From Ulota crispa (Eukaryota; Streptophyta; Bryopsida; Orthotrichales; Orthotrichaceae), in NCBI GenBank assembly GCA_963920765.1, contig OY987247.1, positions 11,256,471 through 11,320,470 of the forward strand: a DNA stretch of 64,000 nt, in the 5' to 3' direction. Below are positions 1 to 64,000 of this stretch, in pieces. The notes under the pieces are model-generated. The model had not been told where the DNA came from, did not search any database, and was given only the letters and a program-made list of their open reading frames with translations. How positions within the stretch are numbered: the first letter of the stretch is position 1; every line of letters begins with the position of its first letter. The translations under genes and the position numbers were made by a program.

Positions 1-1444
1 CTTTATATATAAAATTTTGTTGAATTAGTGAAGTTGTGTCCAAAAGTGTCCAGATCAATAGAAAACTATTAATTTTTTTGTTATTATGGTCATGTTTTTA
101 CTTGACTTTAAAGGCTGCTAATTTTAAATCTTACCAAAAGGTGAAAAGTAAAGAAAATAAAACCAATCAATGTACACTCAAACTTCTAAAAGATTCTTTT
201 TTTTAGAAAACTTCTTTTATTTTTTAAAACTTCAAAAAAATTTAATGAGGTCCAAAAAGATTTTAGAAAGATTTCAAAAAAAAACCTAAACTATTGTGAT
301 AGTTTTTTTGAAAGTATTTTGATGATTTACAAAAAGATTCCTAAAGGACTGTAATTCCGTCTAAGAGATTCTATTTCTATAAGTATTTTGAAGTACTTTA
401 ACAAATTTCATAAAGATTTTAAAAAGACTCTCAAAGATTTCAAAAAGGTTCTTGAAAATTCTCAAAGATTTTCAAAGATTTTTTGAATTTCAAAAAAGAT
501 TCTCAAAAGATTTCCAAAGATTCTCAAAGATTTTAAGTGATTCTCAAAGATTTCCAAAGATTCTTGAAGATTCCAAAGAGATTTTCAAAGATTCTCAATG
601 ATTCTCAATTATTCTCAAACATTCTCGAAGAGTCCAAAAAAATTTGAAAAGATTTCCAAATATTCCAAAAGATTCTCAAAGATTCCTAAAAGATTCTCAA
701 AGATTCTCAATTGTTCTCAAACATTCTCAAAGATTCCAAAAAAACTTGAAAAGATTTCCAAAAATTCCAAAAGATTCTCAAAGATTCTCAAAGATTCTCA
801 AAGATTCTCAAAGATTCTCAATTGTTCTCAAAGATTCTCAAAGATTCTCAATTGTTCTCAAACATTCTCAAAGATTCCAAAAAAACTTGAAAAGATTTCA
901 AAAGATTCCAAAAGATTCTCAAAGATTCCAAAAAGATTCTCAAAGATTCTTAAAGATTCTCAATTGTTCTCAAACACTCTCAAAGATTCCAAAAAAACTT
1001 GAAAAGATTCCCAAAGATTTCAAAAGATTCTCAAAGATTCTTGAAAGATTCTCAAACATTCTCAATTGTTCTCAAACATTCTCAAAGATTCCAAAAAAAC
1101 TTAAAAAGATTCCAAAAGATTTCCAAAGATTCATGAAAATTCCTGAAAGATTCTCAAAGATTCTAAAATCTCAAAAAGATTCTTAAATATTCTTAAAAAT
1201 CCCGAAAAGATTCTCAATGATTCCCAAAAGATTCTTGAAAATTCTTAAAGATTCACAAAAAATTCCCAAAAGATCTTCAAAAGATTCCAAAATTTGTGTT
1301 GATTTACATAATGGTGTCCAAATCAACAGAACGTATTTAGTTTTTTACAGAATTCTATTAAATTAGTCAATTAGCGTGGGCAAGTGCCCAAATCAACAAG
1401 AAACTGTTGGTTTTCTATTGTTTGGAAGGAGTTTTCTACTAATG
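1..1444 (+). mobile_element. CACTA-like non-autonomous element, copy C (5' part outside window)
   Basis: This is the array-bearing end of a CACTA-like element. It ends at CTACTAATG, a one-base variant of the CTACTAGTG terminus seen in its relatives. Positions 1-1444 are the reverse complement of 2819-4111 (copy D), apart from array length. I found no difference from D over the first 425 bases or so; the last 155 bases differ by about 6 percent. No transposase is visible. The other end lies before the window. The orientation given here puts the 10-bp array on the right. Confidence 0.8.
420..1290 (+). repeat. 10-bp tandem array (CAAAGATTCT) in copy C
   Basis: The array repeats CAAAGATTCT with variants such as CAAAGATTCC. 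A higher-order pattern of roughly 100-150 bp recurs, marked by CAATTGTTCTCAAACATTCT followed by AAAAAAACTTGAAAAG. The unit contains no stop in several frames, so long false reading frames appear on it. It lies beside the element end, where CACTA elements usually carry short transposase-binding repeats, so it is probably an expanded subterminal repeat. Confidence 0.85.
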
Positions 1445-1810
1445 TAGCTTGCTTTGTCAAATACTGGAGGGCTCCTAGAGGGCTAAATTTTTCTAATGTA
1501 GAAAGATTGTTTTGCCTAATTTCACACAAAGAGAAATAGATGCCAAGAGTAACACAATTTTTACTTTTTATTTCCCAAAGCAATATTGAATTGTTGATGA
1601 ATATTCAAAGTTTTATACAGTAGATACCTATTTGTGACTGATAAGTCTCCCAAAATCCATCCCTTGCAACTAGTAAAAAGATGGGGTGAAATCAAAGAGT
1701 ATGATTGGCTCTTGCAATAGAATACACATTTTCTATTGTTCACTCAATGGCTAAAAGTGGTTCATCAAGAACTACTTCATATCCATTTTTGAGCTTATTA
1801 TATGGGCTCT
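1445..1810. other. Spacer between inverted elements, with one MITE end
   Basis: No gene is seen. Around 1466-1498 the text resembles, in reverse complement, the terminus of the GGAAAAATTTGAGCCCTC MITE found at 62874. It is probably the remaining end of such a MITE. Confidence 0.4.
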
Positions 1811-2721
1811 TTAACCCCTAAAATTCTTTTGTGTTTAGAGGCCCAAAAATGCTTCAATATACGAGTTCCCAAAGCAAGGTCAAAATCTTCAATGAAACTT
1901 ACTCTTTAACATACCCAACCATAGGATCTTTTGGTTCACTTGCACAAGTACATTGTCCCAAAATTTCAGAATGAATATCCCCACCAATTGCAAGATCAAT
2001 GTGCCTAAACTTCAAAATGTAGGCTTTTTATAACCCTTCGAGAAGGTGAAGTCTGTTTTCAAACTTTTTAGAGAAAAACATGTATGTTGTATTTCTTGTG
2101 CAATTTTGGCAATATGTTGGAAAATGGATCAAAAGCATATATAAAAAAGTTAACCAAAAAAATTTGGATTAATTTTTACAAAAGTTGTAAAGTGAAAGGT
2201 ATTGATGAATGAAAGATATAACAGATATGCTAATAAGTTTTGGAAGAATTTGAAAATTGTTGATCCCAATGGTGAGAATGCTCTAACAAACAATCAATAA
2301 CTTTCATTTTCATTTGAAAATTTTCAAAATTGAGAGTAAAAGATAACTTCATGTGTTTTTTCTACACTCTTTCTACCTTCATTGCCAGCAAAAGAAAACT
2401 TCTTTTAACTCTTACCTTGTTATTTGGAATTGAGTGATTCAAATTTTTTTGAGTAGGTATCAATCCATGCAATTCTGTAAAAATAAAAGTAAAAAAATTA
2501 GAATATATTTTTTGCTACCCAGTTTGACATTGAATTTGAAAAAACCTTCTAGCTTTTGCATTACTTATTGGAATGACATGAAATAAAGCTTCATATGGAG
2601 AGTATGATGAGTAGCATCCATCCTAAAAATTTCATGAAAACTCTCCAAATTATGAAGTCAATAGAGCCTGCCCAAATTCTCATGAAACCCAAAGTGGGCT
2701 CCTTGGTCCTTTAGAGGTTAA
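1811..2721. mobile_element. TTAA-flanked TIR element, copy 1 (piggyBac-like ends)
   Basis: The left end reads TTAACCCCTAAAA and the right end CCTTTAGAGGTTAA. The two ends are inverted repeats starting with CCCC inside a TTAA on each side. The interior, for example CCCAATGGTGAGA near 2267, resembles that of the copy at 44134-45103. No transposase frame is visible, so it is non-autonomous. TTAA target sites with C-rich ends are typical of piggyBac, but Kolobok also uses TTAA. Confidence 0.65.
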
Positions 2722-2975
2722 GTGAGAGGGTTGCAATTCAAGCACACTACTTTAGGGCTGCTTTACATTAGAAGTTGAGGCTATAAAAACTTGGGGCCAT
2801 TTTGACTTTTGACTTATACACTAGTAGAAAACTCCTTCCAAAACAACAAAAAACCAACAGTTTCTTGTTAATTTGGGCACTTGCCCATGCTAATTGACTA
2901 ATTTAACAGAATTCTGTAAAAAACTAAATACGTTCTGTTGATTTGGATACCATTATCTAAATCAACAGAAATTTT

Positions 2976-3690
2976 GGAATCTTTTGAAGATCTTTTGGGA
3001 ATTTTTGTGAATCTTTAAGAATCTTCAAGAATCTTTTGGGAATCATTGAGAATCTTTTCATGATTTTTAAGAATATTTAAAAATCTTTTTGAGATTTTAG
3101 AATCTTTGAGAATCTTTTAGGAATCCTCATGAATCTTTGGAAATCTTTTGAAATCTTTTCAAGTTTTTTTGGAATCTTACAAAAACTTTGAGAATCTTTG
3201 AGAATCTTTGAGAATCTTTTAGGAATCTTTGAGAATCTTTTGGAATCTTTTGAAATCTTTTCAAGTTTTTTTGGAATCTTTGAGAATGTTTGAGAACAAT
3301 TGAGAATCTTTGAGAATCTTCAAAAATCTTTGAGAATCTTTGAGAATCTTTTTAGAATCTTTGAGAATCTTTTGGAATCTTTGGGAATCTTTTCAATTTT
3401 TTTGGAATCTTTGAGAATGTTTGAGAACAATTGAGAATCTTTCAGAATCTTTTAGGAATCTTTAAGAATCTTTTGGAATCTTTTGGAATCTTCTCAAGTT
3501 TTTTTGGAATCTTTGAGAATGTTTGAGAACAATTGGGAATCTTTGAAAATCTTTGGGAATCTTTTGAGAATCTTTGGAAATCTTTTGAGAATCTTTGGGA
3601 ATCTTTTGAGAATCGTTTTTGAAATTCAAAAAATCTTTGAAAATCTCTAAGAATTTTCAAGAACCTTTTTGGAATCTTTGAGAATCTTTT
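2976..3690 (-). repeat. 10-bp tandem array (AGAATCTTTG) in copy D
   Basis: Reverse-complement form of the CAAAGATTCT array of copy C, with the same higher-order block marked by AGAATGTTTGAGAACAATTG. It is shorter than in C and differs from it in unit order. Confidence 0.85.
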
Positions 3691-4552
3691 TAAAATCTTT
3701 ATGAAATTTGTTAAAGTACTTCAAAATACTTATAGAAATAGAATCTCTTAGACGGAATTACAGTCCTTTAGGAATCTTTTTGTAAATCATCAAAATACTT
3801 TCAAAAAAACTATCACAATAGTTTAGGTTTTTTTTTGAAATCTTTCTAAAATCTTTTTGGACCTCATTAAATTTTTTTGAAGTTTTAAAAAATAAAAGAA
3901 GTTTTCTAAAAAAAAGAATCTTTTAGAAGTTTGAGTGTACATTGATTGGTTTTATTTTCTTTACTTTTCACCTTTTGGTAAGATTTAAAATTAGCAGCCT
4001 TTAAAGTCAAGTAAAAACATGACCATAATAACAAAAAAATTAATAGTTTTCTATTGATCTGGACACTTTTGGACACAACTTCACTAATTCAACAAAATTT
4101 TATATATAAAGTACAACATTTTGTTGTTTTAAATACCAAAATTTCTTTACAAACAAATATAAATGATGCTCCTCAATTCTTTGAAGAAATCATAAATGTC
4201 CCTTAAGGATTAAAAGTACCAAAAAGATCTTTGTGTTACATGATAACCAAGTGTATAGTTTAATGCAAATTCTTACAAGAAACCAAAGGTGATTTTTACA
4301 TTTCAAATAACACAAGGATATATTTAACATTTCAAAATAGAAGCGTTATTTTATTAATTTTCCAAAATAATAGGAGTATAATTGATATTCCTACAAAAAA
4401 TTAGGACTATTTTTTATGTTTTACATATTTTTGGCGTAAACTTGATATTTTGAAAGACTTAAAGGGTGTTTTTAGTAATTTTCCTTCTATTACTAACCAA
4501 ATGAGTTAAAAAAAAACAATCTTATAAAATATTTTTATAAGCTTTAAAAGAT

Positions 4553-4963
4553 GGGAATTGATATGTATACCACACCCTTCCAATTACTATACCACACCAT
4601 GAGGTAAAATTTTAGATTTCTACCATCAAAAAGCTGAATTTGAGAATTTTGAATTCAAATTTGGACTTAGAGACCATGGTATTGTCTAGAACCATAAAAA
4701 AAGTTGCAATTCAACAACTCCCAATGAAAAAGTTTAGTTAGAGAGAAAATTGTTAATTTTACTTTTGTTTGTAAAAAAGATAAGCTTTTCATTGGATGTT
4801 GTTGAATTGCAACTTTTTTTATGGTCCTAGACAATACCATGGTCTCCAAGTCCAAATTTGAATTCAAAATTCTCAAACTCAAATTTTTGATGGTAGAAAT
4901 CTAAAATTTACTCCAAGGGTGTGGTACAATAGTTCAAAGGGTGTGGTTCACATATTAATGCCC
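4553..4963. mobile_element. Foldback MITE nested in copy D
   Basis: Both halves are long inverted repeats. GGGAATTGATATGTATACC at the left pairs with CACATATTAATGCCC at the right, and the arms continue through ACCATGGTATTGTCTAG and its complement. The same foldback sits at the same place in copies A (21283-21693) and B (26042-26453), so it inserted before those copies separated. A relative is nested in an unrelated CACTA element at 53339-53758. Confidence 0.8.
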
Positions 4964-5930
4964 TTAGAGAATATCCAAAACTATTCAAAAGTTAATAGAA
5001 TTTTGATTTTATAATTGCAAGGATTTAATTTTGTAACTTTTCACGACATCATGTTATTTGAAGCTATCAAACTATGGAGGCTATTTTAACAAAATAAGGT
5101 TCTTTTTACAAAAAAGCTAACACTAAATAATAATTATTAATGAATCCAACCTTTGCTTGCAACAATCTTTATGAGATTTGTGAATTCCAAAAAAAATTTA
5201 TAAACAAAATCAAAAGGATGGAAATAAACAATTTATTTAAAATTTCTAAACACATTCTTTAATTTTAGCTCATAACTTTTGATAAAAAGATTGAAATCCA
5301 AAAAAAATTGTTGGAGGTGAAAGAAAAACACATTTACCAACTTTTTTTAGTTCTAAGTTTTTTGAAAAAAAGTTCTTTAATGGGCGGAAATAGCTTCCAA
5401 AGTCTACTGGATTACTAAAGATATGAACATTTAATGTACAAATAGAATCAAGATACCAATGTGTGCATGTGCATTTGCACATTCTCTAATGGTTTTGAGA
5501 ATGTGTTAAGGTTGTGGAGTGTGAGAGGAGAGGTGGAGGGTTCAAACCCCGCTGTCAGCAGCTGCTCGGGAGTTCGAGCAGCTGCCCAAAAAGTTTGGGC
5601 AGCTGCCCATCCCCCTAAAAAGTTCACATTTTTGTAAAATAATAACAAATTCTTTGAAAAAAAAATTTAAAAATGAAAAGAAATAGAACTGAACAACATA
5701 AAATATGTAGTAGAATTCAACAACAAATTATCAGAAAATTGTAAGTAATCAACAGAAAATCAATAGAAACGTACCCAAATCAACTTGACCAAATTCACAG
5801 AAAAAATCAACAGTTTTTGGTTGAAATTTTGTTGATTTTGTGCTGAATTTTCTACTAGTGATAGTTCAGCCCAAACAGCTCCAAGGCTAGCACTAACTAT
5901 TCATTATAATATTACTATATCACTACAAGA

Positions 5931-6159
5931 AAAATGGCCATTTTTGATTAAGGATTTTGATTATCAAAACAAAATAACAACTAAGACTATTCGACTAGTC
6001 TAATATCAATCAAGTGGTTTAATTTATGACTACTTGTAGTCATAAATTGAATTATTTATGACTACATGTGGTCATATTGACTAGTCCATTAGTTTGAATT
6101 GTGTTAATTGTTTTTGAAGTCAAAATTCTTAATAAAAAATGGCCCTTTTTCCTTTAGTG
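5931..6159. mobile_element. CACTA-type hairpin MITE with TAT duplication
   Basis: It starts CACTACAAGAAAAATGGCC and ends with the near complement GGCCCTTTTTCCTTTAGTG. The arms are imperfect inverted repeats around a central palindrome with GACTACTTGTAGTC. It is flanked by TAT on both sides (5928-5930 and 6160-6162). It is non-coding and could form a long hairpin RNA. Confidence 0.85.
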
Positions 6160-6165
6160 TATAAT

Positions 6166-6232
6166 GGGGCCATTTCTCCCATATCTAATGGCGTTGGGGC
6201 CATTTCTCCCAAATTTTTGGCGTTGGAGCCAT
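6166..6232 (+). repeat. Short tandem repeat, about 30 bp period
   Basis: Two near copies of GGGGCCATTTCTCCCA plus about 14 bases (6166, 6196) and a partial third (6225). Confidence 0.7.
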
Positions 6233-6850
6233 TTAGTTGAGGCCATATATTGAAACCTTGGAAACATGGATTTATCAGTTTTTTTTGTCATTTGATCCTT
6301 ATGGGCAAACTATGCACAAAGTGTTAGTGGATCTTCTATTTTTCATGGCTACATGACATGTTTTGGCCATTGTTGCAAGTTTGCAACAATTTGCTTCACA
6401 ACAACATGTTTGTGCCATGACAGTGATGTTTGGAGTCATGATGGGAGACATTGGAGCTTCAAGGAGGACACAAAGTACTTGGATGATTAATCCAAGGACA
6501 TGATTTTTGGAAAATATGATATTGAAGAGCTATACGGAAAATTCATTTCAAGCAACATACAAGGTTGCTTCCAATTTTATTTTATTTTTATGTGGTATAT
6601 TAGTTCTTTCTTTGACTCGTTCAAATACTTATATGAAACTAGCCATTTCTCTTCAAACTTGAGTTGTATTATTTTTAAGTAGGCTTTCTAAATTTATGAA
6701 GGGGTTGCAGTAAAATTTACAGAATTTATGAGAGTATTGCATTTATTACATTGTTATAGAATTTTTCATAGTAATTACAAAACACTTAAACCCGTTAGTA
6801 ATTAGAAAAATAAAATGTATTTATTTTGAAACAAATTTCAAATTAATTTG
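6233..6850 (+). other. No clear gene; possible 5' part of Harbinger-like element
   Basis: No protein domain is recognised here. Position directly upstream of the transposase remnant suggests it is the decayed 5' part of that element, but I see no motif to prove it. Confidence 0.3.
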
Positions 6851-6854
6851 AGGC

Positions 6855-7910
6855 ATGAAAAGGCATACTTTATATTGTTGGAGCTGTAGATGGAAGTCAT
6901 ATTTTTATTTTAGGTCTTTTTATAGTTACAACATCATATTATCATTATAAGAAACTCTTGTTTTTTATGACAGATTTTTTTGGACATCTACATGTTTTTA
7001 TGTTAACCTTGACATCAAACATAACATTAAGATGTCAGCTTTAACATAAATTGTAACATAAATTGTAACATAATTCAAGTGGACGTCCAAAAAAATCTGT
7101 TATAAAAAACATAGGTTTTTTACAATATATTGTAAAACATATTTTTATTATTTTACTTCAAAATGTAATGAATAATAAGTGTAGGTTTTGAGATTACAAT
7201 TTTGAATATGCTGGACAATGTCATGATTGATCATTATTTCAAAACTTAGATATTGAAAACAGAGTCATGAAAAGGGAATTATTACCTTATAAGCTTATTG
7301 ATGATGCCGCTCATCTAATGAAATAGTGATTCTATTCCCCATTCAAAGGTGAAAAAAATAATTATCAAGGGCAAAGGTTAATTGGAATTATATACAGTCT
7401 ACGATTAATAAAAAAACTCATGGTGGCGACCTATCTGTATAGTCGTTTGTGACAAAGATGAAAGGATATTCTCAGTGAACCTTATTAGATAGCTTTTAAT
7501 TTGTATTTTAAATTGAATACAAAGGGGTGGGGCGGGAGACAAAAAGACAATTGAAATGAACCTCTTTGAATAATTTTTAAAACTTAAATTTGACATGTAA
7601 AACTAGAAGAGGTATAGATTGACATAAAAAGACACATTTAATTAATGAGCCCCATTGGATAATTCTTGAGCTAAATTTGAAATTCAAATTCAAACAATAA
7701 GGAGGTAAATGAAAAGGCATGTTAAAATTTCACCATTATTCATTTACCTTGGTAAATGGGTTTACAAGACTTGTCTTCTACTAGAATGATTGTAAAAGAG
7801 CATTTGGTATTTTGAAAGGGCAACAGAGGATAATACTAAAAAGAATAGATATACCTCTAAAGGTAGTTGCAAGAATGACTTGCCAGTTTTGTCTCAAACA
7901 CTTGTAAGAC
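6855..7910 (+). pseudogene. Decayed PIF/Harbinger-type transposase
   Basis: Translated pieces in changing frames follow the order of a Harbinger (DDE_Tnp_4) transposase. IVGAVDGSHI near 6876 matches the first-Asp block. FQNLDIENRVMKRELLPYK near 7243 is followed by LIDDAAHLMK and FYSPFKGEKN, which correspond to the GDAAYP and F-K-G blocks. RAFGILKGQQRIILKR near 7794 corresponds to the final ERAFG-LK block with the catalytic Glu region. The frame is broken by several stops and shifts. Two insertions interrupt it: a foldback MITE (6944-7134) and about 350 bp of unrelated sequence (about 7408-7762). The conserved G-D of the second block reads D-D, and the E of ERAFG reads K, so it is inactive. 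Family assignment is from memory of the consensus. Confidence 0.7.
6944..7134. mobile_element. Foldback MITE inside the Harbinger remnant
   Basis: The left arm with TTTTTTATGACAGATTTTTT pairs with the right arm AAAAAATCTGTTATAAAAAA. The arms are about 50 bases. It splits the transposase remnant between its first and second blocks. Exact ends are uncertain by several bases. Confidence 0.7.
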
Positions 7911-8200
7911 TGGTAGTACTATGTAGTACTATGAGCTTTTGAAATAATTTTTTTTTAAATAAAATAAAATATGGACAATGTGTAAAGCATTTAAAATAGC
8001 ATACTTGTGAAAATTCAAATCTAGCAAAATTTTATTCTAAGAGTTATGCACAAAAATAGAGGGACAAAATTTACCAATAAAAAGCCAATTTCTTTCTTGC
8101 TTTTTAGAAAATAGTAAAATAGTTCAAAGAAATAAAAATAAAAAATGGGCATTTGAGAGCCCATTAAACACATTCACATGGTACATCTGCTTTGTTGAGG
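7911..8200 (+). other. AT-rich, nothing recognised
   Basis: No gene, RNA or clear repeat is seen. It is probably the 3' part of the Harbinger-like remnant. Confidence 0.3.
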
Positions 8201-8600
8201 AATTTCTTTGTATTTTGCCAATGAAGGGAGATAGGATGCCCACTTTGAGATAATGTAAATGCCATGGAATTTACAATTTTGCAAAACCCTTCTATAAATG
8301 CATGTAAGCATGATTCATAAACAACACCCTTGATTTATAGCCCTAGAAAAGCTTTTTCAAACCCAAAATAGTACTAAAAACCCCCAAAATGGCCAAAGTA
8401 GACACCTATATTGGGGCTACTTAAAAATAGCAAAATGATTTTAAAAATCTCCAAAAAAAATCACTAAATGTCAATAACTTGCATGTTCACGTTACCCTAA
8501 AAGACAAGTCAATATGACTTCTTTTGCAAAAGTTACAAGCAAAAAACAAGTCGCAACATGTGAGGGGGACACAATGTAGTACAGGTCATTCTTGCAATCA
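8200..8600 (+). repeat. Dispersed repeat, partner at 47600-48030
   Basis: Text such as GGATGCCCACTTTGAG, AGTACTAAAAACCC, AATAGC/ATGGCCAAGGTAGAC-like stretches and GTCAATAACTT occurs in the same order here and at 47600-48030. Both are diverged copies of one sequence. Nature unknown; it lies 3' of a transposase remnant here. Confidence 0.6.
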
Positions 8601-10542
8601 CCCTTGAGACATATTAATGTGTTACTTTTTAATTTGGTAAAAGTACCATTTTGTACCTCACTTGAATTTGAAAATGCTTCCTGAACTTGAATTCAGGAGA
8701 TCACTTGAATCCTAGTTTATGAATTTTGTCCAAAATTTCAAAAGTTAATTAATTTTTTGTCCTAAAAGAGCAAATTTGTGGATGATATGGATGATATATA
8801 TCTCATTTCATTGGAAAACAATTAACGGATTCCCAATCCAATGAATATGGCACTCTCTGGAAAAAAAAGCCAAAAGTCTCACTTTGTACGTTTTTTACCA
8901 AATTAACAAATAACGCGTTTATTCCTAAGTTTGCTGAGTGATTGTGTTTGCCTTCATGATGTATACAGTATTCATAAAAACAAATTTGATGATGCATGGG
9001 CAAAAGAAGGAAATTTACTTATTGGAAAATGAAAGCATGAGGAAAATTGGGCAACTTGAACACCAACTCACCAAGACATTTTTAAAGCAACAATATATGC
9101 AATAAAAAATGCGTCATTGTTTAAAATTGGTTGAAAGTGCAATTTTGGTTGAAGATTGAAAAAAAAGTCATTGCAAGTCAGGACATGAATGACAAAAGAG
9201 AAGATAGTAAAAATATTGATTTTATTGATACAAAGAAAGAAAAAAACATAAGAGCAAAAACCATTCTAGTAGAAGCTACAAATGCCCATGACTTGCTAGT
9301 CAACACATTTTGGGATGCAAAATTGCAAATTAAAAGCAGAGAGATATTTCCTCATGTAGAAAGTGACTCTAAAGAAGAATAAGCTAAAAACTATAGCTTA
9401 TCGAAGAGCATGTTCAGTTACCTGTCTATTTTTTTTAATAGCATATTTATGTTTTCAAAAGAATCTAACCATGATAAAATTGTTTCCAACCATTTGATTG
9501 AACAATTTTTAAGTTAGCTTTTGCCAAGTTTAATGGATGAAGTGGTATTATCTTTTGATGATTGATCTTTCTCCATGTTGTTGTTGATTTATGGTTCTTT
9601 GATGGTGTCATATGCTGCATTAGAGCCATTGACAGGTGATGGAACATGTTTCATCACCAATTTTGATATAATGCCATTGTTAATAAACAACATCAATAAA
9701 TTTGTATTCATTTTAATGAGATCCTAAAACGCTAATTTCCATTTTGTTCAATCAATATTGTTTGTACAATATGTTGAATTTTTTCTTGCATGCCTCAGCA
9801 CATCAGTTTAATTCACAAATAATTGCAATCATTTGGGCATGTAACTTGCTCCAAACATTCACACCTGTAAAATAAAAGCTAAAATGTAGAATATAAGAAA
9901 ATTGATGCAATTTGTATGTAAATCAAATATAATATCTCCTATGGTCACTAGCCCAAATGCATGGAGTGGTTGGAGGGCATATGCCTTTTAGAGCCTCCAC
10001 CTCACGTTCATGAGCACTAGTAGACAATTACGTTCCGTTTTATGTTAAACGCAAGCATTTCTTTGTTCAGGGTCCATTTCATCAATATTTTTTGGTAGTA
10101 GCCTTGAATTTGTGTTATCGCAATTGTTAATGCAAACTCCACGTGCTATAAGTACGCTGTAAATTCACTTGCCGTAGTTTTGTTTATGATGTTGTTGATT
10201 GCAACGTACAGCATGTTTTCAAATATCAGCCTAAAATAACATGCCACGTAATATCCTGAAATTGACGTTTTTGCCAATGGGTGAATGCATGGTTGAATGG
10301 CTCAAAACTGTGTCACACTACAAAAAATTACATATATTCAATTTTCAAATGTCAAAAGGTACATTGGAAATTCTCAAATAAGAAAAAAAGTCCATTGTAG
10401 AGACTTAAACCTCATTGTAACTACAATAATGTTGTTTAGTTTTTTTTGGCATTTTATGAAGGTGTGGAGGACTTTTGAAAAAACATAAATGCGACAATTC
10501 TATTGTCAGCAAGTTTTTCAAGGACTTTTTAAAGATGGTTTG
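8601..10542. other. No supported gene
   Basis: Short frames only, for example 9131-9382 (83 codons, lysine- and acid-rich) and 9465-9647 on the minus strand, neither of which I recognise. An isolated CACTAGTAGACAATTACG at 10014 looks like a CACTA end, but no partner end is visible. Confidence 0.4.
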
Positions 10543-10802
10543 AATCCCATATTTATTAAAATGAGAGTTTATCACTGTAGTGAGAGGTAATTTAAAGGAA
10601 ATTTGACAAAAAAATTAATTGCAATTTAGCTCAATTTGAGTTGAATTGCAATATAAAACTTTCAAAAATAACCTAAAATTGAAAGGTTTTATGTCAATTC
10701 AGTTGAAAACTCTAATTTTAATGAAATTCATAGATTTAGGTCAAGATCAACATGGTTATTTTGAGAGGTGCCCAATCTTCCATTTTAATGAATATGGTGT
10801 TT
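10543..10802. mobile_element. AACACCATAT-family MITE (degenerate)
   Basis: The left end AATCCCATATTTATTAAAATG pairs with the right end CATTTTAATGAATATGGTGT. The interior carries AGGTTTTATGTCAATTCAG, as in the copies at 16271-16527 and 51111-57537. Flanks TTTG and TTTA match at three of four positions. Confidence 0.7.
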
Positions 10803-10858
10803 TTAGTTACCTTAAAGAATACAAAGAACTATGAATCTATCTAGTGGGTGTTTGGGTA

Positions 10859-10988
10859 TACTACAAGGAAAGTAACAGTCAAATCTACAAAAAGTTGATA
10901 AAGATTGTGACCTAATCTACAATATATTTTAGATTACGTCACAATCTTTGTCAACTTTTTTTGAATTGACCATAAGTTACTTGTAGTG
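10859..10988. mobile_element. CACTA-type hairpin MITE with GTA duplication
   Basis: The ends are TACTACAAGGAAAGTAAC and GTTACTTGTAGTG, and the arms meet around GATTGTGACCTAATCTA and its complement. GTA flanks both sides (10856-10858 and 10989-10991). It is the same family as 58976-59116. Confidence 0.8.
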
Positions 10989-11394
10989 GTAAAATTTAAA
11001 AAAATTACAATCTTGTTTCATAGATTCATATTGAATGTTTGCAAATAAAATTTAAATGCTTTTTTAACCTTTGATTTTACAAGTTCCTTTTTTCCTTTGT
11101 CCTTTTCTTTTTTTCCAATTTTTTTCCAAGTTGAGTATTTTTCTAAGTTCTAGGACCGCTTCTAGCGGCAAAGACTTTTTGAATAATATTGAAAGATTTA
11201 AGTCTAAGCCCTAATGGTTAATGCATGGCTTGAAAGCTGTAGCAAATAATTTAATTTTAGTAAAGAACAAATTTGGAAACATTGGCCTGTTAACTGAGGT
11301 GATAAGTCCATTGAAGCCATGAAGAGGTCACTTAGCCGCCCAGACACTTGATACGATTATAAATTAACACTTGAATCAAAATCCTTAAACCCAC

Positions 11395-12309
11395 TTAACC
11401 CCTTAACGACCACATCCATTTTCACAAAATCCACTAAAAACAAGGGCTATAAGCTTAGAATTGGAATTGACTCAAATATGGACCCATTTTCAATAATTTA
11501 ACCGTACAAATGGGAAGTACACCTTGTTTATTGTAAAGCACCAAAATTTTAGCTAGATCTATCGTTGGAGGTGAAATATTATAATGATTGAGTGAGCTGT
11601 ATGCAAAAAATCTCTAGCGTTTTGTGCTTTTGTGGTTTTGAATGTTAACATTTCATACAGGCTTTGATTGAGAAGAGCCTTACATTTCTAGAAAGCGGGG
11701 TTTCCCACCTTTCCAACAAGATTAGTTTCACATCAAATAGACAAAAATAGCAATCACAAGGTGTAGCTAAGTGAACAAAAAGGGTAAAAAAACCCACTTT
11801 CTTTGCTACCCTAAAACAATTCTACAAGAAATTTGATAATTATTTTGAAAAATCCAATTGGTGAAAACAATCAAAAACTGGCCTTAAATGTAGGATGACA
11901 AATTTTAAAGCCAAACTGACAACATCATTTTAGTAGATCTTCAAATACTACAATTATACAACTACCGTATATGAAAACAATACAAGCGTATTTCTTAAGC
12001 AATTTGAAATTTTTTAGAATTGTGCAATTGAAATTTGACATTCTTTTTGCATACTTGATGTATTGTATTGTTGCTTTGATCCATCTTTGACACAAATTGG
12101 ATACATATTTTGAAGCCATGCCGTATAAACACCATTACTTATCAACTCACATACCCAATTGCATTGTTATTTTTTTAAATGGATGTGAAATTCTTGTGAT
12201 TGCATGTGTATTTCAAGACCAAATTCCAAATTATTGAGTGATTTCAACCTACAGGCCAAAAACCACTCCCAACAACCAAAATATGGTCGTGTGGTCCTTA
12301 AAGGGTTAA
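11395..12309. mobile_element. TTAA-flanked TIR element, copy 3
   Basis: The left end is TTAACCCCTTAACGACCACA, and the right end is the near complement TGTGGTCCTTAAAGGGTTAA. Length 915 bp matches copies at 1811 and 44134. Reading frames inside are short and unrecognised. Confidence 0.7.
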
Positions 12310-12472
12310 GGGATTTTGAGGATAGGGACTTTTGCCAAGATTGAGCCACTCAATCTTGCATTAACCTAAACGTGGATGGTGACCTGGATTAAATATGAAC
12401 GGTTTGAAATGGTTTATGAAACTCATGTGATACATAAAGTAAGTTCATTATTTGCTATAGAAGAATTGTTCT

Positions 12473-12743
12473 AACACAATATTAGGTAAATTGGGAAAAA
12501 GGGTACATTTTGGGACTTTCAAAATTTGAAGTAGAGGTTGTACATGATCCACCTACAACCGAGTTTAGCGTTTTTTTTCTTGTACACATGCCCTCATTTG
12601 AAGAGAGTAATTTGCGAGGGAAAAAATCTTAATGGCTCAAACTAAATCTGATACCTTTGAATTTGATTTTGGATGACTTCTGTAGATCTTAGTCACATAC
12701 AAATTGAGACCCCCAATTTTTCCAATTTACCTAATATGGTGTC
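12473..12743. mobile_element. AACACCATAT-family MITE with TTCT duplication
   Basis: The left end AACACAATATTAGGTAAATT pairs with the right end AATTTACCTAATATGGTGTC. TTCT flanks both sides (12469-12472 and 12744-12747). The interior is shared with 45195-45445, 58292-58549 and 61642-61897, including a TTGCGAGGGAAAAAATCTTA-like stretch. Confidence 0.85.
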
Positions 12744-13616
12744 TTCTATACAGTTGTAATTTCTCAAACAGTACTATATTAGCATAAAATATGTCTCTAA
12801 TATAAAATACATATTTTAATGATTGTGCCAAATCTTCGTTACAATTTTCTAAGTGCAACAAACATCCTGTTTTACATGCAACAAACATCCGGTGTACATA
12901 CATATATACACTCATATATATGTATATCAATTTCCTTTCAAGTCTCGCTAACATGGCTCGCTCTCCCACATAACAGCCCTATTCTGCAGATGCTACTATT
13001 GTGATTCTCCCGCTCGACGAAGGGTTAGAGGTCTACACCTCTACTTGAGCTTCCGATTGGTGCTCGGGGAACATAAAAAGACTCAACATACATTATGATG
13101 GTAGTACCCGCTTCGTTTGCATGTTTTCAAGTTCTAGTTGTTTCGAGAATATAAGGAAAAAAGTTCTTCACAGTTCAAACTAATGCATATCTAAATGTGA
13201 CGCTCCGAACGGGCTCCAAAGAAGAGTGCCAGTGTCTCCAATATTGTATAACTTTGATAAGTATGAGAATTACAAGTGAGGAAAGGGGGTGATTGTGGGT
13301 TCCACTTTACCGACTGGTGCAGTACATGGTGTGATCAGCATGATGAGAAATCCGAGGTCAAAAAGCAAGGCGTACAATATGATTAAAAGTACCAACTCAG
13401 AGACGTACCCTTTCGCAGCTTTTGAGCGCCCACCTCGGAAAGCAAAGGTCGAGACAGGACGTAGGTGAACATGATCATTGACCAGCCAATGCGCGCATAA
13501 ACATGAGCACAGCATTGACGTTGCCCACAGCATTATCATAGAATCAGGCATGATCGGGAATCTACTGTCATGAAAGCACTCTACGAGCTGACAATGAACT
13601 CAGACAGAAATTAAGG

Positions 13617-13623
13617 TATTTAA
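13617..13623 (+). promoter_or_regulatory. Candidate TATA box of MTPSL gene 1
   Basis: TATTTAA, in the context AAGGTATTTAA, lies about 210 bases before the ATG. The same context is kept at 42565-42571 before gene 2. Inferred from position and conservation only. Confidence 0.35.
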
Positions 13624-13831
13624 CGAACGTGAAGTTGCAATGCAAAGTGCGGGAACCAGAGTGAGAGAGTCTGAGTACTGTGAGTTGCCAGTAGGAGTGA
13701 AGTGGGCGATGACCTCCAAGTGCTGCGTGCATTGTAGGGCATCAAGGGACTGAGATCTCGTTATCTACGAATTTCGGTTTCTAGACCACACTCTCTCATC
13801 CACGATTCCACGTGTGCAGTGTCTGGTAGCC

Positions 13832-14959
13832 ATGGAGCTGCTGACAGATCAACAATCACCAGCTGGGGGGGTAGTGGCGCCCCCGGACGATGGCCAGCTT
13901 CCACCTTTGCTGTCCATGATCGTAGAAGGCCTGCCGCCAATGCGCCAGTCCAAGTACGTTCACGAGGCAGAAAGGGCCCTGCATCGATACGCGGAGCGCA
14001 ACGGGAACATCCGTTCCTTTGGCGAGTACTGTTGTGCAGGCCTTTCATCTGCTAGCTATTTGCACTGCGGAGTAATCAGCGTGGACCGCCTCGTAGCAAT
14101 CTCCTCTTATTATGCTATTGCGTTCTTGTTGGATGATGTCTTCTTTGACGACACAGGCAACCGAGACGATGTTTTTCTGGACCAGTACGGCATCGACCGC
14201 ACTGCTCGTGAAAGTCCCCAGAAAACGCAAGAATATCTCGATCATCTGACCTCGGTTTTCGCTCAACAGCAGCGGCTACGCAGTACTGCCACCTTGATTG
14301 AGACCATTTTGTGGGAGTTGGGCAGGGACATGTTGTCGTTGTCCAACCCAGAATGGTTCAACGCCTACGTTGAGAGCCTCGACGAACACTACCGCACATG
14401 TGCTACCAGCCATGCTGATATCCTTGCAGGCCACAACAAATGCTTCGAAGAGTTGGATGCTTACACCGTCATGCGCGACGGCGACGTTGGTGGCAAGTTC
14501 ATTCAGTTGGTGGCCGAGTTTGCCAGCAATATGTACATTCCAAAAGCACTGAGATCAGATCCGTTCTTACACAAACTAATTACTGCAGCCTCCATCCATA
14601 TAGGATTTGCAAACGACATCTTCTCGTATCACAAGGAGAGCTCGCGAGAAGGGAATCCTCGCAACCTGATCACAGTGCTCATGAAATGCGAACGGCAGTC
14701 CTTTCCCCACACTGTGCGCCGAGCAATAAAGCTCGTGAACGAGTATGCTCGCACCATCGTAGATATGGAGTCAGAAGCTTGGAACCCAGCTTTGCTGAAT
14801 CACTTGCAGGAGATCAAAGCACTCATTGCAGGCAACATATACTTTAGTTGCATGGACAAGCGCTATCGGCAAGCTGATTCAGTGTTTCCTGAACTGAGAG
14901 ACACTACATCCAGTTGGAAGATAGTTCCTCTTCCTCCTTCAGGAGTTGCAGCTGCGTGA
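13832..14959 (+). CDS. Microbial-type terpene synthase (MTPSL), copy 1
   Basis: Class I terpene synthase of 375 residues, expected to ionise a prenyl diphosphate (most likely farnesyl or geranyl diphosphate) and cyclise it to a terpene. The first metal-binding motif DDVFFD lies at residues 101-106. The second, NDIFSYHKE, lies at 261-269 and fits NDxxSxxxE exactly. The RY pair at 344-345 sits about 80 residues later, as in bacterial and fungal enzymes. It is a single alpha domain in one exon, with no DXDD class II motif and no obvious transit peptide, so a cytosolic enzyme is likely. The start is the first ATG in frame (MELLTD); an upstream in-frame GTG at 13814 is not a plausible plant start. 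Plant MTPSLs are thought to descend from microbial genes acquired by transfer. Product unknown. A second copy lies about 29 kb downstream. Confidence 0.92.
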   Translation: MELLTDQQSPAGGVVAPPDDGQLPPLLSMIVEGLPPMRQSKYVHEAERALHRYAERNGNIRSFGEYCCAGLSSASYLHCGVISVDRLVAISSYYAIAFLLDDVFFDDTGNRDDVFLDQYGIDRTARESPQKTQEYLDHLTSVFAQQQRLRSTATLIETILWELGRDMLSLSNPEWFNAYVESLDEHYRTCATSHADILAGHNKCFEELDAYTVMRDGDVGGKFIQLVAEFASNMYIPKALRSDPFLHKLITAASIHIGFANDIFSYHKESSREGNPRNLITVLMKCERQSFPHTVRRAIKLVNEYARTIVDMESEAWNPALLNHLQEIKALIAGNIYFSCMDKRYRQADSVFPELRDTTSSWKIVPLPPSGVAAA

Positions 14960-15135
14960 TTTACTTCTCACGCAGGTGCCACAGTAATTAATGTCCATCG
15001 ATCTGATTCCAGAGCACCGAGAGTCGAACTACCTCAGAGGCTCAGACAGATAGTATGCCTAGTAATATTATAGTGCTAAATCTTTACTGTGGTACCAGGG
15101 ATGAGTGAGCAGATATGTTTAGTGGAAGAGGAGCC
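14546..15135 (+). repeat. 590-bp identity tract shared by the two MTPSL genes
   Basis: This tract covers the last 138 codons or so (from about ALRSDPF) and 176 bases of 3' UTR. It reads identically at 43493-44082, with no gap and no mismatch that I can find. Sequence on both sides differs clearly. Confidence 0.9.
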
Positions 15136-15314
15136 CATTCAAGTAGGTTTCTTCTGGTGCTGTTAACACCGACTTCACGACTTGTTGTGATTTGTGAAGA
15201 GGTGATTGTGGAACCTTCTCTGCCCTGCATACAGACTAAGCCTTTGAGCTCAAGCAACAGGGTAAGCAGCACCATAGCCGATGGGTGCACTGCGAATGAT
15301 GTGAATGATGTAAC

Positions 15315-15320
15315 AATAAA
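15315..15320 (+). promoter_or_regulatory. Candidate polyadenylation signal of MTPSL gene 1
   Basis: AATAAA lies 356 bases after the stop codon. It is outside the shared tract, and gene 2 lacks it because its flank changes at about 44131. Plant signals are loose, so this is tentative. Confidence 0.3.
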
Positions 15321-16270
15321 AGCTCTACACTTCCTTTCCTCCATGGTTGTCACATTGGACCAACTCTAAACCGGCAAACCTCCAAAGCAAACACAAACAC
15401 AAACAAGGCAAAAACTTTAGCACTTGTATTTTACTTTTTGTTTTTTAAGTGTGGGCATGGACTCAATCTTGCAACTGTGCTTTGACATCTGCACTCCAAT
15501 TTCAATATGGACAACCACCTCATCAAGTCTAGTCTGTCTCTTGTCTTGTTCAACAACTAAGGCTTACCCGATGCAACAACCATGCTTTTCTCCATTTCAT
15601 ATATTTTATAGCAACAATCCTAAGAAGAACAACACATCCATTTGCATTGCCATCAATGCCATGTTGTCTTTCATGTGCTATTGAAAAGTACTTGATGGTT
15701 GATGCTTATCATAAGAGAAAAAGACTCACTATTTCTTGTGCAAAGTTGTCTCACTACAAGCTAATGACCAAAAAGAAATCTCTAGTTCATTTAGAGGGTA
15801 GGATTGTTGTATAATGTAGGGGGTTTGAGGACTTTAGGATCCTTGAGTTGAACAAGAAAAGTTGTGTAAATTGGAATGATAGATTCTTTATCCTCAAAAT
15901 TCATCCATTTTCATGTACTACTTTACATACAATAGTACTTACTTATCCAACATTGTGGCAAAAGAAAAAAGACAATATCTCTGTAGGCATTGCCTTCTAC
16001 CTTCCTCAAAGAGCTTTCTTTGCAAAACATGACCATACTCATAACTGATTTCTTCAGCAATTACGGTAACATGTTGCTCAAAGATTAGCTCTTGGAAGAG
16101 GAGTTCATAAGCGATACTCAGCAAGGAAAAACAATTGTGAATAATTCAAAAACAAAAAGCAATTATGAGATGCCAACTAAGTAACATTGTGACATTTCCA
16201 AGGATGTAACTCATCCATAGGTGAAGTCTTCATGATGTGTCACTTAGTGATTGGCTTTTTTAGGTCAAAA
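15321..16270. other. Nothing recognised
   Basis: Short frames on both strands show no motif that I recognise. No clear repeat is seen. Confidence 0.4.
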
Positions 16271-16527
16271 AACACCATATTCATGAAAATGGGAGATTTC
16301 CACTAAATTGAGAGGTAACTAAAAGGAAATTCAATAAAAGGTTTAATTGCAGTTTAGCTCAACTCAAGCGAAATTGCAATGCAACTTTTCAAAATTGACC
16401 TAAAATTAGAAGGTTTTATGTCAATTCAACTAAAATTTCTTCCTTTAATAGAAATTGCTGATCAAGTTGAGATCAACATGGTTATTTTGAGAGGTGCCCA
16501 ATCTCCCATTTTAATGAATATGGTGTT
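16271..16527. mobile_element. AACACCATAT-family MITE with AAAA duplication
   Basis: The left end AACACCATATTCATGAAAAT pairs with the right end ATTTTAATGAATATGGTGTT. AAAA lies on both sides. The interior carries AAGGTTTTATGTCAATTCAA. Same subfamily as 10543-10802. Confidence 0.85.
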
Positions 16528-17334
16528 AAAACCAGTTATGTTTGGTATTTGTTTTCTTAAAACCAATCATCAATGCACAGCTAGCTCTGCTGTTTGGGGC
16601 TGGTTGTGCACTAATGACCAATTCTAAGAAAACAATCACCTAATAGATAAAACTCACTTGCTAAGCTCCAAGATTGTAATTTTACTCATTGTTTTCTTCT
16701 AAATGCCCTTTAGATTGGTTGTGACTTGGAATCTAATAAAACACGCAATACTTGTGTCTAATTATCTATACTAGCATGACATAGAGTGCCATAATTGATT
16801 CCACAAACCTGTGGAAAATCAAATCAATTTAAATTGTGGTTCATGACTTCAAGGACGCACAACTTGAATTAGGTTTTTTTGTGAACATTAGTCACTCAAA
16901 CTACGATTGAAGTTTCAATTATTATTTTTGAATTCCCTTGAGTTTGCTTGTCTTCTTGCAAGTAAACAATGCAGATTAAGAAAATTGTAGAGAACAATTT
17001 TATCATCATTTACTCTCCCTTAATTGAAAAAAGTCACGTTCATCCAATTCAATAAATTATATATCAAAATAGAGTTAGCTGCTCTTCACTTTACGGTTCA
17101 GAGTGGAATTAGTTTGTACTTCTTTTTAATCTTGAGATTGCAAGCTTCATCCACTTGAATGAAATATAGGTCCTCATCCAATAGGTTTTTGTTGATTAGG
17201 AAAAACCATTTAATTTTGTTTGTGCTTATCTTTATTCCAAGAGTTGCGCTTAATTCTTTTCTAACAGTTTACAAATCATAATTTTGTCATTTTCAAGGAC
17301 ATGCTTGAACTCCTTTTGTGTACTTAAAATGACA
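16528..17334. other. Nothing recognised
   Basis: AT-rich sequence without a supported gene or repeat. Confidence 0.4.
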
Positions 17335-17765
17335 GGGAAATTGCAAATAGGGGCATGAAAACGTAAAATATTACAGATAGGGGTGTAGTTTCAAAATAAT
17401 TACAAATAGGGGCACAATTTCAAAAAAATTTGTGATTTTTTGTGAACTTTTTAGTTTGGACATTTGTTGATTCAGATACATCTCATTAAATCCTAGTTAA
17501 CCTCCAAAAAATTTAATAATTTCTAAAAATTGCATCCTCTTTACTAAAATTTCTTTATTTAGGCTTGATTTGGACGAGACCTTTAACTTTTTTAGAAATT
17601 AGTTAACATTTAATGTGATGTGCCTACATCAACTATTGTCCAAACTAAAAAGAATTTACAAAATATCACAATTTTTTTCAAATTGTGCCCTTATTTGTAA
17701 TTATTTTGAAACTGCGCCCCTATTTGTAATATTTTATGTTTTCATGCCCCTAAATGAAATTTCCC
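17335..17765. mobile_element. Foldback element with about 125-base arms
   Basis: The left arm, with AAATAGGGGCATGAAAACG and ACAAATAGGGGCACAATTT, pairs with the right arm AAATTGTGCCCTTATTTGT and TTTTCATGCCCCTAAATG. Each arm contains three NNAGGGGYR units in series. A relative lies at 36575-37170. Confidence 0.75.
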
Positions 17766-19160
17766 CTAAAATAAACCATAATGAATGAACTACAAAATAC
17801 AAAAGTACCATCTTGTACTCCTACTTAATCAAAAAATAAACACCTTAATCCAATTTAGTGAAAAACATGCTCATATAATACAAGATAAATTGAGAAAAAG
17901 TCAAATTTGAGACTTTTCAATGTTTTGGCTCATATATCCACACGTTAGTGCTATTCAATAAATTCTCATAATATCTTCTTTATAACTTCCCATCATTTAC
18001 AAGTCTTAGCTTTAATAACAACCCCCACAATTAGTATATAGCAAACTCAAATAGTATGATCTAGCTAACACAAATACACAATGTCACATTCCACTTTTTA
18101 TACATACATATGCATTTGGGCAAAGATAATTGTATAAAACATTATATCAAAATTAATGGTCCACATACATAAGCTTCTAAAATGCAACTTCATCCAAGGT
18201 CCCTTGTTTTGTTAAAAAATGCTTGGAAAATCTTTTGTTATAATATTGAACATCCTTGCCTTTCAACAGCCATGGCAAAGAATTCAAAAAACAACCATCA
18301 TCTGACAACTTCTTTATGAGGTAGTTTGTATGTTGAAGGATCTCAAATATTGCAATGGTCTTGCTTTTCCAATAATCTTCACAAGGATCCCAAAACACTA
18401 ATTTTTGGTGCAAATCAAGAGATTCTAATGTCATTAATGCTAAACAATTTTATTTAGTAAATGTGATATGTAAGTCATTTACTTCTACAAAACCAAATTA
18501 AAGAGATTACCTCAGTTTTTCCATTTGGAAATAAAATGATTCCTAAAACTGAAATCCTTTGAAGTAGATATTTTTTCTACTCTTCTTTTTGGAAGAGAGA
18601 AATTACACTATGAAATTTATGCTACTACACAATAACATTATTTGTTACAAGTTTTATAATGTTTTACATGCCCTTCTCTTGCAATACATGTGCTTTAGCA
18701 ACTTCTTTGCTTTAGCAACTTCTTTGCTTTTGCTATTTGATCCTTGAATGGCAAGCGTCTATGCCATTGTCATTTCTATTAGAAGTGAAATCAACAATCG
18801 CAAATTTTCCGCCGTGTTCAACTATTGTTGCTTGCAAAGTGTAAATTATACACTTTATTTTTGGATCAAACTCTAGTTGGTTGTTCAAACAAGTATTTCC
18901 AAATCCATTGCATTTTTCTTGTCTGCAACCACCTTCATCACTTCATGGTGCTTGTTATGTTGACTTGCAAAAGGTAACTTTATCCATACCCAAGCGATGA
19001 AGGGTTAAGGGTACTACAAGGTCTCAACAAATTTAGGGAAAAAAATTGTAGGGTTAGCCTTTCAACAAGCACAAGCTACCATAGAACGTCATTTTTGTGG
19101 AAAAAAGTATTGTAGAATATTTTGTATTCAAGGACAAAGTTGCAACTCATAGGGTTCCTA
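17766..19160. other. No supported gene
   Basis: An 85-codon minus-strand frame at 18177-18434 is not recognised. A 17-bp direct repeat (CTTTAGCAACTTCTTTG, twice) lies near 18690-18728. Confidence 0.35.
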
Positions 19161-19315
19161 CACTAGTAGAAAGCTCCTTCCAAAACAATAGAAAACCAAC
19201 AGTTTCTTGTTGATTTGGGCACTTGCCCACGCTAATTGACTAATTTAACAGAATTTTGTAAAAAACTAAAAACGTTCTGTTGATTTGGACACCATTATCT
19301 AAATCAACAAAAATT

Positions 19316-20400
19316 TTGGAATCTTTTGAGGATCTTTTGGGAATATTTTGTAAATCTTTAAGAATCTTCAAGAATCTTTTGGGAGTCATTGAGAATTTTT
19401 TCAGGATTTTTAAGAATATTTAAAAATCTTTTTGAGATTTTAGAATCTTAGAGAATCTTTCAAGAATCTTCATGAATCTATAGAAATCTTTTAGACTCTT
19501 TTCAAGTTTTTTTTTAAATCTTTGAGAATGTTTGAGAACAATTGAGAATCTTTGAGAATCTTTGAGAATCTTTGAGAATCTTTGAGAATCTTTGAGGATC
19601 TTTTGGAATCTTCAGAAATCTTCTCAAGTTTTTTTGGAATCTTCAAGAATGTTTGAGAACAATTGAGAATCTTTGAGAATCTTTGAGAAACTTTGAGAAT
19701 CTTTTAGGAATCTTCATGAATCTTTAGAAATCTTTCAGAATCTTTTCAAGCTTTTTTGGAATCTTTGAGAATGTTTGAGAACAATTGAGAATCTTTGAGA
19801 ATCTTTGAGAATCTTTGAGAATCTTTGAGAATCTTTTTAGAATCTTTGAGAATCTTTTCAAGTTTTTTTGGAATCTTTGAGAATGTTTGAGAAAAATTAA
19901 AAATCCTTGAAAATCTTTGAGAATCTTTGAGAATCTTTTTAGAATCTCTTGGAATCTTTTGGAATATTTTCAAGTTTTTTGGAATCTTTGAGAATGTCTG
20001 AGAACAATTGAGAATCTTTGAAAATCTTTGAGAATCTTTTGGAAATCTTTGAGAATCTTTTGGAATCTTTAGAAATCTTTTCAAATATTTTTGGAATCTT
20101 TGAGAATGTTTGAGAACAATTGAGAATCTTTGAGAATCTTTGAGAATCTTTAAAAATCTCTTTGGAATCTTCAAGAATCTTTAAAAATCTTTGAGAATCT
20201 TTGAGAATCTTTTAGGAATCTTTGAGAATCATTTGGAATCTTTGAGAATCTTTTCAAGTATTTTGGAATCTTTGAGAAGCCTTGAGAATCTTTAACAATC
20301 TTTGGGAATCTTTGGAAATCTTTTGAGAATCTTTTTTGAAATTCAAAAAATCTTTAAAAATCTCTAAGAATTTTCAAGAACCTTTTTGGAATCTTTGAAA
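19316..20400 (-). repeat. 10-bp tandem array in copy A
   Basis: AGAATCTTTG units with the AGAATGTTTGAGAACAATTG higher-order block recurring about every 100-150 bases. Long open frames on it are artefacts of the unit. Confidence 0.85.
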
Positions 20401-21282
20401 ATCTTTTTAAAACCTTTATGAAATTTGTTAAAGTACTTCAAAATATTTATAGAAATAGAATCTCTTAGACTGAATTAGAGTCCTTTAGGAATCTTTTTGT
20501 AATTCATCAAAATACTTTAAAATATTTTTAACAAAAAAATTATCACAATAGTTTAGGTTTGTTTTTGAAATCTTTCTAAAATCTTTTTGGACCTCATTAA
20601 ATTTTTTTGAAGTTTTAAAAAATAAAAGAAGTTTTCAAAAAAAAAGAATCTTTTAGAGGTTTGAGTGCACATTGACTGGTTTTATTTTCTTTACTTTTCA
20701 CCTTTTGGTAAGATTTAAAATTAGCAACCTTTAAAGTCAAGTAAAAACATGACCATAATAACAGAAAAATTAATAGTTTTCTGTTGATCTGGACACTTTT
20801 GGACACAACTTCACTAATTCAACAAAATTTTATATATAAAGTACAACATTTTGTTGTTTTAAATACCAAAATTTCTTTACAAACAAATGTAAATGATGCT
20901 CCTCAATTCTTTGAAGAAATCATATATGTCCCTTAAGGATTAAAAGTACCAAAAAGATCTTTGTGTTACATGATAACCAAGTGTATAGTTTAATGCAAAT
21001 TCTTACAAGAAACCAAAGGTGATTTTTACATTTCAAATAACACAAGGATATATTTAACATTTCAAAATAGAAGAGTTTTTTTATTAGTTTTCCAAAATAA
21101 CAGGAGTATAATTGATATTCCTACAAAAAATAAAGACTATTTTTTATGTTTCACATATTTTTGGCGTAAACTTGATATTTTGAAAGACTTAAAGGGTATT
21201 TTTAGTATTTTTCCTTCTATTACTAATCAAATGAGTTAAAAAAAAACAATCTTATAAAATATTTTTAAAAACTTTAAAAGAT

Positions 21283-21693
21283 GGGAATTGATATGTGTAC
21301 CACACCCTTCCAATTACTATACCACACCACAAGGTAAATTTTAGATTTTTATCATCAAAAAGTTGAATTTGAGAATTTTGAATTCAGATTTGGACTTAGA
21401 GACCATGGTATTGTCTAGAACCATAAAAAAAGTTGCAATTCAACAACATCCAACAAAAAAGTTTAGTTAGGGAGAAAATTGTTAATTTTACTTCTGTTTG
21501 TAAAAAAAAATAAGCTTTTTCATTGGGTGTTGTTGAATTGCAACCTTTTTTATGGTCCTAGACAATACCATGGTCTCCAAGTCCAAATTTGAATTCAAAA
21601 TTCTCAAACTCAAATTTTTGATGGTAGAAATCTAAAATTTATCCCGAGAGTGTGGTATAGTAGTTCAAAGGATGTGATTCACATATTAATGCC
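21283..21693. mobile_element. Foldback MITE nested in copy A
   Basis: Same foldback as in copies B and D. Left GGGAATTGATATGTGTACC pairs with right CACATATTAATGCCC. The arms include ACCATGGTATTGTCTAG and its complement. Confidence 0.8.
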
Positions 21694-22769
21694 CTTAAAA
21701 AATATCCAAAACTATTCAAAAGTCTATAGAATTTTGATTTTATAATTGCAAGGATTTAATTTTGTAACTTTTCACGACATCATGTTATTTGAAGCTATCA
21801 AACTATGGAGGCTATTTTAACAAAATAAGGTTCTTTTTACAAAAAAACTAGCACTAAATAATAATTATTAATGAATCCAACCTTTGCTTGCAACAATCTT
21901 TATGAGATTTGTGAATTCCAAAAAAAATTTATAAACAAAATCAAAAGGATGGAAATAAACAATTTGTTTAAAATTTCTAAATACCTTCTTTGATTTTAGC
22001 TCATAACTTTTGATAAAAAGATTGAAATCCAAAAAAATTGTTGGAGGTGAAAGTAAAATACATTTACCAACTTTTTTTAGTACTAAGTTTTTTGAAAAAA
22101 AGTTCTTTAATGGGTAGAAATAGCCTCCAAAATCTACTGGATTACTAAAAACATGAACATTTAATGTACAAATAGAATCAAGATACCAATGTGTGCATGT
22201 GCATTTGCACATTCTCTAGTGATTTTGAGAATGTGCAAAAGTTGTGGAGTGTGAGAGAAGAGGTGGAGAGTTCAAACCCCACTACCAGCAGCTGCCCAGG
22301 GGCTTGGGCAGCTGCCCGTCCCCTAAAAAGTTCACATTTTCGTAAAATAAAAACAAATTCTATGAAAAAAAAAATTGAAAATTGAAAAGAAACAGAATTG
22401 AACAACATAAAATATGTAATAGAAATCAACAACAAATTAATAGAAAATTGTAAATAATCAATAGAAAATTAACAAAAAAGTATTCAAATCAATTTGATCA
22501 AATTCACAGAGAAAATCAACAATTTTTGGTTGAAATTCTGTTGATTTTGTGCTGAATTTTCTACTAGTGCAGAGAAGCAGTGATAAAGGAGATATTCGTC
22601 GGCTAGGTTATTGGCCTACTCAAGAATCTTCCGCAAGTCCGCTAGCGCTTGCTAAAGGAAATCTCTATATAAATATATCTATAGATTTCATTTAGCATGA
22701 ATTGATAAAACAGAATTGCAGTTCTTTTCGGATCAGCCTACTCTACAGCAAATTAGTGTAAAAAAAGTG

Positions 22770-23384
22770 CATGCAAGGAATCGCATAAACACTGTTATAC
22801 TTTAAGTGTGCTGGCGGCTAAGAACAGTAAAGACAAAAAAAATATATATATATTTTTATGCATGGAAGCAAATTACCCAAAGTAATGGGGACAGAGAACT
22901 AAACGACATCTCAAGCGCTATAGCTCACAGGTGTTATAGGCGAGATCCAACCATACACTATGATTTGAGTTGGAAGTCAGAGGATCCATAGTACCTGCTT
23001 GATCCTAAAAGAATTGTGTAAATCGGAAACTTGTGGATTGAATAAAAGGCAAAGGGGTCTATGCACCTGCCTAGTTTGGCAGGTTTTATTCTTCAAAACT
23101 CAAAAAAGAAAACGGCAAATACATCTATTTTTTATTGCACCCTATTAACATCAAGATGTTAATACATTATATATGATGATACATCCAATGCCATTAATAA
23201 TCCAATGAGTAGCCGGGAAGGGCAGGCACCCAACAAGCCGCAGTCAATGGAGCCCGTCTCCTATGAGTTCAATTTAAATCAAGAGAGTTAATGAGCAGTA
23301 TGATGGGAGATTATCACGTATGGTTCGGAGAGCACTTAGAAGGCAGGAGTTAATCATAACTTCCTACCAAAGTTTGACTCTATC
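22770..23384 (+). other. Group II intron remnant in sdh3 (first intron)
   Basis: Starts around GTGCATGCAAGGAATCGC. Domain V is visible at about 23293-23332: GAGCAGTATGATGGGAGATT, then a GTATGGTTCGG return strand. Compared with the usual GAGCCGTATG...GTACGGTTC, the catalytic AGC is kept. It is followed by the sdh3 exon with MVFCSILFLKIG. The 5' end is approximate, and no maturase is seen. Confidence 0.6.
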
Positions 23385-23940
23385 CATTATGGTTTTTTGT
23401 AGTATTCTTTTCTTAAAAATAGGCAATTTTAACCTTACTTTTATTATCTTTACTAGTACGTTTTTTTCTTCACTTTCTATTTCTATTGGTCGATCTTAAG
23501 CGTAATCAATTTCAATTTATTGGCTTTGTGCTATCATATGAGTAATGGAATTTGTCATTTATTGTGGATTTAGGTTTTTTTCTAAAATTATCCAAAGTAT
23601 ATACTTCCGGAATTATTATGTTATTCTGTGCAACTTTTCTAGCTGTATTGAATATTATCCAATTCTATTTCTCATAAACGCGAAATACAATAACCCCAAA
23701 AAAAAGGTCTATATATATATAGACTTTTTTCCCTGATAGCTCAGCAATGCCTCGGAATCATATCTACTTTATCTTGCAAAGGTTTAATTAAGACAAGCCT
23801 ACAATCTGTACTATTTTGGCCGATAGGATACTTTTTAGATAGGCAGAGCCGTATGATGGGCAATTGTCACATACGCTTCTACAAGAAGGGGCCAGACCAA
23901 AAAGGCCAGTTTCCTTTTATTCTCAAAGAAAAGGTAAAAA
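23384..23940 (+). pseudogene. sdh3: sdh3 remnant (succinate dehydrogenase subunit 3, mitochondrial copy)
   Basis: Translations MVFCSILFLKIGNFNLTFI, then LALCYHMSNGICHLLW, then ATFLAVLNIIQ match the middle and end of plant mitochondrial Sdh3. This is the membrane cytochrome b subunit of complex II; the liverwort protein reads LATMVLFSILFFKIG and LLALCYHMSNGVRHLLWD. A second, shortened group II intron follows, and the last codons (GQFPF) appear near 23905, just before sdh4. The frame is broken. Exon 1 is not convincingly visible. It is a nuclear copy of organelle DNA and not expected to be expressed. Confidence 0.7.
23665..23895 (+). other. Second group II intron remnant in sdh3, domain V
   Basis: Domain V lies at about 23846-23880: GAGCCGTATGATGGGCAATT with the return strand CACATACGCTTCT. 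Only about 230 bases separate the flanking exon pieces, so most of the intron is missing. Confidence 0.6.
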
Positions 23941-23943
23941 GCA

Positions 23944-24200
23944 ATGAAAGCTCATAAAGAAACCTTGGGGCATTGGCTTCTTCAAAGAATGACTGCCGCT
24001 TCTCTAATTCCAACCATTTTTATATCAAATGTTTCTACTTTGATTCTGTTAAATATATTGTTATTCTGGCATATTCATGTGGAAATTGAAGAAATTCTAA
24101 TAGATTATGTTCACCATGAAATAACACAAAATTGGATCTTGATTCTTTTCAGAGTAATTTGTTTAATAATTATCAAATATGTTTGCTTGTGCATGCACTA
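23944..24200 (+). pseudogene. sdh4: sdh4 copy (succinate dehydrogenase subunit 4, mitochondrial origin)
   Basis: The frame starts [20 protein letters not shown] and continues with [19 protein letters not shown] and [10 protein letters not shown]. This is the small membrane anchor of complex II as encoded in early land plant mitochondria, which normally read HVGIEEIL and a basic residue before NW. The G-to-E and R-to-Q changes are each a G-to-A step. Similarity runs to about residue 84; after that the frame continues 28 codons into unrelated sequence, so the natural C terminus is lost. It overlaps the end of sdh3 closely, as in the organelle. Confidence 0.8.
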
Positions 24201-25166
24201 TTTTAGAACCTCAAGAGAGTGTTCTGAGCTATCACCAAGTGTGCTTATTGTCATGATTGTGTTCAGATTTGTCTTTTATTAAAATATAGATACATCATAC
24301 TAAAATAAATGAAAACTTGTTCTCAATCATCATTTGAGTATTAGAATATGGAATGGGTGCTTGCACACTTCAAGAGCCTTATTGGAGCATTCTTGGCTTT
24401 GTAGTGGTTGCTTTTAGAACTCATGTGTTCCCTTTACAAATTGCTTTTGAATCATGAGTGCTACCACCTATGATCAAGAATAGCTATCTACGCACCTTTT
24501 GCTTTGATAAATTGTAGCTAATTCATAGTAACTCAAAAAAGTTCAAATTAAATGGCCATAGAACTATCTCTTCTTTGGCTTTCAACCAAAAATATTTCCA
24601 AGTTGCTAAACTAGCTTGATTTTTGAATAAATGTCATCTTTCCCTTAGATGGTTGGTTTACAAGCCTCCTACCTTATATGCATGTATGAAAGTTGACACC
24701 AACAAGCCAAAATACAACATTAATCCTTGAATGGCCCATTGGCCATCTTTGGTTGTATGTACGGCCGTAATTGAGCTGCTATGAGGGCTTTCCAAAAATA
24801 ATTGTGCACCACCATTGTACAATCCATTAATATATATGGTTGTAACACTTAATTTCTAACTAATTCAAACTTCTAAATACTGGTTGCTACTGTATTTGGT
24901 ACCATATCTCTAGAGCCCAAGGGCCCTTCAAGGCTTAAAGTAACCCTCTCCATACTTGAGCGGAAGTGAATTCCTTACCCTACGTTTGAGGTGTTCACCA
25001 CACAATGTTGAATTTGTAGTAGAGTAGTGAACGCTACTTGCACAAGCAAATCTTGCCACATGTCAATTGCTAAGTTGGTTTGGGAGGTTTGGAATTAGAA
25101 CTATTAAGTGCCATTATAGGAACACATCTAAGTAGTTTCAAGGTTAGGGTCTAGAGTCACTTTTAG
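24201..25166. other. Nuclear DNA, nothing recognised
   Basis: No mitochondrial similarity, gene or clear repeat is seen between the sdh4 breakpoint and copy B. Confidence 0.4.
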
Positions 25167-26041
25167 CACTAGTAGTAAATTTAGCACAAAATCAACAGAA
25201 TTTCAACCAAAAATTGTTGATTTTCTCTGTGAATTTGATCAAATTGATTTGAATACTTTTTTGTTAATTTTCTATTGATTATTTACAATTTTCTATTAAT
25301 TTGTTGTTGATTTCTATTACATATTTTATGTTGTTCAATTCTGTTTCTTTTCAATTTTCAATTTTTTTTTTCATAGAATTTGTTTTTATTTTACGAAAAT
25401 GTGAACTTTTTAGGGGACGGGCAGCTGCCCAAGCCCCTGGGCAGCTGCTGGTAGTGGGGTTTGAACTCTCCACCTCTTCTCTCACACTCCACAACTTTTG
25501 CACATTCTCAAAATCACTAGAGAATGTGCAAATGCACATGCACACATTGGTATCTTGATTCTATTTGTACATTAAATGTTCATGTTTTTAGTAATCCAGT
25601 AGATTTTGGAGGCTATTTCTACCCATTAAAGAACTTTTTTTCAAAAAACTTAGTACTAAAAAAAGTTGGTAAATGTATTTTACTTTCACCTCCAACAATT
25701 TTTTTGGATTTCAATCTTTTTATCAAAAGTTATGAGCTAAAATCAAAGAAGGTATTTAGAAATTTTAAACAAATTGTTTATTTCCATCCTTTTGATTTTG
25801 TTTATAAATTTTTTTTGGAATTCACAAATCTCATAAAGATTGTTGCAAGCAAAGGTTGGATTCATTAATAATTATTATTTAGTGCTAGTTTTTTTGTAAA
25901 AAGAACCTTATTTTGTTAAAATAGCCTCCATAGTTTGATAGCTTCAAATAACATGATGTCGTGAAAAGTTACAAAATTAAATCCTTGCAATTATAAAATC
26001 AAAATTCTATAGACTTTTGAATAGTTTTGGATATTTTTTAA

Positions 26042-26453
26042 GGGCATTAATATGTGAATCACATCCTTTGAACTACTATACCACACTCTCGGGATAAATT
26101 TTAGATTTCTACCATCAAAAATTTGAGTTTGAGAATTTTGAATTCAAATTTGGACTTGGAGACCATGGTATTGTCTAGGACCATAAAAAAGGTTGCAATT
26201 CAACAACACCCAATGAAAAAGCTTATTTTTTTTTACAAACAGAAGTAAAATTAACAATTTTCTCCCTAACTAAACTTTTTTGTTGGATGTTGTTGAATTG
26301 CAACTTTTTTTATGGTTCTAGACAATACCATGGTCTCTAAGTCCAAATCTGAATTCAAAATTCTCAAATTCAACTTTTTGATGATAAAAATCTAAAATTT
26401 ACCTTGTGGTGTGGTATAGTAATTGGAAGGGTGTGGTACACATATCAATTCCC
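26042..26453. mobile_element. Foldback MITE nested in copy B
   Basis: Left GGGCATTAATATGTG pairs with right CACATATCAATTCCC. Identical in content to the foldback in copy A. Confidence 0.8.
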
Positions 26454-27329
26454 ATCTTTTAAAGTTTTTAAAAATATTTTATAAGATTGTTTTTTTTTAA
26501 CTCATTTGATTAGTAATAGAAGGAAAAATACTAAAAATACCCTTTAAGTCTTTCAAAATATCAAGTTTACGCCAAAAATATGTGAAACATAAAAAATAGT
26601 CTTTATTTTTTGTAGGAATATCAATTATACTCCTGTTATTTTGGAAAACTAATAAAAAAACTCTTCTATTTTGAAATGTTAAATATATCCTTGTGTTATT
26701 TGAAATGTAAAAATCACCTTTGGTTTCTTGTAAGAATTTGCATTAAACTATACACTTGGTTATCATGTAACACAAAGATCTTTTTGGTACTTTTAATCCT
26801 TAAGGGACATATATGATTTCTTCAAAGAATTGAGGAGCATCATTTACATTTGTTTGTAAAGAAATTTTGGTATTTAAAACAACAAAATGTTGTACTTTAT
26901 ATATAAAATTTTGTTGAATTAGTGAAGTTGTGTCCAAAAGTGTCCAGATCAACAGAAAACTATTAATTTTTCTGTTATTATGGTCATGTTTTTACTTGAC
27001 TTTAAAGGTTGCTAATTTTAAATCTTACCAAAAGGTGAAAAGTAAAGAAAATAAAACCAGTCAATGTGCACTCAAACCTCTAAAAGATTCTTTTTTTTTG
27101 AAAACTTCTTTTATTTTTTAAAACTTCAAAAAAATTTAATGAGGTCCAAAAAGATTTTAGAAAGATTTCAAAAACAAACCTAAACTATTGTGATAATTTT
27201 TTTGTTAAAAATATTTTAAAGTATTTTGATGAATTACAAAAAGATTCCTAAAGGACTCTAATTCAGTCTAAGAGATTCTATTTCTATAAATATTTTGAAG
27301 TACTTTAACAAATTTCATAAAGGTTTTAA

Positions 27330-28130
27330 AAAGATTTTCAAAGATTCCAAAAAGGTTCTTGAAAATTCTTAGAGATTTTTAAAGATTTTTTGAATTTCAA
27401 AAAAGATTCTCAAAAGATTTCCAAAGATTCCCAAAGATTGTTAAAGATTCTCAAGGCTTCTCAAAGATTCCAAAATACTTGAAAAGATTCTCAAAGATTC
27501 CAAATGATTCTCAAAGATTCCTAAAAGATTCTCAAAGATTCTCAAAGATTTTTAAAGATTCTTGAAGATTCCAAAGAGATTTTTAAAGATTCTCAAAGAT
27601 TCTCAAAGATTCTCAATTGTTCTCAAACATTCTCAAAGATTCCAAAAATATTTGAAAAGATTTCTAAAGATTCCAAAAGATTCTCAAAGATTTCCAAAAG
27701 ATTCTCAAAGATTTTCAAAGATTCTCAATTGTTCTCAGACATTCTCAAAGATTCCAAAAAACTTGAAAATATTCCAAAAGATTCCAAGAGATTCTAAAAA
27801 GATTCTCAAAGATTCTCAAAGATTTTCAAGGATTTTTAATTTTTCTCAAACATTCTCAAAGATTCCAAAAAAACTTGAAAAGATTCTCAAAGATTCTAAA
27901 AAGATTCTCAAAGATTCTCAAAGATTCTCAAAGATTCTCAATTGTTCTCAAACATTCTCAAAGATTCCAAAAAAGCTTGAAAAGATTCTGAAAGATTTCT
28001 AAAGATTCATGAAGATTCCTAAAAGATTCTCAAAGATTCTAAAATCTCAAAAAGATTCTTAAATAATCTTAAAAATCCTGAAAAGATTTTCAATGATTCC
28101 CAAAAGATTCTTGAAGATTCTTAAAGATTC
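27330..28130 (+). repeat. 10-bp tandem array in copy B
   Basis: CAAAGATTCT units matching copy A up to about 28010. Beyond that point it lacks a block of about 250 bases present in A and then diverges. Confidence 0.85.
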
Positions 28131-28670
28131 ACAAAAAATTCCCAAATTATCTTCAAAAGATTCCAAAATTTTTGTTGATTTAGATAATGGCGTCCAAATC
28201 AACAGAACGTATTTAGTTTTTTACAGAATTCTGTTAAATTAGTCAATTAGCGTGGGCAAGTGCCCAAATCAACAAGAAACTGTTGGTTTTCTGTTGTTTT
28301 GGAAGGAGTTTTCTACTAGTGTTATGATATCTATATATTTTGGTCCAGTGCACTGTGGCGCGTTTTGCAACATGGCTCAATGTTGCGCCTTGAGCTAAGC
28401 CACAATACGATACGTGCTGTCCCGCTGAGTAAAAATCTCCTCAAGCTCTTCAGGGTACTGCCCTATTTTCTGGCTACCAAGCACAGAGCCACCAGTTCAA
28501 GATCATTACTTTTTCTTGAATGAATCATCATAAATAATGATTATTATTTTTTTTCATAAAGAGATTATCTTGTTTTTTGCTTGATTCTGCAAAATAATTA
28601 CACAACATTAAGATCTGTAAAGGTTACATGCTATTTTGTTTTAAAAAAGGTTAACTAATTACCCTACTTA

Positions 28671-28754
28671 CGGATGGAGAGGGATTCAAACCCCCGGTAT
28701 TCTCAATACTTTAGTTTTCAAACCCGATTCTTTCAATTGCTCAGACATCCATCC
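28671..28754 (-). tRNA. trnS-UGA: trnS(UGA), mitochondrial-type, decayed copy
   Basis: The acceptor arms GGATGGA and TCCATCC pair perfectly. The anticodon loop TTTGAAA carries UGA, and the long variable arm is present. The invariant G18-G19 of the D loop read AA, and C56 of the T loop reads T (TTTGAAT). Two pairs of the anticodon stem are lost. All of these are C-to-T type changes on one strand or the other, so this is a pseudogene copy in the nucleus. Confidence 0.8.
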
Positions 28755-28867
28755 TTATCTTAATAAGATCATCGGCTCAAAAGAACCAATAATCAACCTA
28801 ATATTAATTTGCTATGTAAATGGAGATTGAAAAAAAAAAAGCAAGAAGAAATTAAAAAAAAATTTAG

Positions 28868-28938
28868 GCGGATATAGATTAAAGGTAAATTATCTGCCTT
28901 CCAAGCAGGAGATATGGGTTTGATTCCCGTTATCCGCA
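28868..28938 (+). tRNA. trnG-UCC: trnG(UCC), mitochondrial-type copy
   Basis: The acceptor GCGGATA pairs with TATCCGC plus discriminator A. The anticodon stem CTGC/GCAG encloses CTTCCAA, giving UCC. GG is kept in the D loop, but the T loop reads TTTGATT where TTCGATT is expected (C56 to T). It lies 17 bases before the rps4 start region. Confidence 0.85.
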
Positions 28939-28954
28939 ATGGCTAAAAAAACAA

Positions 28955-29553
28955 ATGAAACGTCATATGCCTGCATTAGGATTTAAAACTTGTCGTCAAA
29001 TTTTGGAAAATGTTTGGCCGACCAAAAAACTTACTCAAAAACAAAAAGCCATTATTTTGAAGCTTTGAAAAAAAACAAATAAAAAACAATCTGACTTTCC
29101 AAAGAATTACAAACTATACAAAAGTTGTCCCTTTTTTATGGAAAATTACCCATTAAAAAGATGCGAAGGTCTAAAACGCAGACTTATCTAGATAAAAAAA
29201 ACAATTTGTTATTCGATATAGAACAAAGATTAGACGTTATTCTAGTTCGTCTTAATTTCTGTTTAACCATTTGTCAAGCAAGGCAGCTAATAAGTCATAA
29301 AAAAATTTGTGTCAATTATAAAATGGTCAATATTCTTGGTTTTCAATTTTCCAAGGGTGATCTTATATCTATCCAAGATAATTTTCTATATTTCATTAGA
29401 TCAAAAATAAGACAAATTTTTTAGAGTAATCGAATATGGAGAATAAAACCTACTCATTTGGAGGTTAATTATAAAACATTAAAAGCCATGGTATTATATG
29501 AACCTCAACAAATACAATTCCTTTATAGCATAGATCTAGACCTTCTTGATTAA
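28955..29553 (+). pseudogene. rps4: rps4 (small ribosomal subunit protein 4), mitochondrial copy
   Basis: The N terminus (from 28955) reads MPALGFKTCRQILENVWPTK, as in land plant mitochondrial Rps4. The frame closes at 29066-29068. The central S4 RNA-binding part resumes in another frame at about 29125 with LFYGKLPIKK, RLDVILVRLNFC and ARQLISHKKICVNY. The C terminus HLEVNYKTLKA and EPQQIQF up to 29553 lies in that second frame after one stop codon. The stop (TAG) and a W before RIKP fit C-to-T changes from CAG and CGG. U-to-C editing could restore such stops in some non-seed plants, but the frameshift argues for a dead nuclear copy. Confidence 0.85.
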
Positions 29554-29989
29554 AGCAAGAACGTATGTAAATTATTTATTGGCAGAGCAATAACAGAGTT
29601 AATCTCTCATAGATGGTGAAAATATTTCGGGAATCTTTTGATTTTTTTGAACCATTTTTGGCTCTTTGCTATAGACATAAAGACAATACTACAATTGCGC
29701 AAAAAAAGAAAGTAAAGCTCATATGCCCGGGCGGACAAAGCATTCGTTTTATGCTCTATGAGAACATAGAAAACGTGACTGATTTTAAGAAGTTGAATGC
29801 ATGATTTTTGAAACTCCTATTGTGCGTGCCAACATAAACCAACAAACCTTGCTATAATGGCCAAATTCTTGGGTAGTACCATTTTCTTTTATTTTTATCT
29901 TGACTTGCCCAAGTCCCCATAGTGCATACGGTGTCTCTTGATTTGGCACAATGGAACTAAATTTCTTCTTCTTTTGGATCTTTATAAAA

Positions 29990-30400
29990 GGAATTGCTAA
30001 TGCCACAACCTAAATTGCTAACATGACACCCCATGTGAGCATGAAATTTGATAATTTAGTGCTATTTATGATTTATTCAAGTGGTCCATCATTCATTCAA
30101 TCACGGCATTACCACCTCCTTGAAATAAAATGAAACAATTTTATTTTATTTTGTTGAACTTTTATTGCATTATTGTTAAACGTTTGATGTATTTTTGCTT
30201 CAAATATTTCAAAAATCCTCTAGTTTTAGTTTCAAATTTAAGAACCTCCAATATTTTGAATATAGCATTAGAATGACAAAGGTGAAACAAATCTTTTGAT
30301 CCATATTTGAAAAATCAACATGAAATTCTCATAGTTCATGCTCAAAGCACACCTAAGGGTGTGGCATTAGCAATTTTGGGTGTGGTTTTAGCAATTCCTT
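29990..30400. mobile_element. Foldback MITE (GGAATTGCTAA ends)
   Basis: The left end GGAATTGCTAATGCCACAAC pairs with the right end GTGTGGTTTTAGCAATTCC. Arms of about 45 bases each hold two related GCTAA..CCACA units. No gene inside. Confidence 0.75.
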
Positions 30401-30940
30401 ATTAATACTTGGGACAATTATTGTTAGGGTGACTAACTGTTAGCTCTCTTGCTGTAAAATGTCCAACAATTCCCATTTTTGAATGATGATAGCTTTTTTT
30501 TTAGCAAATGATAATTCTAGTTTCTCATCGTAACTATTTTCCTAACATCTCATTGCTTGTGGTTATGAAGAGATATAATTTTTTGAGGATTGCTATAAAG
30601 GATTAATATGATTGTTACATCTTTATTGGTTTATGGTGGCACGCACTAAATAACTTATTGTGACCACACAGTTTACAACCCTCTCACCTTACAGACCTTT
30701 GGCAACGCTTTGCATGCAAAATGCAACAAGCCAACAACCATTTAAGATTGTTGCTCACTCTTGAAAATTGAGGTTTCTTATATAAAAACCCACACGGCCA
30801 CAGTACTCACCCACTTAACAAAAAGCTTTAACAATTCAACTTCCTTGTACTTGTTAGAATCACAAGTAGTCAAACAATCATTTTCTTTTTATGGAAAATA
30901 AAAAAGAAAAAAAATTTGACTGAAATCAACCTCTAAACCG
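30401..30940. other. Nothing recognised
   Basis: AT-rich sequence without a supported gene. Confidence 0.35.
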
Positions 30941-30949
30941 TAACAGTAT

Positions 30950-31690
30950 TTATTACAAAGTCCAATGCCGATGTGAAAATTGAAGAACTAACAATATTGC
31001 AAAGACAAAACATTACACTAAGCAAATTAAATAAACACATTTGAAACCAAAAAAAACCAACACATTAAACCAAAGTGCTCACTTTAAATTAACGCCTAAA
31101 TTGTGATTTGCAAAGACAACAAAAAAAACTCTTATTAAGCGCCTTTATCAATACAATAAAATCTCCAACCTCTGGAGCATTAAAATTAAGATAATCACCT
31201 CAAACACAAATCAAATAGAAAAGCACATGACTCACAGTCATTGCTCTACATATTAGCCTTGACTTAAACTTCACATCTTCAACTTGTAACACCATATTAA
31301 GGTGATCACCTTAAATGGCTTAAACCAACATTATGGTAAAATATATATACAACTTAAAATCATCATTTTACATAATCAACTTGTTTTGAACGCTCAATTT
31401 TGATTCTATAGCATCAGATAAAAAGTGATCACTTTAAATCAACGCCTCGATAGAAGATTACACAACTCATACTCGCATTCAACATAACACACATGCTTCT
31501 AACACTTTGTTTTGAATCTGTAACATCAGATTAAGGTAATCACCTTAAATCATTATTCAAATAAAATAGCACACAAAAAATAATATTGGTTCTATGTAAC
31601 TAGCATATTCCAAACCACATAACTTGAGATTGTAGCATCAAATTCAGGTGATCACCTTAACACTTCAATGATCATATGGCATAGTATATA
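30950..31690 (+). repeat. Degenerate tandem array, about 115-bp period, with GGTGATCACC palindrome
   Basis: A palindromic core near AAGGTGATCACCTTAAA recurs at about 31072, 31185, 31300, 31424, 31534 and 31652, always preceded by a GTAACATCAGATTA-like stretch. Spacings are 110-124 bases. Units are strongly diverged between the cores. Confidence 0.7.
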
Positions 31691-32060
31691 CGCGGCTGTA
31701 TAATTGACATTTGCTACCAACAAGAAGTTTAATTTGGGATTTTAAATAGCTCCCTAGAGCCGTATTGATCTCTATTTCAACTTTTTTGTTAATCTCAAAT
31801 GTAGTAAAGGTGTGAAACCATTCCAAATACAAGAAAAAAACCTTGTGTTGTATTGGTCAAAGTGGCACACTTAGACATTTAAGGTTAATTCAACATCCAT
31901 ATATACAAACTACTAGAATAATAAAAACTCTTTACACAAACATCTTGATATATAAACCAATAAAACTTGAATTCAAACCTCCATCCTGTAGCATTAGATT
32001 TATATGGTTATTGTAAGTTCTAAACAACAAAAAAACATTGCATGAACTGAATGTGATTAC

Positions 32061-32270
32061 TTTAACTCTAAACCTACTCTTTTAACTCTAAACCTACTAT
32101 GTGGTTGTATAACCATTTGATCTCATGATTGTATAACCATATAACCATATGATACTATGATTGTATAATCATGTGACAATATGATTATATGAGCGTTTGA
32201 GGATAGGATTGTATGACTACAATAGTGTGACAATAGACAATATAATTGTGTGATCATAAGAACATACACA
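32061..32270 (+). repeat. Short tandem repeats
   Basis: TTTAACTCTAAACCTACT occurs twice in tandem. It is followed by a run of degenerate ATGATTGTATAACC-like units up to about 32270. Confidence 0.6.
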
Positions 32271-32273
32271 TTG

Positions 32274-32586
32274 TGAAAAATATGGGGCCCCAATAAGGCC
32301 TTGAGTTTGAGGGGTCCTTAGCCATGGGAACCCGGTTCCCAATAAAATCATGCACATGTTGAGGTGGCATCATTGATGCCAGCTTAATTTTTGCGAAATT
32401 TTATTTTTTTATTTAAAAAAAGCTAGAAAGGTTTTTTTTTTAAGATTTTTATTTCTTTTTATTTTTTCAATTTTTTTAATTTATTTTTTCTGACCATTAG
32501 CAGGGGCTAGTTCCCCACATCAAAAACCACAAAAATGGAGGGCAAGAATTGTTTGTAAAGGCCTTATTGAGGCCCCATATTTTTCC
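32274..32586. mobile_element. GGAAAAATATGGGGCC MITE, copy 1
   Basis: The left end GAAAAATATGGGGCCCCAA pairs with the right end GGCCCCATATTTTTCC. The interior is shared, in opposite orientation, with 36789-37115, including GGGAACC near one end and TGTGGGGAAC-like text near the other. GC-rich tips enclose a very A/T-rich core. Confidence 0.8.
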
Positions 32587-33200
32587 TAATGTTTATATGT
32601 CTATATGTTTGTATGTCCATATGACCATGTCTATGCAATTGATTTGCAAAGACAAAGATTGGGCTCTTTTTTAACTGTTGTAGTGTATTACAAGGATAAC
32701 CAAATGTACTACCTTGCAAATTCGCCAAAAGTAAATAGTTAAATCTACATATACTTGTTAACTTCTCAATCAAAGCAACTTCTGAGTATGATCTCAAGGT
32801 ATTAACGGATTAAAACTATTGCTAAAATTGGTCATGACGTAGCTTTGAATATCATTATGGAGGCTGTTGGTGCTAATTAATAATTTCAAACAATTCTCAA
32901 ATTCAACAAGAAAAAAAGTGCAACAATGTAAATTCATGGATTATACTAAAAGACTAAAAATCGTTGCCTCATTGCTTAGATAAAAAAATTGGACAAGGTG
33001 AGTTTGCTTCCAACCCTCAAACTTCACAGTTTGTAAATTCTGTATATTAGGTCTTAGCCCCTGACCATAGTAACAAAAGAAATTTGACTTGTTAGAAAGA
33101 CAACATCCTTGAGCAAGAATCAAAGATATCTATAGTTTCATTACGGACCTCTCTCAATAATTCATAAAGATTGCTCCACTTGAAGTAAATCACTTTGGCT
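32587..33200. other. Nothing recognised
   Basis: Short frames only. Confidence 0.35.
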
Positions 33201-34170
33201 AAACCCTAAGTTTGCCGCATAGCAAAAAAATTGGTGCAGACCACAGAGGGAGAACAATGAAAAAGTTTAGATAACAAAGCAAAAGAAACAAGAAAATGCC
33301 AAAAACAATGTATCATAATGATGCAACCCTGATTGCACTCACATGCACTAACCTCTAGGGAGAGCAACCTTGTGAATACAAGATTGTACAATACTTTGCC
33401 GCTTTGCATCCAAGGCTTTGTTGTCGATTGGTGGAGCTTTGCCGTCACTCTTCTCAATCTCTACTGCAAAGAAAGGCCTCCGCATCCTCCTGCAATGATA
33501 ATTCAGAAGACGTTCTAGTTTGAGATCCTGTAACAATTCTCCAAAATATCCGGGTTTTACTGAACTCCAGGCTCCACTTGCAACTATGCTTCCCTTCCTC
33601 TTTAATTTCACACATCTTACATGACCAAAGATCAAAGTGCACGTTATTAATTTGTTTGATTTCAGCTTATTAAAAGCATTATCTCTGTTGGGTAGCCATA
33701 GCAGCACCCACAAATACCAATTGACATGCGTTGCACAAAATAATCGAAAAAGGAAAACTGCACTCACACAATTGAAGATGCTTACAGTCGGTACCCTTGA
33801 CCATAGCCGTGTTCATATCAATGCAACCTGCAGTGATAGGGCCTTGTTAAGACCGCTGCATCACGCTCAATGACGCTGATAAGAGTCCACATATCAATGT
33901 CAATGAGATTGTACAGAGTGGTGCATGCTTGCCATGTAGCAGGACTGGTTCATTTCCTGGAGAAATGGGAACATCATGAAGTCGGATCCATCAGCACAAA
34001 GCGTATTGACACAGTTTGAGAAGCTGCCTTGAAACATGGCTTTGAACTTGTGTGATAGGACCCTTTTCGTGCCAAGTTTTGGCAGATTCGAATGTAGTGG
34101 TGAAAACATGAGTGTAGCCTTGATCATAGTTGTCACGTTAGATCGCTCGTCTATTCGCTTGCCCACACGC
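33200..34170 (-). pseudogene. Possible scraps of a protein gene, minus strand (unrecognised)
   Basis: Two minus-strand stretches look coding by their balanced composition. One includes PFFAVEIEKSDGKAPPIDNK at about 33410-33490. The other includes [20 protein letters not shown] at about 33850-33910. They lie in different frames with stops between them. I do not recognise the protein. They may be separate exons or debris. Confidence 0.3.
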
Positions 34171-34187
34171 CTAAAGTGCCCAATTGA

Positions 34188-34438
34188 GGGGGAATGCTAT
34201 ATCGTGAGCGGGGATACATGAGCCGTGAGTCTAGATTTTTTATCAAAATAGTCAATTTCACCTTTAATTGTGAATGTAGGGCTTTATAATGATGCATTTT
34301 AAACTTATATTTTTTGAAAAACTTACATTTAAAAAAAAATTCCATTGATTTTGAGCTCAAAATTGATTCCTGCTCACCAAATCTTGGCTCACCGCTCATA
34401 GGCTCACCAATTTATGCTCACAAAATAGCGTCCTCCCC
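34188..34438. mobile_element. TIR element with 7-bp CAATTGA duplication
   Basis: The ends GGGGGAATGCTATATCGTGAG and CACAAAATAGCGTCCTCCCC are inverted repeats. CAATTGA lies on both sides (34181-34187 and 34439-34445). The surrounding sequence matches 38860-39190, where GCCCAATTGACTGATTGAGC has no insert. Confidence 0.75.
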
Positions 34439-35205
34439 CAATTGAGCTCATGGTTAGTCCAATGTAGCAACTTATAGGTGACTTTAGAAAATGACAAAAG
34501 AAACTTACTTTGTACATGTTGTTAACACTCATTGTTGCCAACATGAAGTCCATACATGGATTTAAAACCATGTCACCCATTTAAAATGAAAAATAATACT
34601 TTGATTCTTCCTATTTTAGGTTTAAAACCCTAAACAATTCCTAACAAAACACAAGAGGACAGACACACTCATCCGTGTTTCGTGCCTCCACTTGTGCTGT
34701 CTGTTTCGTGCATCCGCTTGTGCTGTCTGAGAGCTAAATCTTGCCCAAAGTAACAACCCTGAATAGGACCCCTTCCCGTGCCAAGCTTTGGCAGATTCAA
34801 ATTTAGTGATGAAAACATGAGTGTAGCCTTGACGTTTGTTCATTTCGCTCAAGTCTAAGCCCCTGCAACACCGATGCATATCACCTGCATAATTAGCTCC
34901 TGCCACCACCGTTCGAACAATAATTTCCCCAACATTTTGCATTCACCAACTACCAAGCACCTCATAGTTTCACAATCTTAACAAAGCCGGTTGAGTTGTA
35001 GGTGGCCGTCCCAATAAACGAATGACGTTGTATCAATAAACGAGAAGAACGAAGACATGTGACTGTACTGGTTGCTTCATAAACAAAGCGCTTGAACGTT
35101 CTTCGACTAACTCAACATCCAGAACAACAACAAAAGCAGAAGCATACCAAATGCACAAACAGGTTGGAGCTAGGGTTCGCAAGATCGGGAGAATCGGGAT
35201 CCTCC
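34439..35205. repeat. Segment paralogous to 38900-39190, with an internal direct repeat
   Basis: TTTGTACATG, TTGCCAACA and AAATCTTGCCCAAAG occur in the same order in both places. A stretch with TTTGGCAGATTC and GAAAACATGAGTGTAGCCTT near 34783-34835 repeats that at 34077-34125. No gene recognised. Confidence 0.55.
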
Positions 35206-35465
35206 ATGGTGATCGCCAAGCTCTCGGTCCCTTTCGAACCTCCGGCAAGCTCTGCCATTCCAGCAGCGGCGACACTTCTTTCACATCGCCCTCGCCATCT
35301 TTTTTGGTATAAAAAGCAATACTCTCAACTCCAAAAACGTTCAGCTGCTAATAGGCTGTTATCTCTAGAAAAGATCAGTACCTTCCTGTGGTTTCAACTC
35401 TCAATTCTGAACAAACTAGAGCGCAGCTGCAAAGCACAAATTGCTTGGATCTGTTTGAGATGTAG
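35206..35465 (+). CDS. Possible first exon with targeting-peptide-like start (unrecognised)
   Basis: The frame MVIAKLSVPFEPPASSAIPA is followed by basic and serine-rich sequence. It runs 86 codons to a good plant splice donor, AG|GTGAG at 35465/35466, just before a stop. The Ala/Ser/Pro/Arg-rich start could be an organelle targeting peptide. The sequence is GC-richer than its neighbours. No acceptor or downstream exon is identified, so it may also be chance. Confidence 0.25.
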
Positions 35466-35847
35466 GTGAGAAATTAGGGCTCTGGTGATTGCAGCTGGAG
35501 AGTATGTGAGAGGCCATTCTTGGAGGGAAACTTGGGAGACAACGGAAGCTAACTCTAAGCTAACCCTGCGAAGTCCCTACCGTAGTGAACTACAGTAGTG
35601 ACTAGCCTACCACGTAGGTACTGTTAACTTACACAAGTTTTCTCGTTTACTGCATCTTGCTTTGGGCCCGGTTCAAACTACTGTAGTGACCGGACAAAAT
35701 AATCTCAAATGTGAATAGTTGAAATATCAATTTTGTCCTTTAAAGATTCAAAGGGTTCACATTTGGGGTTTGTTTGGTACTTCAACTTGTCATGTCACCA
35801 ACTAGTATGTTCAAGTTAGTGGACAAGATAGTGAAAATTTGGGGCTT
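35466..35847. other. Nothing recognised
   Basis: Contains one GGCCCGGTTCAAACTA at about 35665 that resembles the end of the next element. Confidence 0.3.
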
Positions 35848-36455
35848 GCTCTAAGGCCCGGTTCAAACTAGGATGTCCACAACCACCAGACAAAACCGTA
35901 AGCAATCTCATTGGTCAACCCTAAGGTTTTGTTCAATATGGCATTCACACTAGAGGGACGTCTAGTGGAGGATGAGTCCATGTCATCACCTTTTCCCTCC
36001 AAGATGGGAGTGGAGCTCACTTGTGGTGGTCAAGATTTGAGGTCACCTTGGGAGGTGACCTCAAATCTTGTTCTTTGGACAAAACCCTCCCTCTCACTCC
36101 ATGTGAGGTAAAGACAAAATCAAGTCAATTAAGAATAGAAAGAAAAAAAGTGATCCTCCACTAGAAGTCTAGTGCCCGGTGTGAATGCATCCACCGGACG
36201 GACAAAACTATGATGACATGGCAATTTCCCCTCCATAATCCATTGGATGAAACACTAGAGAGGGGCTTTTGTCCTGTGGTGCCGCACATCTTGGTCTGCA
36301 CTGGGGTACCAAACTTGTCTGGTAGAGGAACACTCTTGAAATGGCACACGCAACGACTAGATGACATGGAAGTGGTTCTAATAGATGAAACACTATACAA
36401 AGTGCCAGTTTTTGTATTTTGTCCAACCACTAGTCTAAACCAAGGCCTTAGAGCA
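35848..36455. mobile_element. TIR/foldback element (TCTAAGGCCCGGTT ends)
   Basis: The left end CTAAGGCCCGGTTCAAACTA pairs loosely with the right end TAGTCTAAACCAAGGCCTTAG. A perfect inner hairpin, TTTGAGGTCACC and GGTGACCTCAAA, lies at about 36036-36067. No gene. Confidence 0.55.
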
Positions 36456-36574
36456 TGCTCAATCCACCTCCCAAGCATGTCAAATATACTAAGCTTGATT
36501 TTTTAATAGATAATAGATCATAATATAAGAATTACATAATTTGAAGGGCATGAAACTTCTTATTGTGAAAATGC

Positions 36575-37170
36575 TACAAAATTTTGGTTTGGACATTGGT
36601 TGATTTAGATATACCACAAGTGTCAGCTAATTTCTAAAAAACTTAGAGGCCCCTTCATTATAAGCCTAAATAAAAGAAGAATAGTAAAGAGATTTATACG
36701 TACATTTATTGTTCCTTTAACTAAATTTTCTTTATTTAGGTTTGATTTGGAGAGGCTTCTAAATTTTTTGGAAGTTAGCTAACCATTAGGAAAAATATGG
36801 GGCCTCAAGAAGGCCTTCATGAACAATTCCAGCCCTCATTTTTTTTGGTTCCCAATGTGGGGAACCAACCCCTATTGATGGCCAACAAAATTAATTAAAA
36901 AAATTCAAAAATTCAAAAAAAAATCTTAGAAAAAAACCAAAAAAAAGTTGATTTGTTTGATTTTTTTGGTTTTTTTCTATTAAATCAAAAAAATCAAAAA
37001 AGTTGATGTGGCATCAATGATGCCACATCAACCTGTGCATGATTTTATTGGGAACCAAGTTCCCATGGCTGGGACCCTCCCAACTCAGGGCCTTATAGGG
37101 GCCCCATATTTTTCCTAATAGTTTGATGTGGAGTATCTAAATCAAATAATCAACCAATGTTCTAACCAAA
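36575..37170. mobile_element. Foldback element split by a MITE
   Basis: Related to 17335-17765. The stretch from TTTGGTTTGGACATTGGTTG (36580) to AATCAACCAATGTTCTAACC (37142) forms the arms. The MITE at 36789-37115 sits in the right half. Confidence 0.6.
36789..37115. mobile_element. GGAAAAATATGGGGCC MITE, copy 2, possible TA duplication
   Basis: The ends GGAAAAATATGGGGCC and GGCCCCATATTTTTCC are perfect inverted repeats. TA stands immediately outside both ends, which would fit a Tc1/mariner (Stowaway-like) target. Nested in the foldback at 36575-37170. Confidence 0.75.
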
Positions 37171-37913
37171 TTTTATTACGTTTTGACAATAAAAAAATTC
37201 ATACCCTTCAAACCATGCAATTTTTATATTATGATTTATTACCCATTAAAAAGGCAGACTTGGTATACCAGGCCTGTTTGGCAATTGGACTAAGGATCCT
37301 TTTAATAACACAAATTTGTATTAATTCAAAATATATGTGGATATGCAAAGAGAATTAATAATTGACATTTTCATTAATTCAATTGATCCAGGAGATTTTC
37401 TTAACACATAACTTAACAAGAGAGTGTGAAAGATGTTGCATTGCTAAGGTTATGCCACCAAGTTGCTATTTAAAGTGCGTTTTTGTGTTGTAACACAATG
37501 TAGATATTAAAAACATAGTTGAAATTGTATATTGATATAACTAAGTATATGATTGATAGTACTAAAAATTAGTAATAACATAAATTATAAAAGTAAGTCG
37601 TGAATATAAAAAAGAAAGAAGGAGGTGCTTAGGATAGAAACTGTAGCATAGAGATTAGAGGCTAAATAAAAGATATATATAAGAAGGTTGGGAACATAAT
37701 CCTATGCATATGTATGTGTGGAGGTTAAAGCTTTTAAACTTTTTTTTGACTTGCTCTGGAAAAAAAGGTAATAAATAATTGTCCTTAACAATTCAAAATG
37801 AGTTGTTTAGGACAAGAATCAACTATATCAAAATTTGACATATTTAGTTGCTTGTAGTTGTTGTGGAGTTGTAGTTGTTGTGGAGTTGGTGTTGTGTTGT
37901 TGTCAACATGTCG
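37171..37913. other. Nothing recognised
   Basis: AT-rich, with a GTTGTGGAGTTG short repeat near 37859-37890. Confidence 0.35.
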
Positions 37914-38154
37914 TTAACCCTAGAGCGCCCAATTTTTGAATTAAAAAAAGCTTGACTTGCTTGCAATCAAAGTGCCATGTGGACTAAAAATACAATCCAC
38001 AAGATCGCATTATATGAATTGGTAGTGAAAACATCGTGTTGGACTTGATTGTAGGTGGTTTCACCAAAAGAGAGATGAGATTATATCAATCAAAAATGCC
38101 TTGATCCAGCTTTTTGAGAGGCAGTATATTGTCTCTCAGATGCTCAGGGGTTAA
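37914..38154. mobile_element. TTAA-flanked short TIR element, copy 5
   Basis: The left end TTAACCCTAGAGCGCCC pairs with the right end GATGCTCAGGGGTTAA. At 241 bp it is a small member of the subfamily seen at 39712-40474. Confidence 0.55.
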
Positions 38155-38829
38155 TTAGGACATGACATATTTTCATTCTCTACTATTAGTGGGCTTCATT
38201 TGTCTAGGCACAAAGAAATTTTCTTTCTTTCTAAGGTTGACTTGATCAACATTATCTTACAAGCGTGAACTTTTTTTCCATTTTTTGAGGTTGCCATTAG
38301 TTTTCTCTTGACAAATTGTGCACACCATTGCCAAGTGTCATGTATCCATTTGTTGTTGCTTGCTTTTTGCAATTCATTCTATTTTTAATTGTTTGTTTTG
38401 TAAATATCTCTATTTGCTTGGGATCAAATGTAGTTGCTACAAAGTTGTCTTTTTTTTGTTACAAAAGAGTTGTAATTTAGTTGCTACATGCTTAGTTGTT
38501 GAGGTTTTGAGGAGGTTTTTGCAAGATTTGAATTTTATTCACAATTTTTGTAATTACAGCCTATTTAGTCTATAGTCAACTAGTAGCATGGTTATTACTT
38601 TGGGCAAGATTTGGCTATTGAACAAGACAAGCGGATGGATGGATTGTACTAGGCAAGGTGGTTGCCCATGCTTGAATTGGGCGGCAGATGTCAAGGCGCA
38701 ATTGCAAGGTTGCATCCATCATCTATGCCCCAACTTTAAAATAAATAAAAAATGCTTGTGTTTGCACCTTGACTATTTGAGTTCACGCTAGACAAATAAT
38801 CTGTTTAGGGTTGGTGTATTATAACTATG
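38155..38829. other. Nothing recognised
   Basis: No supported gene or repeat. Confidence 0.35.
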
Positions 38830-39470
38830 GTTGTCACATAGGGACTACCCATCCGTCTGCTTACCCAATTGTCCAAAGTGCCCAATTGACTGATTGAGCT
38901 CATGTTTGATCAATATAATAAACTCATAGTTGGTTTTAATAAATGATGAAAAGTTTACTTTGTACATGCTAGTAACATTCAATGTTGCCAACACAAAGTG
39001 AAAACAAGGACAAAATCATGTAGTAAAAATGAAAAATAGTAAATTGATTCTTCCTTTTTAAGGTCAAAATCCAAATACCCTAAAACTCAACATTGGATGG
39101 ATGGGTTTGTTTGTGCTATCTAGAATGCCCATTTTCTTGTCTAATTTGACAGCCAAATCTTGCCCAAAGCAACAACCATGAATGAGACAACCATGGTGGG
39201 CATGTCTATCCAACATTCCAATGTTGCATTTTTAAGGTTTTGACCTAAAAAAATAAGTTAGAATTGAATTACTGCATTTTATTGTTTTAGGTGACTTGAT
39301 TTTAAATCTACCTCCTCACTGCATGTTGGCAAGCATGTGTGTAAACAACATGTACAAACTACAAAGTAGTGAAAGTACTAAACTTTTTTACAATTTTTTG
39401 AAATCAACTATGAGTTGATTACATCATACAAGCCAACACTCAATTGTATGTGTGGGGCAAACAAGTAGGC
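38830..39470. mobile_element. Foldback element
   Basis: The left half (CCCAATTG, AACTCATAGTTG, TTTGTACATG, AATGTTGCCAACA) recurs in reverse complement in the right half (TTGGCAAGCATG, CATGTACAAA, CAACTATGAGTTG, CAATTG). It is related to 34439-34830 and contains the insert-free version of the site occupied at 34188. Confidence 0.6.
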
Positions 39471-39589
39471 AAACAAACAATTTGTTCAACATGATAACCA
39501 TGCTTTAAAGCATGATTTTCCATTTTGTTGATCTTTTAACTTGCATTCAACATGCTTTATAATAGTTGTCCAAATCCCAATTCCATATA

Positions 39590-40580
39590 TAATTGTTGAT
39601 TTCATTTAAAAGGCTTTTATATATATGCTTCCATCATACGTTCTAAGTTTACACCAAAAAACATAGTAATATATTTGATGAGTTGTTTGGAGTGCTAGAT
39701 TGATGATGCCCTTAACCCTTGAGCGCCTGGAGTTTTTTCGCATGGGAAGGTTTGCTGCAAGGTGTGTAGGTTTGAAAATCCCTGTGTTTCCGCAATATTT
39801 CGATCCAGGCAGTTTCACCTTTGAATCAAGAAGAGGGGTCGATGCTGCAGCGGGGGGGAAATTAAAACCCGATTCTAACGTGTGGATCGTTTGATTATGT
39901 TGGTCAAACTTTAGTTGACTTGTCATTTTTTTCTGAAATTCAAGTTGCTCCCGGGTTTGCACGTGGGTGTTCACTTTGCAAGTTTAAAAGTGAGCCTGGA
40001 TTTTTTGCCAGGCATCCGGTAGTTAAGTAGGCTTAGGCTTGTCAAATTCCAGATGAATTTGGGTATTGGACCATTTCACTAAGTGGCTTTTACTATGCCT
40101 GCCTCAGAGGGTTCACTGCCTGACAACCGGTTCATGGCAGGAGGGCTACCGGCACAAAGTACCCTGCAGCCTGTACCTTGCTGTGTGGAGGGCCTAAATT
40201 GCTCTCCCACCCTTTGTCTGGAAACTACCCCGGTCACAAAATGATGAGTTCCGGTCCCCTAAAGCCCTGAAAACTGAAGGCAACCCCCAATCATGCATGA
40301 AATTCTCCCAAATGAAGATTCTCTGGGCTTGTGACCCCACTCAGCCTAATGAACAAATCTAACCCCTACGATTTGGTACAGACCGTACCTCAGTACCCCA
40401 AAATCCCAGCCCAGGAGCCCCTCTTTTATAATTTGTAGCGACAGGATCCTAGTCATGGGGCGCTCAGGGGTTAGTGCTGAATTGAGAGGACTTAGGTTTC
40501 GGCCTTTCAGGTGCTCACTCAGAAAATTAGGATTCCAGTTGCCACGTTAAGTTACATCAGAGCTCGAAATCCCAACAGAG
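39590..40580 (+). repeat. Dispersed segment paralogous to 63590-63870, split by a TTAA element
   Basis: GAGTTGTTTGGAGTGCT before the insert, and GGACTTAGGTTTC and CAGGTGCTCACTCAG after it, match 63714-63813 in order. At 63740 only a short remnant separates them. Confidence 0.7.
39712..40474. mobile_element. TTAA-type TIR element, copy 4
   Basis: The left end TTAACCCTTGAGCGCCTGG pairs with the right end GGGGCGCTCAGGGGTTAG. It is GC-richer than its neighbours. The right flank TTAG is one base off TTAA. No transposase is recognised. Confidence 0.6.
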
Positions 40581-41293
40581 GGTGTAAACTAGAGATTGGT
40601 GGTTCCAAATGGGAATTGATACAATATGTAATTACACTGGGTTCTTGTCATACGTACACAGGGGTGAATTCAACTAATCACCAGCAAGCCTTCCTCCCCC
40701 TCCCCTCCCGGTTCGGTTTATTGCACGTAGGTCGACGTGAGTGCAAGGTGGATATTCTCAGCTTCCTATCTTTTCTGCCCATCAAAAATGTAGGTAACAT
40801 ATTTACTATCAAGAGATTGGAAACTTTAAATTTTCATTTTAATTTAGAGGCTTTGATTCAGTCTAAGGTAGAACGTCAAAGGAGAACCCAACTGAACAAC
40901 GCCAAAACAAGAGACGCATTGTTACTTTCACCCTATTAGTAACTTGTTTTTAAGAAAAGCTGGTATTTTCCACCCTCAAAGCATCCACACTCTTGTAGTC
41001 TAAATAGGTCCTCAATAGCATTTGGCGTGGCTACTCTGCTTGGCTCAGCTCACCACAAACGTGCTAGCGCCGTATGCCAGTAATGGCTCATTCAATTGTA
41101 GCTCAAACATTGAAATGTTAAGGGTTTGATGAATTGTTAACGAGCCCAAATAAAAAACAATTGAAATTTGTTGATTGGTCAACACAAGAGAATTACAATT
41201 GAAGCTCAACACTTGTCCTCCATGATGCGCGCTCAATCCTTGCTTGTACCTACTTGAGGATAAGGATGAGGCATTTGAAATTTGAGCGAGTGC
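40581..41293. other. Nothing recognised
   Basis: A 142-codon plus frame at 40511-40939 has mixed composition but no motif that I know. Confidence 0.3.
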
Positions 41294-41667
41294 CTAAGGT
41301 AGAAATACCATAAACGGTTATTGCCCAATAATGGCTAAGTAGAGTGTTCTTAAACCAACAAGAGCTGGCTTTGAAAGAGATTTTAGAAAGATGCTCTTTC
41401 CTCGCATTAGATTGGTTCAAATTTATTTTGGAACAAGGTTCTAGAGGTAGTTGTTTAAGGTGCACCTATGAAACCAAAATCGGTCCAAACCCTAAATCCA
41501 CATTTATATTGCATAAAATATTCATTTTTGAGTTTTTTTTTTTTTGTTGTTGTTGCATTCTTCCTTATTCTTGTTTCTCCACAAATTGAGCTTAATTTCT
41601 CAAGAAATACCCCATATCTTCAAGCTAAAGTGCTTTATTTTAACCGTTTATGATATTTCTACCTTAG
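41294..41667. mobile_element. TIR element (CTAAGGTAGAAATA ends)
   Basis: The left end CTAAGGTAGAAATACCATAA pairs with the right end TTATGATATTTCTACCTTAG; the inverted repeats are 27 bases with one mismatch. Length 374 bp. Confidence 0.75.
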
Positions 41668-42564
41668 TAGTAGATGCATCCTGGACACTTGAGTGCTCCC
41701 GGTTGCGTGCAAGGGTGCGGATGCTCCGGCCCCACCTGGACGTATCACGGATTTACAAGAAACTAGGTCGAACCAGGGGAGGAAAGAGCAGGAAGGGAAG
41801 GGCAGCGAGGGGAGGGCTAGCTGCTGGTCGGTCTATTTGACCCCGTGTATATATACTGTATATAGTACAGTACAACCAAAATCCTCTGTACATATATCAA
41901 TAATCTTTCAAATGACGCTCACATGGCTTGCTCTCCTTTTTCTGTGATATTCCGATGCTACTAAGTCATTGTGAAACTCCTGCTCGGGCTCCTGCTCGCC
42001 GAAAAATTACATGTCTACATCTCCACCTTAGCTTCCGATTGGTGCTCCGGGTACACGAAAGAATTCAAAATGCAATTGATGGTGGTATCCGCTTGGTTCA
42101 TATGTTTTCGAGTTCTAGTTAATTCGAGAATGTTAGGAAAAAAGCTCTCTAAAGTTTAAGCTCCTGCAAGTCTAAAATTGACGCTCCGAACGGGCTCCAA
42201 AGAAGAGTGCCAGTGTCTTCAATATTGTATAACTTTGTGACTAGTATGACATTTACAAGTAAAGAAAGGGGGTGGTTGCGGGTTCCACTTGAATTGCTTG
42301 GTGAACTGCACGATGGATCAGCATGAGGGATTCGATGTCAACAAGCAAGGATTATGATGTCATTGCTTGTACAACCCAGTTTTTCAGCGCACCTCGTGCA
42401 ATACGAAACTTGATACGAAAGCTCTGTACCGTGCGAGAGAGAGCACGAAAATTGACCAGTCAGTGCTTGAACGTGAGTAATGCGTTGTCATTGAACTGTG
42501 CATGACCGGGGTTGAACCGTCGTGACAACACAGTACGAGCTGAGGATGAACACAAAATTCAAGG

Positions 42565-42571
42565 TATTTAA
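42565..42571 (+). promoter_or_regulatory. Candidate TATA box of MTPSL gene 2
   Basis: TATTTAA in the context AAGGTATTTAA, about 215 bases before the ATG. Conserved at 13617-13623. Confidence 0.35.
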
Positions 42572-42784
42572 GGAACGGTGATGTTGCTAACGCAAGGTGC
42601 ATGAAGTAGAGTGTGAGAATCTGCGAGCTCAGAATAGGAGTGAAGAGGGCGATGTATCCCAAGTGTTGCTTGCATTGTATGGCATCAAGGGATTGAGATC
42701 TCGTGGTCTTTGATTTCTGTTTCCAGATTGATCTCTTTCTCTCATCCAGATCATACGCATCCAGATACGCTGTGTACGGTGGCC

Positions 42785-43906
42785 ATGGCGATGTCGACGG
42801 ATCCAATATCAACAGACGTAGAAGCGTCCAAGGACGATGGCCAGCTTCCACCCTTGCTGTCCATGATCGTACAAGGCCTGCCGCCAATGCACCAGTCCAA
42901 GTACGTTCACAAGGCAGAAAAGGCCATGTTTCGGTACGTGGAGAGCAACGGGAACATCCGTTCCTTTGGCGACTGCTGTCGTGTAGGCCTTTCATCTGCT
43001 AGCTATGGGCACTGCGGAGTAATCAGCGTGGACCGCCTCGTAGCAATCTCCTCTTATTATGCATTCGCGTTCCTGCTGGATGATGTCTTCTTCGACGACA
43101 CCGATAACCGAGACGATGTTTTTCTGGACCAGTATGACATCGACCGCACTGCTCGTGAGAGCCCCCAGAAAACGCAAGAGTATCTCGATCATCTGACCTC
43201 TGTTTTCGCTCAACAGCAGCCGCCACGCAGTCCTGCCACCTTAATTGAGACCATGATGTGCGAGTTGGGCAGGGACATGTTGTCGTTGTCCAACCCAGAA
43301 TGGTTCAGCGCCTTCGTGGAGAGCCTCGACGACCACTACCGCACATGTGCTACCATCCATGCTGATATCCTTGCAGGCCACAACTTATGCATCCAAGATT
43401 TGGAGGCTTTTACCGTCATGCGTGGTGGCGACATTGGTGGCAAGTTCATTCAGTTGCTGGTTGAGTTTGCCAGCAACACGTACCTTCCAAGTGCACTGAG
43501 ATCAGATCCGTTCTTACACAAACTAATTACTGCAGCCTCCATCCATATAGGATTTGCAAACGACATCTTCTCGTATCACAAGGAGAGCTCGCGAGAAGGG
43601 AATCCTCGCAACCTGATCACAGTGCTCATGAAATGCGAACGGCAGTCCTTTCCCCACACTGTGCGCCGAGCAATAAAGCTCGTGAACGAGTATGCTCGCA
43701 CCATCGTAGATATGGAGTCAGAAGCTTGGAACCCAGCTTTGCTGAATCACTTGCAGGAGATCAAAGCACTCATTGCAGGCAACATATACTTTAGTTGCAT
43801 GGACAAGCGCTATCGGCAAGCTGATTCAGTGTTTCCTGAACTGAGAGACACTACATCCAGTTGGAAGATAGTTCCTCTTCCTCCTTCAGGAGTTGCAGCT
43901 GCGTGA
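42785..43906 (+). CDS. Microbial-type terpene synthase (MTPSL), copy 2
   Basis: Class I terpene synthase of 373 residues, in one exon. DDVFFD lies at residues 99-104, NDIFSYHKE at 259-267 and the RY pair at 342-343, so all metal- and diphosphate-binding signatures are intact. The first 230 residues or so differ from copy 1 at about 39 positions, among them GNRDD/DNRDD beside the first motif and WELGRD/CELGRD; the remaining 138 residues are identical. The start is taken at MAMSTDP, the first ATG in frame; a TTG-initiated extension to 42710 is not credible. No transit peptide is evident. Substrate and product are unknown; differences in the amino half could change the product. The 3' flank is cut by a TTAA element 228 bases after the stop, so its polyadenylation site must differ from copy 1. 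Confidence 0.92.
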   Translation: MAMSTDPISTDVEASKDDGQLPPLLSMIVQGLPPMHQSKYVHKAEKAMFRYVESNGNIRSFGDCCRVGLSSASYGHCGVISVDRLVAISSYYAFAFLLDDVFFDDTDNRDDVFLDQYDIDRTARESPQKTQEYLDHLTSVFAQQQPPRSPATLIETMMCELGRDMLSLSNPEWFSAFVESLDDHYRTCATIHADILAGHNLCIQDLEAFTVMRGGDIGGKFIQLLVEFASNTYLPSALRSDPFLHKLITAASIHIGFANDIFSYHKESSREGNPRNLITVLMKCERQSFPHTVRRAIKLVNEYARTIVDMESEAWNPALLNHLQEIKALIAGNIYFSCMDKRYRQADSVFPELRDTTSSWKIVPLPPSGVAAA

Positions 43907-44082
43907 TTTACTTCTCACGCAGGTGCCACAGTAATTAATGTCCATCGATCTGATTCCAGAGCACCGAGAGTCGAACTACCTCAGAGGCTCAGACAGATAG
44001 TATGCCTAGTAATATTATAGTGCTAAATCTTTACTGTGGTACCAGGGATGAGTGAGCAGATATGTTTAGTGGAAGAGGAGCC
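43493..44082 (+). repeat. 590-bp identity tract shared with MTPSL gene 1
   Basis: Partner of 14546-15135, with no mismatch seen. Upstream codons and the bases after 44082 differ from copy 1. Confidence 0.9.
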
Positions 44083-44133
44083 GATTCAAGTTTAGCCTAG
44101 GTTTCTTCTGGGGCTGTGAACATCGACTTCATA

Positions 44134-45103
44134 TTAACCCCTAAAGGACCATGGTCTTTATTTTGTCAAAAGACACTCAAAACTGTCACTTTTATGGTAA
44201 AGAGTAAAAAAGTTTGAAAATTAATCTTTTTGCATATTTGACTGTAGGATCTTGTATTAGACTAGTATAGGAATGTGTCATACAAATCTCAAGAATTTTG
44301 ACAGCACAAATTGTAAGATAATTGCATTTAAAGTGTTAAAAACAACTTTTTTTGCACCTTGCTTAATTAGATTATTTGACTTTGAAATTTTTTAACTTAA
44401 AATTTTTGCACCACAAAGTTTGAAATTCTATTTTTGCATGGTGGGAAGTTGAGTTGGTAATCTTGGGGAAAAAAAACAACAAAAAATAATTAATTTTCAT
44501 TCTTTTAAAAAAACATTTGGTAGAAGAAGGTATGAGATAGAACAAAAACTTAATTTGCTAATAATCCTACAATGGAATTGAAACACAATAATCCCAATGG
44601 TGAGATTGTTCTAGAAAGTAAACTTCACACTCTCAAACTTTTTTTTTGAAAAAATGTTACACTTGCATTCAAAAAAGAAGTTTATAAGTTATTTTTTCAA
44701 GAAGTTTGTAAGTTATTTTTTCAAGAAGTTTGATGCTTGAATTGCCCAAAAAACAAGATTGTCCATAACTTTCTCATAACTAGTCCAAATGAAATGAATC
44801 AAAGCTTTAGATGTAGAAAAACATATAGTCTATAAGAGAGAAAAAAAACAAAAAAACAAAAAAACAAAATCAAGTTTTTATAAGAATTTTTTTTGCTGCC
44901 TAGAGTCCCCAAATTTGTGCTTATTTGGGCATAACTTTTGCTCTCTTGCATCAATTGGAATATAAATTAGATTCTCTAAAAGCTAATGTATTTTCCTATC
45001 TTCAAAAAAAGTTTCAAAAAATTAGGACAAAAATTGAGACTGTAGGTACTTACCCAAAATCCCATTTGTTCGTTGAACAGACACTTGGTCCTTTAGGGGT
45101 TAA
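44134..45103. mobile_element. TTAA-flanked TIR element, copy 2 (piggyBac-like ends)
   Basis: The left end TTAACCCCTAAAGGACCA and right end TGGTCCTTTAGGGGTTAA are inverted repeats broken by one base. Perfect TTAA stands on both sides. The interior resembles copy 1 (CCCAATGGTGAGA). A frame at 44925-45143 is not recognised. It interrupts the 3' flank of MTPSL gene 2. Confidence 0.8.
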
Positions 45104-45194
45104 GCACAAATATAGCCTCTTCAAAGCTCATACACAATCATAAATAAAGACTAGCCAATATACTTAGCTTAAGCTAGTAGCTACCTTATTTGTT

Positions 45195-45445
45195 AATTTG
45201 GGAAGAAACGCCCATAATGGGAATAAACTAGGTTTAAATTGATCACCTTAAACCGAGCTCTAGGTTTTAGCAGTGTTTTTTTTGGTACACGTGCCTTCAC
45301 TTGAGAGGAGGAACTTGCAAGGGACAAAATCTCAAGGGCTTAGATTGAATTTGATACCTTTGAATCTAGTGTTTAAACGGTTTAAAGAGAAACGCTCAGT
45401 TTAAGGTGAAGTGCAACTTGGGAATTTGGTTTTCCTAGTTTATTA
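45195..45445. mobile_element. AACACCATAT-family MITE (degenerate)
   Basis: The interior is shared with 12473-12743 and 61642-61897, including GTACACGTGCCTTCACTTGA and GAACTTGCAAGGGACAAAAT. The ends have drifted (AACGCCCATAATGG). Confidence 0.65.
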
Positions 45446-47389
45446 AATAAGGCATTAGTTGCTCTCACAGCTTGCAAATTCTAGCTATTCTTCCAATCTT
45501 AGTTGTACATATAATCATCCAAATTTGCAAGAATGCAGTCCAACAAAAATAACCTATACTTAGAATCTATAGGAAGTTGTCTTAAGATGTAAACAAACTT
45601 CAACTAGAACAATTATAGTTGTTGAAAAGTATTCAGCTAGGACGTCAAATTTCTCTTTTTCACTTCTAAAATTGACAAATCAATGTCTTCTAAGAAACTA
45701 CAATAAAAAAAAGCCCAAAGAAACTACAACTACATCACTAAAACATTTGTAATCACATTGATAAAATAGACACTCAAGAAGTACTTGAAAGTTTGAAACA
45801 AAGAATACAATGAACATATGACAAATGGCTTAATTGGAGTTGTTGGTACTATCTCCAAGGTCATCCCTTTTGTTGTCAGTGTCATCTTCAAGGTCATTTT
45901 TTTTGTTGCACTCTTCATCTGAGGTGCCTATATCTTGCGTGTCTACCTCTTCCTGGCAGTGTATAGCCTTGTTTACTTTTATAAGGGCGGTATCACTGAG
46001 CTAGTAAATTGAGTGTTTTCCCTTTTGCTTGTATAATTAAAGCTTCATGTTGAACTTGTGGGCAATGACAAAGTGTGACAAGATACATGCTAGACCATGT
46101 GCATTCATCAATTGTTAGGAATTTACCTTCCTCTCTTGTTAATGGTAGTAGATGCCCTCAATCACTTTTTCATCTTTCTCTATAGTACCCTCCCAAGCAT
46201 CTGTGAGTGTCTTGTCCTTTACTACATATATAGATCTTGTGTACAACTGTAGTAATAAGTTAATGACTAGCTTCACAAAACACAAGGACAAGCTAACACC
46301 AAATTTATTTAGAGAAAGTCTAAAATAGCTAAAGTTTGTAAACTAAGGTCAAATGCAAGGTAAATATCACTTAATTTAGGAATTGTAATGATAAGGTTAT
46401 GACAAAGGTCTATCAATTTAGAAATTGGAATAAAAAGACTTGTGCTCACCTCCCATGTGTGGGTTCTAGTAACTAATAATCAGTCCATTAAAGATGAATG
46501 CAATCCCTTGCAAATGTTGTAATTGTATCAAGAAGTAAAAATGGGATTATAGGTGATTAACATTCATTAAAACAAGCATAGGCTATTTTCTTTGGCAATT
46601 GTCACAATCAATAACCAAAAGAAAACCTACATCAATAAACTGAGGCAATTGTCATTTCATTTAATATTGTGTCAATCTAACAAGGCTATGGTCTAGTAGT
46701 AATTGTTAATTAGTAGCCATGCATCAGTACAATATTTCATTTCATTTTAGTAACCATATATATAGTCTGATTAATTTTCATGCTAAACCATAATTTGTAT
46801 TAGCACGTCAATGGTCTACCCAAAAGAGATATAGAAGAGTTAATCAATCCAATATTCTTCTCTTCAATTGTTCATAGCCATTGATTTCCATTACACATTG
46901 TATAAGCTATTCAATCATTCTATTTCTATAGAATAATTCTATTCTATCTCTATCTCAATCAATAAACATTGCAATTGGTCAATAGCTAGTTTAGTTCTAT
47001 CACAGACTATTGACTCTATTTACTATTGTTTTAGTTACTATTGCCTTAGTTACTATCACAAAAACTATCTTATAATTACTACAAGGATAAATAACATTCT
47101 ATTTTATTTCCATTTGCTTTCACTTGCAATGTATTGTAATTTATAAGAACTACTGCTTAGCTATAATCTTCTGCTTCACGCTCCTGGCTATAGCTTTTTT
47201 CCTTATTCCAATACTCCATCATAAAAGGAGCACGCAGATAATCACTCTTAGATCATGGCCATCACCTTCTTTTACTCAAGCATCACATTAATCTATCTTC
47301 ATCACCACCTTCAGATTATAACTTTTCTCTTTGATTTAACAGCTCAGGTTATATCCTCACAAGCTTCAACTATAATCAATAACCACTCT
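45446..47389. other. No supported gene
   Basis: AT-rich. A small minus frame at 45730-45918 repeats a KMTLK/GMTLE motif from a short DNA duplication. No other structure seen. Confidence 0.35.
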
Positions 47390-47589
47390 NNNNNNNNNNN
47401 NNNNNNNNNNNNNNNNNNNNNNNNNNNNNNNNNNNNNNNNNNNNNNNNNNNNNNNNNNNNNNNNNNNNNNNNNNNNNNNNNNNNNNNNNNNNNNNNNNNN
47501 NNNNNNNNNNNNNNNNNNNNNNNNNNNNNNNNNNNNNNNNNNNNNNNNNNNNNNNNNNNNNNNNNNNNNNNNNNNNNNNNNNNNNNNNN
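47390..47589. other. Assembly gap (200 N)
   Basis: A run of 200 N. Any frame crossing it is meaningless. Confidence 1.
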
Positions 47590-47599
47590 GCAGGGCATT

Positions 47600-48030
47600 G
47601 ACTAATGCAAAGAATTTTTCAAGAATGTTTGTTTCCTAACCCTAATGCTTGTCCTATGGATGCCCACTTTGAGGGAAAGTGGAGGGCATATAATTTATAT
47701 TTTTCTAAAACCCCTCAGCAAATCCATGTAATGATCAATGATGAACATCCAAATTTGAAGTATCAAATTCCTTTTCTTTGCCTCAATGCAGTACTAAAAA
47801 CCCACAAAATAGCCAAGGTAGACATATTATATTAATCCATTTAAAATTAGTGGATGATTTTTAAAAAAACCCAAACAAATAAAATAGGTCAATAACTTTA
47901 GTGTGAACCTTCTTTTAAATTCTCATGTGAAAAAAAGTTAGTAAACAAAAGATACACCCCTAAAACCACACGCTGTGTAGCAAGGGGACAAAAAGTGGGA
48001 CATGTGTTTCTTGCAACTACCCTAAAATAG
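47600..48030 (+). repeat. Dispersed repeat, partner at 8200-8600
   Basis: Shares GGATGCCCACTTTGAG, AGTACTAAAAACCC and GTCAATAACTT in order with 8200-8600. Contains a 76-codon frame (47605-47835) with no recognised motif. Confidence 0.55.
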
Positions 48031-48545
48031 ATTATAGCCTCACCCCTCACAGGTTTTACAAGCAATACTTGTTGTCTATAATCTATACACTCATTCACTA
48101 AGTCAAATTGGCCATTGCCTCTATCACAAGTCAAACAAGTCTACAACAATCACATTTACAAAGTACAAATTAAATACATTGGTCTTGCTTATTACAAGCC
48201 AAAACAAACATATAGAATACTGCCTTCCACAATCATCACTAATTGGGCGCATACATATTATAAAACAAGATACAAAAACAAAGAACACAAAGGAAGAATA
48301 TTGCAAGGGAAGTTAGATGTAAATTATGCTCCAAGTATAAAATGAATGTCAATAGTTTTATATGTTCTGAACTCTCCACTTTTGCCTAACTTCCCTAACC
48401 GCATAACTAACTACTTGTCCACAGCTTGGTGTCCATTCACAAGACAATTGACCATGTATTCACAATATATTTCAAAACTAGTGTGCACTTTACTTCCATT
48501 TACATTTCAGAAATCAAATGCAAACCCAAAAATAAAAAATGTTAA
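48031..48545. other. Nothing recognised
   Basis: May be the decayed 3' end of the minus-strand gene that follows, but no motif is visible. Confidence 0.3.
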
Positions 48546-51112
48546 TCACAACAACAAAATAAACAATGATGCTTCATGAGCTGTTGGATCTTTTGCATAT
48601 GCAAGGATTGCAAAATGATCTCCAACTTGCAACTTTGATGCAAGGTCATTACTCCCATGATTGGTTGTCCATGCAAACTCATCCAAGTCTTCCTCTTCTT
48701 GAAATACTTTTGTTGTATTGATGGATTCAAGAAAAATGAGTATCCAAGAGGTAGCATGTTGGCATCTTGGGCAAATCCTTAATATTCCATACACATACAT
48801 TGCAAAATCAAGAAAAATCTTGTATTTCCAATAAAAGGTTATTGTGGGCTCCAACACTTCAAACGCTATGTATACTTTGACGTCTTCAAGTCATGGTAAT
48901 TGTGCTATAAGCCTTCAACTGGGACTTCTTCTACAAACTTTGTTTTTACTAATCAAATTGAAATGCCTAATCACATGCCACCTTGCCTGTGGGTATGTTC
49001 CATTTGGCATGTTCATTGCTTGTTCCAAGAATTCCACAACATCTTTATTTGCATCATGGAGCTTTTGACCGTTGTGTCTAAGCTGTTCTTTTTGTAATGC
49101 TTGCTTTAAACATGCTCCAGCTTTGTTGTGTAATCCCTTCCCATGACTAGACCACCAATAATTCCAATTTAGTTGACAACCATTAGGCAATGTCTGACAA
49201 GATGTTATGGACGGATACTCGCAAGGCCACAAAAACAAAAGTTCACTTCTTCAATTCTCCCACATCAAAACAATACCAAAAGAGAGTATGTACTTTCTCA
49301 ATCCCTTTATAAAGCTCCAAATCAAACATATTTCTTGTACAAGTAAAAGCAAACTATGGTTGTACAAATTTGTAATCACGGCACAATTTTTGCATAGGAT
49401 AGAAGTTTGGAGTGAATTTTATTATAGTTGTGGTCACTTTTTAAAGAAAAACTAAATTATATGGAGTATTAAATCTTGTGTATATTGCAAATTGCAAAAT
49501 AGAACTTGACTTGCATCTAATTTTTAAATGTATAAAATATGAACATGAAAGTTTTATGCTGTCACAAATTTAGATGTATTTTGTTTGTACTTTTTTGGTC
49601 AAATTTTGGATTTGATTCTTGCAATTCAAAGAGCTAAATTCAATGTTCTAATGTTTAGGTACTATACCTTAGCATTTAATTTGGGTTTATAAATCTTCAC
49701 AAGAAACTATCCTTGTAAATGTTTGATTTGAGTACAAGGCCTAAAAAATGGCTTTAAAATGTTATTATTTATTTTTAATTTAGAAATCTACAAGAAGGCC
49801 TTTTGATTCAAATGGGCCACCACTGCATTTTGGTTTAAATTGACGTTTTAGCTCCATTTAGTACCAAATGTGTATATTTTGTACCAATTTTTGGACCTTT
49901 GGGGGGGTTGATCATAGTGTGCTTTCACTCATACCACATGCTAAAAACTCCCTTTTTGCTAATTTTAAATGCTGAGAAAGCATTTGTTATATTCAATGAT
50001 CTCATGGGGGCAAGTTAAGAGATTAGAGAGCATTCCTCTTCTAGCAAGCTAGACCCTGCCTATATGAGGTACCACTATTGCTACTAATCTTTAAATCATC
50101 AATAATGAGGAGCTCAAAACATGCACAAATTGTTAACTGTAGATGACACTTTACATCCACCTTGCCACTCACATCCATCATTTCTCATCCAAGTGATGCC
50201 TCAACTGTATATATTCAGAACACACAATAATACATCTCTCTTGTGCCTCAACATTTTGTCTTATATGAGCATGTATGTCTCTCTCAATATTCTCTGTTGT
50301 GTATTACGTGTATTCTTCATAGATCACATACAAATATGGTACTTTTTGCATGGAATTTGGGTGCCTAAACGGCAACATTAAAACTTGAGATTTTGCATAC
50401 ATTTAGTAGATGGTACATTGATTGTAGAATGCATGTGCCACTAGCACAATTACTAAAAGCAAAGTAAATCCTTGGCAAGGAAACTTTTAAGACATTTTTA
50501 GAAGGATAGAGGAAGTAGTTTTTAGAAAGGATCTACTATGCATAAACCACCACGCTGTAGCATACTTAAATTGTGTTGCTCAACCATCACTCCACACACT
50601 ATGTCAAGAAGGAAGTTGACATTTTCCTTCAAGGATCTCCCAGTGCAATGTCAAGCAATATTCTATGAAAAGACTGTTATGAGTTTGGTCATCAGAGATG
50701 TAATAAAAATATTTTGTCTTTGATTTCTTTGACTTTGGGTTAGCAAGGTCATACATTAGATTGCACTTGTACTTACATAATAATTGGACCAACATAATAT
50801 GGACCAATATAGTAAGTTGCTCATTATACCAATGTTGATTTTGTATTTCATCTTGTCCCCTAAAGAAATATTTTTTTGCAAAGTCAATGTAACTAAGCAT
50901 CTCACTTGGCTTCAACTTCTTAGCACATTCTTTACAATGTAGATCCTGCCACTTGGCTGTGTATTAGTGCAAAATGTATGGCTTGATTTTTGGAAGTGCA
51001 TCTTCCAGAAAGAACCTTGTTGTGGTTTGTTTGTGCTCCAATCAAATGACCTTCTTTGATTCTCCAACCTTTGTCTTCCCAACAAATACCATTTCAAAAG
51101 GTACTCCACTAA

Positions 51113-51384
51113 CACCATATTTGTTATAATGAGAGAATGGAGACCTCTCAAAATAAATTTGTTGAATTTGACCAAAATCACCAATTTCCATTAAAATGAG
51201 AGTTTTTAGCTGGATTGACATAAAACTTTTCAATTTTAGGTTGAATTTCACCATATTTGTTATAATGAGAGAATGGAGACCTCTCAAAATAAATTTGTTG
51301 ATTTTGACCAAAATCACCAATTTCCATTAAAATGAGAGTTTTTAGCTGGATTGACATAAAACCTTTCAATTTTAGGTTGAATTT
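51113..51384. repeat. 136-bp tandem duplication
   Basis: Two near-identical units, both starting CACCATATTTGTTATAATG and ending in GGTTGAATTT. They differ at only a few bases. Confidence 0.85.
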
Positions 51385-51388
51385 GAAA

Positions 51389-54300
51389 CACTAGTAAGAA
51401 ATGGGGCAAAACACAACTGCACCTTTACAACTCCCTGTGAAAAACAACTACATGGCAGTTGAAAAGAGAATTGAACAATAAAAATGCTAACGTAGACTCT
51501 CTCAAGTTGTATTGCAGTTGTGTTTACAACTACGCAAAACTATGATACAAGTGCGTCTAACAATTTATCCCTCACTAACAATTTTAGTGAGTTTGCGGAT
51601 GAAAATTATGATGCAATCCATATTTCTCATCATAGTTGTCTTGTAGTTGTGTCTTGGTTTTGATTCTACTGCAATACTACTCATTAACAATTGTGTCATG
51701 ATTGTAACTTATTTCTTTTATTACATTCTCTTTACTTCAATCATGTAAATGAATTTTGCAATTTTTTTCTGCCTTGGGCGTTTGTTTATGCTCAAACTGA
51801 CCTTTTAGAGGTCAGTGTAAATGGGTTATGTTGGGGCATTGGTGATGCAGTCGCAATGTAGTTATCCTAGCATTTCTATACTACTATGGGGCAACTAAAC
51901 AACAATTAAAGTACAAATGTTTTTTTTTTTTAAATTCCCTTAATTTTTAAATTTGGCTTAAGTAACTTATTTCTGACATTCATAAATGTCCTGGGCAGCA
52001 ATGTCATGTGCAATTACGTCTTTTCAAGGTTAGTGTGAATGGATTATGTTAGGACATTTGTGATGCAATTGCATTATAGTTGTTCTTGGGTTTTCCTATT
52101 CTTGTTTTACGACTTAGAAATGACTGCATCACAACTACCACTTTCATTTTTTTAAACATTCTTTATTCTTTGTTCCTCCAAAATTTTCATGCCATTATTT
52201 ATTACCATAGGCAACAAGGTTAGTTGCAATTATGTTTTTTGATGTCAATGTGAATGCACTCTTTTAGAGTAGTTGTGTTGCAACTGCTTTTTAGTTGTCC
52301 ATGGACTCTTTTTGCTACTGCACTACTATTCAAATACAACTAGACTATGAGTGCCATTCTTTTTGGGAAAACTATTTTTAATTTTTTGTTCTTGTAAATT
52401 TTTATTCACATTTTTTTGCTATCTTGGATATCAAATCCTATCTCAATTATGTTTTCTGATGTTGGTTCAATATGTTTTGTTAAAGTAATTGTATTGTAGT
52501 TGCATCCTACTTGTTTTTGGATTCTAATTATTACTATAATATCACTCAAAAATAATTGTATCATGATTGATACTCATATTTTTGGCAATGTTTTTTTTAT
52601 CTTTTGTCCGTGTAAATTTTTCTTGCCACATTTTGCTGCCAAAGGCATTAATGTCCATTCCAATTATATTTTGTGTTGTTGATTTGCATCAAAGGTGAAT
52701 AATCAAAATTTTAAAATGATTGTAGTTTAATTTTAAGATTTTTTAAACTCTTTTATATAGATAATTGTTATACAACTTATACTCCTATCAACTAACAAAA
52801 ATATTAAAATACAAAAACAATTTTTTAACAAATATTTGCAAATTTGTAGCTAATGAATCTTTTGTTGAAAAATAATTAAAAAATTTATTTTCCAAATGAG
52901 CATGTTATTTTTTAGAAGACTTTTTTACATATTATCAAACCTTTCATGTTTTTTACATTTATTATGTCAATTGCTTTTTTGTTTTTAAAATTTTCCATTT
53001 TAAAAAAGAACAATATTTAGATTAATTTCCATTTTCAACTTTTCTATTTTACAAGTATGTGAGGTTATTGATTAAAAACATTGTTTACAAAATCAAGCAC
53101 TGCAAACATCATTGCATATTGCCAATAGTAATTGCTTTACAATTGCAATCAATTTCAATACCATTCTTATAATTGTGTTATAATTGTTTTTGAGTTGCAA
53201 ATGTAAAGTGACAAACATTCAATTAATTAATCAATTGCACCACAATTGTAATTAATTGCAATATTATTAATTGCAACTATATCCTAATCATTTTACAATT
53301 GTAAATAAGTGGTAAAAAACACGCAAATAAATAAACTAGGGAATTGATATGTGCACACCCAAGGTTTGATATGTGCACACTTGAAGGGGGGTAAATTTTA
53401 GATATTTATCATCAACAAGCTGAATTTGGAAAGTTCAAATTCATATTTCAATTTGGAGACCTTGATTTAGTCTTAGATCCACAAAGAAAGATAGAATTGA
53501 ACAATGCCTAGTAGAAAGGCTTTGTTAAAGGGCAAATTATTATTTTAACCCTTGTTTGTAAAAAAACTAAGCATTTCCACTGGGTATTGTTCAATTATAT
53601 CATTCTTTGTGGCCTTAGAAAAAATCAAGATCTCTAAGTCCAAATTTGAAACCAAACTTTCCAAATTCAATGTCTTGATGATAAGTATCTAAAATTTTGC
53701 CTCCCTCCCCCTCTAGATGTGCATATATCAAATCCCAGATATGCACACATCAATTTCATAAACAGTTGCACTATAATTAACAATGATTAAATAATATTTA
53801 AAGCTTTCAATAAAAGTTATGATCATTAATACAAAACTCATATAATTCTTTTAATGATTACCCTACTTGTTTTTAAATGAGTTTATTTCATAAAATTATC
53901 CTCACTAAAAACTACCTATTTTCTTTTATATTAATTAAAAAATTAGTAGAATATTAATATAGGTTTTTTAAATTTAGATATTAAGTCTAAATTAGTTATG
54001 ATTATGATCTAAAATTTACATAGAAGATTTTGCATATTAATAAATTTCAGTAAGTATAAATTTAAACATCACCAATAACACTATTATTTAATTATGCATT
54101 TTTATTTGTTAATTTTATTAACAAGCTTCAAAAATCTCAATTTAGTAAATAGTAATGTTAATTGGATTTTTGTACGCTTAATTTGGTAGTAAAAGAAACT
54201 TAAAATATGGTGAGTTCATTTAAAAAAGTGAATAAATTACCTTGAAAAATTCTTAGTTCATTGAAATTTTTAATTTAATTTCTTTATTTTAGAATAATCA

Positions 54301-57300
54301 ACCAAGCAACTTCTCAAAAGCAATTGCCATTGATTTAAGTTAATTGACATTTTTGTAATTAATAAATTCTTGGCTTTATTTATCAAAATCAATTTTCCAA
54401 ATTTCCTAAATATCCAAATTTTCCAAAAATGGGTTTTGAAGTTCTAAAACGTTTAAAAATACATATGTGTTTTTAAAACATAATATTTAAATAAAATAAA
54501 AGCACTTTACAATAGATTATAAATTTCATGTATTCCAAAAATAAAATCAAGTATTAGCCCAAAATATTAATTGAGAGTTATGCATTCTCTAAAACTTATC
54601 TTTGTTCTTCTAATTTTTTGGAAAATCATGAAAAGTAATAATCAAATGCTTCAATTTTAAAAAAGTCCAATTTAGATATGTAGAAGACATGAAACATTGT
54701 TATTAAATTTATAACAGTCTTTGAATTTAAATGCTACTTTATCAACTAAAATTCAAATACAATTAATGATTGTAATAACTATATTAAAAGACACACAAGT
54801 ATGAAACTATCACACTTTAATTTGCTTATTTTTAAATTGTATTTCTTAGCTTAATCACCTTAACCTTGTAGTGTACTTCAAAACTTACAAAATGCTAAAT
54901 TAGATTGCAATAGCAATATTAAAAGAAATAATATTACAAAAAAATTATGTTTAAAGTTTTTGAAAATTGAAATGAATTATGTTCCAAATAATGCTAATAT
55001 TACCAATATTTTTAGTTATTTTTTGAAGATAGAGATCTAGAGTACAAAATTTCACTTACTTCTTCCAAAATAATTCACTAGATTCAAGTATTAAATGTTA
55101 GAACTTCAAAAATTGCAAACTAATTTGTTTTTTATGTTTCACAATTTGGACTTTAAAATGTAAGTAGTTGATTTTGAGGTAGAAATGTGTTTTAAGCACA
55201 TTTATTATTTTAAATTTGCCAAAAACACATTTTCCTTGGAATTATAAAAGCATGCAGGCCTAAAATCGGATTGTATTTTTAGACTCAATCACTTGAAAAA
55301 AAATATGCAATACATGAGTATGCTGCAACAACTATACAACAACTGCACAATTGTAATCAAATTATTTTGCAGTTGTTTCACAGTTGTTATATAGTCATTT
55401 AGGTGTTGTGCAGTTGTGGCTTAGTTGTTTATTGCTCGTTTTCTTTTAGTAAATGTGGACTCTTGATTTAGATTAAGGTTTGTAGTTTGGAGGGTGGAGA
55501 TGTGGCCGCCACCCTTGAACCCTTGCATCCTAGGATAAAAAGGCTTGGATGGTTCCTCTCTAGGGCAAAGCTATGCCAAGATTTTTTGGGAATGAAAGTC
55601 CATTCTCTTTTGTATTAGCTTGTTTCATTTGCCTGCTATAAGTTTGAATTTGATCTTTATTTTTTGAAAATTTCAAGGTTCTTCCTTATGCTAATAGCTT
55701 TCCAATGACACCAAGCACGCTAGATTATGAGTTTTGAGGAGTTTTTGGTAGATTTTCTAATAGAAGGATGTTTACTACAATGGCAATTTTCAACCCAACT
55801 TCAAAAATCCACATCTTGGTGAGTTTTAGCATAATTTCTGTGCAAATTTGTATGATAGATATGTGGTAGAGTCTAGTTTTTGAAAAAATTGAAACCCTTA
55901 TCTTGAGTTGCTAGTGAAATGTTGATTGCTTCTTGAATGCATAGTGGTTTTTAGCTCTATGTGTGCAATTTGGTAGTTTTTAGAAAATCATATCTCATTG
56001 TGTATATAGGATCTTGTGATGTGGCTTATATGGTTGTTAATCCTTGTTAATATAAATTTCAAAAGTGGTTTTTTGCAACTTTTAGGTTCATTTTGAAGTT
56101 TTGACAAGAGTTTAGAGAAAGTAGGGTTTGTGTGCTTATATCATACTATTAGCAAGAGCTTGCAATTTATAGAAGCACAATGTGCAATTAGAGTGCAACT
56201 ACAATAGATTTTAGGATCTAGGTTAATTCCTATTACAATTGGTTTGCAATTAGATTTTAATGTATTGACTACCAATTTTTGCAAATGATCTGTGACCTTG
56301 TCAAAATTGGTTGAAAACTGTATTACAACTAGTTATAAATTGTGCTACATCCCTTTACAATTGCTTTACAATTGCATTACAACTACATTACAACTGTATT
56401 GCTGGATTTTTTCATGTGAAACTATTGGATTATAATTGTATAACAACTGAAACTTGTTGACTATTTATTGTTGTATGGTAGTTGTATGCATGATTGTAAT
56501 TACCTAGTGTACATTTTCCTACAAAAAATAATTACAACAAAATTAAAAAAAACAAGTAAAAACCAACTACAAAGTAACTATTAAAATAGTCAAATATCAA
56601 TATTTACAAAATTAGTGTAAATAATCCAAGTACAACTACACCACAATTACACTACAATTGCATTACAATTGTGCTACAATTATAAAACAACTAACTACAA
56701 CTATAGATCAATTACATTACAACTATATATCAACCATATTACGATTGCATTACATAATTACAAGACAACTATAGTATAGCTAAACATTATATACACATAA
56801 ACCAAAGTACAACTAGACTACAACCACACAATAATTTATTACAACTACACAACAACTTCATAACAATTGTGCTATAACTGCACTACAACTGTCTTACAAC
56901 TGTGTCCGTCATGTGTCATATTTTTCAAAATAAAATCTAGGTAAATAAAATAATAATAAAATTGACCTTCACAAATGAAAATTTGATATATGTCATAGGT
57001 GGGTCCCTCTGACAAGTATGTGTCAGAGGGAATTTATTGGAATATTGGGAATCGTACAAAAGATTTCTTGCCGCAAAGGAAAAAGAAAGGCAAGGGGGCT
57101 GAGGTAGTGAAAGTTTCAAAGGGTAGAGGATGATTTTCATGTGGATGAAATTTTTGCAATCGTAAAAATGTGACTTCACTGAAATAAGTCCCAAACAACT
57201 AAGAAGTGACTCTAAGACAAGTGTGTTAGTAATACAACTGTGTTAGTAATACAACTGCTACGAGTCATTTAAAAATTATGCCATGTCCTTTATGACTCTT

Positions 57301-57347
57301 AAACAGTTGTAAAATGACAATCATCTTTTCCCCCAATTCTACTAGTG
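51389..57347. mobile_element. 5.96-kb CACTA element, non-autonomous, AAA duplication
   Basis: The left end CACTAGTAAGAAATGGGGCA pairs with the right end CCCCCAATTCTACTAGTG. AAA stands on both sides. Dense short repeats around ACAACTACA and ACAATTG (both strands) fill about 1.1 kb at the left and 1.6 kb at the right, as expected of subterminal transposase-binding sites. The interior is very AT-rich and has no long frame. It is a different family from copies A-D, whose repeat is CAAAGATTCT. Confidence 0.88.
53339..53758. mobile_element. Foldback MITE nested in the 5.96-kb CACTA element
   Basis: Left GAATTGATATGTGCACACC pairs with right ATATGCACACATCAATTT. The arms include ATTTTAGATATTTATCATCAA and its near complement. 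Relative of the foldbacks at 4553, 21283 and 26042. Confidence 0.75.
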
Positions 57348-58291
57348 AAAGGTTGTATGTCAATTTAGCTTGAATTGAGCTGAATTGACCTAAAATCTAA
57401 AAGGTTTTATGTCAATTCAACTCAATTCAAGTGAATTGACCTAAAACCTTTTGTCAAATTGACCTAATTTTTTTTTGAATTTTGATTAAAGTACCTCTCA
57501 GTGGAAAACTCTCAGTATAACAAAATAATATGGTGTTCACTCCATTTGGGTCTTGTTTCTTGGATCAAGCTTCATGTCACAGAGTGGAATAAGATGAAAT
57601 CCACAATTTTCACACTCTCCTGTGAGACATTTGAGAGCATGCCACTCAAAACCCTCGGATCTTGCACATACTACAGACTCCCATAAGTAGGTTGCTTGGC
57701 TATACATATATCGTGCATGCTGGTAGGACACAGCTCTTATGCCTAAATCCCGTTGAGCAAGTAAACAACAAAGACTTGCACACTTGCAATTACAATCATT
57801 TTTATTGTCTGCTATGTAGAACTTCTTGGACTGCATGTTATTGAAGTCTAGAACAATCTCCACTATTTCTTGATGTTAATGGCACCAACAAGAATTACAA
57901 TCTTGCAATCTTTTAACAAAAAAAGCTTTGACTGTTGGAAAGATATGTGGCTGCACTTAAGCCCACGGTGAGTGGCAATGAAGCTTGTATAGAAGTCCAA
58001 CTATTCAATATACAAAATAAACATTAGTTAAATTACCAATATTATTTCTAATTAAATAATAATAAAACAAAAACATTAGCCCAAGAAGTATTGATAATAG
58101 CTTCCCTTTCAAATAACCTAATCTAGGAAAATTTGGCCTAAACTTAATCTAGAAATAACGTAATCCAAAATAGGGCCTTCCGAATTCATTCTAACCAAAA
58201 TGTAGTCCGAAATGTAATAGTCCGGATCTTGAACGAACAAAACAAAACATGCCTCCTTCACAAAGTGTGAGTCATTCCGGAAAGAGGATTC

Positions 58292-58549
58292 AACACCATA
58301 TTCGTTAATCAAGGAAAAATGGAGGTACCATTTTGTACTCCACCTTCAACCCAAAAAGTTGCCTTAAATCAAATTCCAATGTATCAGATTTAGTCTAAGC
58401 CACTAATATTTTTTCCCTTGCAAATTTCTCCTTTCAAGTAAGGGCACGTGTACAAAAAAAAAAAAAGCTGAGCTTAGTTTTAAGAAATCTCCTAAAACCT
58501 TGAAAGTCCCAAAATATACTATTTTTCCCAGATTAACAAATATGGTGTT
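58292..58549. mobile_element. AACACCATAT-family MITE with ATTC duplication
   Basis: The left end AACACCATATTCGTTAATCA pairs with the right end GATTAACAAATATGGTGTT. ATTC on both sides (58288-58291 and 58550-58553). Reverse orientation relative to 61642-61897. Lies within the span of the broken transposase-like gene. Confidence 0.88.
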
Positions 58550-58975
58550 ATTCCATTTTGAAAGAAATATTCATTCCAAAAGAAGGATTCAGCTGAACAC
58601 CTTGAAAAAGGCCAATCCAAATTCTTTCCAAGAAATTGCATCTAGGAAAAGACCAATTTGGACTTTTAAAAAGGCCAATTTGGACATCAAATATGGCATG
58701 TCCATAAAGGACAATCCAAAAAATTCACAATTTGGCCAGATAGCACTCCAAGAAATTTTTATCTTATAGAAAGCAAAAGTACTCTGGAAGGAATGTGTCT
58801 AATCCTAAATTACTCTAAAAGGAATGTGTCTCACCCTAAATTACTCAAGACTCTTGCCTGACCCACTACAAACCAAATAAGGCTATTATGCTACTTCCTT
58901 TTTTCCTTTGTGCATACATTGCTTCTTTTTGTTTCATCACATTCCCTTCTCCAACATTGGTCATGAAGAAAGCAC

Positions 58976-59116
58976 CACTACAAAAAAACTATGGTTGAAT
59001 TTACAAAGAGTTGACAAAAATTGTAACCTAATCTACAGTATACCTATAGTATACTTTAGATTAGGTCACAATCTTTGTCAACTCTTTGTAAATTTGACCA
59101 TAGTTTCCTTGTAGTG
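58976..59116. mobile_element. CACTA-type hairpin MITE
   Basis: The left end CACTACAAAAAAACTATGGT pairs with the right end ACCATAGTTTCCTTGTAGTG, and the arms meet at AGTATACC/TATAGTATAC. Nearly the whole element folds into one hairpin. Same family as 10859-10988. Flanks CAC and TAC match at two of three positions. Confidence 0.82.
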
Positions 59117-60004
59117 TACAAGCACAACAAATAAATGCTTCAGTTTTTTGGTCTAGGGGTATTTGTGTAATTTCTGAAAGAGCTGGGGTATTTGTGTAAA
59201 TATGGCAAACTTCAAGGGTATCCATGAATTTTTCCTTTGAAATAACCTGCTACCAATCAAGAGAGCAATACCTCCTTCTGAGAATTTGCATTCTTGTAAT
59301 TTAGGTTTTGGAGGAAAGAGCTTGCATTTCTTGCAGCAACCACACCCCGCACAAATTCTAAGGGAGATATCACGCATTTCATCGTCAAGTTCATGGAGAA
59401 GTGACCTGGCACTCCCTATAGCAAAGGAAAATAACTTAGACAATCTTTCTTATACAATGGTCAAAACTCTCACTTACTTTGTTCCAATCCATCATCCTGC
59501 TTTTAGAGTTGGAGCAAGAATGCAAAGAATAATAGTGTAGTGCATTCTGATAGAATGAACTGGTAAGAAGAATTTTGATGAGTTATTTGCATTAGGGTCA
59601 GCTCAAGAACAACTAAGCGGGTTTTTTACTATTACAAGCATCTAGTTTTACTTATTTTTGTCACAAATATAGTGTATATTTACTTTTATAAATTTTGATC
59701 ATCCCATTTATATGTCTGCAATCATCTAATTGGGGGCAGTTTTGACATGTAGGGTTAAGTTCCAACTAAGAACCAAATTGGTGATTTCTATAAAAATGAG
59801 ATTTGGCAAAATAGGTGACACACTTCAGATTTTCAATGCACTCCCAAACCCTAGATAGCATCTATCTTTCTTGCTATCTTTTCAAAGAACCTTTATTGTA
59901 AATGAGCAATGCTAATCAAGATGGGTGGAAAAACTTCTCTCCCAACAAGTTCAAACAAATGGCAAGTTTCAACAAAATGGCAAACTCAAATAGGTGCAAG
60001 ATGC
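59117..60004. other. No supported gene
   Basis: A minus frame at 59153-59443 has a cysteine cluster, CAGCGCCKKCK. It is not recognised and could be part of the broken gene or unrelated. Confidence 0.3.
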
Positions 60005-60469
60005 TCAAATTACAAGCAACAAAATCTCAAATGCAATTGAAGCAATACAAACTTGGCTTTTTTCCAACCAATGCCAAGCATGGTAGCAAAAATTATGCAC
60101 TCCAATTCTCTGCCTTTGAACATCTTTCTTGCTTGGACTAATCCTTGTTTCATTAGTCCACCATGAGACCACTGCATCAATAGTAGATTGCTGAAGTGCA
60201 TCCTTCCTCCTCTTACGATCATTCTTGGCCCACACCTCACCCTTCACACCCTTGTCAAGCATGCTGCGACGCTTCATAGCCCTCTTTAGAGTTCTTCTAT
60301 TCAATCCAATACAATTCCTAGCAATCTCAATACAATTCTTGACAACCAGTGAAATTACAACAGCTTCAAGAACATTTCTAACAAGGTGTTGATCTTTATT
60401 AGGCACATACCTCAAACTACTCCAAGCTTGTGCAAGAACATTGCAAATAATGCGGCAATATATGATCAA

Positions 60470-61641
60470 GTTCCTGACAGCGCATGTAGCAGACTCAAGG
60501 AGATCACTCCTTATAATTTTATGGTATACATGTGAGTTAAGAGGGTATTTGAAGTAAGCCTATTTATCTAAAACATGGTATTTAAAATGACCATACTTTT
60601 ATATAAAAAATTATGCAGGTCATATTTCCAGTATCCTATGCTTTTTTATAAGTTAATTCATTTGGTTTTTAAATGGGGCTATTTTATGTACAAATAACGT
60701 TTGTTCAATTTTATCCTATCTCCATTGTTCATCAAAAAAAATTTACTTTCTATTACATATACACACATGATATTCACTATGAAACCAATAACAAGCATAT
60801 GAATTAAAAGACTATTGTCATTTGTCCAAGTGGAAATTTTTATTAACAAGTTTTTAATATTTCTCAATTCTATGGCAATCATGTATTTAAAACAATTTAA
60901 CTTGGAGAGCAACAAACAACATTAAATTTTTTTACAACCCCTATTTGTCAAGGCTAATTTATTGATAAAAAATCCTACTACTTAATGTTTTTACATACCC
61001 TAATTTATATATACTAAAATATACAATATTTCATGAACTCTATAGTAGCTCTAGATATTATATAAATTTTTTATCCTTTGAATTAAATGGACCCTATCGT
61101 TTAACTCATGTGGTTTTTAAAACATAGGCTAGTGATCTCCTCGAGGTAGTAGAATGTTTGGGAGAACTTGTTGCAATATGGGATGCTCTAATAATCTTTC
61201 TATAACAACTCTTTCAAATTCTATCCCCTGTTGGAGGTTAGGTCATCCACCATAACAGCAAGTTCATCATCTTTAGTTGCAATTGTGCTTTCAAAGGCTT
61301 GTGGACTACTACTTTGTCTAGATTTTTCTAGCCCTAAAGTCAATTGTGCTAACAATCTCTTATGCATGCAAGTTCTCTCCCGTAACCTATCCTTGGCTTG
61401 TCTTCTCCTCTCTTTCTCTCACTTTTGTTTTGCTTGCGCAATCTCTATCTTCTCTTGTAACTCCTTGCAAGAACCCTTCTGCAATTGTGAAACTCCCATA
61501 GCCTAATTCCAAGAGTGAACATGTAACATTAAAAGGACTTCCCATCCATTTCTTCTTACAATTTCTCTTGACTAAGGGCACAAGACCCATAAACCACCAA
61601 ATCCATTCTTGGCCCACCCTTTTATATCCATGCGGGAAGAG
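60470..61641. other. Nothing recognised
   Basis: Short frames only. A minus frame at 61387-61617 is unknown. Confidence 0.35.
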
Positions 61642-61897
61642 AACACCATATTAGATAAATTGGGAAAAATAGTATTTTTTGGGACTTTTGAAGGTTTTAG
61701 GTGATCACCTAAAACCAAGCTCAGCTTTTTTTTAGGGTACATGTGTTGTCACTTGAGAGGAGGAATTTGCAAGGGAAAAAATCGTAGTGGCTCATACTAA
61801 ATTTGATACTTTCAAATTTGGTTTAAGGTGACTTTTTTGGATCCAGGTGACATACAAATTGGGACCCCCCATTTCCCAATTTACCTAATATGGTGTT
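61642..61897. mobile_element. AACACCATAT-family MITE with AGAG duplication
   Basis: The left end AACACCATATTAGATAAATT pairs with the right end AATTTACCTAATATGGTGTT. AGAG on both sides (61638-61641 and 61898-61901). The interior contains an AGGTGATCACCT palindrome and TTTGCAAGGGAAAAAATCG. Confidence 0.9.
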
Positions 61898-62109
61898 AGA
61901 GAGACAAAATTGGGGTTGCTCATAGTAGTCTAGCCATTGGTGGATTTTTGAATGATAAAGAACCTCAACAAAAGATAATTTAATTTAGGAATGTTGAAGA
62001 TTGTTTGCCACAATATGTTCATTTTGAAGATAACATGTATAAGTTATGTGACAAGATTGAAAATTGACATATAAAAATGCATGTAGATCATATTTTTAAA
62101 TTTTGTTTT

Positions 62110-62690
62110 ATATTTAAATGAAAGTCATCAAATCAAAAAAGTAAAAAAAGGGATTGAGGTAGGTTTGAAGTGGAGCTCAAAGTTGCCTCAAGCACACCTT
62201 AAGGTATCTACATTTTAATTGAATACAAATGTGAAAGTATCCCCGGTTGTAAAAGTAGCCATGGCGGAAGGTTCCAGGGTGAGGACAACAATTTTGTAAA
62301 GTCCATTTCTAGTTCCACTTAAAAATAGAGTAGAGTTAAAATTTAAAGTTATAAATGGAATGAAGTGAAATTTGGGGGACACAAGGATAGGAAGCATGGG
62401 AACAAGGGACATGGGGATAGGGGACATGGGGGGAATGTGGCATAGAGTTGATGCATCACCCTGGCAATACAACAGGTATAGGGCTTGTTTTTATATTTTT
62501 GTTTTGCATTTAGATGAAAGTCATCAAATCAAAAAAGTGAAAAAAAAGGATTGAGACATGCTTCAAGTGGAGCTCAAACCTAACTCAAGCACACCTCAAG
62601 GTATTATTTTATACATTTTTTGCATTTAGTTGAAAGTTATCAGACCAAACCTACCTCAAGCACATTTCAAGGTTATTTTATATTTTTGTA
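62110..62690 (+). repeat. Local direct repeats and a GGGGACATG minisatellite
   Basis: A block with GAAAGTCATCAAATCAAAAA and CAAGTGGAGCTCAAA, followed by CAAGCACACCT, occurs at about 62122 and 62516, with a shorter third copy at about 62629. Between them, at 62374-62440, lie degenerate GGGGACATGGGGATA units. Confidence 0.65.
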
Positions 62691-62873
62691 TTTGCTTATT
62701 TTTAATTAGGTATTTTTTATTTTTTCCTTTTTGATTGGACTTCCTAAACGACTATATAATGACTCAATCATAGTAAAATTGAATCGTTTAGGACATTTGC
62801 AATTGTTGTAAACGAGTCGTTTAGGACAAGATTTCTTCTAGTGCAAGTAGGCAAACAATTAGTTTATTCATTA

Positions 62874-63509
62874 GGAAAAATTTGAGCCCTCCAAGAGCCC
62901 CCTAAGGTTTAGCAAACCAAGCTATTGATTAGTTAGCATGAGTACAAGAAAAGGGCACTCATACCTATTGCTACCTTCTATGAAATACCTAAGCCACGTG
63001 TACAATTCAAAACAATTAAAAAGGCATTGCACTCAAAAGTATGTTTATTTTTTTAATTTTCTATTCATTATCCAAGTACTTCATTCATCTATTTAAATAG
63101 AGTAAAGTAATTTTTGGTCCTATTGTACATTTATACCCATAGTTTTGTCCAATTGGGATAACATAATAATATAAGTTTCATGATTGCATTGAATTCAAAA
63201 GGTGAGCAGAAATAGATCACTAGAAAAAAACTGCGTTAGAACCCACTAAAAAATGTAAGGTAGTTTATGTTGAGTTCCATGTTTCCAATGCAAAATTTTG
63301 TTGAACAACAAAAAAATTGCGTTGTACATCAAATTTTTTTGTTGTAAACATAGAACTCAACATAAACTACCTTACAATTTATAATGGGTTCTAACGCAAT
63401 TTTCTACTAGTGAGATTAGTGATTTATTTGTTGTAGTATGTACATATATTAAATATCTTTTAGAGACTTTGTATGAGGCTCTTACCTCTTGGAGGGCTCA
63501 GAATTTTCT
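62874..63509. mobile_element. GGAAAAATTTGAGCCCTC MITE with nested hairpin
   Basis: The left end GGAAAAATTTGAGCCCTCC pairs with the right end GGAGGGCTCAGAATTTTC. TA precedes the left end and TTA follows the right one. It is interrupted by a CACTA-type hairpin at 63218-63412. Confidence 0.65.
63218..63412. mobile_element. CACTA-type hairpin MITE, arms about 75 bases
   Basis: The left end CACTAGAAAAAAACTGCGTT pairs with the right end AACGCAATTTTCTACTAGTG. The arms match through AAGGTAGTTTATGTTGAGTT. Flanking triplets GAT and AGA do not match. Confidence 0.8.
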
Positions 63510-63589
63510 TAATGCAACTTGGCAGCTATGCTTGAAAGCATGAATTTTTTTTGGAGTCTTTTAGCTTGCCTTCAATAAGCTTTATAATA

Positions 63590-63870
63590 ATTGTCCAATT
63601 TCCAATTCCATATGTTATTCATTTCATATAAAAGATTTATATATATATATATACACATATGCTCTCATCACATGTTTTGAGTTTACACTAGAAAAAAAAA
63701 GTAATATCTTAGGTGAGTTGTTTGGAGTGCTGAATTGATAATGCCCTTAATGAGTTTATGTGGGCGCCCTAGTGCTGAATTAAGAGGACTTAGGTTTCAG
63801 CCTTCAGTCAGGTGCTCACTCAGTTAGGATTCCAATTGCCACATCCTATCAGAGCTCCAAATCCCATCAG
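63590..63870 (+). repeat. Dispersed segment paralogous to 39590-40580
   Basis: Shares GAGTTGTTTGGAGTGCT, GAGGACTTAGGTTTC and CAGGTGCTCACTCAG in order. Holds only a short TTAA...GGGCGCC remnant where the other copy has a 763-bp insert. Confidence 0.65.
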
Positions 63871-64000
63871 AGGCGCCATGATCAAGAACCCTTCTTCGCA
63901 TACACAGTCCATCGAGGTTACATGACTGGTCTCACGCAAATGCAAGAGACACCCCTCGCGTCCCAAATCCTCACAGCCTGTGGCTACAGCGTAGAAGATC
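63871..64000 (+). CDS. Possible exon running off the window end (unrecognised)
   Basis: One plus frame is open to the edge and includes PFFAYTVHRGYMTGL and LASQILTACGYSVED. GC content rises here, as at the MTPSL genes. The start is unclear (an ATG at 63932, in YMTGL, is in this frame). I do not recognise the product. Confidence 0.3.

Follow-up and report, generated by a model that had tools for sequence, protein, structure and literature searches.

Gene conversion is expected in clustered plant genes. Like some clustered families such as the coffee SH3 disease-resistance genes, in which paralogues swap tracts and genes become mosaic (available text of PMC3113787), the array described here contains neighbouring paralogues that appear to exchange tracts. 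It differs from the coffee case in that the genes are terpene synthases, the lineage is another one and the material is one genome assembly. For clustered terpene synthases, unequal crossing over and gene conversion have been discussed in the grapevine VvTPS cluster (available text of PMC3017849). In Solanum habrochaites, relatives of TPS20 carry a segment derived from TPS18, for which gene conversion is one of two proposed causes, the other being altered splicing; the accessible part of that paper calls for the genomic loci (PMC3466413). The tomato case resembles gene A below in that a donor segment lies inside a paralogue. In contrast to the grapevine and tomato cases, as far as their available texts go, both genomic loci, both edges of the tract and at least 10 further copies are known here.

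A cluster of fungal-type MTPSL genes on chromosome 6 of Marchantia polymorpha (Mp6g04580-Mp6g04630) has been linked to symptom severity. That family has 13 members, structural variation and flanking transposon remnants, and its expansion was attributed to transposons (available text of PMC12890914). The array in Ulota crispa resembles it in kind, with strong structural variation and at least 12 members compared with 13, and it lies mainly on a contig that is here numbered 6. Unlike the reading given below, the accessible portion of the Marchantia paper does not mention gene conversion (PMC12890914). A search of literature mostly outside subscription journals found no report that joins MTPSL, Marchantia and gene conversion.

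We analysed a window of 64,000 nucleotides from one assembly of U. crispa, and window coordinates are used throughout unless a contig is named. Our main reading, to which we give a probability of roughly 0.85, is that a recent interlocus gene conversion took place between two members of the array, most likely from gene B (42785-43906) into gene A (13832-14959). The case is a new, well-resolved example of a known process, seen in unusually clear detail. Beyond the initial annotation, which had noticed the identity between the two genes, the analysis adds a direction and a mosaic of five segments, and both edges are resolved by third copies.

Two terpene synthase genes and their identical tract

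Gene A (13832-14959, plus strand) is an intronless frame of 375 residues without an internal stop, and gene B (42785-43906, plus strand) has 373 residues from its first ATG. Both scored above the cut-off for Pfam Terpene_syn_C_2, gene A with an E value of 3.2e-24 and gene B with 2.2e-24 over 42779-43906, which places them by sequence in the class I terpene synthase family. A search against PDB sequences gave 32 matches with E up to 0.01, fungal and bacterial terpene synthases among them (best E 7.6e-07). Gene A is thus a putative terpene synthase of the microbial or fungal type, MTPSL-like by its sequence. Both proteins contain the aspartate-rich motif, as LLDDVFFDD (residues 99-107), and the NDxxSxxxE motif, as NDIFSYHKE (residues 261-269). 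The first is the same in A and B despite its position outside the tract.

The tract at 14546-15135 in gene A (plus strand) is identical to that at 43493-44082 in gene B (plus strand) at 590 of 590 bases, as the initial annotation had read it. The longest exact run through these positions is 590 bases and cannot be extended by a single base at either end. In gene A the tract opens exactly with codon 239 and runs through the stop codon, which ends at 14959, into 176 bases of 3' flank. With 0 differences at 590 sites, the 95% upper limit of A/B divergence is about 0.5% (rule of three).

Outside the tract the two genes are clearly divergent. Directly upstream of the gene, at 13400-13831, A/B identity is 67-74% by window, which bears out the diverged 5' flanks of the earlier description. 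It is 82-92% in the five coding windows preceding the tract (85.5% in the adjoining one), 100% inside it and 54% beyond it. The first A/B mismatch on the 3' side is 15136. From there the alignment of the two goes on for about 45 bases (to 15177/44131 by BLAST), interrupted by mismatches and an indel of 7 bases, and then homology ends. The edges had been called abrupt. Both sides do return to divergence, and on the 3' side the description is refined by this short alignable stretch. Divergent homologous sequence therefore stands on both sides of an identical tract, which is the pattern that marks gene conversion. Gene conversion or unequal exchange across 29 kb had both been proposed; conversion is supported, but exchange alone is insufficient, because it leaves identity running on to one side and here both sides are divergent.

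Residue changes between A and B before the tract affect 39 of 220 codons (13886-14545), close to the one residue in six first estimated. Counted without gaps, 52 of the first 230 residues differ; this exceeds that figure owing to the poor alignment of the first 18 residues. As measured over 219 codons (13886-14543), dS was 0.162 and dN was 0.087 before the tract, compared with dS 0 and dN 0 over the 132 codons (91 silent sites) within it. Nor did silent divergence slope gradually towards the edge: it went from dS 0.19 at 14403-14543 to 0 in the tract. Silent and non-coding sites have been homogenised, and not amino acids alone, with 0 of the 176 non-coding bases differing.

Such identity might in principle come from strong purifying selection acting over the C-terminal half and the 3' flank, and for most copy pairs dN is indeed lower in the 3' part. 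Against this, A and B are without change at 91 silent sites and 176 non-coding bases, dS in the same region is 0.09-0.90 in all 65 other pairs among the 66 copy pairs, A/B being the only pair with 0, and copies C and D differ from A and B there by 6-18%. The tract is not due to protein constraint, because dS between A and B falls from 0.162 upstream to 0 over 91 silent sites. We consider the chance of this explanation negligible and rejected constraint as the cause, since silent and non-coding sites are unchanged.

Chance was assessed by permutation of polymorphic sites. The A/B run covered 256 of 567 sites, and 0 of 2,000 shuffles were as extreme; the same count of 0 in 2,000 was obtained in each of four tests that differed in copies and range. 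The combinatorial bound was 2e-14 for the 567-site set and ranged from 2e-14 to 7e-29 across the four sets. Because of gaps, one test was run without H, another on A-D alone, with eight copies dropped, and the last without H, J and G. Neither chance nor protein constraint accounts for the A/B tract. Among the other pairs, the nine-copy test (13600-15250) gave global P values of 0.11 for the A/D run and 0.62 for the A/C run, neither significant, and both runs were significant in the four-copy test. In the twelve-copy test an A/H run at 14404-14463 was borderline (P 0.057), and the runs outside A/B were C/H (0.009), F/H (0.016) and E/G (0.036). C and H lie about 195 kb apart on opposite strands, and their common run comprises 42 polymorphic sites in the region matching 14420-14489 (global P 0.009).

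Copies of the family were sought in the assembly (274.8 Mb, 157 contigs) with the A protein and two N-terminal DNA halves, which found at least 12 terpene synthase copies. Contig 6 carries D, A, B and C (11.24-11.32 Mb), H and I on the opposite strand (11.52 Mb), and G, F and E (11.66-11.71 Mb); J is on contig 7, and contig 5 carries K and M. Stop codons inside the aligned stretch occur in four of the 12 copies (C, D, E and I), although in C the frame stays open until a 4-base insertion close to its very end, and H matches from residue 53 onward only. The starts of D, A and B on contig 6 (11241293, 11270302 and 11299249) are spaced by 29,009 and 28,947 bases, nearly equal despite unlike inserts in the two intervals, possibly by coincidence. 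K and M each have a decayed second copy of the 3' half after the gene, and that of M starts at the match to 14558, near the 5' edge of the tract. Because of their long frames, K and M had been considered to carry a 3' half duplicated in frame, which was ruled out, the second piece being decayed by indels.

A search of the same genome with the tract itself gave at least 17 matching pieces. Only two of them, in A and B, were 100% identical, and the next best was 87%. These searches score the best candidates only, so that weaker copies of the tract may escape. As far as the search reaches, an unseen third donor was rejected; the search for donors recommended at the outset thus leaves A and B as the only copies above 87%.

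Mosaic structure of gene A and the probable source of the tract

At least five segments make up gene A, a mosaic along which the nearest copy changes in the order D-B-C-B-D. In separate trees of the five segments, the splits joining A to these copies had bootstrap supports of 100, 99, 96, 100 and 100%; the tree of the first segment held 9 of the 12 copies and that of the fifth 11 of the 12.

The first segment (13400-13950, plus strand) comprises the upstream flank and the start of the gene and is 85-90% identical to D. In three windows A/D identity is 84.6, 89.6 and 87.6%, and E also reaches 87.6% in the last. Here 30 of 37 quartet-informative sites support AD|BC, and 35 of 54 sites that A has in common with one other copy join it to D. 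The second segment (13951-14403, plus strand) is B-like at 91-92% identity, that is, about 9% divergent. Its quartet sites support AB|CD at 23 of 25, and 9 of the 11 A bases common to one other copy are those of B. This A/B relation is older than the tract. The third segment is a short C-like patch (14404-14566, plus strand), with 97% identity to C over 14401-14545; at 14404-14545, 9 of 10 quartet sites support AC|BD and both of the A bases common to one other copy are found in C. It is the weakest of the five, being short and having H also close to A, next at 92%. In the tract A is nearest to B (100%), all 38 quartet sites at 14546-15113 support AB|CD, and each of the 17 A bases at 14567-15113 common to exactly one of the 11 other copies is shared with B. 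From 15136 A is nearest to D (98-100%). The single quartet site at 15136-15181 joins A to D, B is not alignable beyond, and at 15136-15400 each of the 35 bases that A shares with a single copy out of the 11 others is that of D. This D-like downstream flank (15114-19160, plus strand) consists of three collinear pieces with 94-97% identity to D, and in 15114-15488 there are 2 differences in 375 bases.

Each edge of the A/B tract falls within the same 21 or 22 bases as a change in the relation of A to a third copy. On the 5' side A changes from C-type to B-type at 14546-14566 (plus strand), inside which A, B and C agree, the last A/C site being 14545 and the first A/B site 14567. On the 3' side it changes from B-type to D-type at 15114-15135 (plus strand), where the last A/D mismatch before the interval is 15113, the next is 15184 and the first A/B mismatch is 15136. 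C and D are sisters within the tract region (99% split), and each of them is the nearest copy of A on one side of the tract.

These edges bear on the direction of copying. Identity alone gives none, and conversion in reverse, with A as donor and B as recipient, would be compatible with a tract that ends about 45 bases before B loses homology to the family, where the structure of B could set the 3' edge. Copying from A into B would leave two coincidences unexplained: the C-to-B switch of A falls together with one tract edge within 21 bases, and the B-to-D switch with the other within 22. It is also at odds with the sister relation of C and D in the tract, each of which flanks the tract of A. 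The former 3' half of A was probably C/D-like, because C and D adjoin the tract in A and are sisters within it. The sequence of B before the tract gave no independent sign of the history of B. Copying from B into A is favoured because the outer parts of A are D-type on both sides and its switches coincide with both tract edges; since the edges match the C and D switches within 21 and 22 bases, it explains them in one step. In this comparison of copies from a single genome, B is probably the donor and A the recipient, and we regard the reverse direction as having a small chance.

The description of A as a D-type locus rests on two A/D relations of unlike age. The left one, at 85-90%, is much older, and the right one shows 2 differences in 375 bases next to the tract. 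The right-hand A/D flank and the tract are inseparable in age (2/375 compared with 0/590), and both could derive from a single complex event. This leads to another account, in which A is a chimera formed by unequal crossing over or segmental duplication, with B on the left and the flank of D on the right joined at 15114-15135 and the left end of the B part overwritten later. It fits the near identity of A to D right of the junction, whose two sides cannot be told apart in age. It also fits the downstream region of D, which is collinear with that of A as far as 36634, so a tandem duplication of the D flank occurred. Identity in the collinear pieces is 94-99.8% as far as 35522 and 83-93% in the final two, which reach 36634, and A has large inserts relative to D. 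The date of this duplication of the D flank is left at some earlier time. A simple crossover, however, predicts that A equals B over the whole gene and the upstream flank. Observed identity is only 82-92% in the coding part and 67-74% upstream, where D is nearest. Identity to one parent along one whole side of a single junction is not seen, for A/B identity stops on the left after 590 bases. A single unequal crossover was rejected on the same ground, A upstream of 14546 differing from the sequence of B. The second switch at 14546-14566 would be needed anyway and would again be conversion. We judge the chimera improbable, even more so than copying from A into B.

A still lower probability is given to an artefact of assembly, polishing or collapsed copies. 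The assembly is in 157 contigs, which leaves some room for one. The arguments against it are that the copies have unlike flanks on one contig of 22.9 Mb and that 590 bases are short compared with long reads. An assembler mixing copies that are 9-15% divergent is also unlikely to switch twice at intervals of 21-22 bases just where other copies match A.

Several other features of the window were observed. The stretch at 32592-34046 is 99.8% identical to the downstream region of D (3 mismatches in 1,455 bases), its neighbours being 94-97% identical, and it may mark a further recent exchange. An inverted repeat at 19692-22570 and 25166-28044 has arms of 2,879 bases that are 99% complementary, with 2,595 bases between them. 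An inner piece at 24173-25166 matches the flank of D in reverse, as would result from an inversion by recombination between the arms. Related to this inverted repeat (19692-28044) are repeats at 1-1445 and 2817-5860. Within the repeat elements, TTTGAGAATC or its complement is the 10-base unit of long arrays at 423-1291, 2972-3690, 19315-20408 and 27328-28168. Elsewhere in the window, at 51113-51384, a 136-base unit is present in two tandem copies that are 98-99% alike.

The order of events that we infer from the mosaic is as follows. Gene A would originally have been a D-type locus, copy D lying 29 kb on the other side, and its interior would have been overwritten. B would have overwritten A at least once at an earlier time, at 13951-14403, which has since diverged by about 9%, and a short C-type patch (14404-14566) would have been written into A. 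In the most recent step B would have been copied into A again: damage to the 3' half of A, either a break or a nick, may have been repaired from the B template about 29 kb away. The copied tract would extend from 14546-14566 to 15114-15135, that is, 547 to 590 bases. Published interlocus conversion tracts are given as '50 to several hundred bp' in the available text of PMC3924818, and the length here is within that range or at its upper end.

Consequences for the enzymes and the cluster

The consequence is two intact frames with unlike N-terminal halves and a common C-terminal half. As first described, the common half bears the NDxxSxxxE motif, which binds metal: the tract begins at codon 239, and the C-terminal 137 residues common to A and B include NDIFSYHKE at 261-269. 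In class I terpene synthases a diphosphate-sensing arginine lies 46 residues before the NSE motif, with an effector residue nearby. R215, common to A and B, is presumably the candidate sensor arginine, whereas at position 219 A has V and B has I. If this register holds, the metal site is common to A and B and the specificity region is not. The tract may also have an effect on the enzyme products.

Recurrent exchange in the array may also join N- and C-terminal halves preferentially at one switch zone around codons 239-245, generating new enzyme combinations and explaining part of the haplotype variation at such loci. We give this a low probability. Three hints point to such a zone: A switches there, C and D become mutual nearest copies from about the same place, and the decayed half of M starts at the match to 14558.

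If the main reading is right, the copies of the array are not independent lineages, and a whole-gene tree would misplace A because its segments have unlike nearest relatives. Short-read genotyping would be misled by such tracts, in a setting where a related cluster associates with disease symptoms (available text of PMC12890914). A and B form a natural enzyme pair with a common C-terminal half and unlike N-terminal halves, suited to the question of which half determines the product. Gene conversion would then be a mechanism, besides transposon activity, for the diversity of such a cluster.
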